From positions 1-43,838 of the forward strand of contig NZ_JAENWM010000025.1 in NCBI RefSeq assembly GCF_016650035.1: DNA of 43,838 nt, read 5' to 3'. Of this stretch, positions 1 to 43,838 are shown one piece after another. This DNA comes from Clostridium sp. (GTDB lineage Bacteria; Bacillota; Clostridia; Clostridiales; Clostridiaceae). A program made the translations under genes and the position numbers. A model generated the notes under the pieces. The model saw only the letters and a program-made list of their open reading frames with translations, was not told the origin of the DNA and made no database searches. How positions within the stretch are numbered: the stretch's first letter is position 1; every line of letters begins with the position of its first letter.

Positions 1-1
1 A

Positions 2-133
2 AATAAGAAAGAAAAAATAATTGATGCGAGCTTAATATTAAATTATTTTAAATATAATAATAGAGTGAAGTTATATTTAAATTTCGTAGAAAGTGATTTA
101 GAATTTGATCTAAGTCTAAGAAATCCTAGTTAG
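2..133 (+). CDS. C-terminal end of an unidentified CDS, cut by window start
   Basis: An open frame enters from the left edge and stops at TAG 131-133, giving 43 residues ending DLEFDLSLRNPS. No start lies inside the window. I do not recognise the family. It sits immediately upstream of the hairpin at 159-188, beyond which a lipoamide dehydrogenase-like gene begins in mid-protein. The fragment could therefore be the tail of a mobile-element gene whose end is that hairpin; this is inference from position only. Confidence 0.4.
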   Translation, partial: NKKEKIIDASLILNYFKYNNRVKLYLNFVESDLEFDLSLRNPS

Positions 134-140
134 AAAAAAA

Positions 141-190
141 ATCCACCCAGGGTTTCTTGTGAGTGAGCCTATGGTGAAGCTCACTTGCTA
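141..190. repeat. Hairpin-bearing terminal sequence, copy A (related to 10401-10440)
   Basis: Positions 159-168 pair with 179-188 as a 10-bp stem including two G-T pairs, next to the palindrome ACCCAGGGT. The reverse complement shares AGCAAGTGAG, CTCACT and AACCCNGGGT, in the same order, with the sequence at 10401-10440. Directly to its right an NAD-binding domain starts in mid-protein, so this looks like the end of an inserted element. Subterminal hairpins are typical of IS200/IS605-like ends, but no transposase is visible to prove the family. Confidence 0.5.
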
Positions 191-619
191 TTGACTAATA
201 TCAATATGTTTAATTTAGAAAGTATACCAGAAAGCTTAATGGTAATAGGGGGGGGTGCAATAGGTACAGAAATGGCCCAAGCATTTTCACGTTTAGGTTC
301 TAAAGTGACACTTGCACAAATGGATAAATATCTAATGCCAAATGGCGATGAAGAGGCTGCAGGTGTTCTCGAATTAGCTTTTAAAAGAGAAAACATCTCA
401 GTTTATAATTCCACAACAATTAAAAATGTGAAAAAAGAAAATGAAAAAATAGTGATTGAAACCGATAAAGGAAATTTTATAACAGATAAAATTCTTGTGG
501 CCACAGGAAGACAACCAGTATTAGAATCATTGGCCTTAGATAAAGCAGGGATTGTTTACACAAAAAAAAGGAATTACGGAGCAGACTCAAAAATCTATGC
601 TCGGAAAAAATTAATATGA
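185..619 (+). pseudogene. Truncated dihydrolipoamide dehydrogenase / mercuric reductase-like fragment
   Basis: The frame encodes the central NAD(P)-binding domain of a class I pyridine nucleotide-disulfide oxidoreductase: the dinucleotide fold MVIGGGAIGTEMAQ followed by the ILVATGRQP strand. The N-terminal FAD domain with the redox CxxxxC is missing, as is the C-terminal dimer domain with its His-Glu pair. Only about 144 of a normal 450-470 residues remain. The left break coincides with the hairpin at 159-188, and the right end degenerates after ATGRQPVLESLALDKAG. It resembles, but is not identical to, the intact enzyme at 3353-4747, so it is probably a dead paralogue interrupted by an element. 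Confidence 0.75.
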
Positions 620-622
620 AAT

Positions 623-660
623 AAAAATAAAGGTTACCTTAATAGGCAACCTTTATTTTT
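623..660. terminator. Bidirectional intrinsic terminator
   Basis: Positions 623-635 and 648-660 form a perfect 13-bp stem with an A-run on one side and a T-run on the other, so it can stop transcription from both directions. The stop codon of the minus-strand selenoprotein gene (659-661) overlaps its base. Confidence 0.8.
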
Positions 661-934
661 AACCGCAACAGCCAGAACTCTTTATAACAAACTTATCTCC
701 ATCTTTTATTATTTCAAGATTTTTGATCAAAGATGCAATTTCAGCTTCAGCAGCAAATTTTATTCCATCAATTTCTGTAATAGTATCATTTTCTTTTTGT
801 TCATCCAGAACAATGTTGAAAATTGGACCACTTCAGCCAAAATCTACAACTTCAAATCTGACCACATCTTTATTTAGAGCAGTTAGCTGGTTTTTTACAT
901 CATTTAAGATGTCAGGTTTTATTATAACGTTCAT
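659..934 (-). CDS. HesB/IscA-like selenoprotein with in-frame UGA (Sec34)
   Basis: Reading from ATG 934 to TAA 659 gives 91 residues with one in-frame TGA at 833-835. The product is a HesB/IscA-type fold: VVDFGU-SGPIFNIVLDE aligns with the family's CxGP..xLDE segment, with the UGA in place of the first conserved Cys, and it ends SSGCCG like the family's C-terminal CG(C)G. HesB-like selenoproteins are an established bacterial selenoprotein family. The frame stays open and family-like for 57 codons after the UGA, which argues against a pseudogene. An upstream in-frame ATG at 982 with its own AGGAG would add 16 residues; I prefer 934 (GGGAGG 7 nt upstream) because the conserved domain starts there. 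It is the last gene of the 4747-659 operon. The protein probably handles an Fe-S cluster or metal with a selenolate ligand. I did not find a convincing bSECIS by eye. Confidence 0.82.
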
Positions 935-986
935 CCCTTTACCTCCCGAAGATTTATATTTTATAGAAGAAAATAATCCCATAAGA

Positions 987-1400
987 TTAAACTCCTTTAT
1001 TAATTAATAGTTCATCAAAATGTTTACATATTTCTGCAGCAACTTTATCTACCATTTTATAGTGTTCCTCGGTTAAGTTTCTAGTAGAAACAGTTTTATC
1101 TAAAGCAACATCTTCTCCTAATATATCCGAAACAATTACAGTAGCACTTACAGGTCCGCTATATTTTTCTGTAGCTCTTTTAGCACAACATTTACTGCAG
1201 CCATCTACTGCAATAACCGGAAAAGCTTTTGCAAAAAATCTTTCTTGTTCTCCACCTGCAACGTATAATGGAAGGCAAAGAGTAACGGTTGTACCTACAC
1301 GGAGTTCTTCAAGCATTTTTCTTGTGGCAAGCCTTGAAATAGTTCCGCCAAGACATTCTTCACCACTACAGGATAATACTCCAATTTTTGAATTAGCCAT
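987..1400 (-). CDS. DGC-domain putative zinc-binding protein
   Basis: This 137-residue protein belongs to the DGC family, named for its Asp-Gly-Cys motif. It has an N-terminal Cys motif (C11-S-G, C16) and the DGC motif D66-G67-C68 followed by C71-C72-A-K. These cysteines are the presumed metal or thiol-ligand site; the biochemical role of the family is not settled. AAGGAGGAG lies upstream of ATG 1400. It follows the DGC gene at 1402-1803 with a gap of one base and precedes the HesB-like selenoprotein. It is one of four DGC domains in this region, here with an extra adjacent Cys pair. Confidence 0.8.
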   Translation of the reverse strand: MANSKIGVLSCSGEECLGGTISRLATRKMLEELRVGTTVTLCLPLYVAGGEQERFFAKAFPVIAVDGCSKCCAKRATEKYSGPVSATVIVSDILGEDVALDKTVSTRNLTEEHYKMVDKVAAEICKHFDELLINKGV

Positions 1401-1401
1401 A

Positions 1402-1803
1402 CTATTTCTCCTCCTTTAAAATTTCATCTACTTTTATACAAATTTCCGCAGATAGTTCATCTACTACTTTCCATCCATCTTCAGTAAGAACCGTAGCAGT
1501 ACCTGCATTTACGCCTCTATGTTTTTTCATTTGATCTACAGTTTTATATTTTGCCTTTACTATGCCACCTGCAACCTCAACATTTTTAGCAGCACAAAGT
1601 GCAGGGCAACCATCAATTGTTATGCAAGAACAACCTTCAATCTTTTCTTTAGCATCTGCATCTCCAGTTACTATATGGGCAAGACAAACTGTATCAGTTT
1701 CACTCGGTTTTAAGTCAGTTGTAATATGCAAAGCTACTTCTCTTGACATAAGGCCAAATACCTTACCCATTCCGCTACAGGCTATAACTTTTACTTTAGA
1801 CAT
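1402..1803 (-). CDS. DGC-domain putative zinc-binding protein
   Basis: A 133-residue DGC-family protein with an N-terminal ACSGMG segment (C9) and the motif D64-G65-C66-P-A-L-C70-A-A-K. I chose ATG 1803 (MSKVKV) over the ATG nine bases upstream because AAAGGTGG abuts that earlier codon and is properly spaced from 1803. The start overlaps the stop of the DGC-lipoyl fusion gene (ATGTCTAA), so the two are translationally coupled. Function is unproven; the cysteine set suggests metal or arsenical/thiol binding. Confidence 0.8.
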   Translation of the reverse strand: MSKVKVIACSGMGKVFGLMSREVALHITTDLKPSETDTVCLAHIVTGDADAKEKIEGCSCITIDGCPALCAAKNVEVAGGIVKAKYKTVDQMKKHRGVNAGTATVLTEDGWKVVDELSAEICIKVDEILKEEK

Positions 1804-2647
1804 GAAATTCATCCACCTTTCTTTTTAGTACGCTATAATAATTATCAAAGTCATGAAGTAGTTCTTTATCACTTTCAAAATCGGATAACTCTATTTCGGC
1901 TATCCATCCATTTTCATATGGGTTTTGATTAATAAGCTCAGGTTCTTCTAACAGCTTTTCATTTACAGCTGTTATTGTACCGCTTACAGGGGATATAACT
2001 TCAAATACAGCTTTTCCAGACTCTACGTTTCCTACTTCATCAAACTGTTCTACCTCGGTGCCAACAGTTGGTGGAGTAAAGAACATTATATCTGAAAGAC
2101 TTTGCTGAACAAAATCGCCAACACCTATCCTTGCCTTATTTCCAACAACGTAAGCCCAACAGTCATTTTCATTAAAATAAAAACCTTCTTTTGGGGTTCT
2201 AAAGGTAAACTTATCTTTTCTATATTCATCATAGTCAATGTTTTCAGGAAAAGCAAATGAATTTTCACTTTCAACTTTTTTTTCTACTTTTGTTAGTTTT
2301 TCACTTATAATGCTAGCAAGTTTAAGCTCGTTTTCTCCAAGTCTTAGACCTTCGGTAATATTAATGTTATTTGATTTTGCTTCATCGCTTATATTAATTT
2401 TTTCGGAAATTTTTAAACCTTTTTCTATGGCAAGTTTACTGGCACATTTTGTAGCACAGCCATCAATTACTAAAAGAGACTTTTCTTGCGCAATTTTAGT
2501 ATACCTTGCGTCAGCTATTCTGTATAATACAGGACATATAATTTCACTATCCGTAGACTCAGAAAGATTTACTGCAACTTCCTTTGAAATGCAACCAGCA
2601 CATTTATCAAGGCCATTGCAGGGAAGTATAGCATAAGATTTACTCAT
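1796..2647 (-). CDS. DGC domain fused to GcvH-like lipoyl-carrier domain
   Basis: This 283-residue protein has two parts. Residues 1-125 are a DGC domain with C10, C16, C19 and D62-G63-C64-A-T-K-C68-A. Residues 140-270 are a GcvH/lipoyl domain with the lipoylation site in ESGKAVFEVISPVSG (K212), like the ES-K-...PVSG signature of glycine cleavage H proteins. GcvP and GcvT are absent nearby, but dihydrolipoamide dehydrogenase is encoded four genes upstream in the same operon, so the lipoyl arm is probably reoxidised or reduced by that enzyme rather than serving glycine cleavage. The fusion places a swinging dithiol beside a cysteine metal-binding site. Start 2647 has AAGGAG at 10 nt and overlaps the ferredoxin stop (ATGAGTAA). 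Domain calls are firm; the role is inference. Confidence 0.85.
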   Translation of the reverse strand: MSKSYAILPCNGLDKCAGCISKEVAVNLSESTDSEIICPVLYRIADARYTKIAQEKSLLVIDGCATKCASKLAIEKGLKISEKINISDEAKSNNINITEGLRLGENELKLASIISEKLTKVEKKVESENSFAFPENIDYDEYRKDKFTFRTPKEGFYFNENDCWAYVVGNKARIGVGDFVQQSLSDIMFFTPPTVGTEVEQFDEVGNVESGKAVFEVISPVSGTITAVNEKLLEEPELINQNPYENGWIAEIELSDFESDKELLHDFDNYYSVLKRKVDEFHV

Positions 2648-2933
2648 TAGCTGCCAGCTCCTTTCTTGTTTTCTTAATTTTAGTTGTAGTTTCCTTTTTA
2701 TCTGGGAAAGACAAGGCGTCTAGCCCACAAGTCTTTCCACAAGCTCTACAGAATACAACACAATTATCTGGGTTTTTTACTATGAGTTTTTTGTCTTCAT
2801 TTTCTCTTATTTCAAATACTTGATGAGGACAAAAGTCGGAACAGTCATTGCAAAAATTACATTTATCATAATCTATTGTTGGGCTCCAATCTATTGTATC
2901 TCTTGGAACACCCATAAAAGTTGATTCACTCAT
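2640..2933 (-). CDS. 2[4Fe-4S] ferredoxin-type protein
   Basis: A 97-residue protein with two Cys clusters: C25-x2-C28-x2-C31-x3-C35-P, the classical 4Fe-4S motif, and C58-x3-C62-x2-C65-x3-C69, a slightly expanded second motif. It lies between an HdrA-N-like gene and the DGC-lipoyl fusion, with its start overlapping the upstream stop (TAATG). It probably carries electrons between the HdrA-like/lipoyl components and cellular ferredoxin pools. The second motif lacks the usual CP ending, so the potential or cluster type may differ. Confidence 0.85.
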   Translation of the reverse strand: MSESTFMGVPRDTIDWSPTIDYDKCNFCNDCSDFCPHQVFEIRENEDKKLIVKNPDNCVVFCRACGKTCGLDALSFPDKKETTTKIKKTRKELAANE

Positions 2934-3313
2934 TATTCTTCCTCCTCAAAACCTAAGTCTTTTAATGCGTTTCTAACTACGTCAAAAGCTTTTTCGTTTG
3001 TCATATCTCTAATGTCAAGCATTACAGCATCTTTTTCTACATCTAGTCCAGCATTTTTAAAGGATTGTTTAAACATTTTCTTTTGCATATTTGGAGCGCA
3101 GGCACCTATTATTACTTTTCTGCCAGCTTTTAGATAGTCATCAAGAAATCTGTCTCCATCCTCTTCGCAAAGTTGAGGGTGAATAAAACCATACTCAACA
3201 GGGAGTTCAACTCTAACTTGATTTATGAAGTCCCAGATATCCATTGCCTGAAATCCTGGGCACTTTCCTGTACATACACACATTATAAAACCGGGTAATT
3301 GTTTTTCTTCCAT
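2933..3313 (-). CDS. HdrA N-terminal-domain-like iron-sulfur/Cys protein
   Basis: This 126-residue protein resembles the N-terminal domain of heterodisulfide reductase subunit A: a Cys-rich start (C12, C14, C18), then IHPQLCEEDG (C49) and VIIGACAPNMQKKMF (C72), matching the HdrA pattern of CS...G and VVAACSPRMHE. The flavin and ferredoxin domains of full HdrA are absent, so it is a stand-alone version. With lipoamide dehydrogenase, ferredoxin and a lipoyl carrier in the same operon it recalls the lipoate-linked sHdr sulfur-oxidation systems, but HdrB/C are not present. Four-base overlap with the ferredoxin gene indicates coupling. Confidence 0.65.
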   Translation of the reverse strand: MEEKQLPGFIMCVCTGKCPGFQAMDIWDFINQVRVELPVEYGFIHPQLCEEDGDRFLDDYLKAGRKVIIGACAPNMQKKMFKQSFKNAGLDVEKDAVMLDIRDMTNEKAFDVVRNALKDLGFEEEE

Positions 3314-3352
3314 AATAAAATCCTCCTTGTTTTTATATATTAAAGGGTATTC

Positions 3353-4747
3353 CTATAACTTGTGTAGGGATCTCCCTAAAACATCAGCGCAGGCTTCCCA
3401 TATTGCTTCACCTAAACTTGGATGTGGATGAATCATATCAGCTAATACATCAGCTTTAGCTTTTAAGGTAATAGCAAGAGTTATCTCTGAAATTATTTCA
3501 GAAGCATTAACGCCAAGTATTTGACAGCCTATAATAGTATTATCACTATCAGTTATAACTTTTACAAAGCCTTCTCGCTCACCGAGAGTTAAGGCACGCC
3601 CATTATTTCTAAAATCAAATCTCCCCACCTTTATTTCCATATGGAGACCTTCCGCTTGTTCTTCATTAATACCAACAGAAGCTACTTCAGGATGAGTATA
3701 AACACAGGCAGGAATAGCATTATAATTAACTCTGCTGTCTATTCCTAGTGCATTTTCAGCAGCCACTTTACCTTCAGTAAAGGCAAGATGAGCAAGAAGC
3801 CTTCCTCCAATAACATCGCCAGCAGCATAAATCCCACTGATATTTGTTTCCATGTTTTCATTAACTACAATAGCACCATTTTCCATGGTAAGGCCTAAGT
3901 TTTTAAACTCTTCGCAGGTGGAGTTAAGCTTTCTACCTATGGCAACTAAAACATTTTCACATAGCACAGAGGATTCACTATCTTTTTCAATGTATACTAC
4001 TTCAAGTTCATTTTCAGATTGTTTTATTTCCTTTACTGATGATGATAACTTAAAGTTTATCCCTTGCCTTTTCATAATCTTAAGAAGTGCAGTGGATATT
4101 TCCATATTCTCATTTGGAAGTATTTTATCTTTCATTTCAATTATAGTAACTTTACTCCCAGCAGAACTAAACATGGTAGCAAATTCAAGACCAATAGCAC
4201 CACCACCGATTATCACAATGCTTTTAGGTATCTCTGTAAGATTAAGAGCTTCATTACTGGTTATAACTCCGGTATGATCAATTCCATTTATTTTAGGAAT
4301 TAAAGGCCTAGAGCCAGTAGTTATAATTATTTTTCGGGTTGAAACTTCTATTTCTCCATCAACTGTTGAAACTAAAATTCTCTTTGGATCTTTAATATAA
4401 CCACTACCTTTTAAAACCATAATTCCTTTTGCAGGTAGCATATGTTCAAGACCCATATTTAAATTTTTTACAACTCTATTTTTTCTTTCGTTAGATGTGT
4501 TCCAGTTTATGCTTGATATATTACTATCAATTCCAAATTCCTTTGATTTTTTAAAATCACGAGAAACTTCAGAAGTTTTAAGAAGAGCTTTAGTTGGTAT
4601 GCAACCACTATTCAAACAAACTCCGCCCAGGTTACTTTCTTCTATTAGTACAACTTTGGCACCAAGCTGTGCTGACCTAATTGCAGCTACATACCCTGCG
4701 GGACCACCACCTATTATAGTAATTTCAGTACTTATTTTACTTTCCAT
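3353..4747 (-). CDS. lpdA: Dihydrolipoamide dehydrogenase
   Basis: A full-length 464-residue flavoprotein that oxidises dihydrolipoyl groups with NAD+. It has the FAD-binding GGGPAGYVAA loop (13-22), the redox-active disulfide in GGVCLNSGCIPTK (C44, C49), the NAD-binding IIGGGAIGLEFATMF, and the C-terminal catalytic HPHPSLGEA His-Glu segment. It is the first gene of the operon, about 50 nt from a TTGACT-N17-TAAAAT promoter (4835-4807), with GGAGG before ATG 4747. No 2-oxoacid dehydrogenase or gcvPT genes are nearby; its partner is most likely the DGC-lipoyl protein downstream. Confidence 0.92.
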   Translation of the reverse strand: MESKISTEITIIGGGPAGYVAAIRSAQLGAKVVLIEESNLGGVCLNSGCIPTKALLKTSEVSRDFKKSKEFGIDSNISSINWNTSNERKNRVVKNLNMGLEHMLPAKGIMVLKGSGYIKDPKRILVSTVDGEIEVSTRKIIITTGSRPLIPKINGIDHTGVITSNEALNLTEIPKSIVIIGGGAIGLEFATMFSSAGSKVTIIEMKDKILPNENMEISTALLKIMKRQGINFKLSSSVKEIKQSENELEVVYIEKDSESSVLCENVLVAIGRKLNSTCEEFKNLGLTMENGAIVVNENMETNISGIYAAGDVIGGRLLAHLAFTEGKVAAENALGIDSRVNYNAIPACVYTHPEVASVGINEEQAEGLHMEIKVGRFDFRNNGRALTLGEREGFVKVITDSDNTIIGCQILGVNASEIISEITLAITLKAKADVLADMIHPHPSLGEAIWEACADVLGRSLHKL

Positions 4748-4774
4748 AATAAATCACCTCCTATATAATTAATT

Positions 4775-4800
4775 ATTTAATTAAATAGTTATTTAACTAT
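4775..4800. promoter_or_regulatory. Probable ArsR-family operator of the lpdA-DGC operon
   Basis: ATTTAATTAAAT (4775-4786) is a perfect palindrome and positions 4785-4800 form a perfect 7-2-7 inverted repeat. Both lie between the minus-strand -10 (4812-4807) and the lpdA RBS, where bound repressor would block transcription. The 15-mer TTAATTAAATAGTTA at 4777-4791 recurs exactly at 7139-7153 before the DGC gene at 7186. Assignment to the ArsR at 4949 is inference from proximity. Confidence 0.55.
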
Positions 4801-4806
4801 AACATT

Positions 4807-4835
4807 ATTTTACTACTATAAATATCAATAGTCAA
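4807..4835 (-). promoter_or_regulatory. Promoter of the lpdA-DGC-selenoprotein operon
   Basis: On the minus strand TTGACT (4835-4830) and TAAAAT (4812-4807) are separated by exactly 17 nt. It is back-to-back with the arsR promoter. Confidence 0.65.
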
Positions 4836-4837
4836 TA

Positions 4838-4866
4838 TTGAAATATTAATAAAAGTGTATTATACT
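4838..4866 (+). promoter_or_regulatory. Promoter of the arsR-family gene
   Basis: TTGAAA (4838-4843) and TATACT (4861-4866) with 17-nt spacing. Downstream AT-rich palindromic sequence (TTTAATTAAA, 4886-4895) and the 11-mer AGTATATAATT (4874-4884), repeated at 5354-5364 before sufC, suggest autoregulation. Confidence 0.65.
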
Positions 4867-4948
4867 ATCATTAAGTATATAATTGTTTAATTAAAAGATA
4901 TTATTTTTTCTGAATTGATAAAAAAAATAAGTAACTAGGAGGAAAAAA

Positions 4949-5242
4949 ATGAACCGAGAAGATTTAACTATAAAAGTTTTTAAAGCACTTGGGAACCCAG
5001 TGAGATTTAAAATTATGAGATTTTTATGTGATAGCCCAAAATGTGTTTGCAAGTTAAATGAAGAATTCGAGTATAGTCAAGCTAATTTATCTCAGCATTT
5101 AAGAATACTTAAAGATGCAGGGCTAGTTAAAAGTGAGAGAGTAGGACTTGAAATGCACTATAGATTATATAATGAAAAAATTAAAGATGTTATTTATAAA
5201 GTTGAAGATTATGTTAAAGATTTTTTCACTGATATAAAATAA
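4949..5242 (+). CDS. ArsR/SmtB-family transcriptional repressor
   Basis: A 97-residue winged-helix regulator with an ArsR fold: LGNPVRFKIMRFL, then a recognition helix in YSQANLSQHLRILKDAGLV and a wing around ERVGLEMHYRL. The segment C32-V-C34, next to C27, resembles the CVC metal-binding motif of As(III)/Sb(III)-sensing ArsR and of CadC-type sensors, so it probably senses a thiophilic metal(loid) or a reactive sulfur species. AGGAGG lies 8 nt before ATG 4949. It is divergent from the lpdA operon and upstream of sufC, with shared operator-like words in three intergenic regions. The inducer cannot be told from sequence. Confidence 0.88.
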   Translation: MNREDLTIKVFKALGNPVRFKIMRFLCDSPKCVCKLNEEFEYSQANLSQHLRILKDAGLVKSERVGLEMHYRLYNEKIKDVIYKVEDYVKDFFTDIK

Positions 5243-5252
5243 TATTTGTTTT

Positions 5253-5286
5253 AAAAAATCGTTGGTAAAATACTGCGATTTTTTTT
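5253..5286 (+). terminator. Intrinsic terminator after arsR
   Basis: A 9-bp stem (5253-5261 with 5276-5284) is followed by a continuing T-run, separating arsR from the sufC promoter. Confidence 0.75.
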
Positions 5287-5321
5287 GTAAATTTTTTGGA
5301 TCAAATACTCTAAAATAATTA

Positions 5322-5364
5322 TTGACATTGTGATATTAGGGGTTTAACATGTGAGTATATAATT
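5322..5364 (+). promoter_or_regulatory. Promoter and operator-like site before sufC-sufB
   Basis: TTGACA (5322-5327), 17-nt spacer, TAACAT (5345-5350). Immediately after it the 11-mer AGTATATAATT (5354-5364) repeats the site downstream of the arsR promoter (4874-4884). Confidence 0.55.
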
Positions 5365-5413
5365 AAATGATTATACAAACATATAATAAAACTAAAAAAG
5401 GATGATGATTTAA

Positions 5414-6154
5414 ATGATAGAACTTAAAAATATAAGTTATAAAGTTGAAGGTGTCAATACCGTAGAAATTATTAAAAATTTAAGTTTTGAATTTACGGAA
5501 AATAAAATTTATGTAATTACTGGACCAAATGGTGGAGGTAAATCCTCCCTAGCCAAGTTACTTATGGGTATATATAAGGTGTCATCAGGTGAGATTTTAT
5601 ATAATGGAGAAGATATAACAAACCTTGAAATAACAGAGAGAGCAAAACTTGGTATTGGATATGCATTTCAGCAACCTCCAAAATTCAAAGGTATGAAGGT
5701 AAGTGAATTGTTAAAACTTTCAGCTGCAAAGGGTAATTCAACTTTGAACCCACATAATATACTCCTAGATGTAGGCCTTTGTCCAAAAGATTATTTGAAT
5801 AGAGAAATAGATGCAAGTCTTTCAGGGGGAGAGCTAAAACGGATAGAAATTGCTTCAATATTAGCTAGAAAGCCTAAATTTGCTATCTTTGATGAGCCAG
5901 AAGCCGGAATAGATTTATGGAGTTTCGAAAAACTATCAGAGACCTTTAAGAAACTACATGAAGAGACGAATGCAACCATAGTTATAATTTCACATCAGGA
6001 AAGAATACTAAAGTTAGCTGATGAAGTAATTCTCATAGCCAATGGTAAAATAAAGGAAGTTTCAAATACCGATAAGATACTTATGGAAATTAGAGGTAAT
6101 GAAGAGTGCGATTGTAGAAAAGTATTTAAAATAGGGGAGGAGATAGTATGTTAA
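5414..6154 (+). CDS. sufC: SufC-like Fe-S cluster assembly ATPase
   Basis: A 246-residue ABC ATPase: Walker A GPNGGGKSS (37-45), Q-loop in FQQPPKF, signature LSGGELKR, Walker B FAIFDEPEAGID and the switch His in ISHQ. SufC powers the SufB scaffold for Fe-S cluster assembly. It overlaps sufB by 7 bases, forming a two-gene minimal SufBC unit with no SufD, SufS or SufU here. The C-terminus carries CDCRK and ends in Cys, unusual for SufC. Context ties it to the neighbouring Fe-S and selenoprotein operon. Confidence 0.85.
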   Translation: MIELKNISYKVEGVNTVEIIKNLSFEFTENKIYVITGPNGGGKSSLAKLLMGIYKVSSGEILYNGEDITNLEITERAKLGIGYAFQQPPKFKGMKVSELLKLSAAKGNSTLNPHNILLDVGLCPKDYLNREIDASLSGGELKRIEIASILARKPKFAIFDEPEAGIDLWSFEKLSETFKKLHEETNATIVIISHQERILKLADEVILIANGKIKEVSNTDKILMEIRGNEECDCRKVFKIGEEIVC

Positions 6155-7068
6155 GTGAAGTTGAGAAACAAGTTTTAAAAGCAATCTCGAATGATCATAG
6201 CATACCACAAGTTGCTTATAATTTAAGGAAAAATGGAGAAGGTGCAGATAGATCAAGCGATGAAGAAATTACTATAAATACTAAGAAAGATAAACCTGGA
6301 ATTGATGTTTTTGTTAAACCAGGTACAAAAAATAAAAGTGTCCATATACCAGTTATTATTTCAAAAACGGGTATAACAGATATGGTTTATAACAGTTTTG
6401 ATATTGGAGAAGATAGTGATGTACTTATTGTTGCTGGCTGTGGTATTCATAATCCAGGCGATGACAAGTCTCAGCATGACGGAATTCATGAATTTTTGGT
6501 TCGTAAAAATGCTCACATGAAATACACTGAAAAACACTATGGACAAGGTGAGGGAATGGGTAAAAGGATACTTAATCCTAAAACAATTCTTGAAGTATTT
6601 GAAGGTGGGTCCGTAGAAATGGAGCTTATTCAGATTAAAGGGGTAGATAATACAATTCGTGAAACCGAAGTAACACTTCATGAAGGGGCAAGCTTAATAG
6701 TAACGGAAAGGTTATTTACTGACTACAATCAGAAGGCAGAATCTCACATAAATATTAGACTACTAGGAGAGAATTCTTCAGCACAGATTATTTCAAGATC
6801 CGTTGCTAGGGGGAAATCTGAGCAGACTTATTACTTTAATATGATAGGGGAAAATAAGTGTGCAGGCCATATACAATGTGATGCAATAATTATGGATGGT
6901 GCAAAGATAACATCGCTTCCTGCAATCTCAGCTTTTCACCAAGATGCGCAACTTATTCATGAGGCGGAAATAGGTAGAATTTCTTCAGAACAGTTAATAA
7001 AGCTCATGTCACTAGGTTTATCTGAAAAGGAAGCAGAAGATAAAATATTAGAAGGGTTCTTAAAATAA
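6148..7068 (+). CDS. sufB: SufB/SufD-family Fe-S cluster scaffold
   Basis: A 306-residue SufB/SufD-family protein, shorter than the roughly 470 residues of typical SufB and matching the minimal SufBC systems of anaerobes. The C-terminal half carries the beta-helix core and the typical segment ISAFHQDAQLIHEAEIGRIS followed by QLIKLMSLGLSEKEAEDKI, which matches SufB/D C-termini. GGAGGAG precedes ATG 6148. It is co-transcribed with sufC. It probably supplies clusters to the ferredoxin, HdrA-like and HesB-like proteins of this locus, or acts in general cluster assembly. Confidence 0.85.
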   Translation: MLSEVEKQVLKAISNDHSIPQVAYNLRKNGEGADRSSDEEITINTKKDKPGIDVFVKPGTKNKSVHIPVIISKTGITDMVYNSFDIGEDSDVLIVAGCGIHNPGDDKSQHDGIHEFLVRKNAHMKYTEKHYGQGEGMGKRILNPKTILEVFEGGSVEMELIQIKGVDNTIRETEVTLHEGASLIVTERLFTDYNQKAESHINIRLLGENSSAQIISRSVARGKSEQTYYFNMIGENKCAGHIQCDAIIMDGAKITSLPAISAFHQDAQLIHEAEIGRISSEQLIKLMSLGLSEKEAEDKILEGFLK

Positions 7069-7096
7069 ATTAATTTGATTACTAGAAATATTTCTA

Positions 7097-7165
7097 TTGA
7101 CAAATTAAATTAAAGGTGTAATATAAGGTTATAAGCAATTAATTAAATAGTTAATTAAATAAATA
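7097..7165 (+). promoter_or_regulatory. Promoter and operator of the DGC/AhpD-like gene pair
   Basis: TTGACA (7097-7102) with a TAATAT-like -10 at 7119-7124, followed by tandem TTAATTAA palindromes (7139-7158). The 15-mer TTAATTAAATAGTTA at 7139-7153 is identical to 4777-4791 in the lpdA operon leader, suggesting common control. Confidence 0.55.
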
Positions 7166-7185
7166 AACAAATGGAGGAATATATA

Positions 7186-7665
7186 ATGAGTGAAATAAAA
7201 AAACCTACAGGAACTGTAGCAAAAAAACAAACTGAAAATTGGTATCTTCCTTATATGGATAAGAAAACAAAGGGTATGGAAGTTGAAGAACAAAAAAGCC
7301 CAGTTGCAGTATTTTACTGTGCAGGTGCATCAAATGTAGGACAGTCAACAATGCTTGGTAGCGTAAAGGCAGCAAATAATGTTGGTTATGATAAGGCATC
7401 ATTATTATGTCTTGCAAGTATTTCAGCAAAACTTGCTAACATTACAAATGGAGCAAAAAATGCAAAAGGAATAGTAGCTATAGACGGATGTCCAATGAGT
7501 TGTGCTAAAAAAACTTTACAGGCCTTTGGATTTGAAGCAGATAAACATATTATTGTTTCCAAAGATTTAGGAGTTGCAAAGAATTTTGATTTAAACTCAG
7601 CTACAGATCTTGAAAAAATTTCTACCGCAGTGGAAAATGCAGTTTTAGAAGTTTACGAGAAATAA
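7186..7665 (+). CDS. DGC-domain putative zinc-binding protein
   Basis: A 159-residue DGC-family protein with an N-terminal extension of about 40 residues, then YCAGASNVGQ (C45) and D100-G101-C102-P-M-S-C106-A-K-K. I chose ATG 7186 because GGAGG sits 8 nt upstream; the in-frame ATG at 7171 overlaps that ribosome site. It is the fourth DGC domain in the region and the only one on the plus strand, under an operator shared with the other three. Confidence 0.82.
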   Translation: MSEIKKPTGTVAKKQTENWYLPYMDKKTKGMEVEEQKSPVAVFYCAGASNVGQSTMLGSVKAANNVGYDKASLLCLASISAKLANITNGAKNAKGIVAIDGCPMSCAKKTLQAFGFEADKHIIVSKDLGVAKNFDLNSATDLEKISTAVENAVLEVYEK

Positions 7666-7705
7666 AATTAGTTGTAAAAAAAATAAAAATATGGAGGGAA
7701 TTATT

Positions 7706-8059
7706 ATGGATTACAAAGAAATTATAGAACATATTAAAAAAGAAAATGGTGAGGTACCAAAACCAATACAAGCTTTAGGAAACTTAGATGAAAGTCTTGT
7801 TATAAATCATATAATGGATAAAAAATTTGTAATGTCAAAACAGACAATACCAGGAAAGTATAAAGCTTTAATACTTTTATCCGCTGCAATTGCATTAGAT
7901 GCTCAAACTTGTATTTTAAATAATACTAAGTTAGCAAAGAAAAATGGAGCAACTGTGGAAGAAATAATGGAAACATTTGCTTTAGCTAAATTTTCTAAAG
8001 CAGCTACTACGCTATCTAATTCTACGCCAGCATTTGAATGGCTTTTAGCAAATAAATAA
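7706..8059 (+). CDS. AhpD-like / carboxymuconolactone decarboxylase-family protein
   Basis: A 117-residue all-helical protein of the CMD/AhpD superfamily: LSAAIALDAQTCILNNTKLAKKNGATVEEIMETF matches the family core. AhpD proteins usually carry a CxxC plus a His in this helix; here a single Cys remains and the catalytic His is Asn, so classical AhpD peroxidase-reductase chemistry is doubtful. AhpD normally works with lipoyl proteins and lipoamide dehydrogenase, which makes its presence beside a lipoyl operon notable. Start 7706 follows GGAGGG at 7 nt. Confidence 0.7.
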   Translation: MDYKEIIEHIKKENGEVPKPIQALGNLDESLVINHIMDKKFVMSKQTIPGKYKALILLSAAIALDAQTCILNNTKLAKKNGATVEEIMETFALAKFSKAATTLSNSTPAFEWLLANK

Positions 8060-8129
8060 AATAATTCGTACTAAAATATATATTAAGATTAGTTAAATAT
8101 TATTAGAAAAGCAATGTAATATCGATAGT

Positions 8130-8164
8130 ATTTAGTCAATATGTATAATACATATTGACTAAAT
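8130..8164. promoter_or_regulatory. 35-bp perfect palindrome upstream of the CDF gene
   Basis: Positions 8130-8145 and 8149-8164 are exact 16-bp inverted repeats around a 3-nt centre. There is no T-run, so it is not an ordinary terminator. It lies 66 nt before the CDF start and is a likely binding site for a dimeric regulator; which one is unknown. Confidence 0.55.
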
Positions 8165-8229
8165 TTATGAAATTAAATGAATTAATTATATTGTTATGTA
8201 TATATAAAATAAGATTGGGAGGGACCACT

Positions 8230-9168
8230 GTGTCAGAGCATAACCATACAGATAAACACGACCATGGCCATAGCCATAATCACGATGTTAGTAACATTAA
8301 AGGAATAAATTTACTTATAACTATGATTTTGAATCTTGTTATAACGGTAGCTGAAATAATAGGCGGTTTATATTCAGGAAGTTTATCACTGATTTCTGAC
8401 GCTGTTCATAATTTAAGTGATGCATTATCTATTGTTGTAAGCTATTTTGCTATTAAAATGTCACAAAGGAGTAATGATGAGAATAAGACTTTCGGATACA
8501 AGAGGGCTACTATACTTGCGGCGTTAATTAATTCAACAGCACTAATTGCTATATCTATTTTTCTTTTTAAAGAAGCATATTTTAAATTCTTAACGCCTAA
8601 GGAAATAAATGGAGCAATAGTTGTATGGGTTGCATTAATAGGACTACTTGCAAATACACTTGGTGCATACTTACTGTATAGTGGTTCAAAAGGCGATATG
8701 AATATGAAATCAGCATATTTACATCTACTAAGTGATGCATTGTCTTCAATAGGAGTGGTAATTGGAGGAATAGTAATTTATTACTTTGATATTTTCTGGA
8801 TTGATCCACTATTAACTGTTCTGATAGGGTTATATGTATTAAAGGAAAGTATTGAAATATTAAAACAAGCTATAAACATTTTAATGCAGGGAACTCCTGA
8901 AAATATAGATATAAATGAAATTGTAGAAGAACTTAAGGAAATTGAAGCTATAGAGAATGTTCATCATATTCACGTATGGTCATTAAATGACAATACTATA
9001 TTCTTTGAAGCTCATGTGAATTTAAAGAATGACATATTAATTAGTGAAACATCAGAAATTTATGAAAAAATAGATCATGAATTAAAAGAACATTTTGGTA
9101 TAAGCCATATAACGGTACAATTAGAGTTCAATAGATGTGAAGGTTGTGGGATAATCAATAAAAATTAG
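8230..9168 (+). CDS. Cation diffusion facilitator (Zn/Co/Cd-type efflux)
   Basis: A 312-residue CDF transporter that exchanges divalent metal for protons at the membrane. It has a His-rich N-terminus (residues 4-18, alternating His with Asp and Gly), the TM2 site SDAVHNLSDAL, the TM5 site HLLSDALSS, and a cytosolic C-terminal domain with ENVHHIHVWSL. I chose GTG 8230 because GGGAGGG is 6 nt upstream; an in-frame extension to 8155 runs through the palindrome and lacks a ribosome site. The two ArsP-like permease genes follow closely. Confidence 0.88.
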   Translation: MSEHNHTDKHDHGHSHNHDVSNIKGINLLITMILNLVITVAEIIGGLYSGSLSLISDAVHNLSDALSIVVSYFAIKMSQRSNDENKTFGYKRATILAALINSTALIAISIFLFKEAYFKFLTPKEINGAIVVWVALIGLLANTLGAYLLYSGSKGDMNMKSAYLHLLSDALSSIGVVIGGIVIYYFDIFWIDPLLTVLIGLYVLKESIEILKQAINILMQGTPENIDINEIVEELKEIEAIENVHHIHVWSLNDNTIFFEAHVNLKNDILISETSEIYEKIDHELKEHFGISHITVQLEFNRCEGCGIINKN

Positions 9169-9200
9169 GGAATTATTAGAAAACAGGGGGTTAAACTTGA

Positions 9201-9677
9201 ATGAGTAATATTATTTTATATACGTTAACAATTTTGTTACTAGTTTTTTCTTATTATAAAAACAAGAAAAAAACTAAAATGGCACTTAAAAAAGCTTGGA
9301 AGGCATTTGAACACATTTTACCAGAGTTCTTAACAGTTATTATGTTTGTTGGGATTTTACTGGCAGTATTTAATGCAGAGTTAATATCAAAGGTTATCGG
9401 AGAAAATTCAGGATTCTTGGGTGTTGTAATATCAGCAGTAGTTGGAGCAATAACATTAATACCAGGATTCATTGCATTCCCAACGGCTGCAATGTTACTG
9501 CAAAGTGGAGCAGGTTATATGCAAATAGGTGCTTTTATTTCAACATTAATGATGGTTGGGGTTGTTACGGTACCAATAGAAATAAAGTATTTTGGCAAGA
9601 AATTAACATTATTTAGAAATGTATTTGCTTTCATATTTTCATTTTTAGTAGCATTTATCATTGGAAAGGTGGTTTAA
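9201..9677 (+). CDS. ArsP-like permease, first half (PF03773-type)
   Basis: A 158-residue membrane protein with about four helices, matching one half of the DUF318/ArsP permease family: GFIAFPTAAMLLQSGAG and FISTLMMVGVVTVPIE. ArsP exports trivalent organoarsenicals; other members have unknown substrates. AGGGGG precedes ATG 9201. The other half is the next gene, so the transporter is encoded as two polypeptides. The ArsR-type regulator and cysteine proteins nearby support a metalloid link without proving it. Confidence 0.7.
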   Translation: MSNIILYTLTILLLVFSYYKNKKKTKMALKKAWKAFEHILPEFLTVIMFVGILLAVFNAELISKVIGENSGFLGVVISAVVGAITLIPGFIAFPTAAMLLQSGAGYMQIGAFISTLMMVGVVTVPIEIKYFGKKLTLFRNVFAFIFSFLVAFIIGKVV

Positions 9678-9682
9678 GTAGT

Positions 9683-10216
9683 ATGAAAAAATTATTAAAA
9701 AGATATAGATACTTTATTGGAACAGTAATAGCTGTGGGCATTCTAACAATAGTTAATTACGATTTAGGAATGAAATCTTTTAGTATTGCAGCATATAGTT
9801 TTAAAGAAATGGCACTAGTTATACCACCTGTTTTTATACTGCTTGGGTTACTTGATATATGGGTTCCAAGAGAAATGATGATGAAATACATGGGTGAAGG
9901 ATCAGGTCTTAAAGGAATAGTACTTTCGATAATTATAGGCTCAGCGGCAGCAGGTCCCCTTTATGGTGCATTCCCTGTAGCAGCAGTTTTTATGAAAAAA
10001 GGAGTTAAATTTAGTAATGTCCTAATTTTCATAGGAGCTTGGTCTACTACTAAAATTCCAATGTTAATATTTGAAATATCAGCCCTTGGAAGTAAGTTTG
10101 CAATAACTAGACTGTTAATTGATATTCCAGGGATAATAATAATAGCGTTTTTATTATCAGCCTTTGTTTCGAAGGATGAAATTGCTAGTATCTATAAAAA
10201 TGCAGAAAAATTATAA
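9683..10216 (+). CDS. ArsP-like permease, second half
   Basis: A 177-residue membrane protein with about four to five helices and the family segment GSAAAGPLYGAFPVAAVFMKKG followed by FIGAWSTTKIPM. It starts 6 nt after the first half-permease (AAGGTGG 10 nt before ATG 9683), so the two are co-translated and probably heterodimerise. The operon ends at the strong terminator at 10251-10288. Confidence 0.7.
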   Translation: MKKLLKRYRYFIGTVIAVGILTIVNYDLGMKSFSIAAYSFKEMALVIPPVFILLGLLDIWVPREMMMKYMGEGSGLKGIVLSIIIGSAAAGPLYGAFPVAAVFMKKGVKFSNVLIFIGAWSTTKIPMLIFEISALGSKFAITRLLIDIPGIIIIAFLLSAFVSKDEIASIYKNAEKL

Positions 10217-10250
10217 AATTTTATAAAAACTAATATATGTGTAAATATTT

Positions 10251-10288
10251 AAAAGTGACATCTGGCTTAATAGCTGGATGTCACTTTT
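10251..10288 (+). terminator. Intrinsic terminator of the CDF-permease operon
   Basis: A 12-bp perfect stem (10251-10262 with 10277-10288) extended by inner G-T and G-C pairs, ending in a T-run. Confidence 0.85.
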
Positions 10289-10354
10289 GTATATATATAA
10301 GAATTACTAATTTGTTAGTTTAAAGAAAGCTTGAATAAATAGTAATAAAATTTT

Positions 10355-10380
10355 AAATAATTGATTACAATCAATTATTT
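10355..10380. promoter_or_regulatory. 12-2-12 perfect inverted repeat
   Basis: AAATAATTGATT and its exact complement are separated by two bases, the spacing common in ArsR/SmtB operators. No gene starts close to it, so it may be an orphan operator left after rearrangement. The 10289-10880 stretch has no convincing protein gene. Confidence 0.4.
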
Positions 10381-10400
10381 ATCATTTAAATTTGATTATT

Positions 10401-10440
10401 AGCAAGTGAGTCCAGCATGTCCTCACTAGGAACCCAGGGT
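10401..10440. repeat. Hairpin-bearing sequence, copy B (inverted relative to 141-190)
   Basis: AGTGAG (10405-10410) pairs with CTCACT (10422-10427), followed by AACCCAGGGT. In order and spacing it matches the reverse complement of 141-190. The pair frames the metal/redox region in inverted orientation, consistent with two copies of an element end. Confidence 0.45.
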
Positions 10441-10596
10441 AGAAAAAATTTACAAATGTAAGTGATAAGAGATTAAAAGTTCCACTTGTTGTTAATAATA
10501 ATTAAATACCATATATTTGTGTATAATCATATTTTATTTTGAATCTTTTTTTGCCTCTCATAGTTTAGAATAAATAGGGATAGACAAGTATAGTTT

Positions 10597-10700
10597 AAAA
10601 AACAAAGTGAGTATTAAGCCACTTTGGCGGTAGAAGTAAATAAAGCATCTAAAAAAGAACTTCCACCATGAGATTATTTTAATCATTACCGGCTCTTTAT
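10597..10700 (-). ncRNA. Candidate minus-strand structured RNA with terminator
   Basis: On the minus strand a 9-bp helix (667-659 with 637-629 of 10.6 kb, one G-T pair) is followed by CAAAGTG (10626-10620) pairing with CACTTTG (10609-10603) and then a run of six T (10602-10597). This is a small stem followed by an intrinsic terminator. No minus-strand gene lies downstream, so it would be a free small RNA or the end of a lost gene. I recognise no Rfam family. Confidence 0.35.
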
Positions 10701-10819
10701 TTTTTAAATACATTTAAATTTAATAACTTTTTTTACAATTTTCATGTTTGCAAATAACAAGAAAATGACCATAAACTAACAGTTTAGGACGAACTTGCGC
10801 CTTTTCATATGGTATCAGT

Positions 10820-10847
10820 TTGATTTTTATTGATAATAGAATATAAT
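10820..10847 (+). promoter_or_regulatory. Promoter of the MobA-like/HTH gene
   Basis: TTGATT (10820-10825), 16-nt spacer, TATAAT (10842-10847), 33 nt before the GTG start at 10881. Confidence 0.6.
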
Positions 10848-10880
10848 AAGATATCAAAATTTTTTTAATGAGGTGATACT

Positions 10881-11819
10881 GTGAGAGAAGTTGGAGGAAT
10901 AATTGCTGCTGCCAACAGATGTGTAGCTTATCCAATGAAAAAGGTCGGTTCAATTTCTTTAATTCAAAGAATAGTACTTACATATAAAAAGGCTGGTATA
11001 TGGCCTATTGTGGTAATTACGGGTTTTGAGGAACCAGAAATAAAGTCAGATCTTGCACGAGAAGATGCTATTTTTATTATAAACAAGGATTATGAAAATC
11101 CTCCACTTATCGATTCCTTCAAGATTGGACTTAAATATCTTCTAGGTAAATGTAACAGAGTTATATTAACACCTGTAAATGTGCCTATGGTTAATTATAA
11201 GACAGTGATGGAAATGATTGAAATAAAGGATGACATCGTTATTCCATCATATAATATGCATGGTGGACATCCTTTACTCATGGATAGTTTACATATTCCG
11301 AGTATTCTTTCCTATGATGGTGAGGATGGACTTAGGGGAGCTATTAATTCCTTGGGTGTTTCTATAACTTGGCTCAATGTGAATGATAGAGGAGTTACAT
11401 GCTCAATTAATGATGATGACGAAATTAAAGAACTTCTACCTTTGCACAATGATAGTTTGTTTCAGCCTGCTTTAACTATAAATATAAGGAAAGAGAAGGT
11501 TTTTCTTGATTCTAGATTAAGACTTCTTCTTGAGCTTATAGACGACAATGAATCTGTTAATGGCGCTTGTAAAAGGATGTCTTTATCCTTAAGCAAAGCT
11601 TGGGATATGATTAATGAACTTGAAAAAAATCTTGGTTATGAAATAGTTTTAAGAAGACGAGGAGGTGCAAAAGAAGGGAGAACACAACTTAGTCCTGAGG
11701 GTAGAGATTTTATGGAGAATTATGATCAGTTCTATAGTGCGGTAACTAAGTATACTTGGGAGCAATTTAAAAAGTATTTTGAAGACAAAACATCGAAAGA
11801 TATAGAATACGATGTATAA
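10881..11819 (+). CDS. MobA-like nucleotidyltransferase fused to ModE-type HTH
   Basis: A 312-residue protein in two parts. Residues 1-190 resemble MobA/MocA-like NTP transferases that make nucleotide-modified molybdopterin. Residues 205-290 are a ModE/LysR-like winged helix (LDSRLRLLLELIDDNESVNGACKRMSLSLSKAWDMI split over the helices, then GGAKEGRTQLSPEG). The usual G-rich loop GxSxRMG is replaced by AAANRCVAYPMKKVG, so catalysis is doubtful and the domain may work as a sensor. GTG 10881 follows GAGGTG. It precedes the molybdenum hydroxylase genes and probably regulates them or matures their cofactor. Confidence 0.75.
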   Translation: MREVGGIIAAANRCVAYPMKKVGSISLIQRIVLTYKKAGIWPIVVITGFEEPEIKSDLAREDAIFIINKDYENPPLIDSFKIGLKYLLGKCNRVILTPVNVPMVNYKTVMEMIEIKDDIVIPSYNMHGGHPLLMDSLHIPSILSYDGEDGLRGAINSLGVSITWLNVNDRGVTCSINDDDEIKELLPLHNDSLFQPALTINIRKEKVFLDSRLRLLLELIDDNESVNGACKRMSLSLSKAWDMINELEKNLGYEIVLRRRGGAKEGRTQLSPEGRDFMENYDQFYSAVTKYTWEQFKKYFEDKTSKDIEYDV

Positions 11820-11876
11820 TTGTAAATTATATGCATGATATTACAGAAGGAAATTCTCCTACTTACATGGGTAATC

Positions 11877-11906
11877 TTTCAAATACTTTTCAAGAAGTAT
11901 TTGAAA
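11877..11906. repeat. Perfect 12-bp inverted repeat
   Basis: TTTCAAATACTT (11877-11888) and its exact complement (11895-11906) flank a 6-nt loop. It lies between the regulator gene and the molybdenum hydroxylase operon. It has no T-run and could be an operator or RNA hairpin. Confidence 0.4.
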
Positions 11907-11950
11907 CTTATAAAATGGTATTATATACTTGAATCAAGTAATACATGTTA

Positions 11951-11985
11951 ACGGTATCATATATCGAACTATGATACCGTTATTT
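11951..11985 (+). terminator. Intrinsic terminator after the MobA-like/HTH gene
   Basis: A perfect 11-bp stem (11951-11961 with 11970-11980) is followed by TATTTTAT. It isolates the regulator gene from the hydroxylase operon; an operator role is an alternative. Confidence 0.65.
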
Positions 11986-12066
11986 TATGCTTTCATTATT
12001 CAGAAAATTAAGAAACATTTTTTATATTTATACACTTGAAAACTTAGCTAATACGAGGAGGATATT

Positions 12067-14184
12067 ATGAATAATATAGGAAATTCAGTTCGTAAAAAAG
12101 ATCATTTAAAAAAGATATTAGGTGTGGCTAAATATGTAGCAGATGTTCCTACAGATGGAATTCTTCATGGTAAGTTTTTGAGATCAACAGTAGCTCATGC
12201 TAAAATAAAAAGCATTAACGTGCCAGAATTACCGGATGGATACATGATAGTAGACAAGGATGATGTTCTTGGTGAAAATAAGGTTCATATAGTACTCGAG
12301 GACATGCCAGTATTTGCTATAGATACTGTGGAATACATTGGGGATCCAATTCTCATGGTGGTAGGGCCGGATGAAAAAATCACAGAGGGAATTGTTGCGA
12401 AGATAGTGGTCGATTACGAGGAACTTCCAGTTGTTATTGATATGATTAAATCAGAAGTTGCATTTTTTGACTACCATCATGAGAAAGGTGACGTGGATGG
12501 GTGCTTTAAAAATGCGGACAAAGTGTATGATGAAATTTTAAATACGGGTTATGGTGAACAATTGTATCTAGAAACTAATGGAATGATTGCAGACTATCAT
12601 GACGGTAAAATTACCGTTAGAGGGTCCATGCAATGCCCATATTATGTTCTTACAGCTGTTAAACTTGCAACAGGACTTGAAAAGGATAAGGTTCAGGTTC
12701 AGACAGATATTACAGGTGGAGCTTTCGGTGGAAAGGAAGATTATCCATCAATACTTGCATGTCAGGTAGCGGTAGCAAGTATGAAAGCTAAAAAACCAAT
12801 AAGAGTTATTTTTGATAGAAGAGAAGATATTACGTCAACTAGCAAGAGACATCCATCAACTGCAAGATATAGGGCTGCTGTTAAGGATGGAAAGATTACA
12901 GCAATGGATATCGATATAATATATGATGCAGGGGCATATTCAACACTCTCAGCAGTAGTACTTCAGCGTGGAACAATATGTGCCACTGGAGTTTACAAAA
13001 TAGAAAATTTAAGGGTTCACGGTAAGGCTAATAAAACAAATACAGTTCCTAAGGGTGCTTTCAGAGGATTTGGAGCACCACAGGTATTCTTTGACATGGA
13101 TCTTTTTATGAACCATGTAGCAAAAGGTGAAGGACGAAATAGCTTAGAGTTTAAACAAGAACATATTGTAATGCAGGGAGATGACACTTCAACTAATGGA
13201 AAATATCATTTCCATGTTCCGCTCAGACAGATGATCAAAGAAGTGGACGTCCTTTGTGATTACAAGAAGAAAAAAGAACTTTATGACAAGCCACAGACTG
13301 GAAGATTTAGACGTGGAATAGGAATGCAACTTGCATTTCATGGTGCAGGCTTCACAGGTTCAGGAGAAAGAGACTTAATAAAAGCAGTACTAAAAGTTAA
13401 AAAGCATAAAGATGGCACTGTGGAAATTCTTACTTCAAATACTGATATGGGGCAAGGGCTACAAACAACCTTCGCAAAAATAGCAGGTAAAGAGCTAGGA
13501 ATTCCATTTGAGAAAATAATAGTACGTAACCCAGATACTGACAAAGTTCCAGACTCTGGCCCAACTGTTGCATCGAGATCACTTATGATAGTTGGAGAGC
13601 TTGTCCGCCTTGCCGTTGTTAGGCTTAGAGATGAATGGAAGGATGGAGAGGAGCAGATTATTGAGGAGCATTACAAACATCCAGAGTTTCTTATACCATT
13701 CTCACTTGCTGAATTCCGTGGAGATGCTTATCCAACCTATTCTTGGTCAGTTCAGTCAGTAGAGCTTGAAATTGATATGTTAACTGGTCAGCATAATGTA
13801 ATAGGTGCATATGGGTCTTTTGATGTAGGAACTCCTATTGACATGAATATAGTAGTAGGGCAAATGGAGGGTGGAATGCTTCAGGGAATTGGTTATTCAT
13901 CAATGGAATTTATGGATCATGATAGCACAGGACGCATTAGAAATAACAGCTTGAGCGATTATATCATACCAACTGCTATGGATGTGCCAGTCATTAAGGC
14001 TTCGATGCATGTTAATGAATATCCTTATGGGCCTTATGGAGCTAAATGTGCAGGAGAACTTCCAAATGTAGGAACTGCTGCAGCATATATAGAGGCTGTA
14101 GAACAGATTTTAGGTAAGAAAGTTCAGCACATTCCATTTACAGTAGAAGATACACTAAAAGCAATATCCTCAAAAGAGGACTAG
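12067..14184 (+). CDS. Molybdopterin-binding subunit of a xanthine dehydrogenase-family hydroxylase
   Basis: A 705-residue catalytic subunit. N-terminal residues 1-120 form the aldehyde oxidase/XDH a/b hammerhead domain (RKKDHLKKILGVAKYVADV). The Mo-pterin domain follows with TGGAFGGKED, the hallmark GAFRGFGAPQ near residue 330, DMGQGLQTTFAKIA, and the C-terminal GPYGAKCAGELPNVG containing the catalytic Glu of XDH enzymes. It hydroxylates purines or similar heterocycles in the cytoplasm with electrons passed to the 2Fe-2S and FAD subunits encoded next. Guanine deaminase downstream makes xanthine, the likely substrate. Clostridial members are often selenium-dependent, and other selenium evidence is in this window. 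AGGAGG precedes ATG 12067. Substrate is inferred from context. Confidence 0.88.
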   Translation: MNNIGNSVRKKDHLKKILGVAKYVADVPTDGILHGKFLRSTVAHAKIKSINVPELPDGYMIVDKDDVLGENKVHIVLEDMPVFAIDTVEYIGDPILMVVGPDEKITEGIVAKIVVDYEELPVVIDMIKSEVAFFDYHHEKGDVDGCFKNADKVYDEILNTGYGEQLYLETNGMIADYHDGKITVRGSMQCPYYVLTAVKLATGLEKDKVQVQTDITGGAFGGKEDYPSILACQVAVASMKAKKPIRVIFDRREDITSTSKRHPSTARYRAAVKDGKITAMDIDIIYDAGAYSTLSAVVLQRGTICATGVYKIENLRVHGKANKTNTVPKGAFRGFGAPQVFFDMDLFMNHVAKGEGRNSLEFKQEHIVMQGDDTSTNGKYHFHVPLRQMIKEVDVLCDYKKKKELYDKPQTGRFRRGIGMQLAFHGAGFTGSGERDLIKAVLKVKKHKDGTVEILTSNTDMGQGLQTTFAKIAGKELGIPFEKIIVRNPDTDKVPDSGPTVASRSLMIVGELVRLAVVRLRDEWKDGEEQIIEEHYKHPEFLIPFSLAEFRGDAYPTYSWSVQSVELEIDMLTGQHNVIGAYGSFDVGTPIDMNIVVGQMEGGMLQGIGYSSMEFMDHDSTGRIRNNSLSDYIIPTAMDVPVIKASMHVNEYPYGPYGAKCAGELPNVGTAAAYIEAVEQILGKKVQHIPFTVEDTLKAISSKED

Positions 14185-14238
14185 ATATAAGTAATTACAT
14201 GTGGACACCCATATTAAAATAGAGAGGAAGGTATACTC

Positions 14239-14712
14239 ATGAAATATATTGAGTTCAAACTTAATGGAGAAAACATTCAATATGAGGGTAGTGCGAAAGA
14301 CAGGCTCTTGGATGTATTGAGAGACACGTACAGGCTTACTGGAGTAAAGTGTGGTTGTAAAGAAGGTGAATGTGGAGCTTGCTCTGTTATTATCGATGGA
14401 AGACTTGCTAATTCATGTATGATAGCAATGGGAAGTATTCATGGAAGTAATGTTATGACCATAGAGGGATTTAGCAAAACTGAAAGGTTTAAGGTTATTG
14501 ATAAAGCATATGGAGATGTTTCAGCAGTGCAATGTGGATTTTGTATACCAGGGATGGTGCTTGCAACAGAGTGTATACTTGCAAAAATTCCACATCCAAC
14601 AGAGGAAGATATAAGACGTGGAATATCCGGAAATTTATGCCGTTGTACAGGATACAATTCAATAGTTAAAGCTATAGGAATCGCAGCAAAAGAAGGTGAA
14701 GGATTATGGTAA
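14239..14712 (+). CDS. 2Fe-2S subunit of the molybdenum hydroxylase
   Basis: A 157-residue subunit with two [2Fe-2S] clusters: a plant-type ferredoxin motif C40-x4-C45-x2-C48-x11-C60 and the helical domain C99-x2-C102 with C134-x-C136 in GNLCRCTGY. It carries electrons from the Mo site to FAD. Its stop overlaps the start of the FAD subunit gene by 7 bases. Length and motif order match stand-alone XdhC/CoxS-type subunits. Confidence 0.93.
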   Translation: MKYIEFKLNGENIQYEGSAKDRLLDVLRDTYRLTGVKCGCKEGECGACSVIIDGRLANSCMIAMGSIHGSNVMTIEGFSKTERFKVIDKAYGDVSAVQCGFCIPGMVLATECILAKIPHPTEEDIRRGISGNLCRCTGYNSIVKAIGIAAKEGEGLW

Positions 14713-15533
14713 CATTAAATAATGGATACATGCCAGAAACATTAGACGAGGCACTTTCAGTAATGAGGGATGAAAAGGTTAAGCCTTACAGTGGAGGAAC
14801 TGACCTTATGCTTGAAGTAGGGGAAGGTGCAAGCTATCTATTTTTGAATAAGATACCAGAGCTTAAGATAATAAGGGAAGATTCTGATTATATAAGAATG
14901 GGGGCACAGTGTACTTTCACTGAAATAGAGGAATCAGATCTTGCACCTCGAATTTTAAAGGATGCAATGTCACAGCTTGCAGGCCCAGCTGTAAGAAATT
15001 TCGGAACTATTGGTGGGAATATAGGAAATGGATCTGCAAAGGCTGATTCAGCTTTGGTATTATTCGTTACGGACTCATTAATTAGACTAAAAAGTGCTAG
15101 TTCTGAGAGAATAATATGTATTAAAGATTTTTATAAGCAAAGAAAACAACTTGACCTGAGAGAAGGGGAACTAATAGTTGAAGTTTTAATACCTAAAAAA
15201 TATCTTGGAAATTATTATTATAAGAAGATAGGAGCTAGAAAGGCATTAGCAATTACGAGAGTGGGATTTGCAGCGCTTCTCCACGCGGAGAATGGAGTGA
15301 TTACTCATGTAGCAACTGCATTTGGAGCAATCGAACCTACCATAGTTAGACATCCGGAAATTGATGAGATGTTTATAGGAAAGACTATTAGTGAAGCTAA
15401 AGGGTTAAAGGATAATTATCTAAATGTATACAATAATGCGATAAATCCAAGTAACGGGAGAGTTTCAAAAGAATATAGGAAAACTGTATGTATTAATCTA
15501 TTAAAAGATTTTTTAAATGAAAATGGTATCTAA
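14706..15533 (+). CDS. FAD-binding subunit of the molybdenum hydroxylase
   Basis: A 275-residue CoxM/XdhB-type flavoprotein: PYSGGTDLMLEVGEG is the first FAD-binding loop and FGTIGGNIGNGSAKADS the second, followed by the C-terminal CO-dehydrogenase flavoprotein domain (KIGARKALAITRVGFAALL). It passes electrons to NAD+ or another acceptor. It overlaps the 2Fe-2S gene and ends the operon. Confidence 0.92.
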   Translation: MVTLNNGYMPETLDEALSVMRDEKVKPYSGGTDLMLEVGEGASYLFLNKIPELKIIREDSDYIRMGAQCTFTEIEESDLAPRILKDAMSQLAGPAVRNFGTIGGNIGNGSAKADSALVLFVTDSLIRLKSASSERIICIKDFYKQRKQLDLREGELIVEVLIPKKYLGNYYYKKIGARKALAITRVGFAALLHAENGVITHVATAFGAIEPTIVRHPEIDEMFIGKTISEAKGLKDNYLNVYNNAINPSNGRVSKEYRKTVCINLLKDFLNENGI

Positions 15534-15576
15534 TTAATGTGTAAAGTTGTAAAATAAAGAGAACAATTAAATATTA

Positions 15577-15644
15577 TCTTGTATATATTAGAAATATGCT
15601 CTAATAGTATCTACCAGGTTGCTGTAAATTACCTGACTACAAGA
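15577..15644 (+). promoter_or_regulatory. Guanine-class purine riboswitch aptamer
   Basis: The three-way junction is clear: P1 TCTTGTA/TACAAGA (15577-15583, 15638-15644), P2 15587-15592 with 15600-15605, J2/3 AGTATCTACC (15606-15615), P3 CCAGGT with ACCTG and L3 containing TGTAAAT. L2 has ATATG, as in known purine aptamers. The base that pairs with ligand is C (15637, in GACTAC), which specifies guanine rather than adenine. J2/3 reads GUAUCU where typical aptamers have GUUUCU, a change at a flipped-out position. It sits 137 nt before the guanine deaminase gene. Confidence 0.88.
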
Positions 15645-15715
15645 ATAAATTGAAGCTATGCTGAATTAAGCTTCAATTATTCTATAGTCATTTAACTTAG
15701 TAACCTGGTTTTTTA
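15614..15715 (+). terminator. Riboswitch-controlled long terminator, mutually exclusive with aptamer
   Basis: CCAGGTT (15614-15620, the 5' side of aptamer P3) pairs with AACCTGG (15702-15708), followed by six T. Inside, GACTA (15635-15639) pairs with TAGTC (15685-15689), AGAATAA (15642-15648) with TTATTCT (15677-15683) and TTGAAGC (15650-15656) with GCTTCAA (15670-15676). These uses of P3 and P1 strands exclude the aptamer, so ligand binding should prevent termination: an ON switch. Confidence 0.75.
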
Positions 15716-15780
15716 TACTTTATTAAAAATTAGGTTAATTAATACGTTATATAATCATCCATAAAAAAGGGAGGATATTA

Positions 15781-17046
15781 ATGAAAGCACTTAAAGGTAA
15801 TATAATTTTTACTGCTTCTAGTGAAAAGTTCGAAGTCTATGAAAATAGCTATCTTGTAGAGTCTGATGGAACAGTTATAGGAATATTCAAAGAACTCCCA
15901 AGCCACTTAAAGGGGACTCACGTTGATGATTTTGGCAATTCACTAATAATCCCTGGATTCGTAGATATGCACACGCATGCTCCACAGTTTCAGAATATGG
16001 GTATGGGCCTAGATGAGGAACTGTTGCAATGGCTTAATAAGTATACATTTCCAGAAGAAGCGAAATATAGCAATGAAGAATACGCCAAGAGGCTTTACAC
16101 AAAGCTTGCAAAGGAGTTGTGGAGAAATGGAACCACTCGCGTTGTACTTTTCTCTACTATTCACAGAAATGGAACTGAAGTTCTAATGGATGTCATGAAC
16201 AGAGCGGGAATTGGGGCTTACGTTGGAAAGGTTAATATGGATAGACATTCACCGGATTTTTATGTAGAGTCAACTGAGGAATCATTATCATCCACTGAAG
16301 AATGGATATTAGCTACGAAGGATAAGTACAATCTTGTAAAGCCTATAATAACACCAAGGTTTGTTCCAACCTGTTCAGTAAAGCTCATGAAGGGTCTTGC
16401 TAAGCTTTCTGAAAAGTACAATCTTAAAGTGCAAAGTCATCTTTCTGAGAATGAGGATGAGATTCAATGGGTGAAAACGCTCCATCCAGAATTTGACTCA
16501 TACGCAGATGTATATAACGGAATGAACCTTCTGACTGAAAATACGATTATGGCTCATACGGTATATAGTACCCCGGAAGAAATAGAGCTACTAGCTAAAA
16601 GGAACAGCTTCATTGCACACTGCCCAAATGCTAATTACAACTTGTCATCAGGCATAATGCCAGCAAGGAGATTCATTGATGCTGGCATTAGGGTTGGACT
16701 TGGAACAGACATAGGTGCAGGTCATCAGATAGGTATATATAAGGTAATGAACAGTGCCGTTCAAGCTTCGAAGATAAATTGGATTAATAGTGGCAAGGTT
16801 GAAAGGTGCCTTACAATGTCAGAAGCTTTCTATATGGGAACAAAAGGTGGTGGAGAATTCTTTGGGAAGGTGGGGTCTTTCGAGGAGGGATACTCACTAG
16901 ATGCTCTCGTAATAGATGATGAGAACCTTGGTGACAGGGATTTTAGAAGTATTGAGGAGCGCCTACAAAGGTTCATATACTGCGGAGATGACAGAAATAT
17001 AACAAAACGTTATGTTGCTGGAGAACTACTTTGTGAGCCAATGTGA
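15781..17046 (+). CDS. guaD: Guanine deaminase
   Basis: A 421-residue amidohydrolase that converts guanine to xanthine and ammonia. Zn ligands are visible: H64 and H66 in PGFVDMHTHAPQF, H220 in QSHLSENEDE, H259 in MAHTVY, and D310 in GLGTDIGAGH; HCPNANYNL is the typical guanine deaminase loop. GGAGG precedes ATG 15781. The guanine riboswitch in its leader and the xanthine dehydrogenase-like genes upstream support a guanine to xanthine to urate or ring-cleavage route. Confidence 0.93.
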   Translation: MKALKGNIIFTASSEKFEVYENSYLVESDGTVIGIFKELPSHLKGTHVDDFGNSLIIPGFVDMHTHAPQFQNMGMGLDEELLQWLNKYTFPEEAKYSNEEYAKRLYTKLAKELWRNGTTRVVLFSTIHRNGTEVLMDVMNRAGIGAYVGKVNMDRHSPDFYVESTEESLSSTEEWILATKDKYNLVKPIITPRFVPTCSVKLMKGLAKLSEKYNLKVQSHLSENEDEIQWVKTLHPEFDSYADVYNGMNLLTENTIMAHTVYSTPEEIELLAKRNSFIAHCPNANYNLSSGIMPARRFIDAGIRVGLGTDIGAGHQIGIYKVMNSAVQASKINWINSGKVERCLTMSEAFYMGTKGGGEFFGKVGSFEEGYSLDALVIDDENLGDRDFRSIEERLQRFIYCGDDRNITKRYVAGELLCEPM

Positions 17047-17107
17047 TATTATATATAAATATACATGAAAAGCACTATTTAAATTTCATCTTAAAGGGGA
17101 TGTGAAA

Positions 17108-17893
17108 ATGGATATAAAGAAAGTGACAGTAATTTATTTTTCACCTAATGGTAGTACTAAAAAAATAGTAAATAAGGTAGCAGAAGATATTGGAGGCTAT
17201 ACTGTGGAGGAAATTGATTTAACTTCAGTAGAATCAAGAAATAAAAAAAGGAAATTTAGCACGGATGAATTAGTTGTAATAGGGTTTCCAGTATACGCTG
17301 ATAGATTACCAGTGGTTTGTAATGAAATATTTAAAAATATTGAAGGAAATAATACCCCCACTATTGCGATAGTAAGCTATGGGAATAGGGATTATGGGGA
17401 TGCATTATTAGAGTTAACAGAAGGTTTAAAGAAATCAAATATGAAGGTTATTTCTGGAGCTGCAATCATTGGTAAGCATTGTCTTAATAATAATGTTGCC
17501 ACTAATAGGCCTGATAAAGAAGATAATATAAAGATATCAGAATATGCAAATAAAATAAGAGACAAAATAAACAATATTGTACAAATAGAAGAAACAGAAG
17601 ATATTTATGTAAAAGGTAGCTATCCTTATAAACCTTTAAAATCTCATATGGTACCCATAGGGGACTTAAAATGTATACAATGTGGTTTATGTGAGGAAAA
17701 ATGTCCTGCTAATGCAATAGATAAAAAAGATTTTAGACAAACTAATGATAGCGAATGTATTTTCTGCGGAGCTTGTATAAATATATGCCCTACAAATGCA
17801 AGAGACATAAAAGAAGAATCTTTTAAGAGCTTTATGAAAAAGTTAGAAACAATAGCTAAAGAAAGAAAAGAAATAGAGACTTTCATTAGGTGA
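17108..17893 (+). CDS. EFR1-type flavodoxin-ferredoxin fusion
   Basis: A 261-residue electron-transfer protein. Residues 1-150 are a flavodoxin-like domain with the FMN loop SPNGSTKKI and the second loop VSYGNRDYG. Residues 180-240 hold two 4Fe-4S motifs, CIQCGLCEEKCP and CIFCGACINICP. I chose ATG 17108, 7 nt after GGGGA, over the GTG two codons earlier. It follows guanine deaminase by 61 nt with no terminator and could be a redox partner of the hydroxylase, which is inference. Confidence 0.85.
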   Translation: MDIKKVTVIYFSPNGSTKKIVNKVAEDIGGYTVEEIDLTSVESRNKKRKFSTDELVVIGFPVYADRLPVVCNEIFKNIEGNNTPTIAIVSYGNRDYGDALLELTEGLKKSNMKVISGAAIIGKHCLNNNVATNRPDKEDNIKISEYANKIRDKINNIVQIEETEDIYVKGSYPYKPLKSHMVPIGDLKCIQCGLCEEKCPANAIDKKDFRQTNDSECIFCGACINICPTNARDIKEESFKSFMKKLETIAKERKEIETFIR

Positions 17894-18102
17894 AAGTATT
17901 AATACTGGTGTTATATAATATCCAATATCATTTTAGATAAGGGGGTGTAAATCTCACTGCTAAAAAGAATGAGTGTTCCTTCATGATTCTTGCGAAAAAA
18001 AGATTTTTTGTTATGCAATAGGATTATTTATATTTAAATAATTATAGTTATTTACATTAAATTCATATTATATTACAAAATGTATGTTAATGAATTCTAT
18101 GC

Positions 18103-18108
18103 TATAAT
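18103..18108 (+). promoter_or_regulatory. Extended -10 promoter before the terD genes
   Basis: TATAAT at 18103-18108 is preceded by TGC, an extended -10, with no good -35. It lies about 100 nt before the first terD. The 17894-18209 gap otherwise shows no gene; GGGGGTG at 17941 looks like an RBS but leads to no open frame. Confidence 0.5.
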
Positions 18109-18209
18109 AGGTTACAGACAGTAACAAATATAGAATATGAAACCAATTATACATATTCCTAATTTCAATAATTCAAGAACATAATAAAAAAGAAAGAAGG
18201 TATATAAAA

Positions 18210-18788
18210 ATGGCAGTTAATTTAAAAAAAGGTCAAAAAGTAGATTTAACAAAGACAAATCCAGGATTAAAAAAAGTGCTAGTAGGACTAGGCTGGAGTA
18301 CAAACAAGTATGACGGCGGAGCAGACTTCGATTTAGATGCAGCAGCATTTTTAACAGGAGAAGATAAAAAAGTAACCTCCGATGCGGATTTTATATTCTA
18401 CAACAATGCAGAGCATGCATCCAAATCGGTTAAACATATGGGAGACAATAAGACTGGCGCTGGAGACGGGGATGATGAACAAATACTCATTGACCTATCT
18501 TTAGTACCAGAAGCTATTAAGAAAATTTCATTTACTGTAACAATTAATGAAGCAGAAGAAAGAAGACAAAACTTTGGACAAGTTTCAGATGCTTATATTA
18601 GAGTAATGAGTGGAGACGGAACTACCGAGTTAATTAAATTTGACCTTGGAGAAGACTTTAGTATTGAAACAGCACTAGTAGTTGGAGAACTATACAGAAA
18701 CGGAGCTGAATGGAAATTCACTGCATTAGGTAGCGGATTCGAAGGTGGGCTAGGCGCTTTATGTACTAACTTTGGAGTTAGTATCTAG
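18210..18788 (+). CDS. terD: TerD-family protein
   Basis: A 192-residue TerD-domain protein (stress/tellurite family, calcium-binding fold). It starts with the family signature [13 protein letters not shown], then [18 protein letters not shown] and the acidic [14 protein letters not shown] loop with Ca2+-binding Asp residues, and ends with [21 protein letters not shown] lies before ATG 18210. It is one of two tandem paralogues; terC and other ter genes are absent here. Its physiological role in clostridia is not known from sequence. Confidence 0.9.
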
Positions 18789-18850
18789 TGTTTAATGTTA
18801 TTAAGTTAAAGCAATAAACTTTAATGCATTTTATAGGGAGGCATACTAAT

Positions 18851-19417
18851 ATGGGAGTTAATTTGATAAAAGGTCAAAAAGTAGATTTAACAAAAGGTAA
18901 TGCATCATTAAAGGAATTAATAGTAGGATTAGGTTGGGATAGTAGCAATGGTGGCGACACTATTGATTGTGATGCATCAGCTTTAATGTTAGGGGAAAAT
19001 GGAAAGTTATCAAATGCCAAGAGTATAATATACTTTGGTAACAAGAAAAGCAAGTGTAAGAGTGTAGTTCACCAAGGTGACAATCTTACTGGTGCAGGGG
19101 ACGGCGATGACGAACAAATAGTTATAGATTTAATAAAAGTACCAGATGATATATCTAAGATAGTTTTCGTTGTTAATATTTATAATTGTGCGTCTAAAAG
19201 ACAGCATTTTGGAATGATTAAGAATGCTTACATCAGAATTATGGATAAATCGGTTAATGGTGAGTTGGTTAAATTTAATCTTTCTAATGATTACAACAAC
19301 ATGACATCTTTAATAATGGGCGAAGTTTACAGAAATAAGGGAGAATGGAAGTTTACAGCAATAGGAGAAGGTTCTACTGCCGTTAGCATAACAGAATTAT
19401 CAGCAAAATATAAATAA
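18851..19417 (+). CDS. TerD-family protein, divergent paralogue
   Basis: A 188-residue TerD-domain protein about half identical in motifs to its upstream neighbour: [37 protein letters not shown] and [13 protein letters not shown]. The first acidic loop has Cys replacing an Asp (DCDAS). I chose ATG 18851 because GGGAGG lies 9 nt upstream. It arose by tandem duplication. A terminator follows at 19483-19534. Confidence 0.87.
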   Translation: MGVNLIKGQKVDLTKGNASLKELIVGLGWDSSNGGDTIDCDASALMLGENGKLSNAKSIIYFGNKKSKCKSVVHQGDNLTGAGDGDDEQIVIDLIKVPDDISKIVFVVNIYNCASKRQHFGMIKNAYIRIMDKSVNGELVKFNLSNDYNNMTSLIMGEVYRNKGEWKFTAIGEGSTAVSITELSAKYK

Positions 19418-19482
19418 CAATGAAAATGGAACTATTTATTGGACGGAGCAGTTTATAGGAAGATAAATAATTAAATATGAAT

Positions 19483-19534
19483 CTATGTTTCTAAATATTT
19501 GAATTTTAGAATATTTAGAAACATAGTTTTTTTT
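19483..19534 (+). terminator. Intrinsic terminator after the terD pair
   Basis: A perfect 17-bp stem (19483-19499 with 19510-19526) followed by eight T. The rest of the 19418-19733 gap contains no clear gene. Confidence 0.88.
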
Positions 19535-19733
19535 GTGTAAACGACTTTTAACTAGATTATAATATATAATTAAAGTTGCCATTAAGTTCATAACTAGTAC
19601 AAGTATTTCATGTTACACTTAAAATATGATATAAGAAAGGATAATAGTCTTAATTAAAAATTCGTTGAAGTAATTATTAAGTGAGGTGAATGCAGCATTT
19701 GACAGAGTGTAATAAAATAGAGAGAGTGATTGA

Positions 19734-20576
19734 ATGGGATTTTTAGAGAACATCGATGATGGAACTATAAACATTAAAAAAATGGGAATAATGAAAGCTA
19801 TTTTTGTAATGATTATTGCGATTTTGTTGGAGTGGTTAGGACAAGTACCTGGAGAGTTCTTAAACTTATTTTCTGGTAAATTTGAAAGTGCATTGCCTTA
19901 TGTTGTTTTTACTTTTGGGGTAATGGTTAAATATTATGTTATTATTGTTTTACTGAAGCTTTTTAGTAATAAAGTAAATTATCAAAAACCTAAACAAAAG
20001 TTGAATATAATGGGTTTTGTTTATGTAACACTCTTGATTATAGGATTTCGTGTGATATTTGATAACAGTTTAATCTTTTGGGTTAGTAAGATACCCATGC
20101 CAAATCTTATAAATAAGCCATTTGAAGAACAAGCTATTTCGCCAATTTTATTAATACTTAGTCTTGTGGTTATAGCACCTATATATGAAGAGGTTATTTT
20201 CAGAGGGATATTATTAAAAGGGATGGCTAACAAAATAAATCCGAATATAGCACTTGTGGTATCTGCATTACTTTTTGCTGTAGTACATTTGAATATTCCC
20301 CAAGGCATAAATGCATTCTTACTTGGACTAATTACTGGCTTTATATATTTAAAAACGGAGTCAATTTATTTGAGTATATTTGCACATTTCGTAAATAACT
20401 TTCTTGCGATTACAGTATCTTCAATGTTTACATCAATTGAAGGAAAGTATGTAATGACAATTCATAGAATATTTTTTATTCTTGGAGTTATACTTTTAGT
20501 TATAGTGTATAATGCGTATAAGCAAAATAAAGTTACAGATATACCAGAGATATATAAGGAATTTATAGAAATATAG
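19734..20576 (+). CDS. CPBP-family intramembrane glutamic endopeptidase
   Basis: A 280-residue multi-pass membrane protein with the CAAX protease/bacteriocin-processing (Abi) signature: E152-E153-x3-R157 in YEEVIFRG, H185 in FAVVHLN and H218-x3-N222 in AHFVNN. These are the catalytic residues of the family. About eight hydrophobic segments are visible. It stands alone between terminators. The substrate is unknown; a bacteriocin peptide is not seen nearby. Confidence 0.85.
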   Translation: MGFLENIDDGTINIKKMGIMKAIFVMIIAILLEWLGQVPGEFLNLFSGKFESALPYVVFTFGVMVKYYVIIVLLKLFSNKVNYQKPKQKLNIMGFVYVTLLIIGFRVIFDNSLIFWVSKIPMPNLINKPFEEQAISPILLILSLVVIAPIYEEVIFRGILLKGMANKINPNIALVVSALLFAVVHLNIPQGINAFLLGLITGFIYLKTESIYLSIFAHFVNNFLAITVSSMFTSIEGKYVMTIHRIFFILGVILLVIVYNAYKQNKVTDIPEIYKEFIEI

Positions 20577-20587
20577 GTTGAGAAGTA

Positions 20588-20634
20588 AACCCCACCCTAT
20601 GACAATTAATATTGTTATAGGGTGGGGTTATTTA
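20588..20634 (+). terminator. Strong intrinsic terminator
   Basis: A 13-bp perfect stem (20588-20600 with 20617-20629), extended inward by six more pairs, followed by ATTTATTTT. Confidence 0.85.
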
Positions 20635-20714
20635 TTTTAATAAAATATTAGTGGTAATTTAATGAAAAAATATTTTAAAAAAACTAAATACATTTTTATA
20701 TTAAATTGTTAAAA

Positions 20715-20769
20715 TTTAAGATAAATTTAAGGTTGCATTAATCTATTCTTAATAATGTTAGTGTACAAT
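20715..20769 (+). promoter_or_regulatory. Promoter with 11-bp-spaced TTTAAG direct repeats
   Basis: TTTAAG occurs at 20715-20720 and 20726-20731, exactly one helical turn apart, upstream of a TACAAT -10 (20764-20769) with no good -35. This arrangement is typical of OmpR/PhoB-type response-regulator activation. Confidence 0.45.
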
Positions 20770-20809
20770 AAATGTATAAATAAGGTTAAATTAGATGGGA
20801 GTGACTAGA

Positions 20810-21841
20810 ATGCCTACGATAAATATGCTTTCTTCAGCGGACAAAGTCAAAGGTCAAGGGGTAGGATCTGCTTATCTCGAGCAAGTAAATTTAGTTCAAA
20901 ATGGGTTAGATAAAGAATATAAAGTTATAATAAATAAGAGAGTACGAGCCGATATAATGCATTATCATACTATTGATTTAAAACATTACTTAAGTATACC
21001 TTTTGCCAAAAAAAAAGGCGTAGCAGTGGGTTATGTGCATTTTTTACCGGAAACAATTGAAGGAAGTATCAAATTACCTAAGCTTATTGAAAAACTTTTT
21101 TATAAGTATATTATTAGTTTTTATAACAGTATGGATTATCTAGTTACGGTAAATCCAAATTTTATAACTAAACTTGAAGCTTATAATATTAATAGAAAGA
21201 AAATAACGTACATTCCAAATTTCGTCTCAGAAGAAAAATTTTATAATCTTTCAATTGAGGATAAATATATAGCTAAGGAAAAATTGAAAATTGCAAAGGA
21301 CGCTTTTGTTGTTCTTGGGGTAGGTCAAATACAAACTCGAAAAGGTGTAATGGATTTTATTGATATTGCAAAAAAAATGCCTGAAGTTCAATTTGTTTGG
21401 GCAGGTGGATTTTCTTTTGGGAATATAACAGACGGATATAAGGAATTAAAGTATGAAATAGAAAATGCACCAAAAAATATTTTATTTACAGGAATAGTTG
21501 AAAGAGATTTGATGAATGCTATATATAATGTATCAAATGTTCTTTTTATGCCATCTTATAACGAGCTTTTCCCTATGTCGATTCTTGAGGCGATGAATAC
21601 TTACACACCAATATTACTAAGAGATTTAGAGCTATATGAGGATATATTATTTGATTATTACTTGAAAGAACATGATAATGAAGGGTTTATTCGGGCTATA
21701 GAAAAGTTGAAAAATGATTCTGTTTATTATAAACAGGCTGAAGAAAAGGCTACAAGAGGACACAATTTTTATTCTAGAGAAAATGTACTTGCTATGTGGA
21801 AAAAATTTTATAATAAGGTGTATGCCATAAAAGGCAGGTAA
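20810..21841 (+). CDS. GT4-family glycosyltransferase (glycolipid type)
   Basis: A 343-residue GT-B glycosyltransferase. The C-terminal domain has VLGVGQIQTRKGV and the donor-site E-x7-E motif in NELFPMSILEAM. ATG 20810 is preceded by GGGAGTG at the right distance; the ATG at 20795 is inside that ribosome site. With a membrane protein and a second GT4 gene downstream it probably makes a diglycosyl-diacylglycerol membrane lipid or a lipoteichoic acid anchor. The acceptor is inferred from the cluster. Confidence 0.75.
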   Translation: MPTINMLSSADKVKGQGVGSAYLEQVNLVQNGLDKEYKVIINKRVRADIMHYHTIDLKHYLSIPFAKKKGVAVGYVHFLPETIEGSIKLPKLIEKLFYKYIISFYNSMDYLVTVNPNFITKLEAYNINRKKITYIPNFVSEEKFYNLSIEDKYIAKEKLKIAKDAFVVLGVGQIQTRKGVMDFIDIAKKMPEVQFVWAGGFSFGNITDGYKELKYEIENAPKNILFTGIVERDLMNAIYNVSNVLFMPSYNELFPMSILEAMNTYTPILLRDLELYEDILFDYYLKEHDNEGFIRAIEKLKNDSVYYKQAEEKATRGHNFYSRENVLAMWKKFYNKVYAIKGR

Positions 21842-21847
21842 TAGCTA

Positions 21848-22837
21848 ATGAAAAATTATAAATTTAATTTAATATTGGGGATATCTTCTGGAGTTATATT
21901 TATTTTACTGATTATTTTTACAAATGGGTGGATGGATTTAATTCACCAAATGAAGAATTTACAAATCTCCTGGCTAATTATAGCAGCACTTTCCATGCTT
22001 TTGTATTGGAGTTTTGAGGCTAAAACCTTGCAAAGTGTTATATTTTTAATAAAAAAAGATTATAAATTTAAAGAGGCATTTAAAGTAACTATGACAGGAC
22101 AATATTTCAATTCAATAACTCCATTTGCATCTGGGGGCCAGCCAATGCAATTATATACACTAACAAAGCAAGAATTAGGATTTGGTAGCGCTGGGTCAGC
22201 GCTTATGATTAAGTTTATCATATACCAAACAATTTTAACTATATATTCTTTAATTCTTATACTATGGAAAGCTGCATTTTTTAAAAGTAAAATGAGTAAC
22301 TTATTTTATTTAATAGCAATAGGATTTACAGTTAATGCTAGCGTAATTGTGTGTTTAATTATATTTTCAAAACATCGTAAATTAACTCATAAAATAATAA
22401 TGACACTATCTAAAATATTAACTAAACTTAAATTCGTAAAGGATATAGCAAAGATGGAAACACGTATCAATGGCAATTTAGAAAAGTTTCATGATAATAT
22501 GGAGATAGTTAAACATAGCAAAGTATTGATGTTAAAAGCTGTTATTTATACAATATGCCAACTAACAATATATTTTACTATACCTTATTTTATTTATCGT
22601 AGTTTTGGAATGAGCGGTGCTAGCGTAGGTAGCATGATAGCAGGAACAGCGTTTGTAATCATGCTAACAGCATTTATACCATTGCCTGGAGCTATTGGTG
22701 GGGCAGAGGGCGCTTTCTTCATGTTTTTCGCTTTGTTTTTTTTACGTACTAATATAATGGCAGCTATAATATTATGGAGAATAATTACATTTTATTCCTG
22801 TATAATATTTGGGTTTTATGCTGTTGTGAAGGATTAA
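21848..22837 (+). CDS. YbhN/MprF N-terminal-type integral membrane protein (putative lipid flippase)
   Basis: A 329-residue membrane protein of the lysylphosphatidylglycerol synthase transmembrane/UPF0104 family, with about eight helices and the signature SITPFASGGQPMQLYTL and PLPGAIGGAEGAFF. The catalytic aminoacyl-transferase domain of MprF is absent, leaving the flippase-like part. It starts 6 nt after the first glycosyltransferase and probably moves its glycolipid or anchors the complex. Confidence 0.85.
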   Translation: MKNYKFNLILGISSGVIFILLIIFTNGWMDLIHQMKNLQISWLIIAALSMLLYWSFEAKTLQSVIFLIKKDYKFKEAFKVTMTGQYFNSITPFASGGQPMQLYTLTKQELGFGSAGSALMIKFIIYQTILTIYSLILILWKAAFFKSKMSNLFYLIAIGFTVNASVIVCLIIFSKHRKLTHKIIMTLSKILTKLKFVKDIAKMETRINGNLEKFHDNMEIVKHSKVLMLKAVIYTICQLTIYFTIPYFIYRSFGMSGASVGSMIAGTAFVIMLTAFIPLPGAIGGAEGAFFMFFALFFLRTNIMAAIILWRIITFYSCIIFGFYAVVKD

Positions 22838-22882
22838 ATAAAAAAGTTATAAGGAAATTATAGTATTTAAAGGGGAATGATT

Positions 22883-24067
22883 ATGAATATTGGAATTTTT
22901 ACTGATGCTTATTATCCACAAGTAAGTGGAGTAGTTACTTCTACTATGATATTAAAAAATGAGTTAAGTAAACTTGGACATAGTGTAACCATTATCACAG
23001 TTACACATCCAGACGGAGAGGAACAGGAAGGTATTATTAGATTACCCAGTATACCATTTTTTCTTTTGCCTTCTCAAAGGGTTGGGATGATATATTCACA
23101 TAAAATTATGAGTAAGATAAAAAAATTAGACTTAGACATAATACACACACAAACGGAATTTAGTATAGGTCTATTTGGAAGAATAGTTGCTAAAAAATTG
23201 GATATCCCTGTAGTTCACACTTATCATACTATGTATGAGGATTATATTCATTACGTATCGCGTGGTATAATGCTTAAGCCAGCTTCTGAATTTGCTAAAA
23301 AAGTAAGTAAATTATATTGTAGAGATTGTAGTGCTATAATAGTACCCACGTTAAAGGTTAAAGATGCGCTTAAGAATTATGGTTTAACAAGACATATAGA
23401 TGTAATACCTACTGGGATTAATATTGAACCTTTCCAGAAAAGTAATTATGATGTAGAGCTTATCAAAGAGGAAAAGAAATCTTTTGGAATAAATGAAGAT
23501 CAGCCAGTTGTATTATTTATTGGGCGCATAGCAAAAGAAAAAAGCGTAGATATAATTATAAAGAGTATGAAAGAGCTAATTTATAAAATGCCGAACTGTA
23601 AACTTCTAATTGTAGGTGATGGACCAGAACGTGAGAACTTAGAAATTTTAACTAAAGAGCTTGGTATTGAAAAATCTGTAATATTTACTGGTGAAAGGCC
23701 TTATGCGGAAATTGGAAAGTATTATCAGATGGGAGACGTATTTGTAGGCGCATCTCTGACTGAAACACAAGGATTAACCTTTGCAGAGGCTATGGCTGCA
23801 CAAATACCTGTGGTGGCAAAGTACGATAAAAATTTAGATGGGGCAATTAGGGATAAATATAACGGAAGATTTTTTTATAAAGATGAAAATTTAGCAGAAA
23901 TATTATTTCAAACTTTAATGGATAAAGAGGGATCAGGCATAATGGTTAAAAATGCTTATAGTGGAATAGGACACTTATCCTCTGCCTGCTTTGGCGAAAG
24001 CGTTGAGAAAGTTTATATGGAAGTTGAGAAACAAACTTATATGTTACAAAATCAAAAGGTAACATAA
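22883..24067 (+). CDS. GT4 1,2-diacylglycerol 3-glucosyltransferase-like enzyme
   Basis: A 394-residue GT-B enzyme beginning MNIGIFTDAYYPQVSGVVTS, the standard N-terminus of processive and non-processive monoglycosyldiacylglycerol synthases. It has HTYHTMYEDY in the acceptor domain and E-x7-E in ETQGLTFAEAM. I chose ATG 22883, 6 nt after AAAGGGGA, over the ATG six bases earlier. It would glucosylate diacylglycerol at the inner membrane face; the 20810 enzyme would add the second sugar. Confidence 0.82.
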   Translation: MNIGIFTDAYYPQVSGVVTSTMILKNELSKLGHSVTIITVTHPDGEEQEGIIRLPSIPFFLLPSQRVGMIYSHKIMSKIKKLDLDIIHTQTEFSIGLFGRIVAKKLDIPVVHTYHTMYEDYIHYVSRGIMLKPASEFAKKVSKLYCRDCSAIIVPTLKVKDALKNYGLTRHIDVIPTGINIEPFQKSNYDVELIKEEKKSFGINEDQPVVLFIGRIAKEKSVDIIIKSMKELIYKMPNCKLLIVGDGPERENLEILTKELGIEKSVIFTGERPYAEIGKYYQMGDVFVGASLTETQGLTFAEAMAAQIPVVAKYDKNLDGAIRDKYNGRFFYKDENLAEILFQTLMDKEGSGIMVKNAYSGIGHLSSACFGESVEKVYMEVEKQTYMLQNQKVT

Positions 24068-24089
24068 ACTTTTGAATAAAAAATAAAGG

Positions 24090-24118
24090 TTGGTAATTTA
24101 CACTTTTTATAATATAAT
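24090..24118 (+). promoter_or_regulatory. Promoter upstream of the tRNA-Ala remnant
   Basis: TTGGTA (24090-24095), 17-nt spacer, perfect TATAAT (24113-24118), 62 nt before the tRNA-like sequence. Confidence 0.5.
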
Positions 24119-24179
24119 AGACTAAATAGATGAAACAAAAGAGGTTTTTTGAGTTATTCAAGAGACTAATTTAACACAT

Positions 24180-24231
24180 GGGGATGTAGCTCAGCTGGGA
24201 GAGTACTTGGATGGCATTTCAGCGTTCAATT
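24180..24231 (+). pseudogene. Broken tRNA-Ala(GGC)
   Basis: Positions 24180-24217 match the 5' half of a Firmicute tRNA-Ala: acceptor GGGGATG, D arm with AGCTCAGCTGGGAGAG, and anticodon loop ATGGCAT with GGC. The 3' anticodon stem and variable loop are missing, a vestigial T-arm (CAGCGTTCAAT) follows, and there is no matching acceptor 3' strand. It marks the border between the conserved genes and the accessory region, as expected for an integration site that has since decayed. Confidence 0.7.
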
Positions 24232-24308
24232 TGAAGAAATAGCATGTAAAAATGGGCTTAGAGCCTTGAATTATAAGGGTTTGGAGTAGATTTAGATATA
24301 ATAATAAA

Positions 24309-24391
24309 GTAGCCAAAACTTGGTGTCTAGCCTTGTATTTTGGTGCCTTTTATTGCCTGTTTTGCTATATTGGCTACGGTTTGGCTACATA
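24309..24391. repeat. GTAGCCAAA-type inverted repeats, possible integrase arm sites
   Basis: GTAGCCAAAA (24309-24318) is repeated in inverted orientation as TTGGCTAC and TTTGGCTAC at about 24370-24391. A related copy, GTAGCCCAAATTTGGTGGCTAT, lies at 28042-28063 with 17 of 22 positions shared with 24309-24330. Such motifs beside a tRNA border fit tyrosine-recombinase arm sites, but no integrase gene is in the window. Confidence 0.4.
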
Positions 24392-24570
24392 GATTTTATG
24401 TAAATATGAGACTTTGATTAATTAATATATTGTTAAATCTGAAGCTGTAAAAATTAAGATGAAAAGTGGAATAGTCTACATGTTATGTGTTAAAACACTT
24501 AAAAAACTTGGAAACTATATTAAAATAAATTACCTAATGATGATAATACCTAAAATATATAAGAAAATTA

Positions 24571-24615
24571 AAAACCGTTAATACTCTAAAAATGAGTGTA
24601 ACGGTTTTTATTTTT
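24571..24615. terminator. Bidirectional intrinsic terminator
   Basis: AAAACCGTTA (24571-24580) pairs with TAACGGTTTT (24599-24608), with an inner ACTC/GAGT helix and T-runs in both directions. The remaining 24232-24972 stretch holds no intact gene that I can see. Confidence 0.75.
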
Positions 24616-24972
24616 ACCCTCAAGATGATACAAGAGGAAGCATATAATAAATCTGGAGCTGTATCATAAGTAGTATTTAATTAAGTGAAAGACTTGGGAA
24701 TTATAATTAAATGAGAAATAGAGTGAATATTTTAAAATATGTAGGATCTTCTTTTATTTAACAAGTAATTGTTGCGGACATAGAATAGAATTTTCGTGTA
24801 GTTCTAAAAACAATATACTTGTGAAGCAAATTAATATACTTAATGCTAAATAAGTTAATATACTCATCTCTTAAAATTTATTACAGTGGGCATTTTTACT
24901 TATATTGTTGTATAAAATTGTTAACAAGAGGTATATAATGTAATTAAAATATAAAGTATGGGGATTGATGAT

Positions 24973-26802
24973 ATGAGTAATGGGGAAGGTGTAGAGCAGA
25001 ATTATAATAAAGCTATAGAGTTGTATACAAGAGCCGCTGAACAAGGGTATGAGACAGCTCAAAATGATTTAGGGAATTGCTATCATAATGGAGAAGGTGT
25101 AGAACAGAATTATAACAAATCTGTGGAGTGGTATAGAAAAGCAGCTGAACAAGGATATGCTATCGCTCAATGTAATTTAGGAATATGTTATAAAAATGGA
25201 GAAGGCGTAGAACGGAATTATGAAAAGGGTGTGGAGTGGTATAGAAGAGCAGCTGAACAAGGATGTACTATTGCTCAATATAACTTAGCAGTTTCTTATG
25301 CGAATGGAGAAGGCGTAGAACAGAATTACGAAAAGGGAGTAGAGTGGTATATAAAAGCAGCTGAACAAGGGTATGAGAAAGCTCAATTTAATTTAGGAAT
25401 ATGTTATCATAATGGAGAAGGCGTAGAACAGAATTACGAAAAGGGTGTAGAATGGTTTAGAAAAGCAGCTGAACAAGGATATGCTATTGCTCAAAATAGC
25501 TTAGCAGTTTCTTATGCGAATGGAGAAGGCGTAGAACAAAATTATGAAAAGGGAGTAGAGTGGTATATAAAAGCAGCTGAACAAGGATATGCTAAAGCTC
25601 AAATTAATTTAGGAATATGCTATCATAATGGAGAAGGCGTAGAACAGAATTACGAAAAGGGAGTAGAATGGTATATAAAAGCAGCTGAACAAGGATATGC
25701 GACTGCTCAAAATAGCTTAGCAGTTTCTTATGCGAATGGAAAAGGCGTAGAGCAGAATTATAACAAAGCTGTGGAATGGTTTAGAAAAGCAGCTGAACAA
25801 GGACATGCTAGTGCTCAATATAGCTTAGCAATTTGCTATGATAATGGAGAGGGCATAGAGCAGAATTATGAAAAGGGTGTAGAGTGGTATATAAAAGGAG
25901 CTGAACAAGGGGATGCTAGTGCTCAGTGTAATTTAGGATTTTGTTATGAAAAAGGAAAAGGCATACAAATAAATTATGTTAAAGCTATTGAATTATATAG
26001 GAAAGCAGCTGATCAAGGATATTATATGGCACAGTTTAATCTAGGTGTTTGTTATGAGAATGGAGAAATCGTAGAAGAAAACTTTAAAAAAGCTGTAGAA
26101 TGGTTTAAAAAAGCAGCTGATCAAGGGTTTACTCGTGCTCAATATAGCTTAGCAGTTTGTTATGATGAAGAAAAAGGTGTAAAACAAAATTTTAGCAAAG
26201 CTGTGGAGTGGTACAGAAAAGCAGCTCAAACGGGGGATAAGTATGCACAATGTAATTTGGGGTATATGTATTTAGAAGGAAGAGGTGTGGCAAAAGATAG
26301 AGAAGAAGCGAAAAGGTGGTTCCAAAAATCAGCGAAGCGTGGTTATAAAAGAGCTAAAGATGCGTTGGTAAATATTACATTATTAAAGGAGTTTAATGAA
26401 CAAGCAGAAAGATTTGCATTAAATAAAGAATGGGGAATAGATGCTATTGAAATTAACAAGAAAATTATTAAAATTGATAGAAAAAATTTATTAGCATATA
26501 CAAGGCTTGCTAAGTGTTATATTGAAATTGGTAAAATTGATGATGCAAAAAAAACATATAAACTTGTATTGATATATGATAAAGAGAATACAATAGCAAA
26601 AAATGCTCTTTCGAAATTAGAAGATTACCAACCTAATAGACATATTCCATTAAACAATTTAACAAATGTTATACGTGGAAATTATATTAATCATTGTCAT
26701 AACTGTAGAAATACAATTACGGATCAAATGGTTAGATGTGATAAGTGTGGTTGGCATATTTGTGACGAATGCGGTGCGTGCGGATGTGGCTACAGAAGAT
26801 AG
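24973..26802 (+). CDS. Sel1-repeat protein with TPR and C-terminal Cys-rich (zinc ribbon-like) end
   Basis: About 609 residues: thirteen Sel1-like repeats of 36 residues (consensus AQxxLGxCYxNGEGVEQNYxKAVEWYRKAAEQGYA split over two helices), then a TPR-like pair (AYTRLAKCYIEIGKIDDAKKTY) and a Cys-rich tail with HCHNC, CDKCGWHIC and CGACGCG that could bind zinc. Such proteins scaffold other proteins. No signal peptide is present, so it is cytoplasmic. The first repeat is incomplete at the N-terminus. I chose ATG 24973, 8 nt after GGGGA; ATG 24958 is possible. The middle repeats show recent 216-bp duplication. Confidence 0.85.
   Translation: MSNGEGVEQNYNKAIELYTRAAEQGYETAQNDLGNCYHNGEGVEQNYNKSVEWYRKAAEQGYAIAQCNLGICYKNGEGVERNYEKGVEWYRRAAEQGCTIAQYNLAVSYANGEGVEQNYEKGVEWYIKAAEQGYEKAQFNLGICYHNGEGVEQNYEKGVEWFRKAAEQGYAIAQNSLAVSYANGEGVEQNYEKGVEWYIKAAEQGYAKAQINLGICYHNGEGVEQNYEKGVEWYIKAAEQGYATAQNSLAVSYANGKGVEQNYNKAVEWFRKAAEQGHASAQYSLAICYDNGEGIEQNYEKGVEWYIKGAEQGDASAQCNLGFCYEKGKGIQINYVKAIELYRKAADQGYYMAQFNLGVCYENGEIVEENFKKAVEWFKKAADQGFTRAQYSLAVCYDEEKGVKQNFSKAVEWYRKAAQTGDKYAQCNLGYMYLEGRGVAKDREEAKRWFQKSAKRGYKRAKDALVNITLLKEFNEQAERFALNKEWGIDAIEINKKIIKIDRKNLLAYTRLAKCYIEIGKIDDAKKTYKLVLIYDKENTIAKNALSKLEDYQPNRHIPLNNLTNVIRGNYINHCHNCRNTITDQMVRCDKCGWHICDECGACGCGYRR
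25291..25938 (+). repeat. 216-bp higher-order tandem repeat inside the Sel1 gene
   Basis: The word GTTTCTTATGCGAATGGA recurs at 25291, 25507 and 25723, exactly 216 bp (two Sel1 units) apart, with near-identical DNA between. This shows recent unequal recombination in coding DNA. It is not a CRISPR array: there are no spacers and the frame is open. Confidence 0.8.
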
Positions 26803-26876
26803 TTGTTTAAAGTTAAGGCTAATATAAATTAAATAGTAATGTACCTTTTATAATTTATAGATATGGAGAATTGCTT

Positions 26877-28019
26877 ATGGGGGTATCGTTTGATTTTAGT
26901 AAGAAATTTGAGGTTGACCAGATAAAAAAATTCAGAAACTTTATAAATGGAAATAATTATTTTGTTCTAAACAAATATAAGAACATAAATAGTAAGAACA
27001 GATGGAGCATAATATGTTCATGCATGGACTGGATTACTGTAGCGGTTGATTTTATTAATTCGACTGAGATAAAAAATAAGAGTGAAAATATTATGAGCAT
27101 GCAAGTTTATACGATGATTTCTTCATATGATATAATAATTGATGCAATTATTCAGTTACATAGAGTATTCTTTAATACTAGAAATTCGCCATTTGAGAAT
27201 GATAGGTCAATATTTAAGGAGAAGCTAACTGATGAAAAATATTTTAAGCACATAAGAGCAGTATTTGGTGCGCACCCAGTTAATCTTGATGATATTTATG
27301 ATAGTAATAGCAAAAAGAAATATTTTGCAAGTTGGGCATCAGCAAGAGCGGTTTCAAAATATGATATGCATGTGTTCTTATATAGTAATATTCCAGGCGA
27401 ACCAGCTAAAGAATTTGGAATAGAATTTTACTTAATACATGAACTGGTGCTAAAATATTATAATTACTTGAATATAATTGTGGAAGAGATTAAGAAGCAA
27501 TATGAAGGGAGTTTATGTGAAAAAAGAGCACAGGTTATAGAGAAAAAGCAGGATATTTTAGAACAGATAGAAGTATTGAAAAATGAAAGAAAGTTAAGAT
27601 TCAATGATTGTTATAGTATCGAATTAGACGAGCTTGAGATGATGTTTAATTCAAGGTGTACCTTTATAGAGAATCAATCAGCATTTAATGAATATTTGAA
27701 AGAGCTAGAAAAAGTAGTTGAGGAACTTCATAGTAATTTACAATCTATGAAGTTTGGGGAGCTGGAAACAGACTATATTATAAATCCAGGAAGTTCTTTT
27801 GATAGGCAATATGATTATGAGAAGGTTTTCAACTATATTTATGGGGATGATGATAATTTATCATATCATATGTTTCCAAATCATTATAAGAGGATTCAGG
27901 TTGAATTGTTAGGTATAAAGACATTTGACAGTAGCTTAAGTAAGAATGAGCTTTTGTTGACTATTAAAGCAGGGTTATATTTTAAAGAAAAACAAAAGAA
28001 GGTTGGTGAACGAAAATGA
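26877..28019 (+). CDS. Uncharacterised helical protein with HEPN-like RxxxxxH motif
   Basis: A 380-residue, mostly helical soluble protein. Residues 121-134 read KYFKHIRAVFGAHP, in which R127 and H133 match the Rx4-6H catalytic motif of HEPN ribonucleases found in many toxins and abortive-infection proteins. Two coiled-coil stretches follow (205-245 and 265-300). I chose ATG 26877, 7 nt after GGAGA. It lies 75 nt after the Sel1 gene, so the two may act together. I recognise no named family; the HEPN reading rests on one motif and context. Confidence 0.5.
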   Translation: MGVSFDFSKKFEVDQIKKFRNFINGNNYFVLNKYKNINSKNRWSIICSCMDWITVAVDFINSTEIKNKSENIMSMQVYTMISSYDIIIDAIIQLHRVFFNTRNSPFENDRSIFKEKLTDEKYFKHIRAVFGAHPVNLDDIYDSNSKKKYFASWASARAVSKYDMHVFLYSNIPGEPAKEFGIEFYLIHELVLKYYNYLNIIVEEIKKQYEGSLCEKRAQVIEKKQDILEQIEVLKNERKLRFNDCYSIELDELEMMFNSRCTFIENQSAFNEYLKELEKVVEELHSNLQSMKFGELETDYIINPGSSFDRQYDYEKVFNYIYGDDDNLSYHMFPNHYKRIQVELLGIKTFDSSLSKNELLLTIKAGLYFKEKQKKVGERK

Positions 28020-28096
28020 CGGCTATTAGCTTTAATAAAAAGTAGCCCAAATTTGGTGGCTATCTAATATAAAAAGAACATGGGGGTAGAACATAT

Positions 28097-28948
28097 ATGC
28101 GATTATACAAATATTTATTGATAACAGATGAAATTATAAATAACCCTTATTTTTTCAAAGAGTCTGTCTTTACAAAAGAGTATCAGCACCATAAAACGAA
28201 CAAAAAGGATATTAAAAAGGCCGAAGTTGTAGTTGAGTATAAAAACAAATTTTACACATATCTTAATGATGAAAATATAGTATTTATGTCTTTTGATTAT
28301 CCAAATTACAGTCAATACAAAAAAGCATATGCCATTATAGATAAGGAAGATATAGATAAAATTAGAGCTAGTATAATAAAACATAAAACAAAATGGTCTG
28401 CAAATCATGATACTGAAAATAAGCAAGAAAATTTAGAAGCATCACTTAATCAAATAAAACTTTTTAGAGATGCAGGCGTTCTTGATGATAATGATATTCC
28501 ACCTGGAAAAGTATTTGATGATGAAAGTTGGATAATAAAAAGTAAGTTTAGAACTGGTGGATACATAAATCAAGGTAATATTAATAAATATAAGCTGCAC
28601 CATTTTTTATTTGGTGTTTCAGGTGATAGTACTAAGCACTACATTCATCATCGGGGACATACGTTTGATAATAGGAAAAATTTAATATCAGATATTCTAA
28701 TATTAAAGCATGATGATATACATAAAACACAAGAGCCTACCAAAGATATTTACAGAGGCAAACATATTATGAGAGGAAACTTTTATGATACTGCACTTGA
28801 TTGTAATTGTAAATTTTATAAAGATAAGTCTACAACGCCAGAATGTGATGATTATTGTCCTGGTACTTTATTAATTGAGAATATTGATAGTTTTAATAAA
28901 TTTATGGGCATTATAGATTCTAGTGATTATTTAAATATGCCAAAATAG
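28097..28948 (+). CDS. Putative HNH endonuclease-like protein
   Basis: A 283-residue protein whose segment KLHHFLFG...HYIHHRGHTFDNRKNLI (H168 to L196) matches the His-Asn-His pattern of HNH_3-type homing and phage endonucleases (H168/H169, H184/H185, N192, N195). A downstream Cys set (C236, C238, C250, C254) could bind zinc. GGGGGT lies before ATG 28097. The N-terminal 150 residues are unrecognised. It is followed by a strong terminator and is probably a mobile-element or defence nuclease. Confidence 0.6.
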   Translation: MRLYKYLLITDEIINNPYFFKESVFTKEYQHHKTNKKDIKKAEVVVEYKNKFYTYLNDENIVFMSFDYPNYSQYKKAYAIIDKEDIDKIRASIIKHKTKWSANHDTENKQENLEASLNQIKLFRDAGVLDDNDIPPGKVFDDESWIIKSKFRTGGYINQGNINKYKLHHFLFGVSGDSTKHYIHHRGHTFDNRKNLISDILILKHDDIHKTQEPTKDIYRGKHIMRGNFYDTALDCNCKFYKDKSTTPECDDYCPGTLLIENIDSFNKFMGIIDSSDYLNMPK

Positions 28949-28966
28949 TATATTAGTCTATATATT

Positions 28967-29009
28967 TAAGAGCTTAGCTACATTTTTGTAGAAAAGCTCT
29001 TATTTTTTA
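28967..29009 (+). terminator. Intrinsic terminator after the HNH-like gene
   Basis: TAAGAGCTT (28967-28975) pairs with AAGCTCTTA (28994-29002), with an inner CTAC/GTAG helix, followed by six T. Confidence 0.82.
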
Positions 29010-29224
29010 TCAACATACCCAGCTTAATCAAAAAGCTGTTAATTAGTTTTTTTCAAAGGGTTAAGAAAAAACTCACTAAGCACTAATTTTTAAGTGCTGT
29101 TTGTGAAGGATTCGAACTCTATCACTTATGAAAGTTGGTAGAAAATATGGAAACAAAAACTGTTAATGGAATGAGATTGGGTAGTAAGGCACCAGAAAAT
29201 TTTAATAATGAGGAGGTTAGCAAC

Positions 29225-30262
29225 ATGGAGAACGAAAGAATTAACGTAGAAGATTTTGAGGAAGGTGATAAGATCATTGATTTACTAAGAAAAGGTAATT
29301 GTTTTAAGCATACAGCAAAGATGGCTAAGGTCATGGAAGGTCAATATGGCGGTGGTTTTTATGCTGCTATATATCAAGACGCAGGAACTAGGAATAGTAA
29401 AATAGGAGTAGCCATTGAATATCCAGATGGAACAGAATCAAAACTTCTAATATTTTCACAAGGGGAGTATCTGTTGGCAGGGCAAAAAGGATTTAAGCAT
29501 ACCACCATTAATAGCAAAGGCAGAGCAACTACCAAAACATTGACATTTGTTAAAAAATTCGAAGACTCATTAATGGATTATATGTCACCTAATATGCCTA
29601 TTTGGCCTGATACTTTAATGCGTACTATATTTGCAAAGTATGATAAACTTCCTGAAATAAAAGCTTTTGAGTTAGCTCCTGGCATAGATGAAATTTACAA
29701 ATATCTTTTGATGATTGCAAATGAGCTTTCATCAGGTGAAAATAATGGATATATAAATCATAAGGATTACTACCGCTTTAGGACAGATGACTTTGAGAAA
29801 ATAGCAAAAGGACTGGGAATGAAGGTAAGTTCGCTAGTTGATACATTAAATTCCTATGGTGTAATCAGTCGTACACCAAGCTCTGTTGGTTCTCAAACAA
29901 GAATCAGATATAAAAATGAAAATTTTAACACATACAACATTTGTAAGCAATCATCTGCTGTTCATGTTAATGTACAAAAAAATGTTGAAGGAGAATTTCC
30001 TACAGTAAAATTTGATAGAAAATATTTATCTGCATCTGATAAATGCAAATTTAAAACGCAAGAAGCAGAAAAAGAATTTGAATTGAAGTTGGGAATTAAA
30101 AACTTGTTTTCAGTGCAACTTGGGAATGAATTTGGGGTAGATATTGCAATGGAGAAGTCTGATAGCGTAGAAAGTTCCAAAAGTTCTAAATTAGATGTCG
30201 TTGAAAATTCTAATAGTACTGAGTATGAGAATATAGAAAGTTCTAAAAGTTCTAAATTGTAA
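29225..30262 (+). CDS. Hypothetical protein with winged-helix-like segment and Ser/Lys repeat tail
   Basis: A 345-residue protein of no family I know. The best start is ATG 29225, with GAGGAGG 8 nt upstream; the frame is open back to 29135 but without a good ribosome site. Residues about 205-240 (FEKIAKGLGMKVSSLVDTLNSYGVISR) look like a winged-helix DNA-binding segment. The C-terminus carries two copies of ESSKSSKL separated by an Asn/Ser-rich linker, probably disordered. Codon use and context suggest plasmid or phage accessory DNA. Confidence 0.55.
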   Translation: MENERINVEDFEEGDKIIDLLRKGNCFKHTAKMAKVMEGQYGGGFYAAIYQDAGTRNSKIGVAIEYPDGTESKLLIFSQGEYLLAGQKGFKHTTINSKGRATTKTLTFVKKFEDSLMDYMSPNMPIWPDTLMRTIFAKYDKLPEIKAFELAPGIDEIYKYLLMIANELSSGENNGYINHKDYYRFRTDDFEKIAKGLGMKVSSLVDTLNSYGVISRTPSSVGSQTRIRYKNENFNTYNICKQSSAVHVNVQKNVEGEFPTVKFDRKYLSASDKCKFKTQEAEKEFELKLGIKNLFSVQLGNEFGVDIAMEKSDSVESSKSSKLDVVENSNSTEYENIESSKSSKL

Positions 30263-30681
30263 AATGTAGTTAAAATACAATTTAGTACAAAATTACATCG
30301 AAAATTATTTTAGCTAATTAATGAAAAAAATATCTCTCTCGTGAATCTAGAGTGATATTTGAGTATTAAGCAACTAAAACTAATTTTATTGTTCATGATT
30401 CACCGCCTAGTTATGAAAATACAAATATTAAAATATAATTAATAATTTAATTTTAATGTAATGCCACTAAATAAACATATAGATTAGTAATTAATAGTAA
30501 CTGGAAAAACTGTAGATAGATAGCTACTTAATAATATATACCTAGTGGGTTAATGGTAAAACGACATAACCCAATAATTAACATGGTAAGTATTACCATA
30601 AAAGACGAATTATCAAAGTTTAACGGGCTTAAAATACTAGTTTAGTATAGATATAATTTTAAAGAATGGAGGATGCATTAA
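30263..30681. other. Gene-free gap with two small hairpins
   Basis: No coding frame stands out. GGGTTA and TAACCC (about 30547-30573) and ATGGTAA with TTACCAT (about 30583-30599) form two consecutive 7-bp hairpins upstream of the 30682 gene. They do not fit a tRNA and have no T-run. Role unknown. Confidence 0.35.
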
Positions 30682-31125
30682 ATGGTTAATATTGAACTAA
30701 CAAAAGAGTTAAAGAAAAAATACAGACATAGGATAAAGCACTGCTATAATAACGCTAAAAGTTTACTTAAAAATAAGGAAACAGAATATATGGTAATAGG
30801 CTATTTATATGATGCTGAATGTAAGCTATATGTTAGGCATGCATGGGGAGTAAAAGATAATAAGATAATAGATACTAGTTTGAATGAATGGACAACAGAG
30901 AAAGTTGGAGTGTTAGTTTACTACCCGCTATTCAAAATTAATAATATAGTTGAAATTATACGTAAAACTTCAGGTCCTGCAGCTTTGGAGATAGATCCAG
31001 AAAAAGAATATACATTCTTAATGAAGAAGTTAAGGAATACTAACGAAGTCATGAAGTGTGCTATACAAAGTAAACACTATGCATTAGTAAATTATATACT
31101 AGAAAATTATACATTATCTATTTAA
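30682..31125 (+). CDS. Hypothetical protein with papain-like Cys-His-Asp pattern
   Basis: A 147-residue protein with GGAGG 9 nt before ATG 30682. The order HCYNNA (C21), YVRHAWGV (H53) and IIDTSL (D64) is the spacing and wording seen in papain-like/transglutaminase-fold phage and plasmid proteins, where Cys, His and Asp form the catalytic triad. The fold is unproven, and the protein could equally be a non-catalytic relative. The C-terminal 50 residues look like ankyrin-style helices (KSKHYALVNYILENY). Confidence 0.5.
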   Translation: MVNIELTKELKKKYRHRIKHCYNNAKSLLKNKETEYMVIGYLYDAECKLYVRHAWGVKDNKIIDTSLNEWTTEKVGVLVYYPLFKINNIVEIIRKTSGPAALEIDPEKEYTFLMKKLRNTNEVMKCAIQSKHYALVNYILENYTLSI

Positions 31126-31432
31126 AATATGCCAGAAGTTAGGTAGTGTGGAATATTAGATATACTAGGAGAAACTTTTAAGGTAGTTTGTTAAGTTAAT
31201 ATTACACATATATTGGGTTGATGGGTAGATTTTATAAAGTAGTACAATTTTAAATGTGGGTGAAAGCAGTGGGGACAGCTACTGAACTGGGAAGTATTTT
31301 CAAAGCAAATGGCAGTTTTAAAGTAGTCAGGCTCGATTCATCAAAACAAGTAATGTTTAACTAGAATCAGGTTCTAATACAAAACAACTTTGAGTATACA
31401 AGATAAAAACAAAGCGATGCAACATATGTAAA

Positions 31433-31518
31433 AATAGTAAATTAGTGATATGAATAGTGATTTGGTGGTGTAAAAATAGTGATTTGGTGGTGTAAAAATA
31501 GTAAATTAGTGATGCGAA
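31433..31518 (+). repeat. Iteron-like 20-22-bp direct repeats
   Basis: Four head-to-tail units: 31433-31452, 31453-31474, 31475-31496 and 31497-31518. Units two and three are identical (AATAGTGATTTGGTGGTG plus TAAA); one and four share AATAGTAAATTAGTGAT. They end 30 nt before the start of the HTH protein at 31549, typical of an autoregulatory or replication-initiator binding array. The rest of 31126-31548 has no gene. Confidence 0.65.
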
Positions 31519-31548
31519 GAGAGTAAATTGATATGAGGAGGAGATAAA

Positions 31549-32226
31549 ATGGATAAGAATATTAATGAATTATTGTTAGAGATTGAAGTAATTGTAAATA
31601 AACATTTGACAGATGATAGTAGAACAGAGGCACTAGGGTTAATAGAAGAGATAAGCAATAAGAATGAAGAAGGTAGTTATGTAATTTCAATCTATGAAAT
31701 AGAAAACAATAGTTTAAGTAACTCAGTAAAAAAATTTACTGAGTTACTAAAAAAAACTAATGAGCAAATAAACAGTTTAAGGAGTAAGTTAGTCGAAGCA
31801 TATATAAGAGAAACAAATATAACTAGGGAATATGAGGCCAAGCTTGCAGGATTAAATGAATTTGATACATTAGCACAACAACTGGAAGTAAAGCCTGAAT
31901 ATGATACAAATTATGGGCATTTAAAGAAAGTTGAAGAAGGAAACATTGCATTTAAAAGTAACATAGACACTTTAAGAATAATTAAACTATATTTAGAAGG
32001 CAATAGTGCACTTAAAATAATGAATATACTAAATGAAGGTATAGATAAAGATAGAATAAGTAAAGAGGGTGTATCTAGGCAAACTATAGTAAATAGGTTA
32101 AAAGCTGTTGGTTTATGGGGAAATATAGAAAAGTGGCATCTTACAGCGAGGACAGTAGAGGAAATAGATTACATTACAAGACATGGAATAGAAATTAGTA
32201 GTTTAAATGTCTTGAGTGATAAATAG
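31549..32226 (+). CDS. Coiled-coil/HTH protein downstream of iterons
   Basis: A 225-residue protein: an N-terminal acidic helical part, a coiled coil around residues 55-100 (VKKFTELLKKTNEQINSLRSK), and a C-terminal helix-turn-helix at about 145-190 (SALKIMNILNEGIDKDR, EGVSRQTIVNRLKAVGLW). AGGAGG lies before ATG 31549. The four direct repeats immediately upstream are its likely binding sites. It resembles small plasmid or phage DNA-binding proteins, but no replication-initiator family is evident. Confidence 0.6.
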   Translation: MDKNINELLLEIEVIVNKHLTDDSRTEALGLIEEISNKNEEGSYVISIYEIENNSLSNSVKKFTELLKKTNEQINSLRSKLVEAYIRETNITREYEAKLAGLNEFDTLAQQLEVKPEYDTNYGHLKKVEEGNIAFKSNIDTLRIIKLYLEGNSALKIMNILNEGIDKDRISKEGVSRQTIVNRLKAVGLWGNIEKWHLTARTVEEIDYITRHGIEISSLNVLSDK

Positions 32227-32322
32227 TAGGATAATTGTTATGATTATGAAATTGGTAACAAGCAATTATTTATAATAACGCACTCTAAAAACCATGATTG
32301 TTATGATTTAATACAAAAATGA

Positions 32323-32678
32323 GTTGTAACTGACATAAGAATAGAAAGTACAACTACTGGAGTAGTATTTGATGATAATGAATTCTATGATTTTGAATAT
32401 CCTGTATTATGAATAAATAATATCTTATGGTTTAAGTGTTTCAATAAAGTAGAAAGAAAGGACTGGTACATAAAAATTGATAGCGATAGTTTAGAAACAG
32501 AGATTTATATAGATAAAGTACTAATAACTGATTTATTAAGCAGTAATTCTAATATGGGAACTGGAAATCTAATAGGTTAATTTGTGAAAAGTTAAATCGT
32601 GCAAATAAGCAGATTTGTGACAGGGATAGAATAATAGATAAACTAGGAATTGAAAATAGAATACTTAAGAGAAAATGA
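32323..32678 (+). pseudogene. Decayed phage/plasmid-like ORF remnant
   Basis: A frame from 32323 to TAA 32580 is protein-like (TTTGVVFDDNEFYDFEYPVL, then WFKCFNKVERKDWYIKIDSD) but has an in-frame TGA at 32410-32412 and no clear start. A second frame, 32577-32678, encodes a coiled-coil tail (LNRANKQICDRDRIIDKLG). Together they look like one gene broken by a stop and a frameshift. Confidence 0.45.
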
Positions 32679-32744
32679 AAGCCGAGTGAAGATAAGAAAG
32701 GCGAATACTAGAAATTATAGTAATGATAAAGAATAAACAGTAAG

Positions 32745-32790
32745 TACTAACTAATTAAGCACTAGAGGTTAATTAGTTGGTATTTTTTAT
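32745..32790 (+). terminator. Intrinsic terminator
   Basis: A 14-position stem (32745-32758 with 32769-32782, one G-T pair) is followed by six T. Between here and 33442 I see only short broken frames. Confidence 0.7.
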
Positions 32791-33403
32791 GTATCAGGAA
32801 GTTTGATAAAAAGCATCAAAGAAATTTAGATTTATACTAACAGAACTATATGGTAAGAAGTTTAGTTAAGATGTTATCAAAAGCAAAAACAGCTAAGAAT
32901 CTTGAGGAACATTCACATGTCAGCATTTTAATAAAAAAATGAATAGGATTAATTAATTAGTTGGGAGGGGTAAATCAGCATTCTACTGTGTGAAAAGTCA
33001 ATAGGTACAGTGGCTATTTTTTAAGGATACACTTGATGTGAAAAAGTATGATTTTGAAAGATGAGATTTATAAAAGTTAGATTAATCACAGGTTTAAAAG
33101 TTAGCAGTTTAAGCGGGTAGAAGGTCTTAAAGATAGAAATAAGCACTGAAAATTATTAGATATTACAGGATTTATAAAAATTCATTGAGAGATAGAATAT
33201 ACGAACATATGTTCTAAGGGCTTAACATGAATTGTAGCAAAGTCTATAAAAGTGGTTTATTGGACTGGTACAAAGGGTTTTAAGTGTCAGAGTGACATAA
33301 TGGGGTTGATAGGCTGTTTTGGTTAAATAGATAAATTGATAAACTGGCGTGATTGTATATTTAAAAAAGTTATTAAAGTGTTTATTAATTGAAAAAAATA
33401 TGT

Positions 33404-33409
33404 TACAAT
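33404..33409 (+). promoter_or_regulatory. Extended -10 promoter of the small membrane protein
   Basis: TACAAT at 33404-33409 preceded by TGT gives an extended -10 about 34 nt before the start of the 45-residue gene. Confidence 0.45.
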
Positions 33410-33442
33410 TCATCCCAAAAATGGGTGGAGGAGTTTGTAAAT

Positions 33443-33580
33443 ATGATGTTTATTCAGGGGTTTTTAGCATGCTTATATTTAATGATAAGTGTCGTTTGTA
33501 TTATAATACTATTACAATTAATTGGATTGTTAAGGCAATTAATTTATTTAATTAATGAAGAGTTAAAGAAAGAGTCTTAA
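33443..33580 (+). CDS. Small single-pass membrane protein (45 aa)
   Basis: ATG 33443 follows GGTGGAGGAG at 9 nt. The product has one hydrophobic segment (FIQGFLACLYLMISVVCIII continuing to LLQLIG) and a charged tail (NEELKKES). Size and form resemble small phage membrane proteins or type I toxin peptides. No antisense RNA partner is evident. A perfect 11-bp inverted repeat follows the stop (33584-33608). Confidence 0.5.
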   Translation: MMFIQGFLACLYLMISVVCIIILLQLIGLLRQLIYLINEELKKES

Positions 33581-33583
33581 ATG

Positions 33584-33608
33584 GCTCTTTAATAGTTTAT
33601 TAAAGAGC
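33584..33608. terminator. Perfect 11-bp stem after the small membrane protein
   Basis: GCTCTTTAATA (33584-33594) and its exact complement (33598-33608) around GTT. The T-run is poor, so termination is uncertain. The 33609-34236 stretch shows no intact gene; TATACTATTG with CAATAGTATA (34134-34165) forms another 10-bp hairpin there. Confidence 0.45.
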
Positions 33609-34236
33609 AATAATATTTAAAGGTTAAATATTAAAAAGGCTTACAGCAAAGATTAATATACTTAAATTAAATAAGAAAATACATACAATAAAATTAACCA
33701 ATCTCATAGATGAAAATAATATACTAACTTACATACAGATATTAAAGTTAGATTTACTAGCTAATAAAACTATATGAATTAAATCAATATAAAACTAGAC
33801 AAATAAATGAATTTAGGTACAAAGGGAACAGAGCTCATATCTGAAACTAGTCTATCAATATAAGAGTTTAAGCCATAAAAATCTAAGGTGTTAGCTTGTC
33901 ATATATTAAAATTTGAATCAGGGTTGGAAAAGGGACAGCGGAATGAAATATGTGAGAAAAAAAGATGTTTTGAGGAAACAGGTGAACACAGCAGCAGTGG
34001 AAGGAAACATTCGAATGGACAACTGGTAGGTTGGTTGCACTATAATACTGAGAAGATAGATATATAGTTTATTTAGGTGCAACATTGGAAAATAGGGTTA
34101 ACATATTATAAAGATAACTGATGATTGAGATTCTATACTATTGCATATATAATTACAATAGTATAAAATGTTATTATAATACAGGAATATATGGTAAACG
34201 ATGCTACTTTTTTACATAATGTAAGGAGGATAAAAC

Positions 34237-34491
34237 ATGTCGGAATTAAAAGGAAAGATTAAAATAGAGAAAATAGCACCCATGGTATTGGGCGTAGCTA
34301 TTGTAGCAAGTATTGCAGTCAATGTTTGGTTATATAGTAGGATTGTATCTATAAATACAGGTGCAACGGCTACACAGATACAAGTGGAAAATGCTCAGAG
34401 TGAGCATGAAGGACTTTTATTAAAAATTGAGGATAGCAAACTAAAATTATCGGTTGTACAGGAAGAGAACAACCAAATTGATAGAAGATAA
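34237..34491 (+). CDS. Small membrane-anchored coiled-coil protein
   Basis: An 84-residue protein with a basic start, one transmembrane helix (residues 15-33, MVLGVAIVASIAVNVWLYS) and a coiled coil outside the membrane (TQIQVENAQSEHEGLLLKIED). AAGGAGG precedes ATG 34237. Its topology and the phrase NAQSEHE/NTQSEWK match the next gene, so the two look like paralogues, with the coiled coil exposed outside the cell. It has no catalytic motif. Confidence 0.6.
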   Translation: MSELKGKIKIEKIAPMVLGVAIVASIAVNVWLYSRIVSINTGATATQIQVENAQSEHEGLLLKIEDSKLKLSVVQEENNQIDRR

Positions 34492-34531
34492 TAAGAATTT
34501 AATATATATAACAAATAAAGGGAGAGTAAAT

Positions 34532-35248
34532 ATGAAGAATAAAAGAGCTCTTATAAATATTTCGCTAGCTGTTCTGCTGCTATTGAGTATAGCGGGTAAT
34601 TTTATACTGTTTAGTCAGTTATCTAATTCAAAACTAACACTTGCGGAATTAAAAACTCAATTAGAGAAAGGTAGTATTCAATTTCAAAATACCCAGAGTG
34701 AATGGAAGACGTTGCAGGCAAGCATAGCAGATGCAGAGAAGGAAAATGTTAGGCTTCTTGCATTGACGGATGATGGATTAGAGTATGGCGATGGTTGGAT
34801 AGAAGTTCCAGCAGGTCAAGCACCTCCAGACGCTTATAAAGTATTAAGTAGCGGATTGACATTATGGGATGCTAAACTGGTTATAGATGGAATAATAGAA
34901 ACTGTTAAAGAAGATAAGGGTACAGCAGAGTATACTAAGTTACTAGATGAGGCATGTAAAGAGTTAGGAACCACAATGCCAGAAATAAACAGTTTACCAG
35001 CAGAAAAACCAGCACCAGCAGCAGTAGTAACTAAAAAAGCAACAACAGCGAAAACATCAACAACATCAAAGCCAACGGTTAAAAAACCAACAACGACAAC
35101 AGTTAAAAAACCAACTACAACAACTACAGTGAATAACGCTGATAAGAACGGCAATGGAATAGATGATGCATTTGAAGGCAGTCAGCTTAATGGTACGGGA
35201 ACTACAACTATAACAGGAGACGGTTCAGGTGGATTAACAGCAAACTAG
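34532..35248 (+). CDS. Membrane-anchored coiled-coil surface protein with Thr/Lys-rich linker and Ca-binding-like end
   Basis: A 238-residue protein: N-terminal signal anchor (LINISLAVLLLLSIAGNFIL), coiled coil (residues 30-70), a compact middle domain, then a low-complexity TTxxKKPTTTT linker and a C-terminal DKNGNGIDDAFEG motif resembling calcium-binding thrombospondin-type-3/dockerin loops. I chose ATG 34532, 7 nt after GGGAG; the frame is open upstream but overlaps the previous gene. The strong terminator at 35253-35288 ends this two-gene unit. Confidence 0.65.
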   Translation: MKNKRALINISLAVLLLLSIAGNFILFSQLSNSKLTLAELKTQLEKGSIQFQNTQSEWKTLQASIADAEKENVRLLALTDDGLEYGDGWIEVPAGQAPPDAYKVLSSGLTLWDAKLVIDGIIETVKEDKGTAEYTKLLDEACKELGTTMPEINSLPAEKPAPAAVVTKKATTAKTSTTSKPTVKKPTTTTVKKPTTTTTVNNADKNGNGIDDAFEGSQLNGTGTTTITGDGSGGLTAN

Positions 35249-35252
35249 CAAT

Positions 35253-35288
35253 ATAAGAACCCTACTTATAGTGGGGTTCTTATTTTTA
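35253..35288 (+). terminator. Intrinsic terminator
   Basis: ATAAGAACCC (35253-35262) pairs with GGGTTCTTAT (35274-35283), followed by TTTTTAT. Confidence 0.85.
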
Positions 35289-35291
35289 TGC

Positions 35292-35504
35292 AATTAGATA
35301 TTAAAGAGTATAAATAAAATAATAAAATATAGAAATAAGAGATAAAAATTGAGAGTAATAAAGTAGTTTAAAAAGTGTTTTAAGGTGTGTATAAGAGGTT
35401 GTAAGGTGAGTGTAGGTAGTTATGGTGTATTTGTATGTTTAGAAAATAGAGGGTTTTAAATAGGGTAGTAGAATATATTAAGGTGTGTAGGGTTAGTGAT
35501 AAAG
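35292..35504 (+). other. 213-nt tract without any cytosine on the plus strand
   Basis: No C occurs between 35291 and 35505, while about 54 G are present in the same stretch. It begins just after a terminator and has no coding frame of note. The word AAGGTGTGTA recurs inside it. No known feature explains it; strand-biased mutation or an unusual RNA are possibilities. Confidence 0.7.
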
Positions 35505-35695
35505 CAAAGTTTATATGTAAAATTAGTTTCGTGCAGAAATGAAAAATACCTTTGTATAGTTAGAGTAGGCAATTATTGAAGAAGGTGACCTAAGATTAGT
35601 TCTACTTGTACTGGAAAGACTTAGTTGTTCACCTGAAATTATAGGTTCTGATAAGATTTTGGAAAACCATAAAAATAAATCTGTGAGGTGATATT

Positions 35696-36469
35696 ATGTA
35701 TACATGCAATCATTGTAAAAATAAATTTCCTAATGAACCTTATTTATGTTATCCAAGTAGAAAAAAATACTGTAGCCTTGAATGCATACCTGACTCTGGA
35801 ATGGATAGGCCTTACTCCTTTCAATATTTTAATTTGATAGACAGTATAAGAGATATTGAGGCTAGTATTGATGAAATTTCAACCTTGGAAGATAGAATAG
35901 ATTTAGAGAACGAGGCAAATGAATTATCAACCTACTATACTTTGGAAATCTATGGGGATGACGAAGGTTTTTTTTATAAAAGGCAAATAGGGTTAACGCT
36001 TCTAATTTTAGATAAACTTTATGAAACAATTCACAATATCTTTATAGAAAGAAAAGTTCAATTAAGAACGGCTACAGTCATTTGTTGGGATGCTTTAACA
36101 CAGTTAGTTGGTGAAGAAGCATCTGAAATGATATTCATATACTTTGAAAATAGTATGGCCGGTGTGCCTTATGAAAATGTGTATTATGCAGATCCGAATT
36201 ACTATGATTACCTTGGGTGCTTTAAAGATATGCTATGTGTAGATACACAAGTGCAAGCAGAAAATATAAAAAATATATATTACGAAAGCTTAAATTTTTT
36301 TAAATCCCTATTTACAAAAAAGCAACTTGAAATATTAGCTGACTCTGAGAATTGTGTTCATATAGATACTCTTGTGCGTTGCGTTGTATGTAATGAGTGG
36401 GGACCTTCATCGGATACTAGCTTTGATGATAATTTAAATCTATATAAATGTGGCCAATACATGTGTTAA
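35696..36469 (+). CDS. Hypothetical protein with N- and C-terminal zinc-binding-like Cys motifs
   Basis: A 257-residue protein starting MYTCNHCKNKF with CxxC, then CYPSRKKYCSLEC, together a plausible zinc finger. The C-terminus has CVVCNEWG and KCGQYMC. The middle is helical and acidic and matches nothing I know. GAGGTG lies before ATG 35696. The next gene starts 62 nt downstream with no terminator, so they may form an operon. Confidence 0.55.
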   Translation: MYTCNHCKNKFPNEPYLCYPSRKKYCSLECIPDSGMDRPYSFQYFNLIDSIRDIEASIDEISTLEDRIDLENEANELSTYYTLEIYGDDEGFFYKRQIGLTLLILDKLYETIHNIFIERKVQLRTATVICWDALTQLVGEEASEMIFIYFENSMAGVPYENVYYADPNYYDYLGCFKDMLCVDTQVQAENIKNIYYESLNFFKSLFTKKQLEILADSENCVHIDTLVRCVVCNEWGPSSDTSFDDNLNLYKCGQYMC

Positions 36470-36531
36470 CAATAATAAGATTAAGCAGAACAGATTTTAA
36501 TAAATTTGAATTTACGAGGAGGTAATGACTT

Positions 36532-37173
36532 ATGGATGAAAATGAAAAAACAACATGGCAAAAAATACTTTATACAACTGGAGAACTGAAATTTGAAGGT
36601 TTTACCAAGTATCATGAAAATATAAAAGAATTGGTTCCATGTGGAGAAGGTGTTTATTACTTTATTAATGGAAATAAGTATATGCAAGGTAGCTTTGGTA
36701 ACGACTGGTTTATTGAGGCAGGTACAGAATACTATGAAAATGGAAACATAAGATTTATTGGTGAATACAACAAAGGTCCCAGAAATTATTATGGACCAAG
36801 ATATTTTGTTTTTGGTAGGCTGTTCGATGAATCAGGTACGCTTTGGTATGAAGGTAGATTTCATTACAGAAAAAGTACACTAGGATATCCTTATTTTGAA
36901 AAGGAAAAATCATTCGCTGCTGGAACAGAATTTAATTCAGATGGCTCAGTAAAAAAAATATACAGTGGAGATAAAGTAATTGAAACGGATAATGTGAAAA
37001 TAGAAATTGAGATAAAAGCAAAGGAAAAGCAGCTTGATAATGAGGTGTTGCAGGAGCTTTCAAAAGAAGTTCTGGAAAAACTAGACAAAATGGATAAGGA
37101 AGCAATTGAAAGTATGGTCAAGAGCGGCTACAGCAGAGAAGAAGCAGAAGCTCAGGCAAATGCATTCTCATAG
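36532..37173 (+). CDS. MORN-2-like repeat protein
   Basis: A 213-residue protein with repeats of the MORN_2/YwqK type: TGELKFEGFTKY, YYENGNIRFIGEYNKG and DESGTLWYEGRFHY. Such proteins bind partners or membranes and are often labelled YwqK-family antitoxins. A charged helical tail follows, with a UBA-like end (AIESMVKSGYSREEAEAQANAFS). GAGGAGG lies 10 nt before ATG 36532. Confidence 0.7.
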   Translation: MDENEKTTWQKILYTTGELKFEGFTKYHENIKELVPCGEGVYYFINGNKYMQGSFGNDWFIEAGTEYYENGNIRFIGEYNKGPRNYYGPRYFVFGRLFDESGTLWYEGRFHYRKSTLGYPYFEKEKSFAAGTEFNSDGSVKKIYSGDKVIETDNVKIEIEIKAKEKQLDNEVLQELSKEVLEKLDKMDKEAIESMVKSGYSREEAEAQANAFS

Positions 37174-37349
37174 AGGTTATATAGAGTCAATATTAAAAAA
37201 GTATGTTCTTTATATTAAGAGTATTATCACTTTCCTAATTTATTTGATAAGCATATAAAACAACATATTACATATATAAGTATGTAACTCCGGTGAAAAC
37301 TAACAATATGGATATACATTGACAACATATATTATATTTATGATATTAG

Positions 37350-37385
37350 AAAAGGTTTATCAGCGAATGGTAAACCTTTTTAATT
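37350..37385 (+). terminator. Intrinsic terminator after the MORN-like gene
   Basis: AAAAGGTTTA (37350-37359) pairs with TAAACCTTTT (37371-37380), followed by TAATTT. The rest of 37174-37489 has no gene. Confidence 0.75.
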
Positions 37386-37427
37386 TACTATTTTATTTTG
37401 AGGTGTTACATTAACAAATTATTTGCA

Positions 37428-37456
37428 TTGAAATAACCAAACGGTGATTGTATAAT
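37428..37456 (+). promoter_or_regulatory. Consensus promoter of the small plasmid/phage-type gene set
   Basis: TTGAAA (37428-37433), 17-nt spacer, perfect TATAAT (37451-37456), 33 nt before ATG 37490. Confidence 0.75.
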
Positions 37457-37489
37457 ACACCCCAAGTATTTTATGAAAGGGGTTGGAAA

Positions 37490-37717
37490 ATGGTGAAATA
37501 TATAAAACCTGTGGCAAATTTAATTGGTGCGGATGGCAATATATTCAGTTTAATGGCCATAGCAAAGAGGACATTACAAGCCTGTGGTAAGAAAGAGCAG
37601 GCTTGTAATATGATATCAAGGGTGATGGCGAGTAGTAGCTATGAGGAAGCATTGAATATTATTGGTGAATACGTGATATTTGGAGAGTCAAAGGAGGGAG
37701 GAATTGGTAATGAGTGA
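37490..37717 (+). CDS. Small conserved plasmid/phage-type protein
   Basis: A 75-residue protein in which LIGADGNIFSLMAIAKRTLQ and SSYEEALNIIGEYV match a small family I associate with clostridial plasmids, phages and conjugative elements (pattern GxDGNxFxLMxxAxxxL...SYxEALxIIxEYV). Function unknown. AAAGGGG precedes ATG 37490. Its stop overlaps the start of the following split gene. Confidence 0.65.
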   Translation: MVKYIKPVANLIGADGNIFSLMAIAKRTLQACGKKEQACNMISRVMASSSYEEALNIIGEYVIFGESKEGGIGNE

Positions 37718-38041
37718 ACTCATTGAGATCCCTGTAACATTGAATATATCAAATGAGAGCTTAGATTTAATAGTAAAATGGCTATAGAAGAGGGCGGGAG
37801 TTCATACTGGATTTGTGATGTGAAACCTAAATATAAAAATAATAAGTCAATAGCAAGTGGAGCTGTGCTATTGATCTATGGCACTGAGAATAATGTTTAT
37901 GAGCTAAATGGATTGCAGCAGGTTCTCCCATATTCAAAAAATGCAATCATTGGAGATACTTTGGATGCAAATCTCATAGATGCGGATACAGTAGACTTTA
38001 TTGTTCAAATGGGAATCTTCAATGAATTAAGGTACGATTAA
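37710..38041 (+). pseudogene. Plasmid/phage-type gene split by a -1 frameshift
   Basis: ATG 37710, with AGGAGGGAGG upstream, opens a frame that stops at 37787; the rest of the protein continues from about 37778 in the -1 frame to 38041. Joined, the product reads IPVTLNISNESLDLIVK then MAIEEGGSSYWICDV and ends DADTVDFIVQMGIFNELRYD. That is a coherent family member of the type often next to the preceding gene (EGG.xYW...ADxIVQxxxFxExxY). The break is at a run of four A (37775-37778), so one lost A, a sequencing slip or programmed frameshifting could explain it. Confidence 0.65.
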
Positions 38042-38201
38042 AGGGCACTGTAAATTTGATGAATACTGGAGCAATGGGATAGAAATACTTATAGAACTAA
38101 ATGTAAACTATGAATGCATCTTTGAAGCAGAGGGTTTAACTGCAATCAATTCAATAGAAACGAAGAATGATCTACAGATAGAAGCTGTCAGGGATGGATA
38201 A
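38037..38201 (+). CDS. Small ORF with non-ATG start
   Basis: An open frame of 54 residues (GHCKFDEYWSNGIEILIEL and onward) runs between the split gene and the next gene, with its stop overlapping the next ATG (TAATG), which suggests coupling. It has no ATG, GTG or TTG; ATT 38037 after AAGG is the only candidate. It may be a real gene with a rare start or a decayed one. Confidence 0.35.
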   Translation: MKGHCKFDEYWSNGIEILIELNVNYECIFEAEGLTAINSIETKNDLQIEAVRDG

Positions 38202-38383
38202 TGGGTGTTTATATTGGCACAGGAGAGTTTGATTTATTCAATTATAAGACCAAAGATGCAGCAGAAGAAAAAATATTAGACTTATGGGATAATATATATA
38301 TCACATTAATATTTATAGTTTACTTGGAGTTGTTTAAATGTAGCTATAGTCTAAAAAAATGCACAGGAGAATTTGAATCATAG
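38201..38383 (+). CDS. Short hypothetical protein, possibly truncated
   Basis: A 60-residue frame starting MGVYIGTGEFDLFNYKTKDA, coupled to the upstream small ORF. The first 30 residues look like a soluble domain, then the composition changes to a hydrophobic run (NIYITLIFIVYLELF), suggesting a frameshift or deletion near residue 30. I recognise no family. The 38384-38621 gap is empty apart from the RBS of the next gene. Confidence 0.4.
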   Translation: MGVYIGTGEFDLFNYKTKDAAEEKILDLWDNIYITLIFIVYLELFKCSYSLKKCTGEFES

Positions 38384-38621
38384 TATAGAATTTTGACACA
38401 CCAGTAGAGAATGCGAAGCAAAGGTAGAGAAATAATAAGCACCAGCTTGGGATTTTCTTATTTGAGACGTTTAGCTTAATTACCGACGATGCTTAGTTTA
38501 TGGAATTCGTGTTATATATTTGAATTTTATGTGGATATTCTATATAATTGGTTTAAAGAACATTTGTATATTATTGTTTATTATTAAGGATAGGATGTTC
38601 ATATAAAAGGAGTGGTAAATA

Positions 38622-39482
38622 ATGAAAAGAAAAATTATTATAGGTTTAATTACTTTATCTTTAATTGCAGTAGTTTCTACTGTTGTATATAAAATAAATG
38701 CTTCTAATGAAAATAAGAAAATGGTTACTGGATATGATACTGAGATTTCTACGGTTTATACTCAATTTTTAGGTAGCAAAGAGGATAGCGATAAAATCAA
38801 TAACATAGAAGAACTTTCTAAAGATTATGAAACTTATAAAAATTCAGATACAGGACTTGATATTGAATCTAATTTTACAACTAAAATTAAGTCTATGAAA
38901 GATTATTTCATCAAAAAGAATGATAAAGTCATTGCTGACAATACTTTAGAGGACATAGAAAATAATGAAGATAAAGCTAAGATAATGAATTCTACAACTA
39001 ATCTTTCAAATATACTTGCAACTATATCAAATGAGGCTAATGCAGTTTATACAGAAGAACAAGTTAATAAATATAAAGATAGCATAGGTAAATTAGTTGC
39101 ATCTTATGACGCAAGAGTAGAAGCTATCGACAAAGTTATGATTGAAGCAAAAAAAGTTGCTGAGGCCAAAGCAAAAGCGGAAGCAGATAAAAAAGCAAAG
39201 GAAATTGCTGATGCTAAAATTGCAGCTGACAAGAAAGCAAAAGAAATTGCTAATGCTAAAGTAACAACAGCAAATAAAATATCTAATACTAAAACACCTG
39301 TAGTTAAAGCTCCTGTAGCTACAACACCAAAAACTACTACAAGTTCTCATGGCAGAATACTAGAATATAGATGGGCTACAGATGCCAATGGGAATAAAGT
39401 TCCAGATTCAACAATTGAACTATACGAGGATGGTTACAGAAGAGGTCCAGATGGAAGATGGTACTCTCCTGACCTATTTTAA
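38622..39482 (+). CDS. Membrane-anchored Ala/Lys-rich coiled-coil protein
   Basis: A 286-residue protein: N-terminal signal anchor (residues 5-24, IIIGLITLSLIAVVSTVVYK), an extracytoplasmic helical domain, a TolA-like Ala/Lys-rich helix (about residues 175-215, repeated ADKKAKEIADAKI), a Thr/Pro linker and a short C-terminal domain (YRWATDANGNKVPD...RRGPDGRWYSPDLF). AAGGAG precedes ATG 38622. There is no lipobox Cys. It is probably a surface protein spanning the wall, similar in architecture to the 34532 product. Confidence 0.6.
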   Translation: MKRKIIIGLITLSLIAVVSTVVYKINASNENKKMVTGYDTEISTVYTQFLGSKEDSDKINNIEELSKDYETYKNSDTGLDIESNFTTKIKSMKDYFIKKNDKVIADNTLEDIENNEDKAKIMNSTTNLSNILATISNEANAVYTEEQVNKYKDSIGKLVASYDARVEAIDKVMIEAKKVAEAKAKAEADKKAKEIADAKIAADKKAKEIANAKVTTANKISNTKTPVVKAPVATTPKTTTSSHGRILEYRWATDANGNKVPDSTIELYEDGYRRGPDGRWYSPDLF

Positions 39483-39642
39483 ATCTAAATTAAGGCATTC
39501 ATTGAGGTTTTTCGTAATCTACGTCAACAATGATGAAAGCATCTTAATTTTTAAAAATAGATAGCTTTTATTACTCATAAAATATGCAACAAATATAAAA
39601 ATAACTATGTATAACTAAAAATATTATCAAGTAATCGTATAT

Positions 39643-39685
39643 AAAACATCCCATATCATTATTGTGATATGGGATGTTTTTATAT
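39643..39685 (+). terminator. Intrinsic terminator
   Basis: A perfect 16-bp stem (39643-39658 with 39665-39680) followed by TATATTTT. Confidence 0.82.
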
Positions 39686-39774
39686 TTTAAATAGGCTCAT
39701 ATTTAATTGATAATACTTGTGTGATTTGTCATAAAAAAATTACTTTCGCACATCTAAAGTGAGTCAGTTGTAAT

Positions 39775-39860
39775 GTAGCTCCCTTTGTTCTTATATAGAC
39801 ACAAAAATTTGACAAGCAATATAGTTGAAGATATTAACATTGGCAAAAAACAAGATAAAC
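39775..39860 (+). repeat. 86-bp direct repeat, left copy
   Basis: Matches 42246-42331 at 77 of 86 positions, in the same orientation, 2471 bp away. Homology resumes further right (39862-39898 with 42383-42421) after about 50 bp extra in the right copy. It contains TTGACA at 39809-39814. The pair encloses the two-gene module at 40059-42005. Confidence 0.85.
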
Positions 39861-39896
39861 GGATTGATCAGCGGAAGAGGCTAAATATGTGTAGTT

Positions 39897-39940
39897 AATA
39901 TATGCTATAACCTTTAGGTTATAGCATATATTTTTTTTTG
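39897..39940 (+). terminator. Strong intrinsic terminator
   Basis: ATATATGCTATAACC pairs perfectly with GGTTATAGCATATAT around a four-base loop, followed by nine or more T, about 120 nt upstream of ATG 40059. It could also act as an attenuator for that gene. Confidence 0.8.
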
Positions 39941-40058
39941 TAATTCTACAATATACATTTAAGCTTGACTGTAAAAAATAAATTGGTTAATTACTTGACT
40001 TTTATACATGTATTTGGTACAATAATTATATTAATTAATAACAGGAGGAAAATTACTT

Positions 40059-40823
40059 ATGAACGACCTTGAGATTGGAAAACAGATCGAAGCAGAACTA
40101 GGTATAGATGAGAAAAATATTAATGAAATCTTCAAATGTATTGTAAATGGTTCTATAGAAGAGGTGCGATCGAAGCGTAATCTATTTCCATCACCTACAT
40201 ATAATGCTAGATATAATGATATATGGGATTCTATTAATGCAAAATGTGCTACATCATTTAATGATGGATATACTGTTACAATGCACAAAAGGGGGATATA
40301 TGAATTTATCACTATCTTCAATATATTATCATCCTGTATATATATATTGATGAAGGATAATAATTTTAATAAGATTATTTCAGGCGGATCTGTAGGTGGT
40401 ACTCACTATATGAAGTGTCTAACACTAATCAATAACGACTTGGGAGCATATCCTCAGGTATATGGACAACTAAGTTTGGATATACCACAATGTAATGAAA
40501 TAAAAGATAAAAAAGAATCTGTTAAGAATGCAATAATACATAAGATAAATAGTACTATTAATCGTTTCGTTGTAATAACTTTTGAACCTGATGCTAACAT
40601 AGGTGTTAAGTCTATTTATGTAAATGTTGTTGCAAGTGACACTTCTACTAAATATCGTAAGGATTGGACTTCTTCAATTAAATCAATTGAAGTCCCTGAA
40701 TATGATGATTCTACATATGATAAGAGAAATATAGACACCGAGGTTGATAATGTTTCCACTTTTGATGCTCCTGCGAAGGTTAAAATTAAGAAGAGGATAC
40801 AAGATGCGGAGTCTAGAAAATAA
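40059..40823 (+). CDS. Unknown protein paired with an XRE-ImmA/IrrE gene
   Basis: A 254-residue soluble protein with no family I recognise. AGGAGG lies 10 nt before ATG 40059. Residues 1-50 are helical; the middle contains GGSVGGTHYMKCL and VYGQLSLDIP, and the C-terminus is acidic then basic (KVKIKKRIQDAESRK). It is 21 nt upstream of the XRE-ImmA/IrrE gene, so they form a two-gene operon inside direct repeats. By analogy with such pairs it may be a toxin or effector controlled by its partner, which is inference. Confidence 0.5.
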   Translation: MNDLEIGKQIEAELGIDEKNINEIFKCIVNGSIEEVRSKRNLFPSPTYNARYNDIWDSINAKCATSFNDGYTVTMHKRGIYEFITIFNILSSCIYILMKDNNFNKIISGGSVGGTHYMKCLTLINNDLGAYPQVYGQLSLDIPQCNEIKDKKESVKNAIIHKINSTINRFVVITFEPDANIGVKSIYVNVVASDTSTKYRKDWTSSIKSIEVPEYDDSTYDKRNIDTEVDNVSTFDAPAKVKIKKRIQDAESRK

Positions 40824-40844
40824 AATTAACTGAGGTGCAAGAGT

Positions 40845-42005
40845 ATGTCAATAGAAAATTTCAATGGAGAACGTTTAAAGGCAGCTCGAACCATAAGATG
40901 CCTTTCTAGCACCGAACTTGCTAAATTAATAGACGTTTCAAAGCAAGCTATGTGGCAGTTTGAGAGTAAAGGTAAAGTGCAGCCTAAACCTGAAAATCTC
41001 TTTATGCTAGCTCAAAAACTTAACTTTCCAACTAGTTTTTTTTTAGAGGACGACTGGCAAGATATTTATTCCGGAAGCTGTTTTTATCGTGCTGGATCTT
41101 CTATTACTAAAAAGCAAAAGGAAGCTCAGAAAGAGTTAAATATTATACGAGGAAAAATATACTCTTTTCTAGATGAGCACATTGAATTTCCTTCACTGAA
41201 TTTGTTTCAGCTCTCAAAGGAAGACAATTTAAATGATGAGAGCATTGAAAAATTTGCGGAAGACGCGCGTAATTATTATGGCATGGAAGATTTACCAATA
41301 GGCAACATGATTAATTTTATGGAGAATAATGGTATATTGCTCTCCCAGTTTCTACTACCTGATGTTAAATTTGATGCAGTTAGCCAGTTAATTGGTGTAG
41401 GTGACTTAGTAAAAATAGCGATAACACCTTATAATGGTTCGATACCTTCCTTCGCTAGACTTCAATTTACTTTAGCACATGAATTGGGACACTGGCTTTT
41501 AGGTCATATGAATTCTGATGAAGACTCTCTTTCAACGGAGGATTATAAAGATAATGAACATGATGCTAATTTGTTTGCATCATCCTTTTTATTACCAAGA
41601 GAAGCTTTTCTAAAAGATTTGCCATCAAATCCAAGCTTATATGCTTTTGTTGAGCTAAAGAAAAAATGGAGAGTATCAATACAAGCAATGATTTATAGAA
41701 CACATTCTTTAGGTGAAATTAATTATAATCAGTATCAATATTTAATGAAACAAGTTTCGAAAAATGGTTGGAGAACACATGAACCACTTGACGATGAGTT
41801 TATTATTCCAAAACCTACAATTCTCAGAAAGGCTATTGAGATGCTGATTGATCAGAGTGTATTAAATAAAAAGGACTTGTTGGATAATTTTAAACTATAT
41901 TGTGGGTCCTTAAACATTGACATGTATGAAGAACTGGCAGGTTTGACAAAAGGCTATTTAAACATAACAACAAATTCTGAACCTACAATACTATTAAAAA
42001 AATGA
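40845..42005 (+). CDS. XRE HTH-ImmA/IrrE metallopeptidase fusion
   Basis: A 386-residue protein. Residues 5-60 are an XRE/Cro helix-turn-helix (RLKAARTIRCLSSTELAKLI). Residues 170-270 are an ImmA/IrrE (DUF955) zinc peptidase with H212-E213-L214-G215-H216 and the third ligand in DNEHDANLFASSFLLP (E238). This class cleaves repressors in mobile elements or acts as the regulator of toxin-antitoxin modules. GAGGTG lies before ATG 40845. A terminator follows at 42072-42106. Confidence 0.9.
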   Translation: MSIENFNGERLKAARTIRCLSSTELAKLIDVSKQAMWQFESKGKVQPKPENLFMLAQKLNFPTSFFLEDDWQDIYSGSCFYRAGSSITKKQKEAQKELNIIRGKIYSFLDEHIEFPSLNLFQLSKEDNLNDESIEKFAEDARNYYGMEDLPIGNMINFMENNGILLSQFLLPDVKFDAVSQLIGVGDLVKIAITPYNGSIPSFARLQFTLAHELGHWLLGHMNSDEDSLSTEDYKDNEHDANLFASSFLLPREAFLKDLPSNPSLYAFVELKKKWRVSIQAMIYRTHSLGEINYNQYQYLMKQVSKNGWRTHEPLDDEFIIPKPTILRKAIEMLIDQSVLNKKDLLDNFKLYCGSLNIDMYEELAGLTKGYLNITTNSEPTILLKK

Positions 42006-42071
42006 CCATAGTTCTTATGTCTGTACGAAGTTATCATATGTAATTTAAAAGTAGATTTTAGTTGTATTTTT

Positions 42072-42106
42072 AATCCTTCGCTTAGATTTAGAGCGAAGGA
42101 TTTTGC
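42072..42106 (+). terminator. Intrinsic terminator after the XRE-ImmA/IrrE gene
   Basis: AATCCTTCGCT (42072-42082) pairs with AGCGAAGGATT (42092-42102), followed by TTG. Confidence 0.7.
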
Positions 42107-42245
42107 AATTATGATAAAAGTTTATCTTAGTGTAATAACTTTGTAATCATGAATAATAATATTTTTTATAGAAAAGTAGAATTTAGATCTTATTATATTT
42201 GCAAACCTTGTATACATACTCTTGGAGAAAAGAGCTACATTAATT

Positions 42246-42331
42246 GTAGCTCCTTTTGTTTTTATATAGACACAAAAATTTGACAAGCAGTATAGCTGAA
42301 GATATTAAAAACGGCAAAAAACCAGGTAAAC
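42246..42331 (+). repeat. 86-bp direct repeat, right copy
   Basis: See 39775-39860; 9 mismatches. Apart from this repeat and the small frame at 42468, the 42107-42935 stretch holds no gene I can support. Confidence 0.85.
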
Positions 42332-42467
42332 AGTTTGAGGAGCATTAGCAAATCTGCAATATTATAAATTTAAAAGTTGTTGTGATTAATTAGCGGAAGT
42401 GGTTAAGATTGCAGTTAACTGTTGTAAAAGCAACTGATACAATGGTGGAAATTATAGGGTGCAATAG

Positions 42468-42596
42468 ATGAATTTAAGTGGTACAGAGAATAGTAATATT
42501 ATAATTTCCAGGTTTATAAATTTTGAAACAGAGGTTAAGCAGAAGTTTATAGCTTCAGCACTTCAAATGTTACATGTACTAAATGGTATGGAATAA
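42468..42596 (+). CDS. Possible 42-residue small ORF
   Basis: ATG 42468 follows GGGTG at 7 nt and opens a frame with plausible composition (SNIIISRFINFETEVKQKF). No family is recognised and the frame may be chance. Confidence 0.25.
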   Translation: MNLSGTENSNIIISRFINFETEVKQKFIASALQMLHVLNGME

Positions 42597-42935
42597 AACT
42601 ATAAATTGGTTTATTTATATGCTGCATTATTAAATGCTTACAGATATTTATAAATTCAACACTTTAATAGAAATATATGTTCATATAGAAAATTATAGGA
42701 ATCAAGTATTAATAGAAACAATTAATGGATGTTCTGACATATACTTTAATTAAAAAAAATTAAGTGACAGATCTATTACATTAATATGACAATCATGGGT
42801 TGTGATGATGAATTTTATATAGATTTATTTTAATTTCAGAGTTTTTTATATTGTATTTTGGTAAAATATCTGGCATCATCCTTTCATAAAATAAAGTTTG
42901 AGTTTAAGCAGATGGACAAAAGGATGGGGGGAAAT

Positions 42936-43838
42936 ATGAAGGGTAAAAAATTAGAGAAAAGTAAAAATAATAATATACTAAAACATTTCACTATAGCTAC
43001 TGTTGGTGCAGTAGAGGATGCGTTAAAAAGCATAACGGTAGAGGATTTGATAAACAGTATATATTTAAAAAGTGACGATACAGATGTTCAATACTTAATA
43101 AGAGAGTATGAAAAGCAATTAATATTGTCTAAGATTGACCCTTGTAGATTTGCAAAAGGACTACATCGATTTTTTATGACAATGGCAGATTATATTAAAA
43201 CTAATAAGTTATATAAGAAGTTTTTTAGACTTGACTACTTGCAATATACTGCTTTGTGTAAACATAATACTAATCCCGGTATTTTAGTAGGATACAAAGA
43301 TATAATAGTTCAGCAATATGCATATTTAGTAGGAACTACAAAGAAAGTCATCTGTGGCTTAGATAAAAAAGATAGGCTAATTACAGTATACGAGGTAGGG
43401 AAATGGCTAACAGAGATAAATATAGATATGTACACAGTAGGTAGAGAGGGAAATAGTTTAAAGGTATCAAGTCCTGACAGTATAGTGCTCAAGATTTTTA
43501 AAAAATATGGTTATAAAGTAAAGGATATACAAGAGTGTTTAGATATAATTGCAGATGACCAAGTAACAACAAATATGCTTGATTTTATGGCCTACTTCAT
43601 AACAGAAAAAACAATAAAAATATTACCAAGACCTTATAGGAAACCTACAGACTTAGTAAATGCTAATCATATATTTGAAAGATCGGATCATACTCAGGTT
43701 GTAGTGCGTCAAAATATAGCTTTATATAACTGCATTCCTAAGTCAAATTATAACTATAATACTAATAATTATCTAGTTATTAATTGCTTTTTTGATAAGC
43801 ACATTATTTCTATGACAAAAGCTCCTAACGACTTGACA
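42936..43838 (+). CDS. Large unknown CDS, cut by window end
   Basis: ATG 42936 follows a run of six G with short 4-nt spacing and the frame stays open for 301 codons to the window edge. The product starts basic, then reads LKHFTIATVGAVEDALKSITVEDL, KGLHRFFMTMADYIK and LVGYKDIIVQQYAYLVGTTKKVICGLDKKDRLITVYE. I see no signal peptide, no membrane span and no known motif. Context suggests accessory or mobile DNA. Confidence 0.75.
   Translation, partial: MKGKKLEKSKNNNILKHFTIATVGAVEDALKSITVEDLINSIYLKSDDTDVQYLIREYEKQLILSKIDPCRFAKGLHRFFMTMADYIKTNKLYKKFFRLDYLQYTALCKHNTNPGILVGYKDIIVQQYAYLVGTTKKVICGLDKKDRLITVYEVGKWLTEINIDMYTVGREGNSLKVSSPDSIVLKIFKKYGYKVKDIQECLDIIADDQVTTNMLDFMAYFITEKTIKILPRPYRKPTDLVNANHIFERSDHTQVVVRQNIALYNCIPKSNYNYNTNNYLVINCFFDKHIISMTKAPNDLT

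Follow-up and report, generated by a model that had tools for sequence, protein, structure and literature searches.

A conserved gene module built around a DGC-GcvH fusion is a candidate for a so far undescribed arsenic-handling system

A gene set that combines a stand-alone HdrA N-terminal-domain protein (HdrAN), a ferredoxin (Fd), a fusion of DGC and GcvH-like domains and additional DGC proteins is tightly conserved in bacteria and archaea and appears to represent a hitherto undescribed arsenic-handling strategy. What we observe directly is which genes are present, how far they are conserved and co-occur, their predicted folds and the arsenic neighborhood; the reading that we prefer, with a probability of roughly 0.55, is that the module is a metalloid-responsive lipoyl dithiol/Fe-S relay that is most likely dedicated to As(III)/Sb(III). 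Metalloid stress is the likely physiological setting, and the chances that arsenic itself is carried on the lipoyl arm appear about even.

The starting point is the window, that is, the whole stretch of 43,838 nucleotides of Clostridium sp. DNA that was analyzed. The seven coupled genes of the initial annotation (lpd, HdrAN, Fd, the DGC-GcvH fusion, two DGC genes and a HesB-like gene) are all present on the minus strand at positions 659-4747, and their families are confirmed by Pfam and NCBIfam profile matches. The genes are closely spaced or overlap: 39 nt separate lpd and HdrAN, HdrAN and Fd overlap by 1 nt, Fd and the fusion by 8 nt, and the fusion and DGC 2 by 17 nt; DGC 2 and DGC 3 are spaced by 1 nt, and the HesB-like gene starts 52 nt downstream of DGC 3. 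The features of this region are:

3353..4747, minus strand: dihydrolipoamide dehydrogenase (Lpd), distinct from the lpd copy in the glycine cleavage system (GCS) cluster; TIGR01350, 521.9 bits, cut-off 408.8
2933..3313, minus strand: HdrAN, stand-alone HdrA N-terminal-domain protein with five invariant cysteines
2640..2933, minus strand: ferredoxin with two 4-Cys motifs, CxxCxxCxxxC and CxxxCxxCxxxC; Fer4 families
1796..2647, minus strand: DGC-GcvH fusion, a 4-Cys DGC domain and an H-protein lipoyl-type domain with K212; GCV_H 115.8 bits, DGC 65.7 bits
1402..1812, minus strand: DGC protein 2; PF08859, 44.6 bits
987..1400, minus strand: DGC protein 3; PF08859, 65.7 bits
659..934, minus strand: HesB/IscA-like protein, probable selenoprotein, accessory, with an in-frame TGA at 833-835; TIGR01911, 40.5 bits, below cut-off
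4949..5242, plus strand: divergent ArsR/SmtB repressor with a CVC motif; NF033788, 91.7 bits, cut-off 55
5414..7068, plus strand: minimal SufC-SufB-like pair, a possible partner operon; SufC 137.2 and SufB 78.4 bits, both below the equivalog cut-offs
7171..7665, plus strand: fourth DGC protein; PF08859, 81.5 bits
7691..8059, plus strand: CMD/AhpD-like protein; PF02627, 33.7 bits
8155..10216, plus strand: CDF efflux protein (TIGR01297, 276.1 bits) and two half-size ArsP/SO_0444-like permeases

Four window proteins exceed the PF08859 (DGC) gathering cut-off of 27, with scores of 44.6-81.5 bits, and the half-size permeases score 30.7 bits (just under) and 42.6 bits (over) against PF03773 (cut-off 32.3). 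The match of the HdrA-N profile to the single HdrAN sequence of the window is weak (E 3.9e-5); both the HdrAN family profile and the AlphaFold model of HdrAN match the N-terminal domain of solved HdrA.

Relatives were sought by scanning named genomes for the motifs FNEND[CV]W and LPCNGLDK, and the best 80 of the 116 relatives plus the window make up the 81 fusion loci analyzed here. All 81 loci have the lipoyl-type lysine K212 and the four DGC cysteines without exception; K212, C38, C64 and C68 fall outside both motifs, and conservation within the motifs, C10 included, is biased because the scan selected on them. The initial annotation proposed a search for conserved co-occurrence across genomes, and the arrangement indeed extends well beyond this genome: the order HdrAN-Fd-fusion is kept in 79/81 loci, the remaining two representing a mis-called start and a cut contig, and the loci come from at least nine phyla, with hosts that include Clostridium (e.g., locus L082 from Clostridium ljungdahlii), Acetobacterium, Bacteroidales and Asgard archaea. 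Fd keeps eight cysteines in 79-80 of 80 cases. Two or more DGC genes lie downstream of the fusion, at a distance of up to 1.6 kb, in 77/81 loci, and of the 40/81 loci with Lpd, 38 have it no farther than 3 kb from the fusion. HdrAN and the fusion are confined to exactly the same 7 of the 391 genomes of the class, with 8 copies each. Desulfosporosinus metallidurans, Desulfosporosinus BRH_c37, Lucifera butyrica and Eubacterium callanderi each contribute two loci. Several genomes of the Clostridiaceae and class genome sets are also among those of the 81 loci, so that these sets are not independent samples. The loci were assigned to 13 clade groups from record titles and the tree; the tree places one bin labelled Alphaproteobacteria (L129) inside Bacteroidota, where it was counted. 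Given its invariance, the predicted fold and the neighboring lipoate ligases, K212 of the GcvH half is very probably lipoylated, the ligase gene being present in 26/81 fusion loci at a median of 975 bp from the fusion and also in 8/20 control gcvH loci, so that it is not enriched. The single-chain model of the fusion has a pTM of 0.55 and does not fix how the domains are arranged.

The original claim that the operon has no 2-oxoacid dehydrogenase or glycine cleavage partners holds locally, with neither gcvT nor gcvP beside the fusion in the window; a gcvT-gcvH-gcvPA-gcvPB-lpd cluster elsewhere in the same genome encodes all of the GCS, including a separate H protein of 127 aa and a second Lpd. 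For the E2 component of 2-oxoacid dehydrogenases (PF00198), no match was found in this genome at E <= 0.001, and the sole match to lipoate ligase (TIGR00545) adjoins the GCS. It had also been considered that a gcvPT cluster might use the fusion as its H protein, and the GCS cluster proves to have one of its own. A role of the fusion in glycine cleavage or lipoate assembly, be it as an auxiliary H protein or as a lipoate carrier, is very improbable. The GCV_H sequence match, the predicted H-protein fold and the lipoyl lysine are compatible with such a role, as is the lipoyl-relay role of Bacillus subtilis GcvH described in the accessible part of the source (PMC6067878); the fusion, however, falls below both GcvH equivalog cut-offs (TIGR00527, 104.9 vs 115.85 bits; NF002270, 114.8 vs 117 bits), its own genome offers no E2 match to lipoylate and has a complete GCS, and the proteins that regularly accompany it are HdrAN, Fd and DGC.

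The genomic context favors arsenic. Core arsenic genes (ACR3, ArsM, ArsC, ArsA or ArsD) lie beside 53/81 fusion loci (48/81 if ArsC is left aside) and beside none of 20 canonical GcvH control loci. The same comparison gives 68/81 vs 2/20 for ArsR (p 7.6e-10) and 32/81 vs 0/20 for ACR3 (p 1.7e-4), whereas ArsD alone (p 0.098) and DUF2703 alone (p 0.12) do not reach significance. The marker profiles for these counts were built from the fusion loci themselves, and the control loci, which come from 19 genomes (two from one) of class Clostridia only, were picked from GcvH matches on long contigs, by GcvH match alone and not by the presence of gcvT or gcvP. Any ars gene or ArsR is found in 73/81 loci, and each of the 13 clade groups includes at least one locus with a core arsenic gene (e.g., 10/14 in Bacteroidota, 3/5 in Actinomycetota, 3/5 in Acidobacteriota and 2/3 in Asgard archaea). 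The nearest ArsR fits the pattern C[VIALTS]Cx[LIVM] in 51/68 loci, a figure that describes fusion-locus ArsRs alone. Eight ars marker families are densest close to the core, at 0.16 per kb up to a distance of 2 kb; at distances over 6 kb the value is 0.08-0.10 per kb, and 400 kb of control DNA contain none. Six fusion genomes of Clostridiaceae have ACR3, and in 4 of them it shares a contig with the fusion at a distance of at most 6 kb; at the level of whole genomes, there is no clear tracking (ACR3 in 6/9 fusion genomes vs 105/197 others). In locus L082 of C. ljungdahlii, both ACR3 and ArsA adjoin the module. Core arsenic genes are absent from the available DNA of 28/81 loci, some of them on short contigs, among them the window and its nearest relative (L081), and 13 of the 44 loci of at least 19 kb still have none. 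The window itself contains ArsR and the ArsP-like half permeases, and the ACR3 of its genome is on another contig. The initial annotation spoke of a dithiol relay for a metal(loid) or sulfur, a reading that finds partial support here; this context, although the window has no core arsenic gene, favors the metalloid half of that proposal, and the cargo and the direction of electron flow are what we infer.

Under the preferred reading, trivalent arsenic, judging from the family and motif of ArsR, would free the operon from repression. The dihydrolipoyl arm on K212 would hold the arsenical as a cyclic dithiolate and move it from one 4-Cys DGC site to another; the DGC proteins would then hand it over for export (ACR3, ArsAD or permeases) or for methylation by ArsM, and a redox step would take place along this route. 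The dithiol would be regenerated from NADH by Lpd, and HdrAN and ferredoxin would deliver low-potential electrons to the dithiol or to the arsenical. More tentatively, lipoate might have a third role in addition to acyl/aminomethyl transfer and the sulfur oxidation of sHdr, namely that of a swinging arm which carries arsenic (or antimony) between protein sites and, together with HdrAN and ferredoxin, takes part in a low-potential arsenic conversion, such as As-C or As-S bond chemistry or a reduction to a state below As(III). We know of no enzyme for such a conversion.

The main rival explanation is a sulfur relay in which the arm carries sulfane sulfur, as a persulfide, from a cysteine desulfurase or rhodanese, either to thiolate arsenic to less toxic thioarsenicals or to rebuild arsenic-damaged Fe-S clusters. 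It is compatible with the HesB-like and SufBC-like genes of the window and has a precedent in LbpA of the sHdr system, for which persulfide carriage is proposed in the accessible part of the source (PMC6067878). A cysteine desulfurase is encoded in 17/81 loci, within 3 kb of the fusion in 15, but the enrichment over the control (1/20) is not significant (p 0.081); a rhodanese cluster and a Se/S-carrier cluster, each named from one representative and counted by neighbor clustering rather than by profiles as the other neighbors were, occur in 7 and 6 loci, respectively. In the available DNA, most loci have neither desulfurase nor rhodanese, and a six-frame scan for the HdrB-type CCG signature CX31-39CCX35-37CXXC, a pattern used without a positive control, gave 0/81, so that we consider this explanation unlikely. 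Less probable still is a thiol-reductant system in which Lpd and the lipoyl-DGC protein form an NADH-driven donor that re-reduces ArsC, ArsM or other thiol enzymes under arsenic stress, and arsenic is not carried. Neighbor counts are compatible with it (ArsC-like proteins in 25, ArsM in 17, two thioredoxin-like families in 24 and 44, and Lpd, as noted, in 40 of the 81 loci), but ArsC accompanies ACR3 in just 11/32 loci in the available DNA, dedicated thioredoxins are often there already, and the presence of HdrAN and ferredoxin in practically every locus, as well as the three DGC sites, would be left unexplained. That the module handles some other thiophilic metal (Zn, Cd, Cu or Hg), and that the arsenic genes are neighbors by co-selection, appears slightly more doubtful again. 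DGC is annotated as putative zinc-binding, members of the ArsR/SmtB family also sense Cd/Zn, and SO_0444-like permeases and CDF proteins occur in this setting, the latter in the window and in 13/81 loci; CDF, however, is not enriched over the control (2/20), whereas ACR3, ArsM, ArsA and ArsD are found in 0/20 control loci.

A full-length HdrA-like flavoprotein is a feature of sHdr systems, whereas the module has the HdrA N-terminal domain only, HdrAN being about 126 aa (126 aa in the window) compared to 654-671 aa for HdrA, with the later HdrA domains not in the same chain. The module also differs from sHdr-LbpA in the lack of hits to the HdrB-type CCG signature across the 81 loci, in the DGC fusion and its DGC partners, in the arsenic-gene neighbors and in hosts such as Clostridium, Acetobacterium, Bacteroidales and Asgard archaea. 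The likeness is in a putative lipoate-binding, GcvH-like protein outside the GCS that is joined to Hdr-related Fe-S proteins: in the accessible parts of two sources, sHdr-LbpA is described as combining a GcvH-like lipoyl protein, nearby ligase genes and Hdr-related Fe-S proteins in a role outside carbon metabolism (PMC6067878, PMC10332631). An echo of lipoate-linked sHdr systems with different partners was noted at the outset. Compared to the H protein of the GCS, the fusion is joined to DGC, has no P or T protein adjacent in the window and coexists with a separate canonical H protein. With ars operons (ACR3, ArsM, ArsA/ArsD, ArsEFG), the module shares apparent ArsR control and recurrent physical linkage. 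The main text of two arsenic-gene surveys contains 0 occurrences of "DGC", and the five core genes were nowhere found described as ars genes; among the papers listed by our literature search, which lay mostly outside subscription papers and preprints, there was no description of the module and no study of DGC proteins.

The dihydrolipoyl group is a textbook target of trivalent arsenic, so that one would not expect to find a dedicated lipoyl-type protein in arsenic clusters. If the preferred reading is correct, a classical victim of arsenic poisoning would be turned into a detoxification tool, lipoate would acquire an additional function, and arsenic biology would gain new machinery whose core genes can be searched for and knocked out, in culturable hosts such as C. 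ljungdahlii. An arsenic-carrying lipoyl system would be old or widely exchanged because the module is found from acetogens to Asgard archaea, and the module gives DGC proteins a biological setting. Against the preferred reading, the accessible part of one review describes the binding of arsenite to lipoic acid as weak (PMC6205960), which runs counter to the textbook view.

The HesB-like protein, originally counted as part of the system, is better regarded as accessory rather than core, its gene being present in 8/81 fusion loci. It scores 40.5 bits against TIGR01911 (cut-off 66.35) and contains the USGP motif, and its start codon is the one used by its relatives. At the position of the TGA, U and C alternate among these relatives, and the TGA is followed by a stem-loop (z -3.42); on the basis of these two features, the product is probably a selenoprotein. 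A selB gene that scores above the cut-off is present in the genome of the window.

The five-gene module is real and far wider than the window. It comprises, in this order, genes for a stand-alone HdrA N-domain protein (HdrAN) with an Fe-S-type domain, a two-motif ferredoxin, the DGC-GcvH fusion protein (window 1796-2647, minus strand), which combines a lipoyl-type domain with a four-cysteine DGC domain (PF08859), and two more DGC proteins that in the window have, by eye, the same cysteines as the DGC domain of the fusion. The fusion is present in 9 of the 206 Clostridiaceae genomes, and the order is kept in all nine (eight relatives and the window), with lpd, the dihydrolipoamide dehydrogenase gene, adjacent in six. 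A scan of named genomes yielded 116 relatives of the fusion, the best 80 of which, together with the window, make up the 81 loci analyzed here. In 79 of these, HdrAN, ferredoxin and fusion genes follow each other on a single strand, separated by a median of 18 and 14 nt, so that the gene order is not unique to this genome, a possibility the initial annotation had allowed for; the two remaining loci are L104, whose fusion start is called too early, so that the ferredoxin overlaps it, and L146, on a cut contig. In 77/81 loci, the first 1.6 kb downstream of the fusion contain at least two additional DGC genes.

The putative lipoyl lysine K212 and the DGC-domain cysteines C10, C38, C64 and C68 are invariant in 81/81 loci; because C10 belongs to a scan motif, selection explains part of its invariance, whereas the other four residues are outside the scan motifs. 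All five cysteines of HdrAN are kept in 80/80 loci and the eight cysteines of the ferredoxin in 79-80 of 80. Among 391 genomes drawn from the class, HdrAN (E <= 1e-10) is found in exactly the 7 genomes that have a full-length fusion, and both are present there in 8 copies. The sampled alignments show HdrAN to be better conserved (59-90% identity to the window's copy, 44 relatives) than the fusion (43-77%, 49 relatives). The loci are distributed over Bacillota, Bacteroidota, Actinomycetota, Acidobacteriota, Armatimonadota, Chloroflexota, Thermodesulfobacteriota, Planctomycetota and Asgard archaea, many of them from metagenome bins, with four of the nine phyla represented by one locus each. In the fusion tree, labelled rows group by phylum, with 9 changes for 10 groups, the minimum possible when 9 unlabelled rows are left out; Bacillota and Bacteroidota need two changes each.

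The fusion is most likely not the H protein of the glycine cleavage system, given that contig 155 of the same genome encodes a separate set (lplA, gcvT, gcvH, gcvPA, gcvPB and another lpd) and that the fusion scores under the GcvH equivalog cut-offs in a profile search (104.9 vs. 115.85 and 114.8 vs. 117). The cluster elsewhere that might have relied on the fusion has its own gcvH, and the lack of glycine cleavage and 2-oxoacid dehydrogenase partners at the locus, pointed out in the initial annotation, holds. Because a profile search finds no 2-oxoacid dehydrogenase E2 domain in the genome at E <= 0.001, GcvH and the fusion are the only clear predicted lipoyl acceptors found there, and each is adjoined by an lpd gene. 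Two further contigs hold three weaker matches to the GCV_H profile, which could be biotin carriers.

The gene context points to arsenic. Profiles of recurrent neighbours, built from the fusion loci, were searched in the 81 loci and in 20 control loci (20 kb around canonical gcvH, from 19 other Clostridia genomes).

Neighbour families in fusion vs. control loci. Family names were assigned from a single representative of each cluster or from the protein in the window; representatives of ACR3, ArsM, ArsE, ArsF, ArsA, ArsD, LplA, DUF2703 and desulfurase score over curated cut-offs, those of ArsC-like, CcdA-like, permease and second thioredoxin below.
ArsR repressor: 68/81 vs. 2/20, p 7.6e-10
ArsE-type thioredoxin: 44/81 vs. 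0/20, p 1.8e-6
CcdA/DsbD-like membrane protein: 37/81 vs. 0/20
ACR3: 32/81 vs. 0/20, p 1.7e-4
ArsC-like: 25/81 vs. 0/20
Second thioredoxin-like family: 24/81 vs. 0/20
ArsP/SaoE-like permease: 19/81 vs. 0/20
ArsF: 18/81 vs. 0/20
ArsM: 17/81 vs. 0/20
ArsA: 13/81 vs. 0/20, p 0.046
ArsD: 10/81 vs. 0/20, p 0.098
DUF2703: 9/81 vs. 0/20, p 0.12

Lpd (40/81 vs. 16/20), lipoate ligase LplA (26/81 vs. 8/20), SmsC (12/81 vs. 5/20) and CDF (13/81 vs. 2/20) are not enriched over control loci. At least one core ars gene (ACR3, ArsM, ArsC, ArsA or ArsD) occurs in 53/81 fusion loci vs. 0/20 controls (48/81 when ArsC is left out), in 31 of the 44 loci of at least 19 kb and, in clade bins grouped by the analyst, in 14/21 loci of Clostridiaceae and other Clostridia, 5/12 of Desulfosporosinus and kin, 8/11 of Eubacteriaceae, 2/2 of Lucifera, 10/14 of Bacteroidota, 3/5 each of Actinomycetota and Acidobacteriota, 2/3 of Asgard archaea, 2/4 of unclassified bacteria, and 1/1 each of Armatimonadota, Chloroflexota, Thermodesulfobacteriota and Planctomycetota. 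Counting ArsR along with any ars gene raises the total to 73/81 loci. Eight ars marker families thin out with distance from the core, from a density of 0.16 per kb in the first 2 kb to 0.08-0.10 past 6 kb, and none occurs in 400 kb of control loci. In 51 of the 68 loci having ArsR, the nearest copy fits C[VIALTS]Cx[LIVM], a motif shared with As(III)-sensing ArsR. A curated ACR3 model, independent of the locus-derived profiles, detects one or two copies in 6 of the 9 Clostridiaceae fusion genomes, in four of which the gene is 1.3 to 5.8 kb away from the fusion, on one contig with it; presence alone differs little (6/9 vs. 105/197 other Clostridiaceae genomes). Against arsenic count the 28/81 loci with no core ars gene in the available sequence, including the window and its nearest relative. 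Of the metal(loid) or sulfur cargo initially suggested, the metalloid gains support from the context of the relatives but not from that of the window itself.

In HdrA, the domain corresponding to HdrAN passes electrons, and a reduced lipoyl arm, as a dithiol, binds trivalent arsenic with high affinity. A review, by contrast, describes the binding of arsenite to lipoic acid as weak (PMC6205960). The putative, unproven reaction proposed here is that the lysine of the GcvH half would be lipoylated, and the reduced arm, maintained by Lpd, would ferry an arsenical from DGC site to DGC site, with HdrAN and the ferredoxin serving a redox step. The step may be hand-over to ArsM or to ACR3/ArsA, the reduction of an arsenical that is pentavalent or methylated, or a conversion below As(III). 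Foremost among rival readings is an LbpA-type sulfur relay, because 15/81 loci have a cysteine desulfurase within 3 kb of the fusion and 7/81 contain a rhodanese cluster; over the whole loci, desulfurase is not enriched (17/81 vs. 1/20, p 0.081). The two readings could be joined as thioarsenical chemistry. Near the module, a TIGR01977-type cysteine desulfurase adjoins a PF04060 Fe-S protein in L085, L134, L136, L137, L139, L140, L141 and L144, and a PF11823 Se/S-carrier in L091, L093, L094, L109, L130 and L135 (names from one representative each).

The nearest idea to the module is the lipoate-linked sulfur oxidation system sHdr-LbpA, in which a GcvH-like protein acts outside carbon metabolism and has its own ligases (PMC6067878, PMC10332631). 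By analogy, the module may work partly in this way; however, membership in sHdr-LbpA was rejected, given that the CCG-type HdrB signature is found in 0/81 loci and that HdrA is represented by its N-domain alone. The matches listed in the literature search, which covered few subscription papers and preprints, include no description of the module, in line with its original proposal as an undescribed system. By title, matches for the DGC domain deal with diguanylate cyclases or c-di-GMP, with experimental evolution and with nitric-oxide sensing, and the term is absent from two arsenic-gene surveys.

Further HesB-like proteins with in-frame TGA (motifs USGP, UAGP or UGGP) are encoded near the module in five loci: L087 11653-11937, L107 6371-6658, L102 12081-12440, L130 8663-9085 and L135 8733-9131. 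The window has several other features.
185-619: NAD-domain fragment of a second Lpd/MerA-like flavoprotein at the contig edge (best NF004991, 117 bits vs. cut-off 620), a remnant or truncated gene
5414-8059: minimal SufC-SufB-like pair, then a fourth DGC protein and a CMD/AhpD-like protein, divergent and behind ArsR; some of these genes reappear close to the core in L084 and L115
10881-11819: MobA-like nucleotidyltransferase domain (PF12804, 45.3 bits) fused to a weak LysR-type helix-turn-helix (PF00126, 24.6 bits, under its cut-off), neighbouring the next genes
12067-15533: molybdenum-hydroxylase-like ORFs (by eye), adjoining the amidohydrolase-like ORF
15559-15659: purine riboswitch (RF00167, 68.7 bits), preceding that ORF
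15781-17046: 421-aa ORF resembling, by eye, a guanine-deaminase-type amidohydrolase
18210-19417: two neighbouring ORFs resembling, by eye, TerD-family tellurium-resistance proteins
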